From NCBI RefSeq assembly GCF_964355755.1, contig NC_092678.1, positions 1,697,922 to 1,761,921 on the forward strand: a stretch of 64,000 bases of DNA, given 5' to 3'. Under the pieces are notes generated by a model that saw nothing but the letters and a program-made list of their open reading frames with translations, had not been told where the DNA came from and did not search any database. Shown here one piece after another: positions 1 through 64,000 of this stretch; position 1 is the first letter of the stretch, and each line of letters begins with the position of its first letter. The DNA comes from Antedon mediterranea (taxonomy: Eukaryota > Echinodermata > Crinoidea > Comatulida > Antedonidae). Position numbers and translations under genes: made by a program.

Positions 1-25
1 CCATATTCAATAACAATTAGCTAAC

Positions 26-2815
26 CTTAAAATGTTTTTCACGTTTGCGCTTTTCAATCAAAGTGTCTGGAGCAAGTGTAATCTGTTCTGTGATCTCTGT
101 AGGAGGAACATCCAGATGAAGGGATCCACAACTACTGGGTGAGGATCCAGAAACAGCAGAGGGGATGCGATCAGTAGGTGGAACCAACGTAAGGGCAGGA
201 GATGTCGAAAGAGCTTGTTTTGTTTTATGATATCTCATTCCTTTCTGGTGTTCTTTCATTCCACCTGCAAGTTCCTTGTAGTCAATCTCACCACTGTTGT
301 CTTTGTCAAGGCTTTCAATGAGGTCTTTTAACAGTTGAGGAGCCATCTCAATTTTAGCCTAATGTAAATAAATAATTTTAAACAAATGACCAGACAAATG
401 AATATTAAGCTCTGTCTGCACTATCAAACTTATGTGATGTGCCCATATATGGACATTATGATGTCATATCACTACCATATTTGGGCACATCACACTTTTT
501 TCATCAAACTAGTTTGATAGTGTACACAGAGCTTTACTGTATATGACAAAGTATGATCCGATGCTTGAGTATAATCCCCCCCGGCTAATTTTAGTACCCA
601 GACCACCTGAAACTATCCTCAGTCATTTAATAGTAATACATTTGAAAACCAATCAATGAAATTAATACATTTTTCGTCCTAACCTCTTTTAAGCATTTTC
701 TAAATTCATCGTTACTAATTGTCCAGTTTTTATCCTTGTCTGCTCGACTGAAAAGGTCAATGACACGCTGTCGCTTTCGTGAAAGATATTTCGACAAAAT
801 CTCCATTGCTTCTGGTAGAGGGCGCTTTATCTTTGGAAAAATTTCTTCCTCGGAACTAGATGACTCTTCAACAGTTTTCTAAAGTAAAAATACATATTAT
901 TAGTGTTTATTATTATTTAATGAAATCCTAATATAGTAGTGATAGTCATAGTGATGGAGTAAGAGCAGTTTTCTGTTTGGGCTCATGCCTATTACTTGCT
1001 CCTGGCAAGATGAATTGTAAAATGTACTTTATACAATAAAATAATAAATAATAATAAAGAATAAATATTATTATTATTATAACAGTGAATGTAACATAAC
1101 CATTTGTTTTATATTAGTGAACACTATGAAACCCAATAATGTTAATTTTCAATATTATACCATATTTTATAAGTTATACCATTTTGCACACCAGGTTCTG
1201 TGTAATATCAAAAGGCTGTTTTGGTTTAGCTTTTTGCCTATATTATTTTTATCTCCATTAATACACGCAATCAGCTGTCATTTTTTCAGTAATTTGCCTA
1301 TTGATATTATAGAAAGTTGTTATGCAACCAATGTAATACTGATAGTTATAAATTCTAAACCATGCACTACAGGAGACTAATGGTAATAGCTCTAATTTGG
1401 CATAATGAGAAGGATGCTATCAGAGCTGAGACATTTACCAGGGTGGATGAGGCGTGCATGCTGGATTTGATTAGCACCTTTCTTTATCACCGTAACCAAA
1501 GCACAAATATATCTTGAACAGAAAGTGAGAACTGCTCAGTAATACAATAATTGAAATGCTAAAATAACTATACTACTGCAATAAGAATGTGGAAATTGAA
1601 AAAAACTGGGACTTGAATTTTCTGTTAATATACGACGATGCCCTGTATTATACAATTTGGAAATCAATAGGTTATATGTAATGAAAAGAGATAACCTAAC
1701 ATGATTAAGAAATATATTATAATATTAACAAGTTATGCTACATCCCTCCAGCTATATTAAACATGTACATGCATGCAACCCAACAATATTTAAATAGCTA
1801 GACAATTATGATTGGTATTTGTGCAGAATCTAATATGAATTGCTAATATCTATTGTTGTTTCCGGTAAAGTCTATAACTACTTTGTTCTCAATACCTCAT
1901 CCTGTTTAGTGTAAAAACACACCGGTGTTTGCTGTTTGAAAAAAGAAAGAATGATTATTTTAAAGTACTTAAATGATGATTTTAGGAAGTAGTAGTATAA
2001 TCCACAGTTTTATTATGTTAATTATTTCTTTTAGCAGTTATTCTGTAGATGGTAACTGTGGCTGGTTAATTGACAATTTTCATTGCAATTTAACCTGTAA
2101 TAATCAATCTCTTTGTAACAAAGTGTTTTTTTGCAATATTTATTAAATGGACACATTTGACACCATTAACAAACTGTTCTTAATAGGGTGTCCCCATAGT
2201 GTTAAGTCTTATATTTCCCTTCATTCATTTACGGGGAAGTGTGTTAATAGCGGTGTTGCAAAAGATGGTTTCTAATAAATGTAATATCATCCAAACTCAA
2301 ACATTTTATACCTTTATAGTGTTCATTGTAGCAAGCCTAGCATCTCTCATCTGATTGTAGACCCTTTGTTCTAATGGTGTCTTCTCCTTCGTCATCAGCC
2401 ATTTTTCATCCAGGCCCATTTGGTCTAGCGACTCTCTCAATTGCTTTCTATCACCCAACCACTTGTGAAATATTTCAGTGCGCTCTTTGAGTTCGTTTTG
2501 ATGTTTTTCTGCCTTCTCTATCTCACTCAAAGCTCTGTCTACTAGTTGCATGTTCTTTGGTTCCCTTACTAGAGGTTTCAGATACTTTGCAGACTGTCTA
2601 CCCATCATTTCTCTCCCCGACACTTCGTTCATAGGGGGTGCGATGATCACCCTCCGTCTTGACCTTGGTTGACCCCATATCCGTAACACAGTTCCATAAT
2701 TCTTTGTCTTGCTTAGATCTCTCTGTTTGTAAAACTGCAGCTGTTCCTCAATTGGGAGGTACTCTGAATTGTCAGGGTTGAACAACCTTTTAAGACAAAA
2801 GTCTGACAGCTCCAT
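26..2815 (-). CDS. EF-hand calcium-binding protein, 5' part (3 exons, runs off left edge)
   Basis: Three coding exons read on the minus strand: 2312-2815 (start ATG, 168 codons, phase 0), 684-878 (65 codons) and 26-358 (111 codons), each with clean GT-AG borders. The last exon ends at a donor at the left edge, so the C-terminus is missing. Exon 1 is basic and charged with no recognised domain; near its end it carries KWLMTKEKTPLEQRVY. Exon 2 has a canonical 12-residue EF loop, DKDKNWTISNDE, and exon 3 a second, DKDNSGEIDYKE. Both have acidic residues at loop positions 1, 3 and 12, so calcium binding is likely. Exon 3 then becomes Ser/Thr/Pro-rich. The layout is reminiscent of EFCAB-type ciliary or cytoplasmic proteins such as EFCAB12, but I cannot confirm an orthologue. 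It is divergent with OTUD5. Confidence 0.8.
407..535. mobile_element. MITE family 1, copy 1 (complete)
   Basis: Lies in the second intron of the EF-hand gene. Terminal inverted repeats resemble AAGCTCTGTCTRCACTATC. The core is the palindromic stretch GTGCCCATATATGGACAT, followed by TGATGTCATATCACTACCAT. The same element recurs at 30353, 43439, 50998, 54276, 57534 and 59809, plus a decayed piece near 27838. No ORF, so non-autonomous. Confidence 0.75.
879..2311 (-). other. Intron of the EF-hand gene
   Basis: AT-rich intron between the first two coding exons. It holds an (ATT/ATA)n tract around 1036-1080. The short open frame at 1117-1380 has no recognisable domain or codon signal. Nothing else is recognised. 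Confidence 0.6.
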
Positions 2816-3664
2816 TCTTCTGCTTTTACCAAAGTCTTGTACTGTACTTCAGTTAGCATGCATTTTGATTTTTCTCCCTCTTATCTGTCCAGAAAATAAA
2901 AATATATGAGGTGATCATCAAACATACATGTAACATATTAACAAATGAATATGGCATTCAATATTAATTACTGTAAAAATAACCAAGATTATTTATTAAA
3001 ATCATAATATATAACCCTGATTTAGATTAGATTGTGGACTATCACACTGTTAATAAACAGGGCGAAACGACTCAATGATTAAGACCATATTATATGCTTA
3101 ATAATAATATGCTGTGTAGTGTTATGTGCGGCGGGTGAGATCTCTAGCTAGTTAGGGCCAGGCTAGCCTCTAGTAGGCCTACTACTAGAAGAGAGACTTG
3201 CCACCTTGAATCCTACATACCATATATTCAGTACGGTAACAATAGATTAAAAATATTGTTTGTTAATTACAAATCCTATCTACAATTATAAATAACCCAT
3301 TAACGCATACAGTCACAACATTTAGCTGTCAAAAGAAACATGAATTTAGCCTTTTAAACATGTCTATCACACTCGGTCGGTGGTTCCTTGTTTACATTTT
3401 GAGATAAAAGCGTGTTGTTGCCTCTGGTTACATTCTATAGAGGGCAGCAAGCAAAACACACCCTCACACAGTACACACACTCTATTTTTATTTTTAATTT
3501 AAAGTCCCACAATGCTTCATGCGCCATTTTACACTAATGTTTTGATCGGTCTTCGGAGTTTGCTTACATTGGTGTAAGTTTGTGCCACTAATTTGGCATT
3601 TTCTGAGCAGTTTTAATCACCTAAATGTATATGGTATTGTAGTTTGTAACATAGTTGACCAACC
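2816..3664. promoter_or_regulatory. Divergent promoter region between EF-hand gene and OTUD5
   Basis: Start codons of two oppositely oriented genes lie 849 bp apart here, so both promoters and 5' UTRs must be inside unless an upstream non-coding exon exists. It is less AT-rich near 3120-3200 and 3360-3600. No clear TATA box or other specific site was identified. Confidence 0.45.
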
Positions 3665-6600
3665 ATGACGATTTTACCGAAGAAAAATTCTTCGAAAGAT
3701 AAAAAAGACTCGAAACAAGGAGAAGGCCATCACTCCCACTCGCAACTCCATAATCCGAGTGGAGAACATAGGTCAAGTACAGGAGCTCGACCGAAATGTA
3801 GGAATTCGCCTCCTAGATGGCTTTCCGGGAGTTCTAGAGAAGAACGGCACTCATTAAATGAAAGTAGATTAGCATTTAGAGAAAATTATGAAAGCTATGA
3901 ACGGACAAATCGGCCACAAAGTGCAAAAAGGGCACGTCATAGATCCTCCCCTCATCGAGAACATGTGGGAGGGGCAAGGACAAGTGCTGCCCATACAAGC
4001 AGCAGATTGGAAAGTGAAAATGAACAACAACAAAGAGAAGCTGAATCAAGTTTAGGTTATGAAGAAAGAAATAGTGAAGATGAATATGATCTCTCATCTT
4101 GTTCAGACCAAGAGTTTGAAGAGGTATAAATTACGCAAACATTGAAAAAAACAATTTAATTTGGGCCTTTGAAATACGAAATTATGAAAATGATACTGTA
4201 TAAGATAGGACTATTCCGTATTACATATTAGGCCTATATATTATATAAGCTAATAGAGTAATTGTACTGTTTTGCATTTAAGAAGCTGAAGTACTGTAGT
4301 TACTAGAAGTAGAGGTTAAGCTCGTCCATTATTATTAGTCATCACGGTAGGCCTAGATATGAGTGACCAACATAAAAGATAATTTCAAAGTGGCAATAAG
4401 TCACGTATTAAGTGCAAATAGTGTAGTGGAAGGAAGGGTATTAGTAGTTTTTAACGAAAAAGTGGACAAATGCCTAATTTTGTTAGTTTACGTTGAGTCT
4501 AATAAAGTAGTTTCATTACATTGTCTCACTATAAACTACTTACTAGGATTTACCATACAGGTAATATATGTCCAGATAAAAGTTAAGAAAAACCAAGTAT
4601 CTCTAATTTATGGCATAGTGCCAGCTAATTACCAACAGTTATTTAATTGTTTTTATTGTTCTAAACTTAGTTGGAAGCCCGGTACGAAAAGTTAGTGAAG
4701 CAGAGACGAGGACTGATAATTAAGAAGATGGTCCCAGACGGTGGTTGTCTCTTCAGGGTTGTAGGTGTGTAAATTAATTTGTTATCATGGTATAATTCAT
4801 ACTGTACAACCATAGTATTTTGTGTGAGATTCCATTTTTTGTTATCGATCTAAACAGTATGTTATTGTGGGATTACGATGTGAAATAACTGTTGTCTAAA
4901 AAAATAATTTTAATTAATATAAATGTTATGTTTGCATGAGCCTACTGTCTACACAAATGTGCTTAATAGTTAATTTTACCAATTTCTCTAAATTAACTTT
5001 TTGTAGAATTAACTAATTTAAAAAAGATTCTTTCTTTTAACCATTAAAAACACATTAAAAAAAACACACACTATGGCATTCCAAGGGTGTCCACGATACT
5101 TTATATTATTATTATTCTTTTTCATTAGCATTTAGCAATAATGATATTATAATTTCTTTACAGCTGATCAGGTTTACGGTGATCAGGAGTGGCACTCAAT
5201 AGTCAGACAGCATTGTATGGATTATATGGTACGTTCCATTATATACTTAATTTACAATATGTTTGCACAAAGTCTCTTATAACGGTGCTTAGACTAGCCA
5301 TGAAGAATATGCTTCTTTAATCACATGCTATCTAAATATTACGTTTTGTAATACAATGCTGTATTATACTGTACTGGCGATATTCAGAGTTTGTTGTTAG
5401 TAACTATAAATTTATTATCTATAGTTTATTTAATTTGTTGTGGATGTTATTGATTGATGTAATTGATTCACAGTTTTTATATGTATTTTTACATTTAAGA
5501 ATTATGAATTTGATATAGATTTAATTTTCTTTTTTAAATAATTCTACTGTATGGGCAACTTGATGTTATATCCACTATACTGTAAGACAGTATAGTCCCA
5601 GTGAGCCAGGGGTATGAAATATGGGGAACATTAAGGGGTTGGATTATATCATTTTATTAAAGTCTTCTGTCTAAATTTAGCCTATATTAGGGTGTAGGAT
5701 TATACTTGGCTATGGGATTACTATAGTATAATATAATATTACATTACTAAAAATTTGTTTTTTTATATTTAAGAAAAAAGAGTGCAATTTTAACTTTTTA
5801 ATTTATTTTGAATTGATCACTTTATTTCTGAATAAATATTCCATATACAACAAATACAAAATGGAAAATCACACTAAAATAGGATTTTTTCACATCTTAC
5901 ATTAAATGTCAGGACAATTATAACAAATGTTTAAGAAAAGTTTAATTTTGGAAAGAAATGGGAAAAACTACCTTTTTCTTCGGGCCTCTAATTTGATCTA
6001 AAATGGTGTTTATTGTAACAAAATGTATTCATGTACATCATTGCATTTAAGAGGTAAATGAAGTTGAAACAATATAATGGTAATTTTATGCAAATTGATC
6101 GTTCTGTTTTCTCTCTCGGTTAAAAAAAAGCCTATTTATACATTTCTCACATTTCCTTTCTCATCACCATTTATCTTGTTTTCTTTTCTCTTGCAGATGA
6201 AAAATGCAGATTATTTCTCGCAGTTTGTCACTGAAGATTTTACAACTTACATCAATAGGAAACGACTAAACGATTGCCATGGAAACCACGTTGAAATGCA
6301 AGCTATGTCGGAAATGTACAATAGAAATATAGAGGTGTTTGTGTACAGTCTAGGTAAGTTACATTGTCATGAAATATAGAGGTGTTTGTGTACAGTCTAG
6401 GTAAGTTACATTGTCATGAAATATAGAGGTGTTTGTGTAAAGTCTAGGTAAGTTACATTGTCATGAAATATAGAGGTGTTTGTATACAGTCTAGGTAAGT
6501 TAAATTTTCATGAAATATCCATTAAAGAAATGTTTATTGTACTTTTTTTTTATGACACAAGAACAAGAGCTTTTAAAACTAAAGGTTATTTTATATTTTT

Positions 6601-8786
6601 ATTCAACAGAACCAATTAATACTTTTCATGGTATCAACGTGACAGGCAATGCACCAATACGAGTTAGTTACCACCGTAATATACATTATAACTCTATGGT
6701 TGATCCGTACAAAGCTACCATAGGAGTAGGGCTTGGTTTACCATCATTCAAACCAGGGGTGAGTTAGTAAAATATTTGGTTTTTCACTATACATAAATAT
6801 AGCATAATATTAATTATTTCTTGTCGCCAGACAGTTGGGTCTTAACAACTAGACCATAGACTCTCTTTATAGTAGTGAATATAAGGTCAACTGGTAAAAA
6901 TTCAACCATGTCAAATTATTCTCTGCAGTAACTATGTTGTTTACAGTACACTTTACCTGAAATAAAATTATTTATCAAGCTTTTTTTTGTGTAGCAATAC
7001 TGTTTATTGCAGTTACTGTACTCCCTCTTTACTTTAAATTGTAACATAAGCTAGAATCATATTATTGCAGTACAGAAAGTGTAGTAACTGCAGTAGAACA
7101 TTTTTCAGATAATTTCTTACTATTTATTTACTAAATTTAATTGTGTTTGATAAGTGAAGGCCTACAATATACATAATAGTCTAAGATAGTATTGCAATAA
7201 TAATTAATATTTATATAGTTGGCTGATCGCAACCAGATGAAGGATGCCATGAAGATGTCTGAAACCACTGCCATTGAGCAGACAATGTTGGAGGATAAGG
7301 TGGCAGCCACAGATTGGGAGGCAACATCAGAAGCCATCGAAGAACAAGTTGCGAGAGAAAGTTATCTGCAATGGCTCAAGGACAATGAGAAAAGAGCCAC
7401 AAAGAACACAGTATGTTAATTATTTACCAATATCGTAATTAATAGTGACCTTTCTTTAAATACCTATTGCTACTCAACTATCTATCTGTTGAGTTGAAAA
7501 GTCATTCTGTACATGTTCGAAACCATATAAGCATGCGCTGTTAAACTCAATAGCTGTAGTCACTAATAATGCATCAACAATTTGCACAACTACACAAACT
7601 CCACTATTGGCATTGCACTCGTGTGAGTAGCCATGAATGTGAACAGAACAAATGGAAATTGTTATAAATAAAATATAAATTAGGTATTATATTAAACATG
7701 CTGCATTAAAGAATGTCTTTAATAAGTTCTTTGTTAAGTCATTGATTAATTTAGAACATCCATATACTACTACTTCAGAGTGTTTATAAGAACGGAGTGA
7801 TTACGATCTTTCTCCATTTTTCGAACCTCCAATAAATTATTCATTTTTCACTGCCAGAAAGACGAAACACTTCCTGACAATCTTAACAGCAAGCAAACAA
7901 ATGAATATGTTCTGTTTTCTTTTTTTCTCTCTAGTCCAGCACTGCCAGTGCCACCTGCAGTTCAGCACCTGTTGATCCTCCCCATAGAAGGGAGAAGCTG
8001 GAAGAGGGTCACCACAGAGGTGGACTGTCTCCAAGGCATAGATCTGGGACGTCTTCAGATCCAAGCTGCTCTACTAGTTACCATGAACAGACAAAACATA
8101 GTGGTACACCACCTAGGAGCCCCCTGGCTAGCACAAGTGGTGCTGTTGCAATACAAGGTAACCCTACGGTTTATCACTTGGCAAAATAGAATGTTGACAA
8201 GCATAGTACTTGCTTTGTTTGTTAGCACGATAGCGCCTACAATTTTCAAGTTATCATTCTGAATTTTTCATACATATGTATGCATATTGAAACTTTTTCA
8301 CTTTATTAAAATATTAATTTTGTAATAGATTGTGCCAGCAGCAGTAGTGAGACAGCACTGTCTCCTCTAGCCTGTGCTAGGCTAACGGCTCCTAGTACAA
8401 GTCAGGGTACACGTACATCTGCCAATCAAATGCAAGGTATAGCTGCTGGAGCCTATAGTAAGTCTTCCTTTTATATATACTCTAAATCACTGAAACTAAA
8501 CTTGATTCTGTGTTCATCAGAGCATGACATTTTTGAATTGTAACATAGTACTTAAGATTAATATTTTAGTATTCTTGACATCAATAATAATACTAAAACT
8601 TGGTTCCCACTAAGCTTTAACATAATATTTGTAGTATCTCAGCCGTATACAGTTTTATTGATTTTTCTTACATTATTTTTTACAGGTTATTTAGAATGGG
8701 ATACGGAAGATGCTATTGTGGCGTCAATCCTAGCACAATCTCAACAAGAATATTTCGACAGTTTGAAACGAACGGGCCCTAGCTAA
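3665..8786 (+). CDS. otud5: OTU-domain deubiquitinase OTUD5 (DUBA), complete, 9 exons
   Basis: Exons 3665-4123, 4671-4764, 5164-5228, 6197-6353, 6610-6758, 7219-7410, 7935-8157, 8329-8457 and 8686-8786 join in frame to 522 codons (human is about 570). It is a cysteine protease that removes ubiquitin. In vertebrates it restrains TRAF3-dependent interferon signalling and acts in development. The N-terminus is low-complexity, basic and Ser-rich, and ends in NSEDEYD, the motif around the activating phosphoserine of the human protein. The OTU core follows: [17 protein letters not shown] holds catalytic Asp and Cys, then [26 protein letters not shown], and [10 protein letters not shown] with the catalytic His. 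After it come [32 protein letters not shown] and a Ser-rich linker. The last exon encodes a ubiquitin-interacting-like helix, [16 protein letters not shown]. Start ATG has an ACC upstream. A candidate poly(A) signal AATAAA is at 9385. A 47-bp repeat overlaps the exon-4 donor. Confidence 0.95.
6324..6511 (+). repeat. 47-bp tandem repeat (4 copies) spanning the OTUD5 exon-4 splice donor
   Basis: Each unit holds the last 30 nt of exon 4 and the first 17 nt of the intron. The donor context TCTAG/GTAAGTTA is therefore present four times, at 6354, 6401, 6448 and 6495. Copies 3 and 4 carry a few substitutions. Because 47 is not a multiple of three, using a later donor shifts frame and reaches a stop within the next copy. 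Confidence 0.92.
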
Positions 8787-10977
8787 TATCATGTGACTAA
8801 TAGAAACAATTATTATTGGTCATAATTTCACCATTTTCTTAAACAAAATGCATTGTGGGTTTAAAGCATCATTCACATTTGTTCAATCTGATCAACTTTT
8901 CTGGTAATTTACAAATTGCATTAATTGCGGTGCCGAAAATAATGGTCAAAGTAACTATTGAGGTCATCCCATTTGCTCCATTACCTAGAAAGTTAAACTG
9001 ACCTATCCTGTTCGCATTTGGCTTTCCATCTTTGTTGAACTATGTCCGTCATTCTTCCTGACCAAATTTTACTCGGTAAATTGTGTAGCTCTAGTAAGAA
9101 AGGAAGTGGAAAAGGGGATTTCTCAATGGATTTTTTTGGTTGAATAGTCTAGAAGAATGAGTCCTTAGAATTCGATGAAATTGAGAATTGTTTTCTTTTA
9201 CATATAAAAAAAATTGAATCATGGTTTGGGTTAGATAGTTTTCCAAAAACGTTTTTGAATTTATTTATTTAGTGGTTTTGGTGATTAAAATATACATTAT
9301 AACCCACAATATACATTATAACCCACAATACACACTATTTGAAATTAATGGTGGAATTATGTGTAATAGTAATTGGAAAATTTCAATAAATTTAAAACCA
9401 TGGTGGAGATAAAATACACACAAAAAAAATTAGAACAATGAAAAAAATAAGAAATAAATAATTATCAATTTTGAAAGCATTTTATTAATTTAATTTATAT
9501 TTCTTTTAATATTGCGGTAATATATATAAATATATATATTCAGTATTAGGTATAGATTGATGTTTCTATTTCAATTGCGGTTATTCTGTAGGCACATATT
9601 TGTAAAAAAAAAGTTTTTTTCTCAGCTGGTAAGTACAGTGCCTTGCTCAAATTAATATTATATTGTTAGAAGCTTTTAAGTTGCATCTATATCATGTGTA
9701 TTTAACCAATCTGTAATTTATCTTCGGCAGATTCTGTAACACATGTAACACACAGTGTCACATGTGGTACATATGTGACGCTGTATTACAGAATTTGCTT
9801 CGACAGGTATTGCCTGATGTGGAAATACAGTACACAGAATTGAGTGCTGTATTAACCAAATATTTTAGGCGAAATAAAATCAACTATTATATCTTATTAT
9901 TTATAGATTTTTGTTTATTAAACAATATGGAAATAATGTCACAATTTTTCGACATTCTTCAATATGAGGGCGCGTCATCATTTTGGGAAACGGACGCTCG
10001 CACTTGCCATTTTTTCCAAACATCCTTTTAGTTGATTGCTTACCTATATTTGCTTGAATGTATTTACTAATGATTGTTGTAATTATTTTGGAAATTTTTT
10101 TATTATTACTATTAAAGTAACTTATAACATGGAAAAACTGTTTATGTCACGAAACACTAATAGATTTCAGTTACAGACAACTATCGTCAACACATCCACA
10201 CGTCGGTAATTTTGTACAACAATGAGTAAATCAGTTTTTACATTCTGTGATGGCTTATATCGCGTTTACGTCAAGTCAATTTTCGGAATTTCAAATGCAT
10301 CAATTTGTTGCGTTTGTCATTTTCAAATTTTGTTATTCCATCATCTCCACATCATCCAGAATAATGTCTCGTCTTGTATCATGCAATTTAATTATGCATA
10401 AAATTGCTTAAAACTTCTATGTGAACGTTAAACAAATAGGTTTTATTAAGCAAATAATTAAGAACTTCTGAATAGTTTATTAATTGAAATAAACAAAATG
10501 TATACTTAAAGCAATTACTGCAGGTTTTCTTACCATTACTGCATGTTTTCTTTTTATTTGTTACATATTCTATAAGAAATATACAACACACTGAATAATG
10601 TTGATGTGTGCAATTTGTGCTCCTCTGGTCGTCGTCTAAATGCTATACCACTAGATACGAACATAAATACGTAATTCATAAACATTATATGAAATTTGAA
10701 TTTCGATTTACTGTAAAAGGCTGAATTTTTTATCAGTCAAATAGAAACATGTATTTACTACTGTGCAGTAGCTGTTTTTACATAATATAATATAAACAGT
10801 ATTTTTTGCATTGCGCTCAGACCTTGTCTGGACAGAGAAGCATCACACTTCTTGTTGGCCTGGCAACAAGATAATGTAAGTTACAATTTTCATTTCTTTA
10901 TGATACATAAATAAAGTGAAGTATAATTGATTATAAACAATACAGATGTATTATTGTAATATGCAGTTATTGTACCA
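8787..10977. other. Intergenic region: OTUD5 3' UTR and flank of the TRIM-LC8 array
   Basis: Contains the OTUD5 3' UTR with AATAAA at 9385, a 19-bp direct repeat at 9291-9331 (TATACATTATAACCCACAA), and a short inverted repeat at 9731-9794. The segment 10455-10624 resembles 14632-14785 in the same orientation, as expected if flanks were duplicated with the TRIM-LC8 genes. The open frame at 9762-10031 shows no domain. Confidence 0.6.
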
Positions 10978-13052
10978 TTAACAATTCCAGTTGTCATCAT
11001 TTTCTGGCAATTTAAATATGACAAGTTTTTCATCTGCTATTTTCAGCATCAAGTAATATACATTATCATTTTCAAAGAATTCATCCACTGCAAAATTGGG
11101 TCCACATACAACGTGCCATTCTCCTCCTGGAAGAGACTGTTGCAATCTTTTCGACACTTCAGTGCATAGCTTATCACGAAATTTACACGTTATGATTACG
11201 CGATTGACAATTCGGCAAACTCTTGCGTCAATAACATCATCTCCGTCACTCTCTACAACCTTAGCTTCATAACTAGACAGATTTATATTAGAATCAATCG
11301 ACTGTTTGTAAACGAAAATCTTCTCGCAGTCATTTACGATAACTGCTTGACCGTAAGTAAATTCAGATAGACAGAGGCCATAGTTCCCACCCATGACACA
11401 AACCCAGAATCCTCCGTAAGTCTCGCACATCCTCTTGTTTATGTAGCGAATACGTGTATCCATGATTTCCATATAGTCAAAAGGTATTGTGTATGTTTTT
11501 TCTCTGGTATTCTTATAGGCTTCACGGACAACCTGAACCAGGAAATTCAGTTGGTCTGAAGGCATTGGTGTCATCTTGGATGGAAGAAAATCTACTTTTA
11601 AGTCTGAAATTAATAATGGAAAACCATTTCTTAAATTAACATGACAGAATGAGCAACTCAAATGACCGAGTGGTTAAGGCAGGGGCACCGTTTACCTACC
11701 TAAAGTGCCAACAATTTCGTCATGGGTTCGAGGGTTAGGTTTCGACTCATGCCTCCTAGCTCTGGTGGCGGAACAAGTCTTCTCTGGTAAGGACTATAAA
11801 CCATAGGTCCACTGTACACAGTTTGTCTGTGTGTACTTGGAACCCAGATCATCATTCGAGACGAGTAGGGGTTACCCCGATGAACTGTTTCACAAAATAG
11901 CCTCTGTATCAGAGTGATTACCTGATTATCTGATAGGAAAGTGATTATTTACTATTGGAAATCTTGGGCACATGTGCCTAACTACATAAAATAAAATTTA
12001 ACAAAATGAATATGATAAAATAAATATCAAACAATTCTATAGTGGTAATAAAAACACTTTATTTAGCTATATTTCATTACAATATAATTGGAGGCAGACA
12101 AGTACATACCAATTCTGTGGTCTGCAACTACCCCCAAAGTTGCCAAGACATCTTCTTGTCTTGCTAGGCAAACCATATTTGGTTGAAATTGAATTTTGCT
12201 GGGTTTCTGTAGTTTTGGAACGTTCACTGCTGATATTTCATTAATTGTCTGCAGAACATCTGCACGACTGTACGCTAAGTCAAACTCCTGGCCATTTACT
12301 TGCAAGTTACTGAAAAATGCTGCTAATTTTGACAAAGTCTTCTGACTAGAATCAATTGCTGAATGTGTTTCAGAAAGATGTTTTTTAGTCGACAGTTCTT
12401 GAATCTGAGATGAAATGTTGTCGCGCTTGGTCTTCAGAGCTTTTAATGAAGCATCGTAAATCTTCTCCAATTCACTCTCTGCCTCAGCTACTGATGCGTT
12501 TACCTCACCTTCTCGTAACATCAATTTGCTTTCTGCTACACTAAGCTGTGTCTGCATTTCATCAATCTTTGCGATGCCTTGCTCAATATCTTGTCTAGCA
12601 CGCGAAGCTGCTTCAGAAAGATTCACGCACCAGTGGTTCGGTTTGGGATGATCAAGAACTATACAGTCCCTGCACACCGGCTTACAACATTTCTTGCAGT
12701 AAAAATTCATACGCTCACCATGTAAATGGCATCGTGTATTAGTATATTTCTCTTTACAACTTCCAGACTCACTTTTGCCACTAACTGTAAGTTTTTCCAT
12801 CTTGCTTTTAAAGGCGTCAATCATGCTTGACACGAAAAACATAGATTTGAGGCTTGATGTGGAACCTTTCGACAGGACGGTCACCTCCCTACACGTGGGA
12901 CACTCAATAAGTTTGTTGAGTTTCCATTTTGAAAGACAATGCTCACAAAAGAAGTGAAGACATTCCAGTTGTTTTGGTTTCACACATTCCTCCATACATA
13001 TCTGACAATTTAAGAAATCAGACTTTAACTCTTCCAAAGAATTAGTAGCCAT
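10978..13052 (-). CDS. TRIM-like RING/B-box/coiled-coil protein with two C-terminal LC8-like domains (copy A)
   Basis: Two exons, 12110-13052 and 10978-11603, joined by a phase-1 intron to 522 codons. Exon 1: an RING-HC from about residue 17 (CQICMEE ... CLHFFCEHCLSKW ... CPTC), a B-box 2 (CHLHGERMNFYCKKCCKPVC, then DH and H ligands), and a coiled coil rich in Glu/Lys/Ala heptads, about residues 145-240. This is the tripartite layout of TRIM ubiquitin ligases. Exon 2 encodes two domains that read as dynein light chain (LC8/DYNLL). The first has FWVCVMGGNYG and then YGQAVIV. The second has EWHVVCGPNF and ends KLVIFKL. LC8 itself has TWHCIVGRNFG and ends YLGQVAILLFK. It is expected to be a cytoplasmic E3 ligase using LC8-like modules for partner binding; the second part is inference. 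Its intron is 506 bp because a SINE inserted there. Confidence 0.85.
11656..11880 (+). mobile_element. tRNA-derived SINE in the intron of TRIM-LC8 copy A
   Basis: The head has a Pol III A box of class-II tRNA type, TGACCGAGTGGTTAAGGC, and a B box, GGGTTCGAGGGTT. The body contains GGACTATAAACCATAGGTCC and ends near GTAGGGGTTACCCCG. A second copy on the other strand at 38256-38470 shares head, body and end. It is inserted opposite to the host gene. Introns of the sibling genes at this position are only 143 and 101 bp. Confidence 0.8.
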
Positions 13053-14566
13053 CTTTTACTACTGGTAACAGAATTCTATCAAGGTAGTCTCTGAGCAGGA
13101 GCCATTTTCTTTTCTTTTTTTATATGGCCTTCTGACCTGACACGTTGCAAGTCCCCCTGTTTGTGTTGTCTGGAACACCACAGTAGGCCTATAGCGTGGG
13201 AAACTGCATATGTTATTGTTCTATCCAATAGCCTATGCTTCGACCAGCGGTTGTGTTATCAAACAATAATCTCTTTGAAACCAAATATTGGAAATATTGA
13301 CAACATAAATCGTATGCGCAAACTGGTCACACAATATTGACATGGATGTGTCAAGGATTAGGCTAATTGAAGACAAATATTTTTCTTTATAACAACTGTG
13401 TTTTTCATCGGACCACAGGATCATTTTCTTTCGACCGTAAATTACAAATAATACAGTATTTGAGATTATTACTAAATTGTAATTTTTACATTTAGATTAT
13501 TAAATTACTCCTCAAAACTTTAAAGCTAATTATGTGCCGCTTTGTCATGAATATCCCTGAATTGATATAGCAGATGTTTATACTGAGGCATTGGTGGTTG
13601 GCTAATGCTTATGGCATCTATACGTCACAGCCAATCGCCAGGCCTCAACCCCTTGTTTATTTTTCACCTGTCCTAAAACTATGTCTATGTCATTGTCAAA
13701 CTCTTGATAAATAATAAATAAAAATATTTGCCTTCACTAACATAATTCAGATCTTGGAGTATAGGCCTACTGATAAGATAGGAAACATATTGAATCTTAT
13801 GCCATAATACTTTTGATGAAAACTTAATAGACATGGTATAATTTTATTGTAATTTGGTGATATTGGAGTATTCTTGGTATTTAGCTCAAAGTGCAGTTTT
13901 GAAAAATTAGAAGCCTACACATGGTTGTGTACATAATTAAAAGCATACATCTGGTTTCAGTTCCTACCGTTTAATACTATGTAGATATTATGAAAATATG
14001 GTCACCTGAGGTCACGCTAGCCCCATCAATGCTTGCTGAGGTAAGACCTGAATTGCTTGACATGGTCCAAAAACGAACATATCGATGTTTTTAAGTCAAA
14101 TTTTATCCACAATTTGTTTTGGTCTTTCACGCTTAGATTTTTGTTCTGCAGTATGGTATCTTGCAGTAATCAGACTTTAACACGCCACTTGTTGGGGTTA
14201 ATCTGTGCATACCCCTTTTTACAGGATTTGATTTTATATAAAATCTCTAATAGTCCGTTTGGACTGCGCCATGATAGACTTGACGTTATTAAAGATATAC
14301 ACGTGTATTTTTAAAATTAACTGTATTTATTACCAGAAGTAGAAATCATGAACAAAAAACTGTTGTTTACATGGATAGGCAGATCAAATCATAAGAAGCT
14401 GGTCCCGATTAAAGAAATTTGAAATGATAATACATTGCAATACATCACCATATACTGTAGATATCTATCGGAATTCTTTACTGTTTAACTCTAATATATT
14501 ATTTGATTATTTATGATTAGAGATAGTTAAAGATGTTAATACGGGTAGCAAGACAAATTTTCACAT
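13053..14566. other. Upstream region of TRIM-LC8 copy A and downstream flank of the remnant copy
   Basis: The part next to copy A (13190-13440) shares blocks with the upstream of copy B and probably contains the promoter. The part at 14380-14530 resembles 18690-18850, the downstream flank of copy C. The open frames at 13233-13424 and 14057-14314 carry nothing recognisable. Confidence 0.55.
13190..13440 (-). promoter_or_regulatory. Conserved upstream block of TRIM-LC8 copy A
   Basis: Shares ordered short blocks with 17141-17430 upstream of copy B: GTGGGAAACT, TATCAAACAATA, CTTTGAAACCA, AAATCGTATGCGCAA and ATCGGACCA followed by GATCATTTT. It was either duplicated together with the genes or retained by selection as promoter sequence. 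No TATA box is evident. Confidence 0.45.
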
Positions 14567-14630
14567 TCATAATTTAAATATAACCAACTCTTCATATGCT
14601 ATTTCCAGCGTCATGTAATATGCTGTCGTA
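14567..14630 (-). pseudogene. Remnant of a fourth TRIM-LC8 gene (last ~20 codons of the second LC8-like domain)
   Basis: On the minus strand 14620-14567 reads YYMTLEIAYEELVIFKL and a stop. It matches the C-terminal strands of the second LC8-like domain in copy A (YYLMLKIADEKLVIFKL). Upstream of this fragment the coding sequence ends abruptly at about 14630. It is replaced by sequence resembling the downstream flank of copy A (10455 onward). The rest of the gene has therefore been deleted between two array units. Confidence 0.8.
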
Positions 14631-14631
14631 T

Positions 14632-15409
14632 AACAATTAAGAACTTATGAATAGTTTATAAATTCAAATAAACAAAATGTAAGACTAATTTATATATTTC
14701 TCAATATATTTTTGTTTTTATTTGTTACATATGTACATGTACAAGAAAAACACACTAAATACTGTCGATGCTTGTTTGTGCTCCACGAATTGTCTTCTAA
14801 ATAATATTATAACTATACTGCCAAATGAACTGGATGTTTTGTGGCGCCAATCAGTTTTATTTGGTCTACCATTCCTAATTAAATGTATTCTGGCAGTCAG
14901 GTGGTATGTGTAGTAGTTAAGGAGAAAAAGAAGTCACAGATTTTGATCCACATAAAGGACATTTTACAATTGAAGATTCTTTAGATGGAATAGGCCCTAT
15001 TGTTTCTAATCTGTACAGTTATTACTGCATTTGATTATAATATATTAATATGTTTGTTACAGGAGATTTTTTCCCCAGAAATTGCAGATACTGTAAAGGT
15101 AAACTACATTTTCCCCAAAAGTAGAATTACTGTATCAACAATAACTATTACAACTACTACCTTCTGGTTTAAAAATAATATTAAATTTTTTGTAATACTG
15201 TACTTCAATGAAAAGGGTATGCTAATTTGTATTTTATATACAATATGTATGATAATTTGAAAGGTTGAAATGTGCATGGCAGAAAACTTGAAAAATTGAA
15301 CGTCATTGCAAAATAATCAACAGCACGCAATTAACTAATCAAATAGCAAAAATACCAGGGTGTGTTATAATGATGTTATGAATGATGTTATAATACAGTA
15401 TATTAGCAA
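14632..15409. other. Downstream flank of TRIM-LC8 copy B
   Basis: The first ~150 bp resembles 10455-10624 downstream of copy A, for example AACAATTAAGAACTT followed by GAATAGTTTAT and AATAAACAAAATGTA. The remainder is AT-rich with no recognised feature. The open frames at 14722-14913 and 15000-15260 look like chance. Confidence 0.6.
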
Positions 15410-17095
15410 TTAAACCTCTGGCAATCTAAATATGACTAGTTTTTCATCTGCTATTTGCAGCTTCAAGTAATAAATTGTATCATTTTCAGTTAATTCATCC
15501 ACTGCAAAATTGGTTCCACATATGACATGCCATTCTCCTCCTGGAAGAGACTGTTCCAACCTCTTCACCAGTTCAGTACATATCTCATTACGAGATTTAC
15601 AAGTTGTGATTACACGATTGACGATTCTGTAAATTCTTGCATCGATAGCTTCATTTCCATCACTGTCTACAACATTAGCTTCATAACTTGACAGATTTAT
15701 CATAGGATCGTCAGTCGGATATTTGAAGACAAAAATCTTTTCACAGTTGTTTACGATAACTTGACCAAAAAAAAAATCAGAAATCCACAAGCCAAAGTTG
15801 CCGCCCATAATACAGACCCAGAATTGTCCGTATGTTGCGCCCAATCTATTGCTTATGTGACGTTTGCGCGCATCCGTGATATCCAAGTAGTCTTTAGGTG
15901 TTCTATATGGGTTTTCTTTGATATTCATGTAGGCTTCACGGACAACTTGAACCAGGAATTGATGTTGGCCTGAAGACATCTTGGATGGAAGTAAGTCAAT
16001 TTTCAAATCTGAAAAAGAAAACCATTTCTCAAAGTTAATTAACATGACACATGATATCTGGTTGTATTTTTTATATATTTGTCATACTGCTATTGAGAGA
16101 CATTTGGTTCCACCCCAATTTATTTAGCTTCATGCCATTATAGTTCCATACCAATTTCCTGGTATGCAACTACCCCCAAAGTTGCCAAGTCTGCTTCTTG
16201 TCGTGCAACGCAAAACATATTTGGATGAAATCTAATTTTGCTAGATTGTTGCTGTACCATCGGAACATTCACTGCTGATATTTCATTAGACTTCTTCAGA
16301 ACATCTGAGTGACTGTGCGCTATGTCAAACTCTTCGCCGTTTATCTGCAAGTTACTGAAAAATTCCGCTAATTTTGACAAAGTTTTCCGACTAGAATCAA
16401 TTGATGAATGTGTTTCAGAGAAATGTCGTTTATCATTGGCCGACAATGCTCGAATCTGAGATGAAATGTTGTCACGCTTGGTCTTCAGAGCTTTTAACGA
16501 AGCATCGTAAATCTTCTCCAATTCACTCTCTGCTTCGGCAACTGACGCTTTTACATCGGCTTCTTCAGACATCAGTTTGCTCTCCGCTACACTCAGCTGC
16601 GTCTGCATTTCATCAATATTTGCGATGCTTTGCTCAATATCTACTCTAGCACGTGAAGCAGCTTCAGAAAGATTCACGCACCAGTGGTTTGGTTTGGGAT
16701 GATCAAGTACTATGCAGTCCCTACACACTGGCTTGCAACATTTCTTGCAGTAAAAATTCATACGCTCACCATGTAAATGGCATCGTGTGTTTGTGAATTT
16801 TACTTCCGAACTTCCTCCAGCCCCACTTTCGTTCATCTTGCTCTTAATGGCGTCGATCATGCTTGACATGAAAAAACATAGATTTGAGGTTTGACGTGGA
16901 ACCGTTCGGCAGGACGGTCACCTCCCTACACGACGGGCACTCGATGCGCTTGTTGCGTTTCCATTTTGAAAGACAATGCTCACAAAAGAAGTGAAGACAT
17001 TCCAGTTGTTTTGGTTTCACACATTCTTCCATACATATCTGACAATTTAAGAAATCAGACTTTAACTCTTCCAAAGAATTAGTCTTAGTTGCCAT
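15410..17095 (-). pseudogene. TRIM-like RING/B-box/coiled-coil plus two LC8-like domains (copy B), +1 frameshift in exon 1
   Basis: Exon 1 is 16152-17095 and exon 2 is 15410-16008, with a 143-bp phase-1 intron. The RING (CQICMEE to CPSC), B-box and coiled coil are as in copy A. Exon 2 carries the two LC8-like domains with FWVCIMGGNFG and EWHVICGTNF, both very close to LC8. A run of six T on the coding strand at about 16873-16879, where copy A has five, shifts frame between RING and B-box after SMFF. The upstream frame ends about ten codons later. With that one base discounted the gene is open throughout (513 codons), so it is either a very young pseudogene or a homopolymer error in the assembly. 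All zinc ligands are present. Confidence 0.8.
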
Positions 17096-19107
17096 CGTTT
17101 ACTCATAAGTCCTTTCTGTTTCGTATGGCAGAACATACCCCGTGGGAAACTACTGAACACATCATAAGTAATACTATCCGCTAGCCTATGCTACAACCGC
17201 CTGCTGTTGTATCAAACAATATCTTTTGAAACCATCTGACTGTGTAAATAATAATGCATCTTACCTGAAAAAAAAACAACGAAACTAAACCAGGTATAAA
17301 TCGTATGCGCAATTTGATCGCTCTTTCACATTATGTCGAGAATTAATACTGACAAAGAAAATATTTAGCCTGACAAGTTATTTCATCAAAATCGGACCAT
17401 GAAAAGATCATTTTGTTACGAGCGTAAGTTTTACGTAGACCTATTACTAAAATCAAAATATTACTATAATATATAGTTTTCATATCATGAATTATTATAT
17501 TAAGTTTATAATAATTCAACATTTATTAGTTTCTATCAATGGTATAACAATACAATAAAAAAGAATGATAATTTATAATAAGAAAATACAAAAAATACCA
17601 TTAATAGAGGATCTTGCAAGAAGAGAATACTTGTCACGCAAGACCCATAAACAAAAGAAAAAAATACATTTGTATATAATTATTAAATAAAATAAAAAAA
17701 AGTCATGACAAAAACAGTTTGAAGGTCTAGTTTGAGTACAAAGATAAAGTATGAGGGGTGCACCCACCCACCCTATAAATCTGTACCACAAAACAAAAAT
17801 TATCCTACCATAAGGAAAAATCATCGGGTAAGACTAAGTACTGTCAATTTTGATTAAAACACATTGTTTCAGCGTGCTAATTTAGTCGCCATTGCTGTTT
17901 TTATACCTAAACCCTTAAAACACGCTCTTTCACTATGTATATTATTTAACATAACTAGGCCACGGGCCACATGATAACTTTGAAGTCCTGTCACTTTTTG
18001 AAATGTTAAGACCGTACCGGAAGTACTTTCATCGGGGACTTCCCCCTGACGTTCGCATTGGACGCAAAGAATGTTACCACTAGCAGGGCCGTAGCCAGAA
18101 TCTGTCAAGGGGGGGGGGGGGAGGGGGTTGTGACACTAAGTATTTGGGTCAACCATCAAATTGATCAAATGAAATAATCCAAAATGAAAGGACTTTTGAA
18201 AGCAGATTTTATCTTCAAATTAGTGTTTGTTTATTTTGTTTGCATTGACAGAATGTAATACTTTTTTTAGCACGCCAGAAACCATTTTATTTGACAAGGT
18301 AAGTACTGTATGTAAATGAATTATTTTTTTTTTAATATACATTGAAATTGTTTAATGTTAATAATATTTTTCAATAGTGCGCTCTGATTTTGGATGTGGA
18401 GAGAAGAACTATGGACCCATGCACTTTATAGGTTGGTTTTCAGTCACATTATTTCACTTCGCACAAAAATCTCAATATATTTACAAAAAGCTGCCCATTG
18501 AGTAGGATTGGGTGAAATAACCCACACCATGAGATGCAAATGGAATGTTAAGTGTTATCAAATTTATTTAACTAATTTGTTTTACAAGGATAGAGATATT
18601 ATTGTCACAAATCAAATCCAAGAAAAACATCTTTTGGTTTTTGTTTTATTACAATAAACTTAGCCACGTACAAACCGTGTCTGGGCAGAAGCAACTGGAA
18701 ATTCAAGCATCTCATCCTGGCCCTGATTAAAGTAATTGAACATACAACATACGCTACTATTTACAGCATGTACTGTAGACATCTGTTACTCGTCATATTC
18801 GTTATTCCAATCTAAATATGTTTGTTTATTTATGATTGTTTATCTTGGCGACTACTGTACTCTTAATCTTTAATGATGACTACATTTATTGTTATACAGT
18901 ATACAGTATATAATAAAGCATCAAAATAAGAAAGTTAAAAAAACATTTTGTAAAAAAAAGGTTAGAAGCAATTTTAAAACATAACATGGTCTTTTCTTAT
19001 AAAGAGATCAAGTAAGTAGCTTAACACAAACATTTAAAAATGCAAGTTTTACTATATACATTAATACCTAACCCACTTCCATACCTTTAGATTAAAAAAT
19101 ACGAATC
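17096..19107. other. Region between TRIM-LC8 copies B and C
   Basis: Positions 17141-17430 are the conserved upstream block of copy B. At 18088 begins CAGGGCCGTAGCCAGAATC followed by a G13 run and GAGGGGG, resembling a hAT-type MITE end; the same word appears inverted near 27450. Positions 18690-18850 resemble the flank at 14380-14530. No gene was recognised; the frames at 17573-17824 and 17869-18108 have no support. Confidence 0.5.
17141..17430 (-). promoter_or_regulatory. Conserved upstream block of TRIM-LC8 copy B
   Basis: Counterpart of 13190-13440. The best-kept word is AAATCGTATGCGCAA at about 17297-17312. Spacing between blocks differs by small insertions, so the short blocks stand out as better preserved than the sequence between them. 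Confidence 0.45.
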
Positions 19108-20768
19108 TTAACAATAGCAATCATGTTCTTTCATTTGAAATATGACCAGTTTTTCATCCGCTACTTCCAGCTTGACATAATATTCTGTATCACACGCAAA
19201 GAAATCATCCGATGAAAAATTGTGTGCCAATAGAACATGCCATTCTCTTCCCGGAAGCGACTGTTGTAATCTCTTCCGGAGTTCGTTACAAAGCCGCTCG
19301 CGATATTTACATGTCGTGATTGCGCGATTGACGATTCGGCAAACTCTTGCATCGAGAGAATCATGTCCATTACTTTCTAAAATCCTGGCTTCGTAACACG
19401 ACAAATTTATACTTGAACTATTATCCGGTTGTTTGCAGACTAAGATCTTCTCGCAGTCGTTCACAATAACCACTTGACCATAGGTAAACTTGGACAGGCA
19501 CAGACAGTTCCCACCCATTACACAAATCCAAAATTCCCCGTATGTCTCACCTAATCTATTACTAATGTGGCGCATACGTGTATTCATGATTTCCTTATAC
19601 TCTTCAGGTGTTGTTTTCACATGTGGTTGTTTTGGGCTTATATTCTTGTAGGCTTGACGGATAACACGAACTAGAAAATCCTGTTGGTTTTTACACATGT
19701 CAGATGGACGTAACTCTATCTTCAAATCTAAAAACGATAAAAAGAAACAATTAATACTTAAAATGTACAGTGCTATCAATAGATGCAATTAAAAGTAGAT
19801 TTATAGTTAGTATTACAAATATTCATACCAATTTCCTGGTCTGAAACTAAGCCCAATGTAGACAAGGGTGCTTTCTGTCTTACAAGACAAACCATATTTG
19901 GTTGAAATCTAATTTTGCTGGATTGTTGCTGTACCATCGGAACTTTCACTGCTGATATTTCATTGGTCTTCTTCAGAACATCTGCGTGACTGTACGCTAG
20001 GTCAAACTCTTCCCCGTTTACTTGCAAGTTACTGAAAAACTCTGCCAATTTTGATAGGGTCTTCGTACTGGAAAAAATTGCTGACTTTGTTTCAGAGAGA
20101 TGGCGTTTATCATTGGCCGACAATGCTTGAATCATGTTGTCACGTTTGGTCTTCAGAGCTTTTAAAGAAGCATCATAAATCTTTTCCAGTTCACTCTCTG
20201 CTCTGGCAACTGATGCTTTTACGTCGCCTTCTCGTAACATCAGTTTACTCTCTGCTACACTCAGCTGTGTCTGCATTTCATCAATATTTGCGATGCTTTG
20301 CTCAATATCATGTCTAGCATGCGAAGCTGCTTCAGAAAGATTCACGCACCAGTGGTTCGGTTTGGGATGATCAAGTACTATGCAGTCCCTGCACACCAAC
20401 TTGCGACATTTCTTGCAATAAAAATTCATGCGCTCACCATGGTATTGACATCTTGTGTTTGTGAATTTTACCTTATCACTTCCACCACACACACTATGTT
20501 CACTCACTTTTTCCATCTTGCTTTTAATGGCGTCGATCATGCTTGACACAAAAAACATAGATTTGAGGCTTGACGTGGAACCATTCTGCAAGACGGTCAC
20601 CTCCCTACACGTCGGGCACTCGATACGCTTGTTGCGTTTCCATTTTGAAAGACAATGCTCACAAAAGAAGTGAAGACATTCCAGTAGTTTTGGTTTCACA
20701 CATTCCTCCATACATATCTGACAATTTAAGAAATCAGACTTTAACTCTTCCAAAGAATTAGTCGTCAT
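19108..20768 (-). CDS. TRIM-like RING/B-box/coiled-coil protein with two C-terminal LC8-like domains (copy C)
   Basis: Exons 19829-20768 and 19108-19727 join through a 101-bp phase-1 intron to 519 codons, with no disruption. The RING and B-box are nearly identical to copy A; the first ~60 residues differ at only a few positions. The first LC8-like domain has FWICVMGGNCLCLSKF and is one residue shorter than in A and B. The second has EWHVLLAHNFSSDDF, where the usual glycine after W..... is lost, and ends KLVIFQM. Exon 2 is clearly more divergent than exon 1, so this copy probably has a different ligand range. It is divergent from the SH3-FAM107 gene, whose ATG lies 448 bp away. Confidence 0.85.
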
Positions 20769-21215
20769 TGTTTAGTCAAACTTAAAAAAAACACGAGAAA
20801 AAAGCAATTTTTAAAATATTATTAGAGGCCTGACACTTGTTGCCGTTCCTTGTATTTTATAGCGTGTTCTCGACTCCTCCTTGACGCGACCTCTTCATCT
20901 CAAATTACAACCACATGGCAATGGCATCAATAACATTCGTCTTGGAGCTCTAGAGGGAGTAGTACAAACACGTTTTGTGACAGATCCGGAGACCGCCCTC
21001 TATAATTTTAAGTACCGCCTGAAAGTTGATCACCACGTCGCTCCGCTCTACCAGTCGTGTCTGCTCTATTCAAAACATTGAAAAGTGAAGGCTTAGGATA
21101 TACGCGAGTTCAGGTCTAAGTATTTCCTGATTGGAACCTATAATATACACTTGGTTTTTATATCTTGGAAATGATACATTTTTCTGTTTGAGTCGTTTAT
21201 ATTTTATAAGATTTG
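20769..21215. promoter_or_regulatory. Divergent promoter interval, TRIM-LC8 copy C / SH3-FAM107 gene
   Basis: 447 bp between two opposite start codons. It does not share the upstream blocks seen for copies A and B, so copy C may be regulated differently. No specific element was identified. Confidence 0.4.
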
Positions 21216-24200
21216 ATGGCTCGTTTTAAAGCAAAATTTGACTACGTCAAAGAACGTGATGATGTTTTAAGTTTCAAAAAGGGCGACCTGTTTGAGATAA
21301 CTAACAAGGTAGATGAACGGTGGTGGGCGGCGCGTGCCGAAAGTGACAACAGCATCGGCTATGTGCCAGCCCTTTACTTGGAGGTAAGTTTGCAATTCGT
21401 CACACCTAGGCCTAAGTCATCCTCGTTTTTGGTGTGTTTTGGTCGTCTTGCTGTAGGCCTACCTTGTGTTAGTGTAATAAATACCTATAAAGTCCTAGGT
21501 ACAATTGAATATTTAAGGATTCATAATTATTATAAAATTGGTACTAATTCACACCTTGATTGAAGCAAGTAAAATTGTACAATCATGTAGAATTTAGAGA
21601 GGCAGTGCATAGCATATGACAGGTGGATTCCATGTCTTTGAAGTACATACAGTACTTTTTATGTCTATTTCAACAGCTAATTTCAATAAAAATGATCATT
21701 ATTTTAATAGTAAAATCATGGACCTATTAAAAAGGTCCGTGGTAGAATCTCATATATAATACTTTATATATAATTATTTTAAATAACATTGCAATATTTT
21801 ATACATTTTTCAAACCCACTTTTCAAACCCACTTTATATGAATTCTGTTTTTCAGAAGGTTATTTGTGTATTTACTGTACTTAATTACATACGATTATAT
21901 TCTAAAATACATGATGCACCTCTGATACAATAAACATTGAAATACTGATTTTGCAAGGTATATTTGATGATATTAAAACACGGCAATTTCTTTATAATGC
22001 GTCAAATTCATTAACAATATGTAAACCTCTTGAAAATGTTAATAGGAATGTCTGGACATGTGACTGCACAGTTATTCATGATTCACATATAGCCTTTCTC
22101 ATAGGCCCTGTTTCTGCTGCCAACTAAATACCGTATATTATACGGTATTTTTTTAATACCGTATATATACGGTATATTTTTGGCAGCAGAAACTGCGCTC
22201 ATAAAAAATATACCGTATTTTGTATACCGTATTTTCTCCACAAAATTTGTGGATAAAATACGGTATTTACAAATTTATACCGTATTTTTTGTACCCGTTT
22301 CTGCTGCCAATAAAAAATACCGTATTTTTTTTTTACATGACAAAAGGTCAACATTCATGTTTTTATTTTCTGTCGCTGTCAGCTGCTTTACACACGTGTA
22401 TAGATATATTCGGCGAAAATGTGGAGCGAAGACGTCACAGTTTTACTAAATAAATGTGTGTGGGGAAGCTAAAATTTCTGGCCAACTAAAAGGTAATAAA
22501 AGGGACAACCACATTTATAAAGACATTTCTAAAAAAATAAAGCAGGAGTATGGAATAGACTTGTCTCCAAAGCAAGTAAACTCAAAGCTGAAGAGCCTGC
22601 GAAAGTAGTACAACATTGTAAAATACAATAATTCGGGGAGGGAACGAATTAATTGTCCCCATTACGATGTTTTCTGTGCTCTCACAACATCTCTATCACT
22701 AGGGCTAGGCTGTTGAAAGTGAGACGTAAAATTTCCTTTATTGCGACTTTTAATTATCGATCAAATAAATGAATGGCAATTTGGGTAAAAAAGATGAAAT
22801 TTAACACGACCACCCAAGAAGTATTGTTAGCAGAAACGGGGTACTAAAAAAATACGGTATAAAAAATACCGTATTTTTATACCGTATTTTGAGCAGTTGC
22901 AGCAGAAACAGGCCCACTCTCTTCTGAGTTAAAGGGATCATTTGGTGGAAATACTTATTTATATATACTTGCATATATTTTATTTTGGGGAAATGTTTCT
23001 CTCAAATGAGGTTAGGGTTATCTCAAATAAGATAAGTATATACAGGCCACAAGACTAGTGTAGGCTAAATAAGTCTTAAGGTCTAGTTCACAATATTGGT
23101 AGAGGGATGAGGGGAGTTGGGTGGAGTAGGGGAGGGTGTTGTTAAGTTCCCCTTTTGTAAAAAAAGAACCCTCTGACTATAACAAGCTGGTTACAGGCTT
23201 ATGAACATGTTGTATAGATGGCCTTTAAACGTAACAAGTAGTGTTTATATTCCAATGGCATCAATATAGACCTTTTGTACTTACCTGCCCAATCAATAAA
23301 CCTCTTAGTGTTTACAAAATGTGGCATGAACTCAGTCTTGTATCTGCCCATGAGCGCAATTATACCAACCCAAATATTTTATCAAAATGATGACACCAAA
23401 CAAACTTGATCATCTGTAAAGGATTTGTCTATTATTTCTCAAATATTATAGTTATTTACCTTGTCAAAGGATGGGTGTGTCAAACTACGTTGCTGCTCAC
23501 AAAAGTACTATCAAAGATTACTGTATGCTTGACTGTCTACAAACATTTTAATCTTGGAACATGATTTGTTATTTTCCAGTATTAAATTGAATTGTTAATA
23601 TTGGATAAATATTTGAATGCTATGTTTACATGCTTTTTTCTCTATATTAGAGTTAAAGTTCAATTGGTTAAATTTATTGTGTGTTCAACATATGTTTTAA
23701 GAACAATTGCAGTCTTTTCATATACTGGAAGTGTCATCATGGCACTGACACTCACCATTATCTTATTGAACTTATTAAAACCATAATGTCCTACTACTGT
23801 ACACAGAGGTATTCCTTATGAAATGGATGCTCGTATGTTAACACCACCTAGAACCAACCTAAATACGTGCCTAAGGGCTGCTTTGATCCAGAGATCTGGA
23901 GACAACTTCATTGTTCCATCCCCTTTTCAATTTAAACTGAAAACTCACTATTTTAATAGCTACAGTATTTTTTTCATGTTGGCGCTGTGAGACTCCGATA
24001 AAGAGTGGTTTATAAATGTTCGATATTATTTTATTATTATTATGACAGTTTTATTAGTCTAATTAAAACTACTGTATAGTTTAATGTACTTCCAAAATCC
24101 AACCAGCATCAACGTTGGTGCAAATTGATATTTTAGGTTGTTTTTGGGGAAGATTCTATTGTTAATTTCCTGGTAAAATGTTTTTACTCTTTTTGTTTTG

Positions 24201-27200
24201 TATGTTTTGTCAGAAATAAAGGAAATGAATGAATGAATATGCAGTATGCAGTACTCTGAACAAACTATACTGTAGTGTGTGTAAACTTAACGTTTTCCAT
24301 CACTTAGACATTACGCTTTCCATGATTTGATGCCATTTGTTTCAATTCAATTGTTTTTATTTGTGTTTTTAACATGTTCCCTCTGTTTACTGTAGCTTTG
24401 AAATGATTGAATGTTTTATCTTGTATTTATCCGTAGCCTGTAAAAGATAAACCAATTGGACGTCTAGTTCCCGAAGGACGAAAAGATACAGTAAGTATGA
24501 CGTTATTATTGTTAGTACTATTATTCACAAAAATTGACAGTGCATTATACATTTTTTTAATTTCATTAATGTGTACAAATTGCATTGAACCAAATACAGA
24601 AACAATGAACAACGTTATAACAAATATTCTTGAAAATCAATAACTTTTCATTAGGAATTCCATCACCAACAATTAGTACAGTTATTCTACTGTACAGTAA
24701 GTTAACATAATCTGTTCAATTGTTACATACAGTATACTTTAGTATTGAGTAACTACTGTAAGAAAACTAATGCGTTGAATGTTGGGTTTTCGTATTTGTT
24801 GTGTAGTGTACTGTAGTGTTACAGGTACAGTATAGTTACATAGTATACAAATAATGAATGTTTATGAGTGCAATGGTACAAATAATGGCACGAGGTGAAT
24901 GATGAAAGGTTATATCAACGAGGCAAAGCCGAGTTGATATAACCTTTCATCATTCACCAAGTGCCATTATTTGTACCATTACACGAATACAAAACATTCA
25001 TTATTTGTTTTATATAACATCTAAATAACAAACAAAATGAACTATTTAACGATCGTTGAATAGTGCGTACTATTGCACGCCATGTGACCCACATTCGTCC
25101 AATCAAATGACAGGAATTTATATAGGTGTTATATAATAAAGTACAGTACATAGTACAGTAAAGATATTGCATGCTTAGATGTGCAATATATTGATATCCT
25201 CTGAGGGAATTGTATTTTTATATAAAAGAAAAACAACAAAAGATTATATATTAACTTGTTTGTATTCCAATAGTGGTTAGTAGTCCACATGATGCCATAT
25301 TTCGACCAATCACATTCTCATATACATAGACTATGTACAGTATAAAGTTTGGTTCTCTGCCCTACAGTGCGTACACTATCTGTAAGTACTCTAAACCTGG
25401 CCTAGTTTTGTGTTCATGTGTGCCTGGCTCAGTATTTTACAGTAGACCCACTTTGTATTATTTTAAATATACAGTACATACTTGTACTGTAGTCTTAATA
25501 ATAACTGATCCATAATGAGTTCAATAGTCTAATTTAATTAAACCATTGTATTTGTTTGGTAAATACAATGATCAGAAGTCTTGTGTTATTGTTCCTAATA
25601 TCTGGACAATAGCCAACCTTGACCACTCAGTCACCTAAGTTATAATTGTATTCTAATTAAAATTATACTATTTGTTTCAATGCTATGTACATGTATTAGA
25701 AATAGCCTTCATCTGTTTAGTTTGTGTGCACATGCTGAGAAGCAGGTATTGTACAATAGGGTTGATAGATATACAGCAGACCTACTGAATGTCATTAAGT
25801 TCATCTTGTTTATCATTCATGAGTATTGTTGAGTCTATTTCGTGCCTGTATAGCTTACCTGGATAAACCAACATTAGCCTTTCTCTCTGAACTGGATTTA
25901 GCACGGCTTTGGAGGCTGAAGTTTATTTACTAAAGTTTGAGATTATACACTTAAAAAAATTTATGGAATTCTATGCAAAACATGCTACTTTCGTGCAAAA
26001 ATTGAAATGGTTATCTGGCCGACTTATGGATGCTCTGTTGCCAGAAGATTTGACGGTCTTGAGTTATATTTTAAAAATTATATTTTATTATTCAGTTACT
26101 GTATCTCTTGGTAATAAAAATTGATCTGTTCAGATGGAATTTTGATTAGAGACCTAAATGACTGTGCTTGTTACTTCATTAGCAAATGAAGTAGGCATGT
26201 TTCATTTATATTCTAGAGCTCTTAATAAGTGTAGTCATAATCTTATATCTGTGAAAATATTTGATTTTAATCTTGTTCTCTTGGTTTTGTTGACATAGTG
26301 ATTAGTAGTGTTATTCTTGTAAACAGATTCATTGTATTCTAAATTCTCTATTGGTTATACAAGCCCCATTCTATTTGTTCTTTCTGCAGCCTCACTTAAT
26401 TTGTCACATATTAAATTATCATAAAGATATCTCGTCTCTAATCTGTTATTATAACTTAACATAATACGGTTGAAGGTGCTTTTAAATAGTCTTAAGCTGT
26501 AACCACAGAGGTTTTTTTCTCGGTCAAATTACAGTAGTGTCCACTAGTAATTTCAGCCAACCCATTGCTCAATGCTGCTTTAAGAAACTTTAACTAACAG
26601 TATACCAGCCCCGGGAGAGGTGCGTCATTTGTTTGATATGTGTCATAAAAGATGACTTACCTTTAGATGACCATGACTTACCCGTTTTGATGCATTGTGA
26701 CCATGTTGTTCATGATATGGTGGGTTGGTAATGTGATGGACATTTAAACACCTCTGCTTAAATAATTATTTTTAAATGACGCAACCACGATGCACATCTC
26801 TCGGGAGTCTTATAAAGTCAAGTGCCTAACAGGATTCCTACAGTAACTTTAAAAAAATTAACTACTGTATTGGAAGGTGTAATAAAAGTGTTGTCAAACC
26901 ATACAGTAGATGACACTGTAATTGTTTAAATACAAACACAGTCCTATTTAACTTCAGATTTTGCAAATTATTTAATATTTTTTATAATACAGTCAGTTTT
27001 TTTCTGATATATTTATAGATTGACTACCATTTAGTTTAATTGTGAGTCTTTTTGGAATTTGGTTTTTATTATACAATGCCTCAACAGTTTCTTTTAAAAG
27101 AGTCTCTGCTTGTGACTGTTGAACTGTGTATTTGTCATGCATCATGGTCCAACGAGTGTTTGTGTAATTATCAACCTTTACATAAATGTTTCAGATGATA

Positions 27201-30200
27201 ATAATAATAAAGATTAAGTGTTGAGCCTGTTACAGTATGACAAGTTTAAGCCTGAGGCAAGACCCACTTAAATAGAGGCCCCTGACAGTACAGGGGGAAC
27301 TTCATCAGTAGAATTCAAGGTGGGTGGGAAGTATAGCACACATTACAGACTGTAATGTGTGCCTGCTGGCACATTCTGCATCAGATGAAATGTGTATTAT
27401 GTAAATCGTCCAAAATATATTAATCCGCACCCACCCAAATAAAATCCTGCGTACGGCCCTGAGTATGCCAATAAAGTTGTTATTATTTTACTATTACAGT
27501 AAGTAACATATTAAAATTCATTTCAGCTGCTGGATCTAAGCAAAGGTGGTAAAGGTTCATAGAATCTACTTAGGAATCTTTCCACTTGTCTGATCAAATC
27601 TGATTTTTTTTATGTATTATGAATGAACAAATACAGTGTTTAAAATAATTTGGTACAGGTAGTCCATTTCATACCAAGCTTACCTGGATAAACATGACAA
27701 TAGTAATTGTCGTTATATTCTTCAATAAACCAAAACATTAGTCTGTATAATAAATAACGTCCAATGGCAGCGCATCCAAATCATGATGTGAAGGTAAAGA
27801 ATGGATGTGTCTTGGACATGAATTTACAAAAAAAAGTGTGCTGCGCCCAAATATGGGCACATGACATTTTTTTGCCACATAAAGTTTTATAGTGTAGACA
27901 GAATATTTAACTACAAATGCTATTAACTACTACAAGTTATTAGGATGTGCTACCGTTAAAGCTATATTCACACTGAGTTTCCAGTCTGCTGGTAACCATA
28001 TAAAAAATTTTGGAAAATGGATGTAGTGTTTTAAATTGAACCCAAGCGAATCTAACCTGATTGAAAAACAGCCCTGAGTTGTAGGCCACTGTACTGAATC
28101 AGAACATAGCTTTGTTCTTGTCTAGCAAAATCGCTGCATATGTCGTCAAACAAGGTACATTATCTCTTTACTGTACTTTAGTACTATAATATTTTTATAA
28201 GCACATATGGTAATACATTTTGTATGGAATATTTGATATGTTTAGTAGATTGGGTACTATTAGCAATTTACCTGGAATGTATATTAAACCTACTGCATTA
28301 TTATGGTGATTACACATTGACAAATCTACCTATCCATTTGACAGTAGATTACAAGGTCATTATACACTGTAGCGCTTTCTACTACAGTATGTAGGATTAG
28401 CATTCCTAATTTACACAATATGCATAGTAACTTTAGTTATTTAAGTATTTAGAGTATAGTATACAAAGTATCATTCACTACAGTACGAAGAATTTGTGAC
28501 ATCTGACAAGCGGCATTCTCTTTCTGGCTGTTTTACTTTATACCTTTTTGATTTAGGCATTATTTGAGATCAGTCACTGATACCCACATACTGTAATTGT
28601 TGGATTTTCCCCAGTAATTTGCCTTTGGATTATATAAAGTAATAAAGAAATACTGTATCCAATATTCCATAGGTCTACTAATTGACCTACAGTATCACCA
28701 ACTTTCCCAGTCTATTTCGTGCCTACCTGGATAAACCGACATTACTGTAGCTATTTCTCCTCGAAGAATGAGATAGAACATTAATATGCTAAGTTTAGCA
28801 CTTTATTTTACAATTTTCAGACCCCTCGTGACCCAAACACTTTCCCCCATGGATCTGCTCTGAGAATATACATGCATACATACTGTATATTTGAGTAGCT
28901 CTCTTCTGGGAGAGAATAGGATAGGCTAGGTTTGTCCAGGTAAGCTAGTAGTCATAAACTACCAACACCACTTTAAATCCATCAGAGTTAATTGTGGTTT
29001 ATCTTGTTCTATGTTCAAACACAAAAATCATCCAATGCAGGAGCCCAGAGGGGTCAACCTACTGTAGCTGGAAAGTTAACCAATTTCTATACTGTATTTC
29101 TATCACTTGTTTTAATATAAACAATACATAAGAGTTGAAGTTACTGTACATTGGATCTGAAAACAGTGGAGGTATAAAGAGAATGATTACACGAACTGGT
29201 ACACTTATGTGTAATAAATCTTATTTTGAACTGTGACCCCAAGGAGAACCATTAAAACATATTTCAAGCAGTTGAAAGAAAAAGTATATACTGTATACAA
29301 AGGAAGTCTGTTCTAATGATAACATACAGTATAAGTTGTATATAAAATGTCTTCACTCAATTACTTTAAATGTTTAGGTTAATTCCCACCCAGATTTAGT
29401 TAAGAAGATAGTTCAATCACAAAACAATGTTGTCTTAAAAAAGTTGGTGCGCATTTGCTTTTTAAAGAAAATTATATAGTTATCTTTGACAGCTCTTGTC
29501 CTTTTCTCTTGCTCCCATTTTTTATGTATCACTGAATGAAAGGAAAAATAAATTTAAAAAAATTAAGTGATAGCCATACAGTAAATAGTAATATTTCCCA
29601 AAATGAAGTAAATATGTCATGTTGTTTTTAATTGGCTGTATTTAACATATGACATCATTCACAACATAGGATAACTAGATTGCAATAAGTATAATAATGA
29701 TGATAGGTTTATTGTATGCTTTCATAGTAAAATATTGTTCAATTTCCTCACACCTGTAGATCAATAATGTAAATGGCACAACAGAATTGTAATGTGATGC
29801 TTTAAGCTGTATAAAGCTCTGTTTATGAATTCCAACAAAAAGAAAAATTCAGATGCATTCAAATACGTTTATACCAACCACTGTATTGTATTATTTGCCA
29901 ACATACATATTTTGATGAGCACTGTGTGTGTCATTTATTCTTTTACATTGCATGGGATTTTCCATGTTATTTGCTTGGGATTTTCCTGGTTATATGCTTG
30001 GGATTTTTCTGGTTATATGCTGGGGATTTTCCTGTTATTTGCTTAGGATTTTCCCTGTTATTTGCTTGTGATATTCCCTGTTATTTGCTTGGGTTTTCCC
30101 TTTTATTTTCTGAGTAAAGTTGAAGCTTGACACTGGAATTCAATTTGTTTCTTCTTTATTAAATAAGGAAACAGTTGTATAACCAAATATGGTGAACGAA

Positions 30201-33200
30201 ATTCGTATGAAACAATTTCTAGAAAAGTAAAAAAAAACAAAAAAACTGTATTCTGAAACGTAGAAATAATGTGCGTACTATACTTATAGTGTTAGTAGTA
30301 GTAATTTGAATCAAACAGTCCATTTAGTTCTTATTTTAAACAGTGCCATAGCTAAAGCTCTGTCTACACTATCAAACTTTATGTGAAAAAAAATGTGATA
30401 TGCCCATATATGGACATGATGATGTCATATCACTACCATGTTTTTGGCATATCACTACCATGTTTGGGCACATCACACTTTTTTGTGTCAAACTAGATAG
30501 AGCTTTAAGTACAGATTAGCCTTCTTAATGCGTTATTCAGATATTTAGGCCCTATTTGCAAGTGTCTAGATATTGTTAATTAATTTTATTTATGTTTTGA
30601 ATTTGAGTTTCTGTGTTCTCAATCTGTATCTTCTTTTAATGTGCTTGCTTTTGCCATCTAGATTGTTCAGAAAATAGTATAACCATTTATAGGCCTTATA
30701 TTCATAAAAATAGCAATCAGTTGTATGTAGTAATAGTATAATACCGACATAAGAATAGCAGTCACCAGGCTGTACAACAAAGTAATATTTCCGTAAACAA
30801 TACATTTCTAGTGAAATGGATTATTATTGAATTCTATATTACACAATTCTATCGGCAATTGTGAATGTTTTCCTGTTGGTTATTCCCAATTGTATCCTGG
30901 ATGTACACTCCCATAGTTGTATTGTTGTACATTCACTTCCGGCTGGAATTTATACAGTGTACTGTGTCATTGGTCAGACATAGGACTATTACTGTCTACA
31001 GTACTTGGTTTGTTTATATACAGTACTTGCTGTATAATTGCATATTTATTATCATTTTATATATTTTTCTGAGAATTTGATAATAATAATAATAATAAAT
31101 AACATTTATAAAGCGCAAGAGACAAAGGTTTCAAAGCGCTGTGTTTTCCAAGATCTGTGCAAGTAATAGCGTGTGATTATGCTTCTCTGAAGAGATGAGT
31201 TTTGAGTTTAGTTTTAAATGTGATTACAGATTTTGATGAGCGTATTTCGAGGGGTAGAGTGTTCCAGAGTTTTGGGGCTGCGACAGCGAAAGCACGATCA
31301 CCGTAAAACCGAGTTCTGGAACAGGGTCCAGGTTTTAGAAGAAGTCTGCTGGATGAACGAAGCGTAGAGTTGGTTGACGGAGTAATGATGTCACATATGT
31401 AGGCTGGAGCACATCCGTTGATGGCCTTATATGTCAGCAACAGGATTTTAAAACGAATGCGCTGATCTCTACAGGCAACCAGTGTAAGTCACGTAAAACG
31501 GGAGAAATATGTTCATGTCGTTTAGTGGCAGTGATAAGTCTTGCGGCGGAATTTTGGATAATTCGTTGAAGAGGAGACAGATAAGAAGTTGGTAGGCCAT
31601 ACAGAAGCGAGTTATGACAGTCCAGACGAGATGAAACAAAAGCATGAACAAGACGTTCAGTTGATGTTTTGTCACGGTACTTACGAATCTGGCCGATCTG
31701 GTAAATTCCAAAGGAAGCACCACGGCAAACATTACGAATGTGTTCTTTTAAACCGAGGCTGTTGTCTAGTTGGACGCCTAGATTTCTGGCTGAGCTGGAG
31801 GTAGAGACAGTAGTATCTCCGATATGGACCAAAGGAAATGATGATGCCTCACGGAACTTTGAATGAAAATGGATCATTTCAGTCTTGGAGTCGTTGAACA
31901 TGAGTTTATTTTGAATGGCCCATGAGCGAACATCTGCGATGCATGATTCAAGGCTGTTAACAGATTCAGAATGATGTGTAGGTTTCATGATTAAATATAA
32001 TTGAGTGTCATCTGCATAGATCATATGACGAACTTCCGGGTGGGAATCAGTGATGTTGCTGAGTGGTCCAGTGTATAAGATGAAATCGAGTGGACCTTTT
32101 ACGGATCCCTGCGGTACACCCCAGGGTAGAGCGAACTCATCAGACATCGAATCATCCACAATGATTGCTTGTCTACGATTCTCAAAATATGAAATAAGCC
32201 ATTTCAATGCGGTTCCGCTTATGCCGTATCTTTTCTGAAGACGTTGAAATAATAAATCATGATTGATAGTGTCAAATGCGGCGGAGTAGTCGAGTAGAAT
32301 AAGTACCGCTTCATTACCTTTGTCTAAAGCAAGTAGTAGATCGTTTGTAACACGTAATAAAGCGGTTTCAGTTGAGTGGAAGCGGCGGTATGCTGATTGG
32401 ACTTTTGAAAACAGGAAATATTCATCCATATATGCTTTTATCTGAGCAGTTGCAATTCTTTCCAAGACTTTGAAAAGGAAGGGAAGATTTGCTATTGGTC
32501 TATAATTTTGTAGGACGTTGGAGTCGAGATTTTGCTTTTTCAACAGTGGCATAACAAGGGACAATTTAAATGCAGATGGTACAGTACCTGATGACAGCGA
32601 CATGTTGACGATTTTAGTGATATGCGGTAGTAGAGCGTCAATGCAGTTTTTTAGTAACCGTGTTGGAATTGGGTCAAGTCTACTGGACTTAGATGCGCTT
32701 TCAGCGATGACTTTGCGTACCGTATCTTCTGATGTTTGCTCAAATTCAGCGAAACTACTATTACATGAATCGTCGACGTTGACAGTTATTAGTGGAGTGT
32801 TTATGGAGTTAAGTTTCTTGCAAATCTTCAGAATCTTTTCATTAAAGAAACAGCCAAACTGGTTTGCGAGATCCATTGAAGATGTGTGTTTTTGCAGAAC
32901 AGGAGAAGAATCGACCGAGTACAGTTTACTTATGATGCGGAAAAGGTTCTTGTCATCCGCATTAGCGATTTCATTGCAATGATAATTGCATTTTGCTAGA
33001 TCTAGCATATCTTTATATGCTTTGCATTCCAACTTGTACCTCTGTTTGTTGATATCCAAACCAGATTTCTACATTCTGCGTTCTGATCTCCGTTTGACGC
33101 ACTTCGCTTCACGGAGTTCATTCGTGTACCATGGTGCCCGTGGTCTAATGGTGACCAGTTTAGTTGTTAACGGAGCATGTTGGTCAAGGATGTACTGCAA

Positions 33201-36200
33201 TACATTATTGTATTGGTCAGCGAGATCGGAGACATTATCTTCCGGTGCGCAGACGAGCGGGGAATTCATTATATCTTCCACAAAACAATTTAGATCAATG
33301 TTACGAAGTTTGCGGTAAGAGGTTGTCCGCATTGGTTGTTTAGGATGTGATAAATCCACCAAGCTGATGACAGCCATATGGTCGGATGGTAGTCCTTGTT
33401 TGACAGTGGTTTGTTTTATTATGTTGTCGTTTTTCCGAGAGATTAGAAGGTCCAGTGTGTGCCCGCTAACGTGAGTGGGGCCTTGGACATGTTGATGAAG
33501 ACAACTCGTGTCAAGCAGTTCATCAAATCGCTTGGTGTTGTTGTCTAAGAGGTCATCTGTGTGAATATTGAAATCACCAACTATCAGAAGGTTTTTGGTG
33601 CAAGAGACTGATTCAAGAAGTGATGAGAATTCAGTGATGAAAAAGTCAAAGGTAAGTTTGTTTTTGGTCGATGGTGGTGGTCTGTAAATTGCAATCAAGT
33701 TAATTACAGATGAATTGGAAGTGATCTTGATATCCATATGTTCGAAAGACCGGAAACTTGTTTAAACATTTGGTGTTATTTGGAGTCCACGGTGCAAAAT
33801 GATGCATATTCCACCTCCGCGTCCACCTGTAGGGCGTGGCGCATGTGACACCACGAAATTTTGGAGGGTGTTACTCACGTCCGCGATAAAGTCACTTGCA
33901 TCACCTTTCAACCAACTTTCGGTAATTACTAAAATGTCTATATTCAACAGCCAAAATAAAATCACAAACGTGAACAGTTTTATTTCTTAAAGAACGCGCA
34001 TTCCACAGTCCAAAACAGATGGAACTTGAACTACGAGATTGTTCAGTATCCACAGAAACAGGTCCGCGAGGTTGACAGATGTGTTCAGTGGCGGCAGAGA
34101 TAAGCTTGCTTCGTCGGCGACCAGCTTTCTTTCCTCTATGTTTTTTTCGAGTTGAGAATGCTCGGCATGTGATAAAGGCATTGATATTCAAACGATTTAT
34201 AGTGTCAATTAGATGGAGTCAACGATGACTTTAAGTTTCCTGATAATCTGAGAAGTTGATCACGATCGTAGTAAATCATAAACGCTATAGATGAACTGAC
34301 AGGTTGAATTAAAGTCAATGAACACCCGTTATGATAAGACGATTCGGTTCTGTGAAGTAAGCCGACTACTACAATCCTAGGCCTACCGTAGTTGACAAAT
34401 CCGGCAAAGAATGTTGAATGAACCGTGGATACGGCTGACCGCGAAGGCTGACTGCACAGGAATGTGAGTAGAAAGGCAAACAAAACTGGCCTAGGAAAAA
34501 CGGAGCATTAGTTTCGCTAGTAGACCAACGATGTTATCTTCACAATATACATACAACGGTCAGTAATAACCAGGAAAAGTTTGATGTGGCATTAAACACA
34601 CAGATTTCAGTATACAGAAACTGTAATTTTACAGAAACTTGGAGAACAGATAATCAAACTTCTTTCAGAGCAAACATACTTTCTATGTATATTTTATATG
34701 CAAATGACAATAAATGTAAGTAATTTTCCACTGATGAATGAATGAATTTGTTGATGACGTAGTGTATTTCATTATCATTCCAGTTCTACAACTTACAGTA
34801 TAACCCCTCCTTTGAGAAATCCCTAGTTAGGGGACATTCCTATTTAGGGGATTCCTTTCTGTGAAATGAATGACGGGCATTATTTTAACACTATGGTCAG
34901 CAACCTGTACGGCCAGCACCTAATCAAGTGGACACCCCTAAAAGGTCCGGACAGTTTATTGGGTACTGAATACTGTTGCATCCACTGAATACTGAACGGA
35001 TAAAAAACTTGTGAAAACTTTCATACTGTACATATCTCAGGGACATACCCACCAGTACGTTTGGTAAGGTTTCAACCTGACCACTTTTTCACAGAAGCCT
35101 TTTACAACCCAGTGGCTTAAACAGGAATTGTTCCATTTTCTTGCGAAAACCGGACCACTTTATTTCTCGTGGCTACATCACTGTATCTAATTTAACAGAC
35201 AATATTTTATTTGAACGTAAAGAACTTTAGTTCAGTAGCACTTTTAATGTGAAACAAAAAGTGTACAATTAATTGATATCAAACTTGAAAGTTTAATTGA
35301 AATTAATGTTATCGAAACCAAAAGATAATAATGATTTTATGAGGATGATATATTCATTATTATTCAATTTCACTTCCCTTTGTTATATTTAATGATGATA
35401 GATTTATAAACTCTCTAATAACCACTTAAGGTAAAACACTGATTATAAAATAATCATAAATTATTAGTATGACCAATTAAGCATTGATCTTGGTATCTCC
35501 ATCTGCTGTTACTAATTGCATAGTTATTTGTGTTGCTATAGAAATATTACCCACAATCAATCAGAATGCACCTTTGTAAAATTTCTGTTCAGATTATGTA
35601 TAATGGTAAAATAGTATTAATTTCTGTTCAGATTATGTATAATGGTAAAATAGTATTAATTAGCGTCTACGTAATATACTGTAATTATATTCTAGTAGCT
35701 TTAGTTTTACAATTTAATTATTATTCATCGACGAAATTCAGATTAGGAGCTACAGTGCAGCTCATATGAACAGCGGTATGAACTTTGTAACTCTTTTCGA
35801 TACCAAGTTTCTTTATCAGCTTTACCTCCCATCTGAAGGATGAGAGGAAAGAATCTTGCGTTGTGTTATAATCTGCATACCACAAATTATGCTAAGACAA
35901 TCTACACTTTACAACCAAGGCAATCTACAGTAACAACAGGATGCTGAGCTAGCTCGCCTTGCCATGATAGGAACGTGCTTTGATCTTATGTCTGGCTGCG
36001 ACAAATACTGTAGGTCAACGGTACTGTACTATGTATCATCATATTCTCCGTGGTGTCTGGAGGGCGTGGAAGTGATCATGTCACAGCCACAGATTGTTTG
36101 TTTGTTTGTTTTATCTTTATACTGGGTAACCTCTTCAGTCAAAGACTGATCTCCCAGAGGGCCCAGTTGGTGATCAGTGGCTGTGATGTACAGTACAGGA

Positions 36201-39200
36201 CAGAATTATTGCAAAAATCCCAACGCATTCAACACGTTGTCGTTGCGTTGTGTTTGCGTTGCGTTGAACGGCTTTCAACGTTTAGTTGTTTATTCAACGA
36301 AAGTCATTATCAGCATGTCAAGTAAACAATTAGTTATTTCAACGCTAGCTGCTGCAGCACTAGACTGGCCGATTGCACGCCTGAACGATCAGTAACAACA
36401 ACAGGCAAAATACCTATCGGCAGTCACTACCAGATATTTTAATATAAATAAAATATATATGAAGCTTAGATATATTTTTAAGTATTGAACGGACAGTTAC
36501 CAAATAAAACACACAGTGATATTTCCCAGTGTTTAGTGAAGGAAAACATCGAATAATAAGGTCGATGCCAAGTCTAACAGTTAACACTGTACTGTAGGCC
36601 TTCCGGGGGAAAACACGATCTCACGTCGTAAAATCAAACAACGTGGAAATTACTGACATCAACACACGAGGCCGCCACCCTGGTTTCCTCAAGAAAAACA
36701 CCACGTGTGTTATGACGTATTTAACGATCGTTAATGACGACGAAGTAATTAATTTTATTTAGGCCTACATTTTTTAGCTGTTCGAGATTCAAGAGATAAA
36801 GTTAAAATATTGTTTCTCTATTTTGGTTTTTATTTTATAATTGTCCCATTGTTTGTTGTAATGTAATTTGAAAGAACTAAAAAAATTGACGTGTCCGACA
36901 CCCATGAACCAATTTAAATCTTTATAAATCAAACAACATTACATTTTTAAGTACAAAAAGCGTTTTGAATACGTTAACAATAGAGCGTGTTGAATGTGTT
37001 GAACCCGTTGACCGTTCATTGACGACGTTAAACAATTGAATCCCATAGCGTTGAACGCGTTGAAAACGTTGCGCGTTTTGAAAAGCATCACACTGTAAAC
37101 TGATTAAAATGTTGGCTGTTCGCTCGCATATTCTCGCAACTCCCATCCCATTCATACCGTTTCAGGAGGAGGCCAATATAATTATATTAAGAAACAAAAC
37201 AATAGTATGTTAAAGAGAAAACGCCTAAACCTCGCCTGTAATAATAGATTGTCTTGCATCAGAATAAAGTGGTTCTTTATTCTGAATTGTTTGGTTATTC
37301 AAATATTTGTGGGTTACACCTTGGCGTGAATAATATGGTATGGCACAGGTTTTGATTTTAAAGAAAACGCCTAACATTGCCTATTGTCATCAAATTGGTC
37401 ATTCCTATTTCTTGGTTATTATATTTAACGCTTTTCTCTGCATGGGTTACGTTAGGCATCACAATAATTAATTTATAATATAATACATGATAATGATATA
37501 TTTATGGATAATAATAAAACTAAACGATTTTTTCCCTTTTAATTACGCGTTATTTCATAATGAATGAACTCTTCACCTTTCGATCAGTTCGTCCCTCACG
37601 TCACGAAAAGCATGCGTGAAAAAGACGACGACCATGCTGGATCGTTATGTTGGTGGTGTATTGTTACCTTCCATGGCGGCGGGTGTAGGCTACGTTGTTT
37701 TTACGCTGTTTTTATAAATCGAGAAAAATGTAGTACAGTACTGCGAAGTTTTTAGTTTGGAAATAATTAATTACGATGTGACCTAGCCTCCAAGATTCAC
37801 CGCCGCCTTAACTTTGGTATTTAATACTCCAGTTAATATAGGCACACAGTAATTAAGGACATGACCACTACTTTTAACTGCGATGGCAGACGCGGCTCAT
37901 ATACACACGGGGCCTACTCGTTAGTAGTAGGCCTAGCCTAGTGTAATATATTAAGCTAGGTTTCCGCGGAAAAATACACATTATGTTTGTTTTCTTAAAT
38001 ATTTGTAATACTGTATTTTATACTATTACTACTACTACTAATACACACTGGCAATCTGTAAATACCATACGAATCCGATTGTTCGTTATTTCAACGCAAA
38101 CTCAACGCAACACATTGTGTTGGTTGAATAAACAGTTCAACGAACTCAACACTTTCAACGCCAATGGACAACGCAGTTTCAACGCTGTCAACACTTTAAC
38201 AATGCGTTGAATGCGTTCAAAATCTGCAATAATTCTGTCCGGTACTGTACTAATACACCGGGGTAACCCCCTACTCATCTCGAAAGATGTACTAGGTTTT
38301 TTAAAGTGCACACGAGCAAGTTGTGTACACTGGACCTACGGTTTATAGTCCTTATCCGAGAAGACTCGTTCTACCACCAGAACCATGGAGTGAGTGAGCC
38401 TCGAACCCCTGCCGATGTTATGGCTACGTGATTACGGTTCCACTGTCTTAACCGCTCGGCCACTCACTTTGATCTCAGGAGCTCAGCATCCTGTTGTTAG
38501 ATTGCCTTGGTATACAGAGGCACTATACATTATACATATGCTTTGATATACTGTAACATTCAAGATATAATTCTTATATGCAAGTACTACAATTATTGTT
38601 GTTTACAAAATGATGCCTAAATGGCTATAAATAATAATTCAATTCCAATCAGGTAAACAAAGATTATTTACCAAGTTATACATTACCTGGAACATTGTAT
38701 GGGTAGGTTTTGAATTTATTTGTACATTGATAGGTGATTGTACTTTGAAATCGGAAAGAAATCAATATTGACAGATTAGGGGAGGCATATCTAATGAAAT
38801 TTTGAAAACCTATTTCCCTCATGGATCCGCTCATGATAACTTTCAGTGGTATGGTTTGATCTTGTTGCACACTCTTAACTTTAGGCACTGGCCCTAAGCT
38901 TTTTTTCAGCTAAATAATAATTGCCCATACTAGCAGACCAAATACTACAACCGGGCACATACTTTAAGATAACTTATCTTAATAAAATGTTTTACTAGAC
39001 TCTAGAGAGACTAGACTAGAGTTATCAATATTATTATGCTTATACTGTACCTGCTTCTTGATTGATACAATTCAAAACTATCATATACAGTATATATAAT
39101 AGCAGTCTTACTATCTGTCAACAACTAAATTTTGTACCAAAGCTTATTAATTTGATATTTATTAGATTGAATTTGTATACAGTATTTGCAAATTTGAGGT

Positions 39201-42200
39201 AATTGTACTTTGAATTGGAAAGCTGAGACAAATATGTTGAAATGGAAATATGTATAAATGTTAATTCTATACTATAAATGATTAATTTGTCTGACACACA
39301 AGGCATAGTAGTAGTTATTAAATTCAATGTTCAATTGGAATATTTATTTTATAATCTAGCTGATTATTATCTGAAAATTAATGATACACTTTTTTCTAAA
39401 ATAACTACCTGTAGAAATATTAATAATTAATATTTACTAATTAAGACACAGACAAAAAAGGTAGAGAGAGTTGATATATCCAGTATTAGCAATATGCAAA
39501 TGCATTGAAAATATCACAAAAATGTCAATTTTAATTAGCTATTCAATGTGTATTATAAATCCTTCAACAATTAACGACCAAATCCAATTAACCTTGTCGT
39601 AATTAACCCAAATATGCAGATTACTGTTGTCATTTTGATAGACAATTATGTCCATCTTCAAAACAAAACTTAATGTCTTAAAAGGTTTTAATAATCCCTG
39701 ATTGCATTATGAATCTGGTCATTTACATGCCAAAGCCTAGGTGTGGTAGAAAATGTAAAATCTGACAGCTGGGGTAGATTAGATATAGTGTAGTTTACTT
39801 CTGTAAATGCCATTGTTAATAGACCAGTAAAATAGGCCTTCGGGAATTAAAACTTGGTTTTGACACTCATTGTTAAGTGACTCTACAATCAACGCATTTT
39901 ATTAATATTTGTTGCACAATTAACCTATGTAATGAAAGTTATAATTCCATCACATCAAAGATGATGAGATTAGTTGATGACTTGTGCTATGGATTTATTT
40001 CAGTTCCAGCAAAGATGCGTCATGCTCGTATGCTGTGTTGAAGAATTAGGCTGCTTGTAACCTTTTTTCAAATACTTGCGTCAAGAAACTGCTGTTTTTC
40101 CAAATCACAATTACAAATATTTCAGTAAATTATAGTACTACTGTATAAACCTAAGTTGAGGTTTCTTAAACATTGAAAAAAAAATTAATCAATCAAATTA
40201 AATTTAAAATAAATTTGAAGCAATGACGAATTGGTATTAGAATTAATTACATTATGTTACGTTCATACGTTCTGTTACGTTCATGCGTTGCATGAATGTC
40301 TTTGTAATGCGTCATACTGAGGTGGGAACCAAGCTATTCTAGCACTGTGCTATACAATACCTGTAGATTTGAGACAACATGAAACTAATACTACAGTACT
40401 ATCTTGGTATTGGAATTAATTACATTATGTTATGTTTGTGTGTTTTGTTACGTTTATGTGTTCTGTTACGTTCATGCGTTGCATGAATGTCTTTGTATTG
40501 CGTCATACTGAGGTGGGAACCAAGCTATTCTAGCACTGTGCTATACAATACCTGTAGATTTGAGACAACATGAAACTAATACTACAGTACTATCTTGGTA
40601 TTGGAATTAATTACATTATGTTATGTTTATGTGTTTTGTTACGTTTACGTTGCGTGAACGTCATTGCGTTGCCTGGTCAGAACCAAGCTTTATTCTAGCA
40701 CTTGCGATACTATACCTGTAGCTTTAAGACAACATGTAACTAATACTACTATCTCGGTGATTGATACTGTCTCATTGCATTAAAAATTTAGAAGAAAACC
40801 CAAGTTCACCTTCTGAATATCTAATGCTATTCTGTCACTGTTATTAGATTTCAAGATTTGAGCCCACATGCAGCTTTTGTTTGTCTACCCAATACTTGTT
40901 TTACATGTGAAACAAGATTGTTATGTTTTATTTTACACCACAATATTTACATTTATTAAGTAACCATAGAATTCATTACAAAAGAGATATCGTTTATATT
41001 CTATGTACTGGTTGTGGTTACGAATAACTTATGATATTCATAAATTGATATGATGTACGTCATTATGTAACTCATAAATAATAGATAGAAATGAATTATG
41101 ATTGAAAATGAAATATTATGCTAATATGTTCTTAGAAATTGCTAGGACTAGTATGTCGATGGGATTGGATTGATTAGAATGCGTCACAAAAAAGTAATAT
41201 TTAACAACAAAAAGTAAAAAACAAACTGAACCTGGTTTGAACTTTGAGTGCGGATAACCAAAAACCGGAGATATTTTCAGTTATTAAACTAAACCAAGTC
41301 CAATAGTTACTTTTACTGACTACTGCCTGCCCAGTAAAACTAACCATGTAGCTAAAAATCCAAACGTGCGACTCCTGTTAAGTCAATCATTGTATTTAAC
41401 ATCACGGTTAAATTTTGGTAAAAGTATGCATGAAAATATCCAAATGTGAATGATGGTCAAATCAGATGATATTATAATGTCATCTGATTTGACCATCATT
41501 CACACTTGGCAATTGTGGTTAAAGTTACAGTACCGTTTTTTTAAGTCCAATGTGAACAAGGCTTTATACTATGTCTCTCTACTATTCCTGTAAGTTTACA
41601 ATCAAATCTACTTCATACTACAGAAATTAGGAAACATGTCATGTCTTGAACGAGGATTTCTAATTCTTCAATATAAACATTCTTTCAATTATTGCCTCTG
41701 GATTTAAAGCGTATTATTAGTAACACAGCAATGTTTGATTGAAAATAAACTTTCACTGTCATTAAATTTGTGAATTCCTTTGAATCACATATTTTATCAT
41801 CATAAATTCCTCTGCCTTCTTGACTCATAAAATTTATCTTTGTTCTTCACTATGTTCATTTAGGATGATTCAGGGAAAAGTAATCTATCAGCTAAAGGGT
41901 AATTAGAGACTTAGAAGAAGGGAATGAATCTACATCAAAAAGTTGAAAGTGTCAAAGCTTTAGGTTCATAAAGGTTTAAAGATGAACTCAATGTCCTCTT
42001 CTCTACTTTCCTTTCTTGTCCTTTCATCTTCTATTGTCTCACTCTTCCCTATTTTTCTTTCGCTATACTCCTTTTGTTCTTCTCTCTAATATTCTCCTTT
42101 CCTCTCCTTCTTTGTCCTTTCCTCTTCTTTCTATTATATCACTCTTCCCTATTTTTCTTCCTCTTTGCTTTAGTGTACTTTTATTTCTTTACTTTTACCT

Positions 42201-45200
42201 CGTACCACTTCTCCCTTTGTTCCACCTTGTTTTGTTCCCTTCTTTATTCTTCTTCACTTTGCTCTCTCCTCTCCTTCCCTTTGCTCTACTTATTCTCTCC
42301 TTCCCTTTACTTTGCTCTACCTATTCTTTCCATCTTCTAGTCTCCTTTCATTTCTTCTCCTTCCTCTTTTTCTTCCTTCTCTTACTTCCCTTTTCCTCAC
42401 CACTCCTCTGTTTCTCTATTAGCCTCTCTTCCTCCACTTCTCCTTCTCTCTAAAGTGGAGTTGCTTGTTTATAGAGAGGGATTACAAATCAAGTGAGAGA
42501 TTAATTTCTTGTCAATATCATAACTTCAAATTAAATTATTATACATTATGAAACATTTATAACATATGAATCAAAATTGTTGATGTACAGTACTACTTAT
42601 TATGACATTGTTATCACCAGTTCCATGGTTTCCTTTTCAATCAGATCTATGTGAAAATAATATGTTCATAGTATGTTTTCACATTATCGTTGATATTTAT
42701 AGATTATTTCTTAATAAGATCGGATAATGATTTGGTTTATATTACATTACATATACTGTATTCTCTTAGTATGAACTCTTACTAATGATAATAGCGTTTA
42801 ATACTCTGTCAAAATAGATTGGCCTGGTTTATCGAGCCAGGTGCAGATATTTTACGAGACAGCCGAGTATTATAATTTCATGTTTTTAACAGTTATTAGA
42901 AGTGTTCCATCAAGCTTATGATTTTCATTAAAAAAAACTTTTGTGTAGGTGTTCTGACGACAATGTTTTAAATTGTATTCAAATCAATTTAGTCGATTGT
43001 TGATACTGTATATAAATTGTCCATAATAGGCAAATTCTGTAATTTATTATAGGCTAGAAGTCATCAAACATGTATCACAGTACAGAGAACCAAGGCATCA
43101 TTTAATATGTGAAGGGTTTACTGTTGTTTTATGTTATTGTTGTTATGTTCACTGTAATGAAGTAATATAATAATATTCCTACATTTTACGTTATCTGGTT
43201 TATTTCATCACCTCCCCACCTTTTCCTTTCAGCTTTCTTGGAATCAAAGGGTCTATTGTTCTGAGAATATTCTTCTTCATTTTTAATTGGTTAGGTTACT
43301 TCACCTCATCACTTTTTATTGGTGAATTCTCAGATTCTGATTTGAAAAAGAAGCGGGTCAAAGGTAATTTAAATCAGTAGGAGAGTATGCTCAAACTTAG
43401 CTACAGTATGTTTAAAGATGACATGCTCTGTCAGAGTTAAGCTCTTCACTATCAAACTTTATGTGCCCATATATGGACATGATGATGTCATATCACTACC
43501 ATAGTTGGGCACATCACTTCCATATTTAGGCACATCATACCTTTTTTGTCAAATTAGTTTAATAGTGTAGACAGAGCTTTAGTTTAGCTTTTTCTGTGTT
43601 TAAATGCAAAATCAATGCATCAGTTAAACATCTCTAGTGTTTGTAAACACAACGTTTGTTTTCTACTTCTTCCAAGCATGTTTAATACATCATTTGTCAC
43701 CAAACTAATTTGATTAAAGACACAATAATCTCATCATTGATTGTCACAAGAATTAGTAATCACAAGTGTTATTTTCACAGCTGGTCACAGAGTAATTTTG
43801 TTGCAGAGCGATTATTTCGACAAATTGTTGCCGTAAGAATTGACAAATGTAAATACATTTAACAATGTGTGTTTTGAAGTATAGCACATCTAGATCAATT
43901 CCATCTTGATGGGTTTCTTTGTAATGTGAAATTGTTTTCTATGTTGATAACGATTCATGGCAAAATTTGTATGTAAATATACTTGATTGACATACAGTAT
44001 TAAGATTTGTAATTTATTTAGCAATTCTGAGCATACTGTCATTTTTCATACTGTGTTCTAATGTTTCTTGTGTGCACAGTAGAGACCCCTATTAAGGAGA
44101 CACCTTCAGGACCCAACAGTGTCCCTAAACAGGGTTGGCCGCAGTGCAAAAAAAAGTATTGCCGTTTTGTTTCAAAGGGAAGTTTCCCCTGTAATAGGAG
44201 TGTCCCTTAAATATTAGGATGTTCCAAAAAAATATATTTTGATCATAATTTAATATTTCAACTTTTTTTTAAAATTATAGGTTGAACATGACTATCATCT
44301 TGAGGCTCTCGCTGAACTACAGTCAAAGGTCAGACCCCTTCCAGGTTAGTACTGTATATATATTTATAACAATTGAATAAATCTGTGAAAATTCTCTTTA
44401 AAAACATTTACACAACTATGTAAGGTAAGTTCCTTGTTTGCTGTGTTTATATTGTATAGCATGTGTCATGTTTTATTTCGCATTCTAACCTTTGAACTAT
44501 TTAATTTGCATAATGACCATATATGTCAATTGACTGCCATTAAAACTTGCAATGTATATTAATACATGTAATGCTGCATGTTTTCAATATATTTTATGAT
44601 ATAATAAAAGTTTAACATGGGTTTTGTAATTTCCTGTAGATCATCATTGTATTAGATTCTGAAGACTGCCATATTTTTAATTTTTTAAATCCATATTCAT
44701 TTTTATAAATATTCAAGGATGAATATTATTATTCTTATTCACAAACACAAATTAATTTTGATTATAATTTAATACCTACATAAATACAGTATATTATTCA
44801 AAATGAAGACATAAACATATTTGCAAATTTTGTTTGCCAAAAAATATATTGTAAATGTAAAAAATATTCTAGTTCAGTTACTGCAGTAACTACATTGTTA
44901 AAGCAATAACATGTATGCTTTTAGTTTGTTTCTATGAGGCATTAAATAAACAGGTTAATGAGAATGCAGTTTTACTGCAGTAGTCTATTTCGTGCCTAGC
45001 TTACCTGAATAAACCGCTAATAGCCTTTCTCTTTGAAGATAATAACTCGAAAAGTAGAAATTTTCATTGAGCACTCCTCTTCAAAAATGGTATAGTCCAT
45101 AAACTACTGCAGTAATTTATAATTTTAACATGGTCCTATTTTATTTTATATTTTGAATCAAATATTCATTCAGAAGATTTATTTCAAAAATATTTAAGTA

Positions 45201-48200
45201 TCAAGCCACATGCAGGTAAATTAATTTGTAAACAATTAATTTTTGTGAAATAATTGGTAAAAAAGGGCTTCATTTCAGATTTAATAATTTATTAAATGTT
45301 GAAATTCTAATCTTCATTTCAAATTTAACTGTAACTAATTTATAACTAAATTTCAAAATAATTGTTAATTAAAAATTCATTTGTTGTTTATTTGCATGTT
45401 TTTTTTAAGTGCTGTAAATAACCCATTTGAAAAGATTCATTTAGGATCATACTGTATATTTGTTGTTGGGCCAATTATATTTCTCATATTTCCCTTTGCA
45501 AAAAAAGGATTGATTTTAGTATGACCACTTGCATCAGCAAAAGAAATTTGCTTAAAACATAAAAACAAAATGGCTACTCCTACTGTATGCCATTTTATGG
45601 AATATCCACTAGTACATTCCTCATGTTTTTAAACCATAATGAACCATGTCAAAATGATTATACTGCAGTTACTGTAGCTTTTTTGAGTAATCATACACAG
45701 TACAGTAGCTCATAAAATTTTAAATTGAAAAATAAGTATACATCATTGCAGTAAAAAAAGTAATTACTGCAGTAACTGCAGTAGAATAATTTAGAAATAA
45801 TCCATAATGAATGTACAGTATCTGCATGATTTTTATTTTAAAATAAGTTTTGTGTTCTTTGCATTTTTTAAAAACTGCTCTTTTTTTTCTTTTAAATTTG
45901 TGTTTGTACATTCTCCATTCTTTGCATTAAATCATCCCTTCGCACGTTATCACTTCATCAGCTCATGTTCTTGGTCAGGCTTTGGGGATATCGGTACCAT
46001 CAGAGGACCAGCCTCCAATTCTGCCTTATAAGCGTAAGTTTAATTAATGAGTTTAAAATCAATTTATATCATTTTTAACCGTATCGTAGTAAAAAATTTG
46101 AATTCCATATATATACATATAGTAGCTCTATTAAGAAATAACAATTGTTAAATTAGCAATAACATAAAACTAAAAAAATCAAATTTCATAGTAGATTACA
46201 TTCATCATTAAATTAACTTCCTTGATCATTGATTAATGTCATGATACAGTGTAATTGTTAAACTACTTTGTGTCCGGAAGCTAAGTAAATTGGTCAGATG
46301 TTTTGCCCTACTCTGGTGTAATTGCACCATGTAGTGAACTGCGACTGTGAATTGCGAAAAAGTTCTAGGATGGGACTCGAACCCATGACCTCCAGGTCAC
46401 TATCCTGGCGCCCATATAGTAGACCACCAAGCTAGTCTGGTCAAGATTCAAGCCCAAGGAAGCAGCCTGTACTGTACTATGTTACAATATACTAAATACA
46501 CAATAAAACAAAATCAGAGTAGTGCAAAATATTTAACCAATGTCATAGAAATTTCAATACAATAATAAAATATACATACATAATTTATATTGAAATTTAG
46601 CATAATTATAATAATCCTTAATTAACTTTTGTGTAGCAAAAGATTAGTCTCCAATTAATATTTTCCTCGATAAATACTGTATTAATATTAATTAATTCCT
46701 TACTTGACTATAAATAATTTTACTGTATAATTTAACATAAAACGGTTTAACATTTCTTAACTCAATGTAAATAAAGATTTGTCCATCTTGTAGTCGATAT
46801 AAAATTGTTTTAGCTTGACTACATTTACATTCCACTCTCCCCTACCACTTTGGCACATGTGCTCTCAGAATCTTCAGCACCTCCGACAACACCCCCTCTC
46901 CTACCAAAAGTTTCTTTATCTTTAAATTTACCGACGCCTTTTTTTTTATCACCTTTTCTTTAATTTCACCCATAATTTCTTTTAATTTATTTTTTATACA
47001 CTAATTGCATTACATTTCTATTTGTTCTACCATTTATTTTGATTTAAAATTTCATTTAATAAAACCAAAATCTCTAAACAAAAGTTCAGCCAATGTTTGC
47101 TTCGTCTTTGTCATTTTGAAAGTCCAAACTAAACTCATATCACCATTAATGTTGTTGATTATGCTTTTTAATTATAGTCAGATAGATTTGATATTGTTGA
47201 TTTCATTTATTTTCAATGGTTTTTATGTATTTTAATATGTTTGGGATTGAAACAAGCTTTAAATGTTATATTTTATTAATTATTTTTTCAATAAATTATT
47301 CAAAACTAAATTCATTTCAGGAATTGTATTTTATTATTGAATGCCAAATATTTTGTAACTTTTTTTTAGGTTACTTTACCATAAATTGCAATTATTATTT
47401 CATTATAAAAAAAATCATTTAATTTGAATGTTTAGTTATCATTTCATAATTTTCTTATTTTGCTTTTTTTTTTTTGCTGCACACATAATCAAAACCAGAC
47501 CCCTTAAAGAAAAGCACCCGACTGGTGCAGAACGATAACGAAACAAGAAAAAGTAAATCAACACATCGTGCAAAAACTCCCCCTGCTGTTGCAGAGAAAA
47601 AGACACGCGGCCAATCGGTCAAAGAACAACGGTGCTACGATAACATTCCAGAGGCTGACTACGATGACGATACGCCAATTGGCAATGAGGAGACAGATTC
47701 AGACGTACCTGTAATGGCGGTACGGCCTACGGTACAAAAGGGTAAACACGTTCGTAGCTCAACATATAATGGCACCAGTTCCTTTACCGAGCAAAAAAGA
47801 AATGGTGTAGAATCTCCTGCTGCCAAAAATGTACCAAAACAAAACAATGCTAAACATTCTAGGCATAAGACTGTTGATGTTGCATATGACCATAACGCAA
47901 ATCCGAAATCACCGATTGCGAAGACGCCAGATAAATTGCCATATCACCATCAGTGTAAGTCTTGTTGCCGTGCATGTTCACGCTTGATTGGTTTCTGGAT
48001 CACTAATCTTTACGTGTTCTCAATCTTGGTGTTTGTTGTCTGCTAAAAGTCTCTTCTGGTGTAATCTTTTACTTGTGCATATAATATTTCTTTATTGATA
48101 TAATTGTCCATTTTACCCTCTCCTTTAAATTGATGTGTTTCTCACATTTCATCAGTTTGGTTCCTGGTTTAATAATCTCATACTTTCGCACGATTCCGTG

Positions 48201-51200
48201 TTTGCTGTTTTCCATTTTTTACAACTCGTGATCATTTCCTCACAGTTTGGTTCCTGGTTTCTTATTTCCATAATTGTAAATTTGCTTTGTTTTCCGTTTT
48301 GCACAATTAATTTTTTTCTGTTTTGTATTTTATTGTTAATTTATTGTTTGGTTTCTGGTAACATTTCCCCTCAAATCTTAGTATGCTTTTTATTTTCTTA
48401 AAATTTATATTTTCTGCTATATTTGTTGTCAATTATTTGCTAAATAGTTCTTGCTTGTTCCATCTGCCTCGTTTTTTTTTTTCACCTCTGTACATGTTTT
48501 TGTTTGGTATGTGGAAGAATAGAAATTGCACTTGTGCATAATACAGTACAAACATTCTAAAAATATAATTTTGTATATGTCTTAACAAACTATATTATTA
48601 TTAACTATAATATTTTTCTATATATACACTATTTTCAAAATATGCAAATGTTACATTCCATATTTAGTTATTTATTTTGTTATATTTTATATAAGTTATT
48701 CTTTGTTTTTTCTAGTATCTTGTTTTTGACATTTTTAGAGAGAAACCTTGTTGCAAAAATACCTCTTTATGATACCGATAATGGTATTGTAAATCCTCTA
48801 TGTTTTATCTAATGCTACCATATTGGTCAAATAACTAAATTTCTGATATTGCTTTCAAAACGATTATTAGGCAACTTTAAAATGTAATGAAGCGAATACC
48901 AGAATGGTTATATAATGTATGTGCACTTCAGCTTTAATATAAGCGATATCAAGCTATAAAAGTTGATGATTATCAAAGAAATATTATATAAAAGCAAACT
49001 CTGAAAAGTGAGGGTTTTTTTTTCAGAGTTCTTCATTAGATCAAAGAGAAATATCTTTAAAATGTTCGTATTGCATAGCATCAAGCATGGCAACTTTTTG
49101 CAGAAGTTTTAATTCTACTGTTCGGCACCTATGATTAATAGTTTGTTTACGTTTACAGTAGTAAATGTTTCAATGATTTCTGTCACTGTATTTGCGTCTC
49201 AAGGTTAAACTTAGAAATAGAAAATCTAGTGCTTTTTCCTGTTACTTTATTGTGTATTTTGCTGTAGAAGAAAACACTACATAGTACAGACTTACATCTA
49301 TGTCATTGGAATTGTGCCAATATCTTTGCACATTTACGATTATCCTATTAAGTTCAACGGACTCAGTATTAGCCGTCGTGATTAACGAATCATAACGCAT
49401 TTAGTGTGTAGATACTTATGCTGGTGCCAAATTGTATATATTTAATGTGGTTATAGTCCTATGGGAATTGCCTATAGATGTGGGTGTATACGTAGTATAT
49501 GTCATTAACGAATATGTGGCCTTGGGAACGCAAAACATTTCAAACTATTTGACACAACTGCAGCTTTTAATGAATGCTAATTTAAGTTAATGGTTTTGAA
49601 AACATTCTGTAACTTTCTACATTTTATTGTGATCTTATTTTAGTGAAATTTGCAACATTTTTTAGGCATATCAAAGTAAAATGAACGGGTATGAAATAAA
49701 TGGTTCATTAACAATATCATCTTGCTTTTGTTAGTAGCCTTCGTTTGTTTATTTTTCTGTTTATCCTAGAGAATGGGTAAATGTTATTTCTAAACAGCTT
49801 ACAGTAGAACCCCTCTTGTTCAGGGTACATCCCTATTAAGAGGACACTTGACAATATGTATGTTTACCACAACTACCAACTTCTATTGAGGCGACACCCT
49901 TATTAAAGGATCACTCGCGCAATGGTGTCCCCTTTAATAGATCTTCTACTGTAATATGTTTTAAAACTATAGCCAAATCTCTATTCAGGGAACAACCCTG
50001 TTATTTAGGAGACACATTATTGGGTCCATTATTAGGGTATCTTCTCTAATGATTTTCAAAATTAATTCAACAAAAAACAATATTTAACAAATTGGTAATC
50101 ATTATTTTAACAGGTAATAGCATTACTAGGCAAAAGGAGAAGGAGGACGAGGAGGATGAAATTCCATCTTTTCTGAGTCGTAAGTTAAAGATGATGTTAC
50201 CAAAAAAAAAAAAAAATGGTGGAGATGATTACTAACACCTTTTTTTATTGACTAAAGGCAGATTTGTTTACTAACAAATTTTCTTATCAACTATGGCGCA
50301 GATGTTGACTAATATTTTTTTATTAATTTAATGATATTGTTTATTTTTACAGCTAATGAGTTGGTGCATGAAAAAAATATTTTTGTGATTTATGATTGTT
50401 TTTTATTGTGCCATACTTTCTCGGATATAAATTTTGTTAATGCGTATTGATGGAGAGTTAAGTTTATTTTTTTATTCCATTTTAACTTTTAATAATCAAC
50501 TTATGTTTGTTTTCTATCCTTAATAATTTCAACAATTTACAAATTATTGTGCTTTGTTTTCTAAAATTATTAAATCTTAATGCCAAATTAATAGAAACAA
50601 AAATAATAAATTTCATAATTAGTTTTCATATTTTTATCCACGTAGGAATTATGTCAAAATTGTTCTTTTGTATTTACTGCAGTAACTGAATTTTTTAGTT
50701 GAATAACGTATGATTTTATTTTATTTCAATGTAAAAGTCTTGAACTGAAAGTAAACAGTGTATATGATAAACGAAAACGAGCAAACCAAAATGTAGTTAC
50801 TGCAGTAACTGAAAGTAAACAGTGTATGATAAACGAAAACGAGCAAACCAAAATGTAGTTACTGCAGTAACTGAAGTAGAATCATTTTGACATGATACTA
50901 TATATTATTTCTCTTTACTACTAATCTTTTTTTATTAGTAAATCCATACTTGACATCAGTTCTTAGATTCAGTGTATTTGAAGGACCCATTTAATCTAAA
51001 GCTCTGTCTACACTATCAAATTAGTTAAGGTAGTAATATGCCCAAATATGGTAGTGATATGACATCATCATGTCCATTTTATGGGAACATCACATATCAC
51101 ATACAGTTTGATAATGTAGACAGAGCTTTACTTACTGTGTATGCCCTTCTTTACTGATCTGACTAACACTTTTTCATGATTTCCATTAAAAATACAATTT

Positions 51201-54200
51201 ACACTGCGAAGTAATATAACATGCTGAAATATAGGATGCAATCACAATACATATTTTATGTTTACTTGGATGTTTACAGAATCAATTATTACAACAGAGT
51301 CGAGAGTGAATCATAGTCGTATAATGTTTATGCACGTTATTTGCGGACATTCTCAGTTTCATGTGTTTTGTACAGTGAAATATTCAATTTAGATTTTTGA
51401 AGGACGCGTAATAAATAATGTGTTTTATTTAATTTATTTCTAAATTAAATTTCTAAATTGTATGTGCTATTGCTACAAAGTTATAGAATTAATTTAGTAA
51501 TTTAATATTTATATGTCTATTTTATTTAGAGAATAATATAATGATTGATGATATATGAATGATGAATCTTTTGTAATATTAACCAAAATGACACACATTT
51601 ATGACTAGTTCTATATTTCCATATACATATTGCACCATGTATTAAGATCCTTCAATTGAAATTTTTATTGTTTTTCTTTCTGCCCTATCTGTCTACCAAT
51701 GCGTAGATCTTAAGATTTTTTTTCCCAAAGCCTCAGGGCTTCAATTAAATTTGTATTTCTTGTTTTTTCTTTCTGCCTTATCTGTCTACCAGCATGTCAA
51801 TCTAGAGAAATCTTTACTTTCATTTTTCATTGTACATTATTAATGAAGTTTTACTTTCTTATTTTTCATACTAAAATAATATTGAGCCTCAGGACTTCAA
51901 TTGAAATTAAATTTCTTGTTTTTTATTTCTCTCTATCTGTGCATAGATCTAACAAATTCTTGATCCATTTTTTCACATTTATTTAACCTCGTCTTATTAG
52001 TCATTTAAAATGCTTGATATCGCAACAGATTGTTGAACTTAAAGTAACACAATCTCTAATAGCGTGAATCATTATTCGCTAGCAATAATTGATGGTATTT
52101 TAATAGTAATTAGCATACAATCAACCGTTACCGTGATCAAGCTTTTGTAGCACTGGCTCGACTTGATCCGCTTTTAAAAATCTATCATTCTGTCTCAATC
52201 TTTGGACGTTTAATTAGTATTTAATCTATAATTTGTCACTTTTGCTAGAGAGGATGAGTGATAAACTTACTCATTGCAACTTCTAATTTATTTTGGAAGA
52301 ATGAAATTGGAATTATTATCAGGCTAGAATATCTTGCTTTGTATCTAGATTCGTGCCATAGACGAATCCAAGAGGATGACCCTGTTCCACCCTACTGAAT
52401 TTTAATTTTTAGGTTCCGGGCCAGACTCTATGATGTTTGAAAATCTAGTATCCGTCACTCATATGTCAGAGGCTCTTTTGTTTTGCTTATCCAGCAAATA
52501 GAACACAGTGTTGTGATAGCATCTGCAACTACTCCAAATCTAGAAATCTGTATAATTGTAGTTTGTGTTACACAGGCAATAATCTTGTTCAAATTCACAT
52601 TTTTATTGGTCCTTTAGAAGTTCAACGTTTATATAATTTAAAAAAGTAATTACTCTGTGATAGATTAATCATTTTTTTAATATGATAGAATTTAAATGTT
52701 CAGCTAGATTAATCTTTCATACCCTTTAGTAGATTTACTCATAAAATTCATCATTCTGTCTCATAATTTTTCAAAGTAATATGAACGAGTGAATACCTGT
52801 CAAGTATGTTATTGACCTTCGGGAGATTTTCTACAAAATGCCAGTCAAGTGATTGTAAATGCGTTTGAGTATTTCAAACCCATATTGTTTCTCTACTTTA
52901 ATACTTATTAATGGAGAAGAGAGAGTTGTCGTTTTCTTTGTTCTCTCATCTATCATTCTCTAGTTGACATTTGTTATACTCAGTGGGGTAGATAGGATTT
53001 GTAGGATTTGTGAGTTGAGATAGGAGGTATACGTAGTGTGGGGAGTGCAATCATAGGAGGTACTCACTTAAGACCACAGCACCAACCATGGCTGATATGG
53101 GATGCATTTTAAAAAGGTATTTTGGCCCTTGGATAGGACTTTGTGCTAGGTTCAGTGTATGTGCTTAAAAAATTTAGGCTCTCCTCCACTAGGTGTAGGG
53201 ATTACCCTCTGGCCTAACACTACCCTCGGACCTGTGCGTAGTTTTCAACACAGACCAGTCATAACTTGACCTTGGGGATTATCACATTTTCCAAGATTTA
53301 TAAACAAATAATTGTTGTAAAAACAACAACTTGGAGGTACATGTAAGCACCCAAAGGTTGTGGGTTCAAATCGAATCAGAAAGCTTGATATTAAGGCATA
53401 ATTTGTGTGTGTTGAAATAAATATGAAATGTAAATATTAATATAAAATAATTATGTCTTCGATAAGGAGACAGCTATAATTAAAAATCCTCAAACCGAGA
53501 ATCTCCACTAATGTTACACAAGGCTGTCAGATGTTATACTGTTATTAATCGGACTATGTTGGAGTGCCACTTGTGTCAAGGTAGTTTGTATCTCCACTAA
53601 TGTTACACCAGGCTGTCAGATATTATACTGTTATTAATCAGACTATGTTGGAGTGCCACTTGTGTCAAGGTAGTTTGTATCTCCACTAATGTTACACCAG
53701 GCTGTCAGATGTTATACTGTTATTAATCAGACTATGTTGGAGTGCCACTTGTGTCAAGGGAGTTTGTATTCAATTAGTAGATGTTAAATTAGTGATCTGT
53801 TAATGTAGGCCATTGTTAACTCATTCCCTACGTCAGTTTCAACAACATAATAGTGGTCTCACAAAGAAAATATTGATTACATACATTTTCTCTAATAAAT
53901 TACATAACTGCTTAAGCTTATTCCCACTAGGACAAGTAAGTGACCAATGGCAATCAACAGCTCATTCAAGTCGTGTCTTGTCATTGGTCCTTATTCTTAA
54001 TGTTGCATCCAAGTTCGAACTTACTTTATAATTCACTTTTAATATTTTTAAATTTTGACACAATGACACACATACTATAATTTTATATGAGATCATATAT
54101 AAATATTGAAATATCTTTATCATTATGTGACAAGCTGAAGTAATATATTTTTATTTTAATATTTGTGCTGGTATTTTATATAATAATTTTTTTTTGACAG

Positions 54201-57200
54201 ACAAAATTGAGCTCTATTAAAGCTCTGTCCTAAATTGTTATGCTAAAAAAAAACTTGAGAGTCGAGAATTAGCCCAGCTCTGTCTTCACTATCAAATTTG
54301 TTGTGACAAAAAAATGTGATGTGCCCAAAAACTGTTTTTAATACCTGTATGTATCTTTACCATGCAAACAATATTGCTTTTTTTTTGTTGCAGTTTTTGT
54401 TTGATAAATGGTAAAACCATTAGTATTATTAATGCTCTTAGAAAATATGGACAAATTTAATACATGTAGAGTGAATATTGATTGTGAATATTAGTATTTT
54501 ATAATCTCGGAGATTTCTAGTATATTCCGACAGATTTTTTAGTAGTTGTATTTTGTAAACATTTTTTATTGATTACTAGGTCAACACAAATGTTTGTTAG
54601 TATCAGGTCACAGCTGTCATTAGCCCTAACCACAAAAGCGCTCTGAATATTTTTTTGGTCTCAAAGCATAAAGAATTCATGTTTTTAAAAAAACTATTAA
54701 TAATGAAGTATTAAATATTTGTTTTGGTTTTCAACTTGTACTCCTTCATTGTATGCTGTATTATATCTTATAAACCACGATGATTGTTTGCATATAGGTT
54801 ACTATGGTAACATAATCTGTATCCCTTTGAGTAGAGAATAGGTTCACCTGCCGAATGACATATTAATAGCGATGCTTGGTAATCATTTACATTTTACTTA
54901 TCATTTTCTCTTAAGTAGAATTCAAATACTCTCTTTAGACTTACTTAAGTAGAATGTTGTTCACTATTTAGCAAACATGCATGAGAATTTTTACAATATT
55001 ACTTTTTTCATTAACAATTTATACAGGATTATTGAAATTGTTGGTCTTTTTCTTAAAAAAGTTTTTTATATGCACATGCAGAATTCATCAGTTGAACTTG
55101 TAGAATATGAAGTACCCCCTCTATATTTTTTAATGATTAGACATTTACATCATTGACAGTAATTATTATAATGCCCTTACGTAAATTTATATATAGATAT
55201 TAACATTTGTGATCTTGTTTTTGTTATAGCCTATCTAGGTTCTTGACAGTAATTCTGATTTTTTTGGCAGACATGGCGTGTCATATGTATACTTGAGCTT
55301 GGTTACAAAAACATACCAAAATATCCGCTAGTGGCACTACGTACAGTAAAAGAAAATAACTTGTGGTCTAAAGCCATAGATTAATTATGGGATAGTTGTT
55401 AATGTATTCGCATTGTAGTTTAAGTTGTGATTGGTAAATTATGCTTTAGAGTTGATTATGATTGGTTAAGTTTCTCAACATATTTCATTCATGTGACCAT
55501 GTAATGATGTTCAAATATTCAATGCTGATACAGTGTCATTTTATTGTTTGGGGAATGTATTGTACTTTTAATTCTTTTTAATTATATATTTTAATATTAT
55601 TTTCAGATATTCTGCCTGATATTGGTAACTGGTTCACTGACAAACTTTCTTATATGTAACACAATTATTACTTATTAGTAATTTTAGTATTACTATATGT
55701 TTCCACACATTCTGTTTCTGTCTCCTTCTTGCTGCCTTTCTCCTTTATATGTATGGGTTTTGTTTCATGTTACAACCATATCACCATTTTGTGTTTTGTA
55801 ACTTCATTTCAGTTCCACCACCACAGGAACCCCCACCACCACCAGACTATGACCTCAATGGTGAAGATGAATTGAATGAGGATGGGGTACCATATCATCA
55901 TCAGTGTACGTTATCATATCAAATTTCCTTCAAATCATTGTTGTCAACTTTCTTTTAGAACCTTCCTAAAATGCATTTACTATTTTAACCAATAATTCAA
56001 ATATTGTTAAAAGTCACTGTCAAACTTGATTCTATGAACAGTTGGATAAAATATCTGACCAAACCAAACTCATCCCTTATCCCAAAGCTACTTAGTATTA
56101 CAGTAGTAAATAAGTAAGTAATAATAGATTAAAATTGTCATCTATGTTTCTGGACATCTGAACAAATAAAATGAATAGATTATTATTATTATTATTATTA
56201 TTATTATGATAATAATAAGTTATTATAAGTTGTATGCATCTGAGATTGTAATGTACTGTAATAAGATTGTCATTCCTTCAGTCATCCTTTCCACAGGGTT
56301 GGTCCCATAGCCTGTGACAACTCCCGCATCTATATTCAAGGCAGCAGATGCTATTTCTGTCACATGCTATTTGGGTAGAGATCAGTAAGATCTCTTCAGC
56401 CCGATTAGGGTAATATTTTACATTAAGTACAAAAATCAACTGCTTTAATTTCCAGAATATTCTTTATTAAAATGATTTTAGAAATACTGTATGTTTTATA
56501 ATTCTAACAATAAGACTAAATAAAATTGGTGTTTGTTTGTAATTCTAGTAAATAAATCTGGTAGAGACAGTTCTTCGGACGAAGGTCAACCAACATCTCC
56601 TGTTCAGCGTGCTTTTCTTCCAGCTGACGATAACCCTGTACTGATACCGCCTAAACCTCTACCAAATCCAGTCAAAGGATCCAGAATGCATAAGGATCTT
56701 CACTTTGAATTAAAACATAGGTAGGTGTTTGAGATTAACCACCATTGATTTGTGACGACTGATGACCTAGCTAGGTCATCAGGTCAGTTGATGTGTCTTT
56801 GGTTGCAAGCCTGGACCCAGAAACCATCAAAACTGTGCGGCAAATCAAATCGAATGTCAATGTTTTGTTTTCACGACACACCACACTGCTATGCATCACT
56901 CAATCTATGCATTAAGGTGGAGAGCAAGGAAGCACGTTGTAATATCCCTGCGTGCCTACCATGAATTAGCATGACATACCTTGATTGCTGATTGTCTGTC
57001 GTCACTAATGAACACAATGTTGATTCTCAACTTGACTTTATTTTCTTTTTTGGAATCATAAGCTTTAATGTTACACTATGTTTTTTTTTCTTTTATTAGT
57101 GGTAGAGATGTACTAAAACCAGAGTTAACCAGGATTATGACGCAACGAAAACATCAAAAGTCTAAAGCTGAATTGGAAGAGGAAAAGAAAAACAAGAGAA

Positions 57201-57905
57201 CAAGTCTAGAAATAAAATTACAAGAACGACAAGATAGGATAAAACAGGTATACATACAGTACCATTGATTTTGGCATGACTGGCGTTCCATGTCAATCAA
57301 CACAATTATCTGTTTTGATAGACTTGTCTGTGCGATATTACTTGTTTTAAAAAAACTTGGTACAATATTAAATTAAATGTCTCCCAGTGTGCTGATCATG
57401 TAGAATAGTTGTACTGAATAGGAGGCAACCCAGGTGCATGTTATGTTCTATTAAATGTCTCCCAGTGTGCTGATCATGTAGAATAGTTGTACTGAATAGG
57501 AGGCAACCCAGGTGCATGTTATGTTCTATGACTTAAGCTCTGTCTACACTATCAAACTAGTTTGACAAAAAAAGTGTGATAACAAATATGGTAGTGATAT
57601 GACGTCATCATGTCCAATTTTTGTCACATAACATGCACCTGGGTTGCCTCCTATTCAGTACAACTATTCTACATGATCAGCACACTGGGAGACATTTAAT
57701 AGAACATAACATGCACCTGTTTTCCAAAGAATAAAGCCAGGAAGATTTATTATAGAAGAAATAAATCAAATACAATTTTTGTTGTCTTTTATAGGAAGAT
57801 GAAAAAAAGAAAGTATCTGGAGAATCCATACCTGAAGAACCAGGTCAGGCAGAGTTGTACCGAATAAGGAAGTCTTTAAGGTCAAATGAAGCCACGAAAA
57901 CATAA
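21216..57905 (+). CDS. SH3-domain protein with C-terminal FAM107 (DUF1151) domain, 10 coding exons
   Basis: Exons 21216-21383, 24437-24490, 44281-44344, 45962-46033, 47499-47954, 50114-50179, 55813-55905, 56549-56720, 57100-57247 and 57795-57905 keep phase and sum to 467 codons. The start is the ATG of ATGGCTCGT. Exon 1 is an SH3 domain: AKFDYVKERDDVLSF, ERWWAA and GYVPALYLE carry the ligand-binding aromatic positions. The middle is acidic and disordered, with KTPP and a PPPQEPPPPPDYD stretch that could be an SH3 ligand. The end matches FAM107A/B: IPPKPLPNPVKGSRMHKDLH, then LKPELTRIMTQRKHQKSK and a charged helix to LYRIRKSLRS. FAM107 proteins bind and bundle actin, so an adaptor at the actin cytoskeleton is the likely role; this is inference. 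Exons 4 to 7 all begin and end in phase 1. The least certain points are the exon-4 acceptor and whether further exons lie in the 20-kb intron 2. Confidence 0.75.
22103..22915. mobile_element. Harbinger-like DNA transposon remnant with ATACCGTAT arrays
   Basis: Ends are inverted: GGCCCTGTTTCTGCTGCCAA at the left and GCAGCAGAAACAGGCCC at the right. The word GTTTCTGCTGCCA or its complement recurs inside (about 22184, 22296, 22828), so TIRs are nested. The palindromic word ATACCGTAT/ATACGGTAT is repeated many times at 22128-22340 and 22850-22890. The centre carries a decayed Myb/SANT-like ORF. Confidence 0.65.
22419..22715 (+). pseudogene. Decayed Myb/SANT-like DNA-binding domain ORF of the transposon
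   Basis: The frame starts MWSEDVTVLLNKCVWGS, then needs a one-base shift near 22470 to continue GNKRDNHIYKDISKKIKQ, DLSPKQVNSKLKSLRK, an in-frame TAG, and YNIVKYNNSGRERINCPHYD. The pattern W..E.V..L, then KQVN.K...L...Y and a final CP.YD, is the trihelix/Myb-like DNA-binding protein that accompanies PIF/Harbinger transposases. No transposase ORF is present. Confidence 0.65.
23780..24045 (+). mobile_element. LINE 3'-end fragment
   Basis: Decayed reading frames preserve the typical C-terminal tail of CR1/L2-type ORF2 (an FKLKTHYF-like stretch). This is followed by GGCGCTGTGAGA, GGTTTATAAATGTTC and (TTA)n. A similar tail ends the larger LINE at 31081-34500 and a fragment near 63160-63300. Confidence 0.55.
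24851..25003. repeat. Long hairpin (foldback element)
   Basis: Left arm 24851-24919 pairs with right arm 24933-25003 around a 13-nt loop (GAGGCAAAGCCGA). The inner ~35 bp are almost perfectly complementary and the outer part has small indels. It has the shape of a foldback MITE. Confidence 0.85.
26609..26808. mobile_element. Small TIR element (MITE)
   Basis: The left end CCCCGGGAGAGGTGCGTCAT is matched in inverse by the right end at 26773-26808, which contains AAATGACGCA and CTCTCGGGA. No ORF lies between them. Confidence 0.45.
27527..27562 (+). other. Possible alternative terminal exon of the SH3-FAM107 gene
   Basis: After an acceptor (CATTTCAG) the phase-0 frame reads LLDLSKGGKGS and stops. 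Spliced to exon 2 it would give a short SH3-only protein of about 86 residues. It is short and could be chance. Confidence 0.2.
28710..28945. mobile_element. MITE family 2 (CCTGGATAAACC ends)
   Basis: The left end reads TCTATTTCGTGCCTACCTGG then ATAAACC. The right end, GGTTTGTCCAGGTAAGC, is its inverse. Single ends of the same family lie at about 25838-25890, 27662-27700 and 44983-45043 (TCTATTTCGTGCCTAGCTTA). Confidence 0.55.
29949..30113 (+). repeat. Minisatellite, ~22-bp unit, about 7 copies
   Basis: Units resemble TGGGATTTTCCTGTTATTTGC with variants. The open frames here, which read as hydrophobic repeats, are by-products of the repeat. Confidence 0.85.
30353..30508. mobile_element. MITE family 1, copy 2 (complete)
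   Basis: TAAAGCTCTGTCTACACTAT at the left and the inverse AGAGCTTTAA at the right. The core has GCCCATATATGGACATGATG and an internal duplication of CATATCACTACCATG. Confidence 0.8.
31081..34500 (-). mobile_element. L2/CR1-type non-LTR retrotransposon, nearly full-length ORF2, lightly broken
   Basis: On the minus strand the order is an N-terminal YYDRDQLLRL motif (~34250), then an APE-type endonuclease. The endonuclease shows GLWNARSLRNKT, ITESWLKGD, IYRPPPST, IVGDFNIHTDD and SDHMAV. Reverse transcriptase follows with LDYSAAFDTINHD, VPQGSVKGPL and the catalytic YADDTQLY. The C-terminal tail reads LWNTLPLEIRSS ... FKTKLKTHLF. The 3' end is GCGCTTTATAAATG followed by (TTA)n at 31081-31100. Breaks are few: frameshifts near 33930 and 31437, and stops near 33750 and 33064. 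It lies antisense to the host gene. Few breaks suggest a recent insertion. Confidence 0.88.
34793..34990. mobile_element. Fragment of MITE family 3 (CCCCT...AGGGGACA type)
   Basis: TACAGTATAACCCCTCCTTT followed by TAGGGGACATTCC resembles elements at 44089, 49799 and 61341. No inverse end is visible, so it is truncated. Confidence 0.4.
35580..35657 (+). repeat. 39-bp direct duplication
   Basis: Two adjacent copies of a unit beginning ATTTCTGTTCAGATTATGTA with no visible difference between them, so recent. Confidence 0.85.
35914..35950. repeat. Outer inverted repeat, left arm
   Basis: ACCAAGGCAATCTACAGTAA then CAACAGGATGCTGAGCT. Its inverse lies at 38480-38511. Together they enclose the TIR element and a SINE. 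Confidence 0.7.
36188..38250. mobile_element. Non-autonomous TIR element, ~2.06 kb, Tc1/mariner-like ends
   Basis: The left end GTACAGTACAGGACAGAATT and the right-end inverse GTACAGTACCGGACAGAATT continue identically to ATTGCA. Subterminal regions on both sides, and a central cluster at 36959-37080, are packed with GTTGAACG/CGTTCAAC-like words. The GGACAGAATTATTG end resembles Tc1/mariner TIRs. No transposase frame was found. Confidence 0.65.
38256..38470 (-). mobile_element. tRNA-derived SINE, second copy
   Basis: On the minus strand: A box GTGGCCGAGCGGTTAAG, B box GGGTTCGAGGC, body GGACTATAAACCGTAGGTCC, end GGGGGTTACCCCG. It matches the copy at 11656-11880. Confidence 0.8.
38480..38511. 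repeat. Outer inverted repeat, right arm
   Basis: AGCTCAGCATCCTGTTGTTA then GATTGCCTTGGT, the inverse of 35914-35950 with a few bases missing. Confidence 0.7.
40231..40765 (+). repeat. Tandem repeat, three copies of ~173-191 bp
   Basis: Copies begin at 40231, 40404 and 40595 with TTGGTATT.GAATTAATTAC. Copies 1 and 2 are near-identical over GCATGAATGTCTTTGTA and GAGGTGGGAACCAAGC. Copy 3 is more diverged. Confidence 0.85.
41440..41509. repeat. Hairpin, 30-bp arms
   Basis: Arms 41440-41469 and 41480-41509 are inverse over CCAAATGTGAATGATGGTCA and ATCAGATGA, with one mismatch near the outer end and a 10-nt loop. Confidence 0.85.
42000..42452 (+). repeat. Polypyrimidine tract, ~450 bp
   Basis: Almost entirely C and T on the plus strand, with scattered A and few G, made of TTCCT/CTTTC words. 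An internal phrase TCACTCTTCCCTATTTTTCT recurs at about 42039 and 42141. The open frames inside are low-complexity by-products. Confidence 0.85.
43439..43581. mobile_element. MITE family 1, copy 3
   Basis: AAGCTCTTCACTATCAAAC at the left, lacking GTCTA, and GTGTAGACAGAGCTTTA at the right. The core is GTGCCCATATATGGACATGA. Confidence 0.78.
44089..44225. mobile_element. MITE family 3 copy upstream of exon 3
   Basis: AGACCCCTATTAAGGAGACA, GGACCCAACAGTGTCCC, and in the second half GTAATAGGAGTGTCCCTT. The same phrases occur at 61341-61428. It ends about 55 bp before exon 3 of the SH3-FAM107 gene. Confidence 0.5.
46034..47498 (+). other. Intron 4 of the SH3-FAM107 gene
   Basis: Contains a tRNA-like sequence on the minus strand at 46366-46445. 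The rest is AT-rich, with frames at 47005-47422 that show no support. Confidence 0.6.
46366..46445 (-). mobile_element. tRNA-like sequence (tRNA-derived SINE head or tRNA pseudogene)
   Basis: On the minus strand an A-box-like TAGCTTGGTGGTCTA is followed by an anticodon arm CCAGG-ATAGTGA-CCTGG with a 7-nt loop, and a T arm ATGGG-TTCGAGT-CCCAT. The acceptor stem does not pair and the D loop is too long, so it is unlikely to be a working tRNA. Confidence 0.6.
47955..50113 (+). other. Intron 5 of the SH3-FAM107 gene
   Basis: Begins with three diverged copies of a TTTGGTTCCTGGTTT phrase (about 48155-48360). It also holds the MITE at 49799-49954. Otherwise AT-rich with nothing recognised. Confidence 0.6.
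49799..49954. mobile_element. MITE family 3, complete copy
   Basis: TTACAGTAGAACCCCTCTTG at the left and CTTCTACTGTAA at the right form a TIR. Inside are CCTATTAAGAGGACAC and GGTGTCCCCTTTAATAG. Confidence 0.65.
50746..50873 (+). repeat. ~64-bp direct duplication ending in TTACTGCAGTAA
   Basis: Two copies of a unit from CTGAAAGTAAACAGTGTAT to GTAGTTACTGCAGTAA; the second lacks two bases. The palindrome TTACTGCAGTAA is a recurrent word elsewhere in the window. Confidence 0.8.
50998..51130. mobile_element. MITE family 1, copy 4
   Basis: AAAGCTCTGTCTACACTATC at the left and GTAGACAGAGCTTTA at the right. The core is inverted relative to copies 1-3 (GGTAGTGATATGACATCATC). Confidence 0.8.
53501..53767 (+). 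repeat. 89-bp tandem repeat, three copies
   Basis: Units start at 53501, 53590 and 53679 with ATCTCCACTAATGTTACAC and end AAGGTAGTTTGT. Copies differ by only a few bases. Confidence 0.92.
54276..54333. mobile_element. MITE family 1, left-end fragment
   Basis: AGCTCTGTCTTCACTATCAA through AATGTGATGTGCCCAAA, then diverges. A second partial end, AAAGCTCTGTCC, lies 48 bp upstream. Confidence 0.6.
57373..57719. repeat. Direct duplication plus inverted copy around a MITE
   Basis: A 77-bp unit (AATGTCTCCCAGTGTGCTGA ...) occurs twice directly (57373-57449 and 57450-57526) and once inverted, with a short extra end, at 57626-57719. A family-1 MITE (57534-57625) sits in the middle, so the whole can fold back on itself. 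It lies in the last intron of the SH3-FAM107 gene. Confidence 0.8.
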
Positions 57906-59808
57906 CACTAATCTATCTTCTGTTTGATAAAGTTAGGGCCTGTTCAGACCTACAGAGTTATGCTTTTCTATGAGATGCAGTGTACAACATTATCAGATCC
58001 AGGAAAATATTATTGGAAGCCACCTCTTACAAGACTGAGCATAACTCCATAGATCTGAACATATCCTTAGTTAATTGATTTTCTAGGAGGAAATTGTTTT
58101 TTACACTAAAACCTGTGCACACTAAGTAAACTGAAAATTGGCTCCAATTTTGCAATCCACTTTACCCTTGGTTGATTAAATTATTCTTGTGAGATTATGA
58201 GATTTGCATCTAGTCTGTAAAGAGTAACAGAATTGCCATTTTGACAGCTAAAATTGTGATTTGGCATAAACTGTTTTGTGGTTTAAATTTTCAAACATTT
58301 TGGCAATGTAGAGAATAATTACAAGTTTAGCATCAATGGCCAATTTTGAGTTCATGACCAAATAGCTTGTTTGGATGTAGAGGGCACATGGATTTGCAAA
58401 ACTGAGAACTGATAAGCAATGTGTAAGCAATCTCATTGGTTATTCAAAGATTTATTTAGTAAGAATACTTATTAAACAAAAAAATTAATGCATTTTGACC
58501 TAAATGTGGAGAGTTTTTTTTAAACTCTCTATTGGTACATAGTGTTACCACAATCAATCTGATTCGTTTGAGGTAGTAAAGTTGATTCAAATGACAAGAC
58601 TAGAAGCAGTAAAAAGGACAGCACTTTTGGCAGATAAGAGTCTTGCCACTCAGAATATTAACTAAGTATGCACAAGCCTTTTAGTCTACTTCCACATTGT
58701 CTCTTTCTACATTTTGTAAATTTAATAATTTTATTAATACAGTTATGTTGCAGAATAGGCTAGGTGTGAAAGGATATGCAAGTGGCCCTGCTATGCTTAA
58801 ATTTGAGGGTGAACCAATTTTCTAAATTCTCTACATAGTTCTCAGTGAACAACACTATTCCAGTATCCTTATTTGTTGTTGTTTATTTGAGAAGATGCTT
58901 TTCTTAACTAAATTATTTAATACTAATCATTTTGACCAATCTGTAACAAACTACAGTAATAGTTTAAACTAAAATGTTATGTTATAAATTTAATTAATAT
59001 TTTAATCATTACATTGCTAGCTTTTTATATAATTATTGCATATATCTTTAGTTTAATTTATCTTATTTAAAGTTAATTGGTTTTTCTATTAAAATATGTA
59101 TATATAATTATAATTTAAGAATATCTCCAGTTAGAAACTTTCAATATTTTGTTCATTATAAGATATTACACATTAATTGTATAATTAAGTTTGAAATGCA
59201 TTCGAAATCCCCTATTCCATACAAAAATTAATTATTTACTATTCCATAAAAAAAAGACATTCCATCAATCTCGTTCAATGATACCAATACTGTAGGTGAC
59301 CAATTTTTGAAAATTTCCAAAACACCAGAATGTGTTACTCCATGTGTTGTCATATGTTTATATTATAAATCTCCACAGATGACATTGTTTGTTTCAAGTA
59401 TATTTTTTAAATTGCCTAAATAAATTTTTTAAATTAATTTTGAAGATTACTATTTCAGGATTTAACTGAAGATAAATGGAGTAAAAATCACATTCCAAGT
59501 TAGGCCTAGAAGTGAAATGAACAGCCTTTATTGTTCGTACTAAGATGCATGCAACCAGTCCTCAAGTCCTACCCCACAAGAACACTACAAACAGGCCAGT
59601 ATATTACGCTGTTAGGGGTGGGGATAGCTTCATACTGTATATTGTTTAACCAGGTGGTATCCAAATCTATAACTTTCCCTCCATAAAAGCTATTTTACAT
59701 ACCTGAAAATTTGCTCACTTGAGGACATCTTCAATGTGCTCACTTGAGGGCATCTTCAATGTTGTTAGAGGTTCTCATAAAGAACCCATTCCACTCAATT
59801 ACATTCTG

Positions 59809-59960
59809 AAGCTCTGTCTGCACTATCAAACGTTATGTGACAACAAAATTTGTACCCATATATGTACATGATATCACTACCATATTTGGGTATATCACTA
59901 CCATATTTGGGCACATCACATTTTTTTGTAAAACTAGTTTGATAATGTAGGCAGAGCTTA
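59809..59960. mobile_element. MITE family 1, copy 6
   Basis: AAGCTCTGTCTGCACTATC at the left and GATAATGTAGGCAGAGCTTA at the right. The core phrase ATATCACTACCATATTTGGG is duplicated. Confidence 0.8.
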
Positions 59961-60210
59961 ATAATTATTTCTGCAAAAAGTCTTCCATAAGCCGTTGTCT
60001 TTGCCTTCTGTAACCATTACTGGTGTCAAAAGAAAAATCCAAACATAACTTCCAAATAATACAATTGGCTTTAAATAATGAAAAAAGCTTTCATTTGCAT
60101 TTCTAACATAGGTAATTGAAGTTAAGTCAATATATAAATATGTTTGTTAATGATTTTTTATTCCAGAATTTAAAAATGAAAGTATTTCTTTCTCAAATTT
60201 GTTTTGTGTT

Positions 60211-60490
60211 GACAGGTGTCCATAAAATGTTTATATCACACAGGTATAATACATGTGTCCGGTAAACATGTGTGTCCGGTAAACATGTGTGTCCGGTAAA
60301 CTCTGGTGTCTGGTAAACACAGGTGTCCGTAAAACACAGGTGTTGTATAATACATGTGTCCGATAAACCCAGGTGTCCGGTAAACACAGGTGTCCAGTAA
60401 ACCCAGGTGTCCGATAAACACCGGTGTTTATATCACACGGGTATCATACATGTGTCCGGTAAACACAGGTGTCCGTAAAACACAGGTGTT
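60211..60490 (+). repeat. Minisatellite, 16-17-bp unit
   Basis: Units resemble CAGGTGTCCGGTAAACA, more than a dozen with variants, in two blocks separated by TTTATATCACACGGGTAT. Open frames on the minus strand here are repeat by-products. Confidence 0.9.
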
Positions 60491-61340
60491 ACATTCATTT
60501 TGTTACACTTCAAATTTATTAATAATTGTAAAACTGCAAACAGAATTTTTTATAGAAATTAAATAAAACTTATAATAGTGCCTTTATAGGTAAGCGTCTA
60601 TCATTCTTAGGATTTCTCTGCATCTTATATGTTAACATTCAATCAAGTAAATATAATTTGTTAACATAAGCTGTAGCTTTAGTAGAAATTATTCAAATTA
60701 TAATAAGATGCAAATTAAATGCATGCTTGAATCGATCCATTCGAGTTGCTTAATGCTGGTTGCTGTGTTTCAGTTTCTACTATAAAAAAATTAATTTGGA
60801 AAAGTATTATTTTGGCAAGACATATTATTAGGTAATTCTTTTTCTCATTAAATAATTTTAACAATTATTTTGATTTGAACAACAGCAAAAAAAACGATCT
60901 TTCTGCAAATTACCGATCAAAGGTTATGTTCTGAAATTTTACAATTTTTCAATTCCAACTTTATGAGATTCAAAATTCGTCTTCTGCAAAACAGTAACTC
61001 TGATTGCTTTTGTGAAACAATGGAGGGTTACAGTCATCTGGATGTGCTCACATACAACAGCTTTTCCACATTTTTGCAAAAACGCAAGATTCTTAACTCT
61101 GGTTATTGATGTTTTTGTGAATTCATTTTCTCAAACACAATTAAACAAATTTATTATAGTTATAAGTTATAAATGTATTATTTTATGTTGGACTATAAAT
61201 TAGTAGGTAATATAAGTTTTTGGGAAAGGGTGTAAATTACAATCAAAATGTAAGTAGGTATGCTTGGTATGACAACGGAAATGTTAATCAGTAATCGGTT
61301 AATAGTAATTTTTACTAAATTTAACCTGATTTGTTTATAT

Positions 61341-61428
61341 AAAGTAGAACCTATTAAGGGGACACTTTTGGGACCCAACAGTGTCCTCTGAATATGAGTG
61401 TCCCAATTGAATGTTCTACTGTACTTTA
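61341..61428. mobile_element. MITE family 3, short complete copy (88 bp)
   Basis: AAAGTAGAACCTATTAAGGG at the left and GTTCTACTGTACTTT at the right. The centre has GGACCCAACAGTGTCC. Confidence 0.6.
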
Positions 61429-61861
61429 CAGAATTATACTAAGAATAAGTTTATTAAAAATATATTGTCATAATTTTCTCAGGAGCAGGATAGAAATATA
61501 TATAAACATGATTTACGGGATGTATTATAACAGATCATATAATCCTCAAAATAATTATTTTTTGTATTTTTATTGTTATCGCTGTGGTCATCCAATGGAC
61601 AATCGGACAAATAGCCACAGTAAATTTTATTTTTAATTGGTTAATGAAAAAACAGCATTATATGTTTTTAAAATGTTTTTATTGTATGATAAAATATTTC
61701 ATTATGATTAGTTAGCTTGTAAATGGATAGAAAATGCTACTGGATTACGTAATCATTATTTTATATTGAAAAAAATAAAATTTCATTTAAACTAGCCATT
61801 ACATGTATTGGTTATTTTGTATAAATATTATAAATAAATAATAAAAATTGTACATAACACT

Positions 61862-62228
61862 ATACATCAAGTTTGTACATAGAATATATCAAGTTTTACT
61901 ATTTATCAAGTTTGAGCATAACTATTTATGGAGTTTGAGCATAACTATTTATCGAGTTTGAGCATAACTATTTATCGAGTTTGAGCACAACTATTTATCG
62001 AGTTTGAGCACAACTATTTATCGAGTTTGAGCATAACTATTTATCGAGTTTGAACACAAATACTGTATACATCAAGTTTAAGCACAATTTTACATCGAGT
62101 TTGAGCACAACTATACTTTGAGTGTGAACATACCATACATCGAGTTTGAGCACAACTATACTTTGAGTGTAAACATACCATACATCGAGTTTCAACATAC
62201 TATACATTAAGTTTGAGCACAACTATAC
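61862..62228 (+). repeat. Minisatellite, ~23-bp unit
   Basis: Units resemble CTATTTATCGAGTTTGAGCA, about 16 copies. The right half shifts to CATACATCGAGTTTGAGCAC, often alternating with ACTTTGAGTGTGAACATAC, giving a higher-order ~46-bp period. Confidence 0.9.
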
Positions 62229-63159
62229 ATTGTTTTTATTTGATCATTTTGAATATAAAGACTAGCAGCTACTTTGATTGCATGTTGTCAAACACAAAGT
62301 CCTTTTTATATGTCACCAAATGTTCTATTACTGTACTTCATCAAATGAGAGCGCACCCCTCCCCCTCCCCCCCCCCCCCAAAAAAAAACCCAAAAACAAA
62401 AACCAAGACTCGACGGTCGCAAAAGCTTACGAAGATTAACAATGAGATCCTTCATATGTACACTCGAAAGATGTGACCATTGTAATATTTATGTCCGATT
62501 TGGCGTACCATAATTTTTTTGAAAACGCCCTCTGTTGATACAGATACCTTTTTAATGGGTATGGGGATTTCCAGAAGTTATTTTTACTAAGACTTGGTTT
62601 TTCCAGAGGAATAGGAATAGAAATTAATGCTTCTAATCTTACCAAAGATTGTGGTTAGTTGCTGTGGGTAGAGTGGGCAGTAGAGGAAAGAAGGTATGCC
62701 TACTTTTAATATGTATTATAAGTGAGTTTAGAGCTAGGCCATGAATTAAGTGATAAGTACACGTCATTCACAGAACTGCCAAGCTCAGTGTGTAGAAGAA
62801 GGCCTCTAAGTCTAATGCAGTAGCTATACTAATCATAATGACCTAGCCTTGCTAGTAGTAACCCGTAATTTTTCTGTAACTCTCTAGGTCATAGAATATA
62901 ATGTATAGGTTGTTGTTATAGTCTACTTATCAACATAATAATAATAGACTAGCTAGGCCTATGTGCCACCCACCCCAGTGTAGTAGCTGTTCGACTGTTG
63001 TAGTAATAATAATACGGTTCTATATATTGGAACTTTCTTTAATATAACAACGGTCGTTTTCTGTAGGTAGGCATGTATCATTGAAAAAGAATATTGTAGG
63101 ACAAGGAATTAAAATACCCTTTATAATATTTTTCAATCATAAAAAATGCATCCTCTATC

Positions 63160-63300
63160 ATATTCATAGTTTTCAAAACACTCTTAAAAACCCATCTATT
63201 TTCTTTGTAATTTCTTTCTGTTTTTTCTCTCAGCGCTTTGAGATAATCTTTTGATTGTGTAAAGAAAGCGCTTTATAAATCGAACAACATTACATTACAT
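63160..63300 (+). mobile_element. LINE 3'-tail fragment
   Basis: Reads TTCAAAACACTCTTAAAAAC then CCATCTATTTTC (FQNTLKTHLF-like), followed by CAGCGCTTTGAGATAAT and AAGCGCTTTATAAATCGAAC with an (ATTAC)n end. It has the same tail style as the LINE at 31081. Confidence 0.6.
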
Positions 63301-63360
63301 TCATTATTTATTCATTGAATATTTTTACAGTTCTCTCAAGTACGTTGTCATCATTAGAGG

Positions 63361-64000
63361 ATGTCTCGCTCCAAATTCCAAGCAGGTGACCTGGTTAAGG
63401 TGCGGCGCTGGGATCCAATTCCCTACAGTCATTGGGGTAAATTTTGAATATTTTTGTATATAGTTGAATAATACCTCCAACCTTGATATTAACAGGACTG
63501 AGAAAAGTACTGCCATTTATAAAGGTCAATTTACACAGACGAATGGTAAAGGTCATAAGGAATATAACACAGATTACATCATGGAAAGCACCTGGCATAT
63601 ATTGGTTATATGTCAAGGTCATATTGTTTATGCTTGCGTTTTTTTTTGTTATAACGCCCTCTATATGGTGATGTATTTAATTTATAATGCCCTCTATTGT
63701 CTGGCTATGCTTTCATAAATTCTCATGTTTCATTTTTCCATGTTTGTACCTCTAATATTTATTCCTTACTACACTTAAATGTGTAGATTCACAAAATTGC
63801 TTTTTTATTCAAAATATCTAGTGAGCTTATGCATAAAGTATTTTATTCACTTTGGTTTTTAGGAGTGTACATTGGTAATGGTGAGGTTATGCACTTATCT
63901 GGAGCAGAGTTTAATATCAAAGCAAAGGAGACAGCAAAGGTACATCGTGTGACATTTAAGGAGTTTGTGGGTGATGATGATAACGCAGAAGTGGAATGTA
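63361..64000 (+). CDS. LRAT/PLAAT-like acyltransferase, N-terminal part (2 exons, runs off right edge)
   Basis: Coding exon 63361-63436 starts with ATG 31 bp after an acceptor at 63330, implying an upstream non-coding exon. The second exon, 63863-64000, continues past the window. The two join in phase 1. The translation reads FQAGDLVKVRRWDPIPYSHW, then GVYIGNGEVMHLSG. GDL, the H of SHWGVYIG and the following VMHL strand are the N-terminal signature of the LRAT domain of the NlpC/P60 superfamily, found in LRAT and in PLAAT phospholipase/acyltransferases. The SHW histidine is the expected catalytic one; the NCEH cysteine motif would lie beyond the edge. Whether it acts on phospholipids or retinol cannot be told. 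Confidence 0.82.

What the first reader, a model, noticed from the sequence alone, without database searches (positions are those of the whole stretch)
10978..20768. A tandem family of TRIM-like proteins ending in two dynein-light-chain (LC8)-like domains
Seen: exon 1 of each gene gives RING, B-box and coiled coil. Exon 2 gives two domains each with the LC8 core W-(H/V)-x-(I/V)-x-G-x-N-F, preceded by an amphipathic helix and ended by a hydrophobic strand. From the W onward domain 1 aligns to DYNLL without a gap (WVCVMGGNYG against WHCIVGRNFG; later YGQAV against YLGQV). Established: TRIM C-termini (SPRY, NHL, MATH, cyclophilin in TRIMCyp) choose the target, and LC8 is a hub that binds short linear motifs and is used by several viruses. 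Inference: a ligase whose sensor is a captured LC8 pair could degrade LC8-motif partners, possibly pathogen proteins, as a decoy similar in logic to TRIMCyp. I do not know of any description of this architecture.
Basis: partly seen in the sequence, partly recalled or inferred. Interest (0 to 1): 0.88.

Follow-up and report, generated by a model that had tools for sequence, protein, structure and literature searches.

The report
Feather-star TRIM ligases with LC8 tails
A crinoid (feather-star-type) genome carries a small, repeatedly duplicated family of TRIM-type ubiquitin ligases whose tail is a pair of dynein-light-chain (LC8) domains, a combination I could not find described, but whose LC8 ligand-binding residues have changed so that their targets are unknown.

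Summary
Three tandem minus-strand genes (10978-20768) each have a RING/B-box/coiled-coil exon spliced, by a phase-1 intron, to an exon encoding two LC8 domains. Pfam PF01221 hits each exon 2 at 6e-12 to 2e-14, and each half separately. An AlphaFold2 model matches solved LC8 structures in both halves (Z 12.2 and 10.5). One gene (B) has a frameshift after its RING.

The architecture is not local or an exon-joining error. The same genome has an uninterrupted 606-aa ORF, RING-B-box-B-box-coiled coil-LC8-LC8 (PF01221 1.8e-23), on another chromosome. There is also a divergent 3-gene cluster with LC8x2 and another with a single LC8-like domain, all with the same phase-1 intron. The animal is a crinoid: it encodes crinotocin.

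At most 3 of 12 peptide-groove/beta-3 residues survive, against 11 of 12 in a divergent stand-alone LC8 paralogue of this genome. Its "YGQAV/YLGQV" match is out of register.

Best reading: dimeric TRIM E3s that use a rewired LC8-fold pair as the target-binding tail. Ligase activity, expression and ligand are untested. I found no published description in the library available. New variant of a known kind.

The parts
19829..20768 (-). Gene A exon 1: RING (C3HC4, residues 16-55), B-box 2 (from residue 107), coiled coil; ATG at 20768
   Evidence: Pfam RING 7.9e-8, B-box 4.4e-8; zinc-ligand spacing; 75-residue helix in low-confidence AF2 model
19728..19828 (-). Gene A phase-1 intron, 101 bp, G|GTATGAAT ... 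TTTTTAG|ATTTG
   Evidence: sequence
19108..19727 (-). Gene A exon 2: LC8 domain 1 and LC8 domain 2, stop
   Evidence: PF01221 5.9e-12 whole, 3e-5 and 9.5e-6 per half
16152..17095 (-). Gene B exon 1: RING, B-box, coiled coil; one-base frameshift near 16871 separates the RING from the rest
   Evidence: B-box 6.6e-7; frameshift read directly, stop at 16846
16009..16151 (-). Gene B phase-1 intron, 143 bp
15410..16008 (-). Gene B exon 2: LC8 domain 1 and LC8 domain 2, stop
   Evidence: PF01221 2.1e-14 whole, 1.1e-5 and 9.3e-8 per half; AF2 model and fold matches
12110..13052 (-). Gene C exon 1: RING, B-box, coiled coil; ATG at 13052
   Evidence: RING 2.6e-6, B-box 2.5e-6
11604..12109 (-). Gene C phase-1 intron, 506 bp
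10978..11603 (-). Gene C exon 2: LC8 domain 1 and LC8 domain 2, stop
   Evidence: PF01221 2.1e-13 whole, 1e-6 and 1.1e-5 per half

Best explanation
These are crinoid TRIM proteins: a RING that should recruit E2-ubiquitin, a B-box 2 and a coiled coil that should make an antiparallel dimer, followed by a tandem of two LC8-fold domains in the place where other TRIMs carry SPRY or NHL. The LC8 pair most likely acts as the substrate- or partner-binding module. The fold core is kept, but the canonical LC8 peptide groove and the beta-3 exchange strand are rewritten, so it should bind ligands other than TQT-type LC8 motifs, and different ones in different clusters. The data are most simply read as one old fusion with a tandem LC8, followed by spread to several chromosomes, tandem duplication, and loss of domain 2 in one cluster. 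Shown here: domains, gene structure, fold match, family spread, purifying selection, loss of groove residues. Inferred: ligase activity, dimerisation, target binding, single origin.
For: Domains: PF01221 in both halves, RING and B-box above Pfam cut-offs. Fold: Z 12.2 / 10.5 to LC8 in the two halves. One gene: uninterrupted 606-aa ORF on C2 with RING, two B-boxes and two LC8 domains; same phase-1 splice junction before the LC8 exon in the C9, C7 and C4 clusters. RING keeps all eight zinc ligands. Selection: dN/dS 0.23-0.27 in exon 1, 0.32-0.40 in exon 2, 0.41-0.59 in LC8 domain 2, so the proteins are kept but the tail changes faster. Groove residues: 0-3 of 12 kept, against 11 of 12 in the stand-alone paralogue. 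D1 of C9 and C7 and the single C4 domain group apart from the D2s and stand-alone LC8s (86/88, not a firm branch); hhalign puts C4 nearer D1 (1.9e-6) than LC8 (3.5e-4).
Against: No transcript, protein, ligase or binding data. The RBCC tree puts the C2, C9, C7 and C4 genes apart on long branches and rejects them as an exclusive clade (p 0.004), although a clade that also holds the transmembrane TRIMs is allowed (p 0.39); independent fusions are therefore possible, for C2 above all. Exon-1 AF2 model is poor (pLDDT 47.5). Exon-2 model confidence is moderate (69.9) and lowest exactly at beta-3. The C4 domain is only weakly LC8 by Pfam (0.013).
Confidence: 0.66

Rival explanations
1. One reading: the LC8 pair is a captured decoy that binds the same TQT-type linear motifs as host LC8 and lets the ligase degrade LC8-motif partners, possibly viral proteins (TRIMCyp logic).
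For: LC8 fold in both halves; LC8 is a known target of viral proteins, e.g. solved LC8-Ebola VP35 peptide complex 7d35 in the hit list.
Against: Residues that contact the peptide in LC8 (F62, S64, Y65, T67, H68, F73, Y75, Y77) are replaced in nearly all copies; 0-3 of 12 kept versus 11 of 12 in this genome's divergent stand-alone LC8.
Confidence: 0.1
2. The LC8 domains serve location or assembly rather than target choice: they pair with host LC8 or dynein/axoneme parts, or form an intramolecular LC8-type pseudo-dimer that holds the TRIM dimer in shape.
For: LC8 proteins dimerise by beta-3 exchange (established); nearest solved relatives are dynein-arm light chains.
Against: beta-3, the exchange strand, is strongly diverged and the least confidently modelled part; domain 2 evolves faster than the RBCC.
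Confidence: 0.15
3. Two neighbouring genes, a short TRIM-like RBCC gene and a separate LC8-tandem gene, read together by mistake.
For: Exon 1 stays open past the donor to a stop, so an unspliced RBCC-only protein could exist.
Against: C2 encodes the whole architecture in one ORF; nine genes in three clusters alternate exon 1/exon 2, and good phase-1 GT/AG pairs are found in eight of them.
Confidence: 0.03
4. Decaying duplicates without function.
For: Gene B is frameshifted, the C7b exon 2 is broken and a fourth C4 exon-2 match has an in-frame TGA.
Against: Genes A, C, C7a, C7c, C4a-c and C2 have open frames; dN/dS is well below 1 in both exons.
Confidence: 0.06

Closest known systems
TRIM family E3 ligases (NHL class, as in this genome's own large arrays)
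   Same: RING, B-box, coiled coil in one exon; RBCC of the window genes matches TRIM-NHL genes of the genome (E 6e-22)
   Different: C-terminus is an LC8 pair on a separate phase-1 exon instead of NHL/SPRY; one B-box in the window genes, two in the C2 gene
LC8 dynein light chains (DYNLL1/2, PF01221)
   Same: fold, W54/G59/C56 core, helix-helix-beta order
   Different: tandem and fused to a TRIM; groove and beta-3 residues not kept; not about 89-residue stand-alone proteins
TRIMCyp (TRIM5-cyclophilin A)
   Same: a TRIM RBCC with a small household-protein fold as its C-terminus (known from the literature, not tested here)
   Different: cyclophilin in TRIMCyp keeps its ligand site; here the LC8 ligand site is rewritten, and the fusion looks old and multigene rather than a recent retrocopy
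Trematode tegumental proteins with EF-hand plus dynein-light-chain domain (FhCaBP2, FhCaBP4, CsTAL3)
   Same: precedent for an LC8-like domain as the C-terminal part of a fused animal protein (5fx0, 5x2d, 9voa)
   Different: calcium-binding proteins with one LC8-like domain and no RING or B-box

Membership tests
TRIM family | N-terminal RING with complete zinc ligands | tested here: met
   Pfam above cut-off in A and C; C3HC4 motif at residues 16-55; broken off by a frameshift in B
TRIM family | B-box 2 | tested here: met
   PF00643 4.4e-8, 6.6e-7, 2.5e-6
TRIM family | coiled coil after the B-box | tested here: inconclusive
   75-residue helix 144-218, mostly at pLDDT 75-86; Pfam TRIM_CC only 0.39
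TRIM family | E3 ubiquitin ligase activity | not testable with these tools
   needs in vitro ubiquitination
LC8 / DYNLL (PF01221) | significant match to the family profile in both halves of exon 2 | tested here: met
LC8 / DYNLL (PF01221) | LC8 fold | tested here: met
   two halves, Z 12.2 and 10.5, rmsd 2.2 and 2.7 A; model pLDDT 69.9
LC8 / DYNLL (PF01221) | conserved TQT-peptide groove residues | tested here: not met
   0-3 of 12 kept in 14 TRIM-borne domains; 11 of 12 in stand-alone paralogue L003; residue list recalled from LC8-peptide structures
LC8 / DYNLL (PF01221) | beta-3 domain-swapped homodimer | not testable with these tools
   beta-3 below pLDDT 50 in the model
TRIMCyp-like decoy ligase | captured domain keeps the ligand site of its household parent | tested here: not met
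   groove residues lost
TRIMCyp-like decoy ligase | restricts a pathogen through that domain | not testable with these tools
   no functional data

The most novel reading that the evidence does not exclude
A previously undescribed class of TRIM ligase, spread over at least four chromosomal loci of a crinoid, in which a tandem LC8 fold has been turned into a diversifying recognition tail with a rewritten groove, comparable in role to SPRY or NHL and possibly immune.
Probability: 0.35. Interest if true: 0.82.

Novelty: new variant of a known kind. Interest (0 to 1): 0.7.

Why it matters
TRIM ligases choose targets through their C-terminal domain, and known examples use a short list of folds. An LC8 pair in that place would add a fold best known as a linear-motif hub. 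It would also show that the LC8 scaffold can be freed from its otherwise strongly conserved groove, and give a natural template for peptide-directed protein degradation. It also gives crinoids, a poorly studied deuterostome group, a duplicated ligase family whose role (immunity or otherwise) can be tested directly.

Tried and rejected
Viral contigs and prokaryote genomes were scanned for relatives of exon 2: none, so viral or bacterial origin or contamination is not suggested. NCBIfam gave nothing useful. Contig C17 was tested as a mitochondrial genome for taxonomy: it is not one; crinotocin settled the question instead. A single exclusive clade of LC8-bearing RBCCs was tested and rejected (p 0.004), but single origin with loss in the transmembrane TRIMs is allowed (p 0.39). 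D1 and D2 as separate clades were neither shown nor rejected (p 0.26, 0.42). Positive selection: pairwise dN/dS is below 1 everywhere, so I do not claim an arms race. That groove positions are significantly more diverged than the rest was not shown either (9% of random position sets are as low); what is shown is that they are not conserved, in contrast to real LC8 paralogues. The exon-1 AF2 model is too poor to use beyond the long helix. Other library searches for TRIM plus dynein light chain returned unrelated papers.
Full report
What is there. On the minus strand of the window, three head-to-tail genes occupy 20768-10978. Each has a first exon of about 313 codons and a second of about 200. 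Exon 1 matches RING and B-box models above Pfam cut-offs in A and C, and B-box in B. Exon 2 of all three matches Dynein_light (PF01221) well above its cut-off with two stretches each. When the two halves of each exon 2 are searched apart, all six match PF01221, at 3e-5 to 9e-8. The RING has the full C3HC4 ligand set. AlphaFold2 on gene B exon 2 with its two paralogues gave pLDDT 69.9 and the order E-H-H-E-E-E twice. Foldseek and VIA-align place the first half on human and fly LC8 (Z 12.2, rmsd 2.2 A over 82 residues) and the second on outer-arm LC8 chains (Z 10.5-10.6).

Is it one gene? In all three genes the donor is G|GTATG and the acceptor ...AG|A(T/C)TT, phase 1, joining at an Asp codon. 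The introns are 101, 143 and 506 bp and do not align, while the exons do. The decisive evidence comes from the rest of the genome. A PF01221 search of the 354-Mb assembly found stand-alone LC8s (two near-identical, one divergent, one DNAL4-like fragment) and, beyond those, only matches in TRIM-type genes. One lies on C2 in a single uninterrupted 606-codon frame: RING, two B-boxes, coiled coil, acidic linker, two LC8 domains, with PF01221 at 1.8e-23, B-box 1.2e-7 and RING 2.7e-5. A second cluster on C7 has three genes with RBCC exon and LC8x2 exon (PF01221 2e-13), about 21-23% identical to the window's tails. A third on C4 has three genes whose second exon holds one LC8-like domain and an acidic tail. 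C7a, C7c and all three C4 genes have the same phase-1 junction before the LC8 exon. The C4 domain is weak by Pfam (0.013) but aligns to the C9/C7 first domain at 1.9e-6 by profile comparison, better than to stand-alone LC8 (3.5e-4).

Broken copies. Gene B carries a one-base frameshift near 16871; its first frame ends at 16846 after 83 residues, so its RING is cut off from the rest. C7b has a broken exon 2, and a fourth C4 exon-2 match has an in-frame stop.

History. A tree of the LC8 domains puts the first domains of C9 and C7 with the C4 domain, and the second domains with stand-alone LC8 and C2, at 86/88, not a firm branch. All TRIM-borne domains lie on one side of stand-alone LC8 at 82/91. 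This fits one old tandem fusion with later loss of domain 2 in C4, but does not prove it. The RBCC tree leaves the four loci apart on long branches. Holding LC8-bearing genes as an exclusive clade is rejected (p 0.004). Adding the transmembrane TRIMs that are sister to the C7 genes makes it acceptable (p 0.39). Single origin plus one loss, or two fusions (C2 apart), both remain open.

Which animal. The genome has eleven contigs of 22-41 Mb plus seven scraps. The published Antedon mediterranea crinotocin, CFWRTCPVG-NH2 (PMC9793003), is encoded exactly once, after a signal-peptide-like stretch and before GKR, on C4. This is a crinoid, probably Antedon or close.

Mechanism. From established TRIM biology (not tested here), the RING would load E2-ubiquitin, the B-box and coiled coil would dimerise, and the C-terminal domain would choose the target. 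Here that place is taken by LC8 folds. In 14 TRIM-borne domains 0-3 of 12 are kept (pooled 20 of 161, against 191 of 912 at other positions). The divergent stand-alone LC8 L003 keeps 11 of 12 at 60% overall identity. What is kept is the core: W54 in 14 of 14, G59 in 13, C56 in 10. Canonical TQT ligands are therefore unlikely, and a rewritten ligand surface is the better reading. Pairwise dN/dS is 0.23-0.27 in exon 1 and 0.32-0.40 in exon 2, with domain 2 at 0.41-0.59. The genes are maintained, and the tail, the second LC8 most of all, changes faster than the ligase part. Nothing shows positive selection or an immune role.

Known or new. The nearest TRIMs in this genome end in NHL repeats. LC8-like domains fused at a C-terminus have precedent in trematode tegumental proteins (5fx0, 5x2d, 9voa), but without RING or B-box. 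Ten searches of the held papers were run. Eight looked for this architecture or for TRIM-LC8 links and found no TRIM-LC8 description; two were for the organism. That library lacks most subscription journals, and automatic domain databases could not be consulted, so the novelty claim is 'not found', not 'absent'. I file it as a new variant of the TRIM family: a true TRIM by domain content (ligase activity untested) with an LC8-family tail that fails the groove test and so should not be called an LC8 hub.

Noticed in passing
L048:1088-2905 (G000:C2:16903087-16904904): The linker before the LC8 pair of the single-exon TRIM-LC8 protein contains DKATQITS, close to the LC8-binding motif KxTQT; it could be read by host LC8 or by its own tail.
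   Followed up: no
L045:7466-8365 (-), L046:2881-3906 (-), L047:569-2194 (-): TRIM-like RING/B-box/coiled-coil genes ending in a transmembrane-like helix (by eye) are interleaved with or near the C7 TRIM-LC8 genes and are sister to them in the RBCC tree.
   Followed up: partly
G000:C7:26.5-27.8 Mb, C3:26.39-26.41 Mb, C9:23.8-25.2 Mb and others: Large TRIM expansions: 134 matches to the window's exon 1 at E<=0.001; most of those read through are TRIM-NHL in single exons.
   Followed up: partly
window 16871-16846: Gene B frameshift (G in A/C replaced by CA in B) truncates the RING part to 83 residues; downstream exon 1 and exon 2 still show dN/dS below 1 (0.25-0.27 and 0.38-0.40), so the break looks recent or the RING-less product is kept.
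   Followed up: partly
window 31434-33761 (-): LINE-like element: endonuclease (PF14529 1.3e-9) and reverse transcriptase (PF00078 1.4e-26) frames.
   Followed up: no
window 3659-6379 (+) and 21210-21563 (+): Neighbours: an OTU-domain exon (OTUD5-like by eye) on one side and an SH3 exon (5.6e-14) starting about 440 bp from gene A's ATG, head to head, on the other.
   Followed up: no
L043:2231-3193 (G000:C4:29760730-29761692): A fourth RBCC exon at the head of the C4 cluster without a recognisable LC8 exon before the next gene.
   Followed up: no
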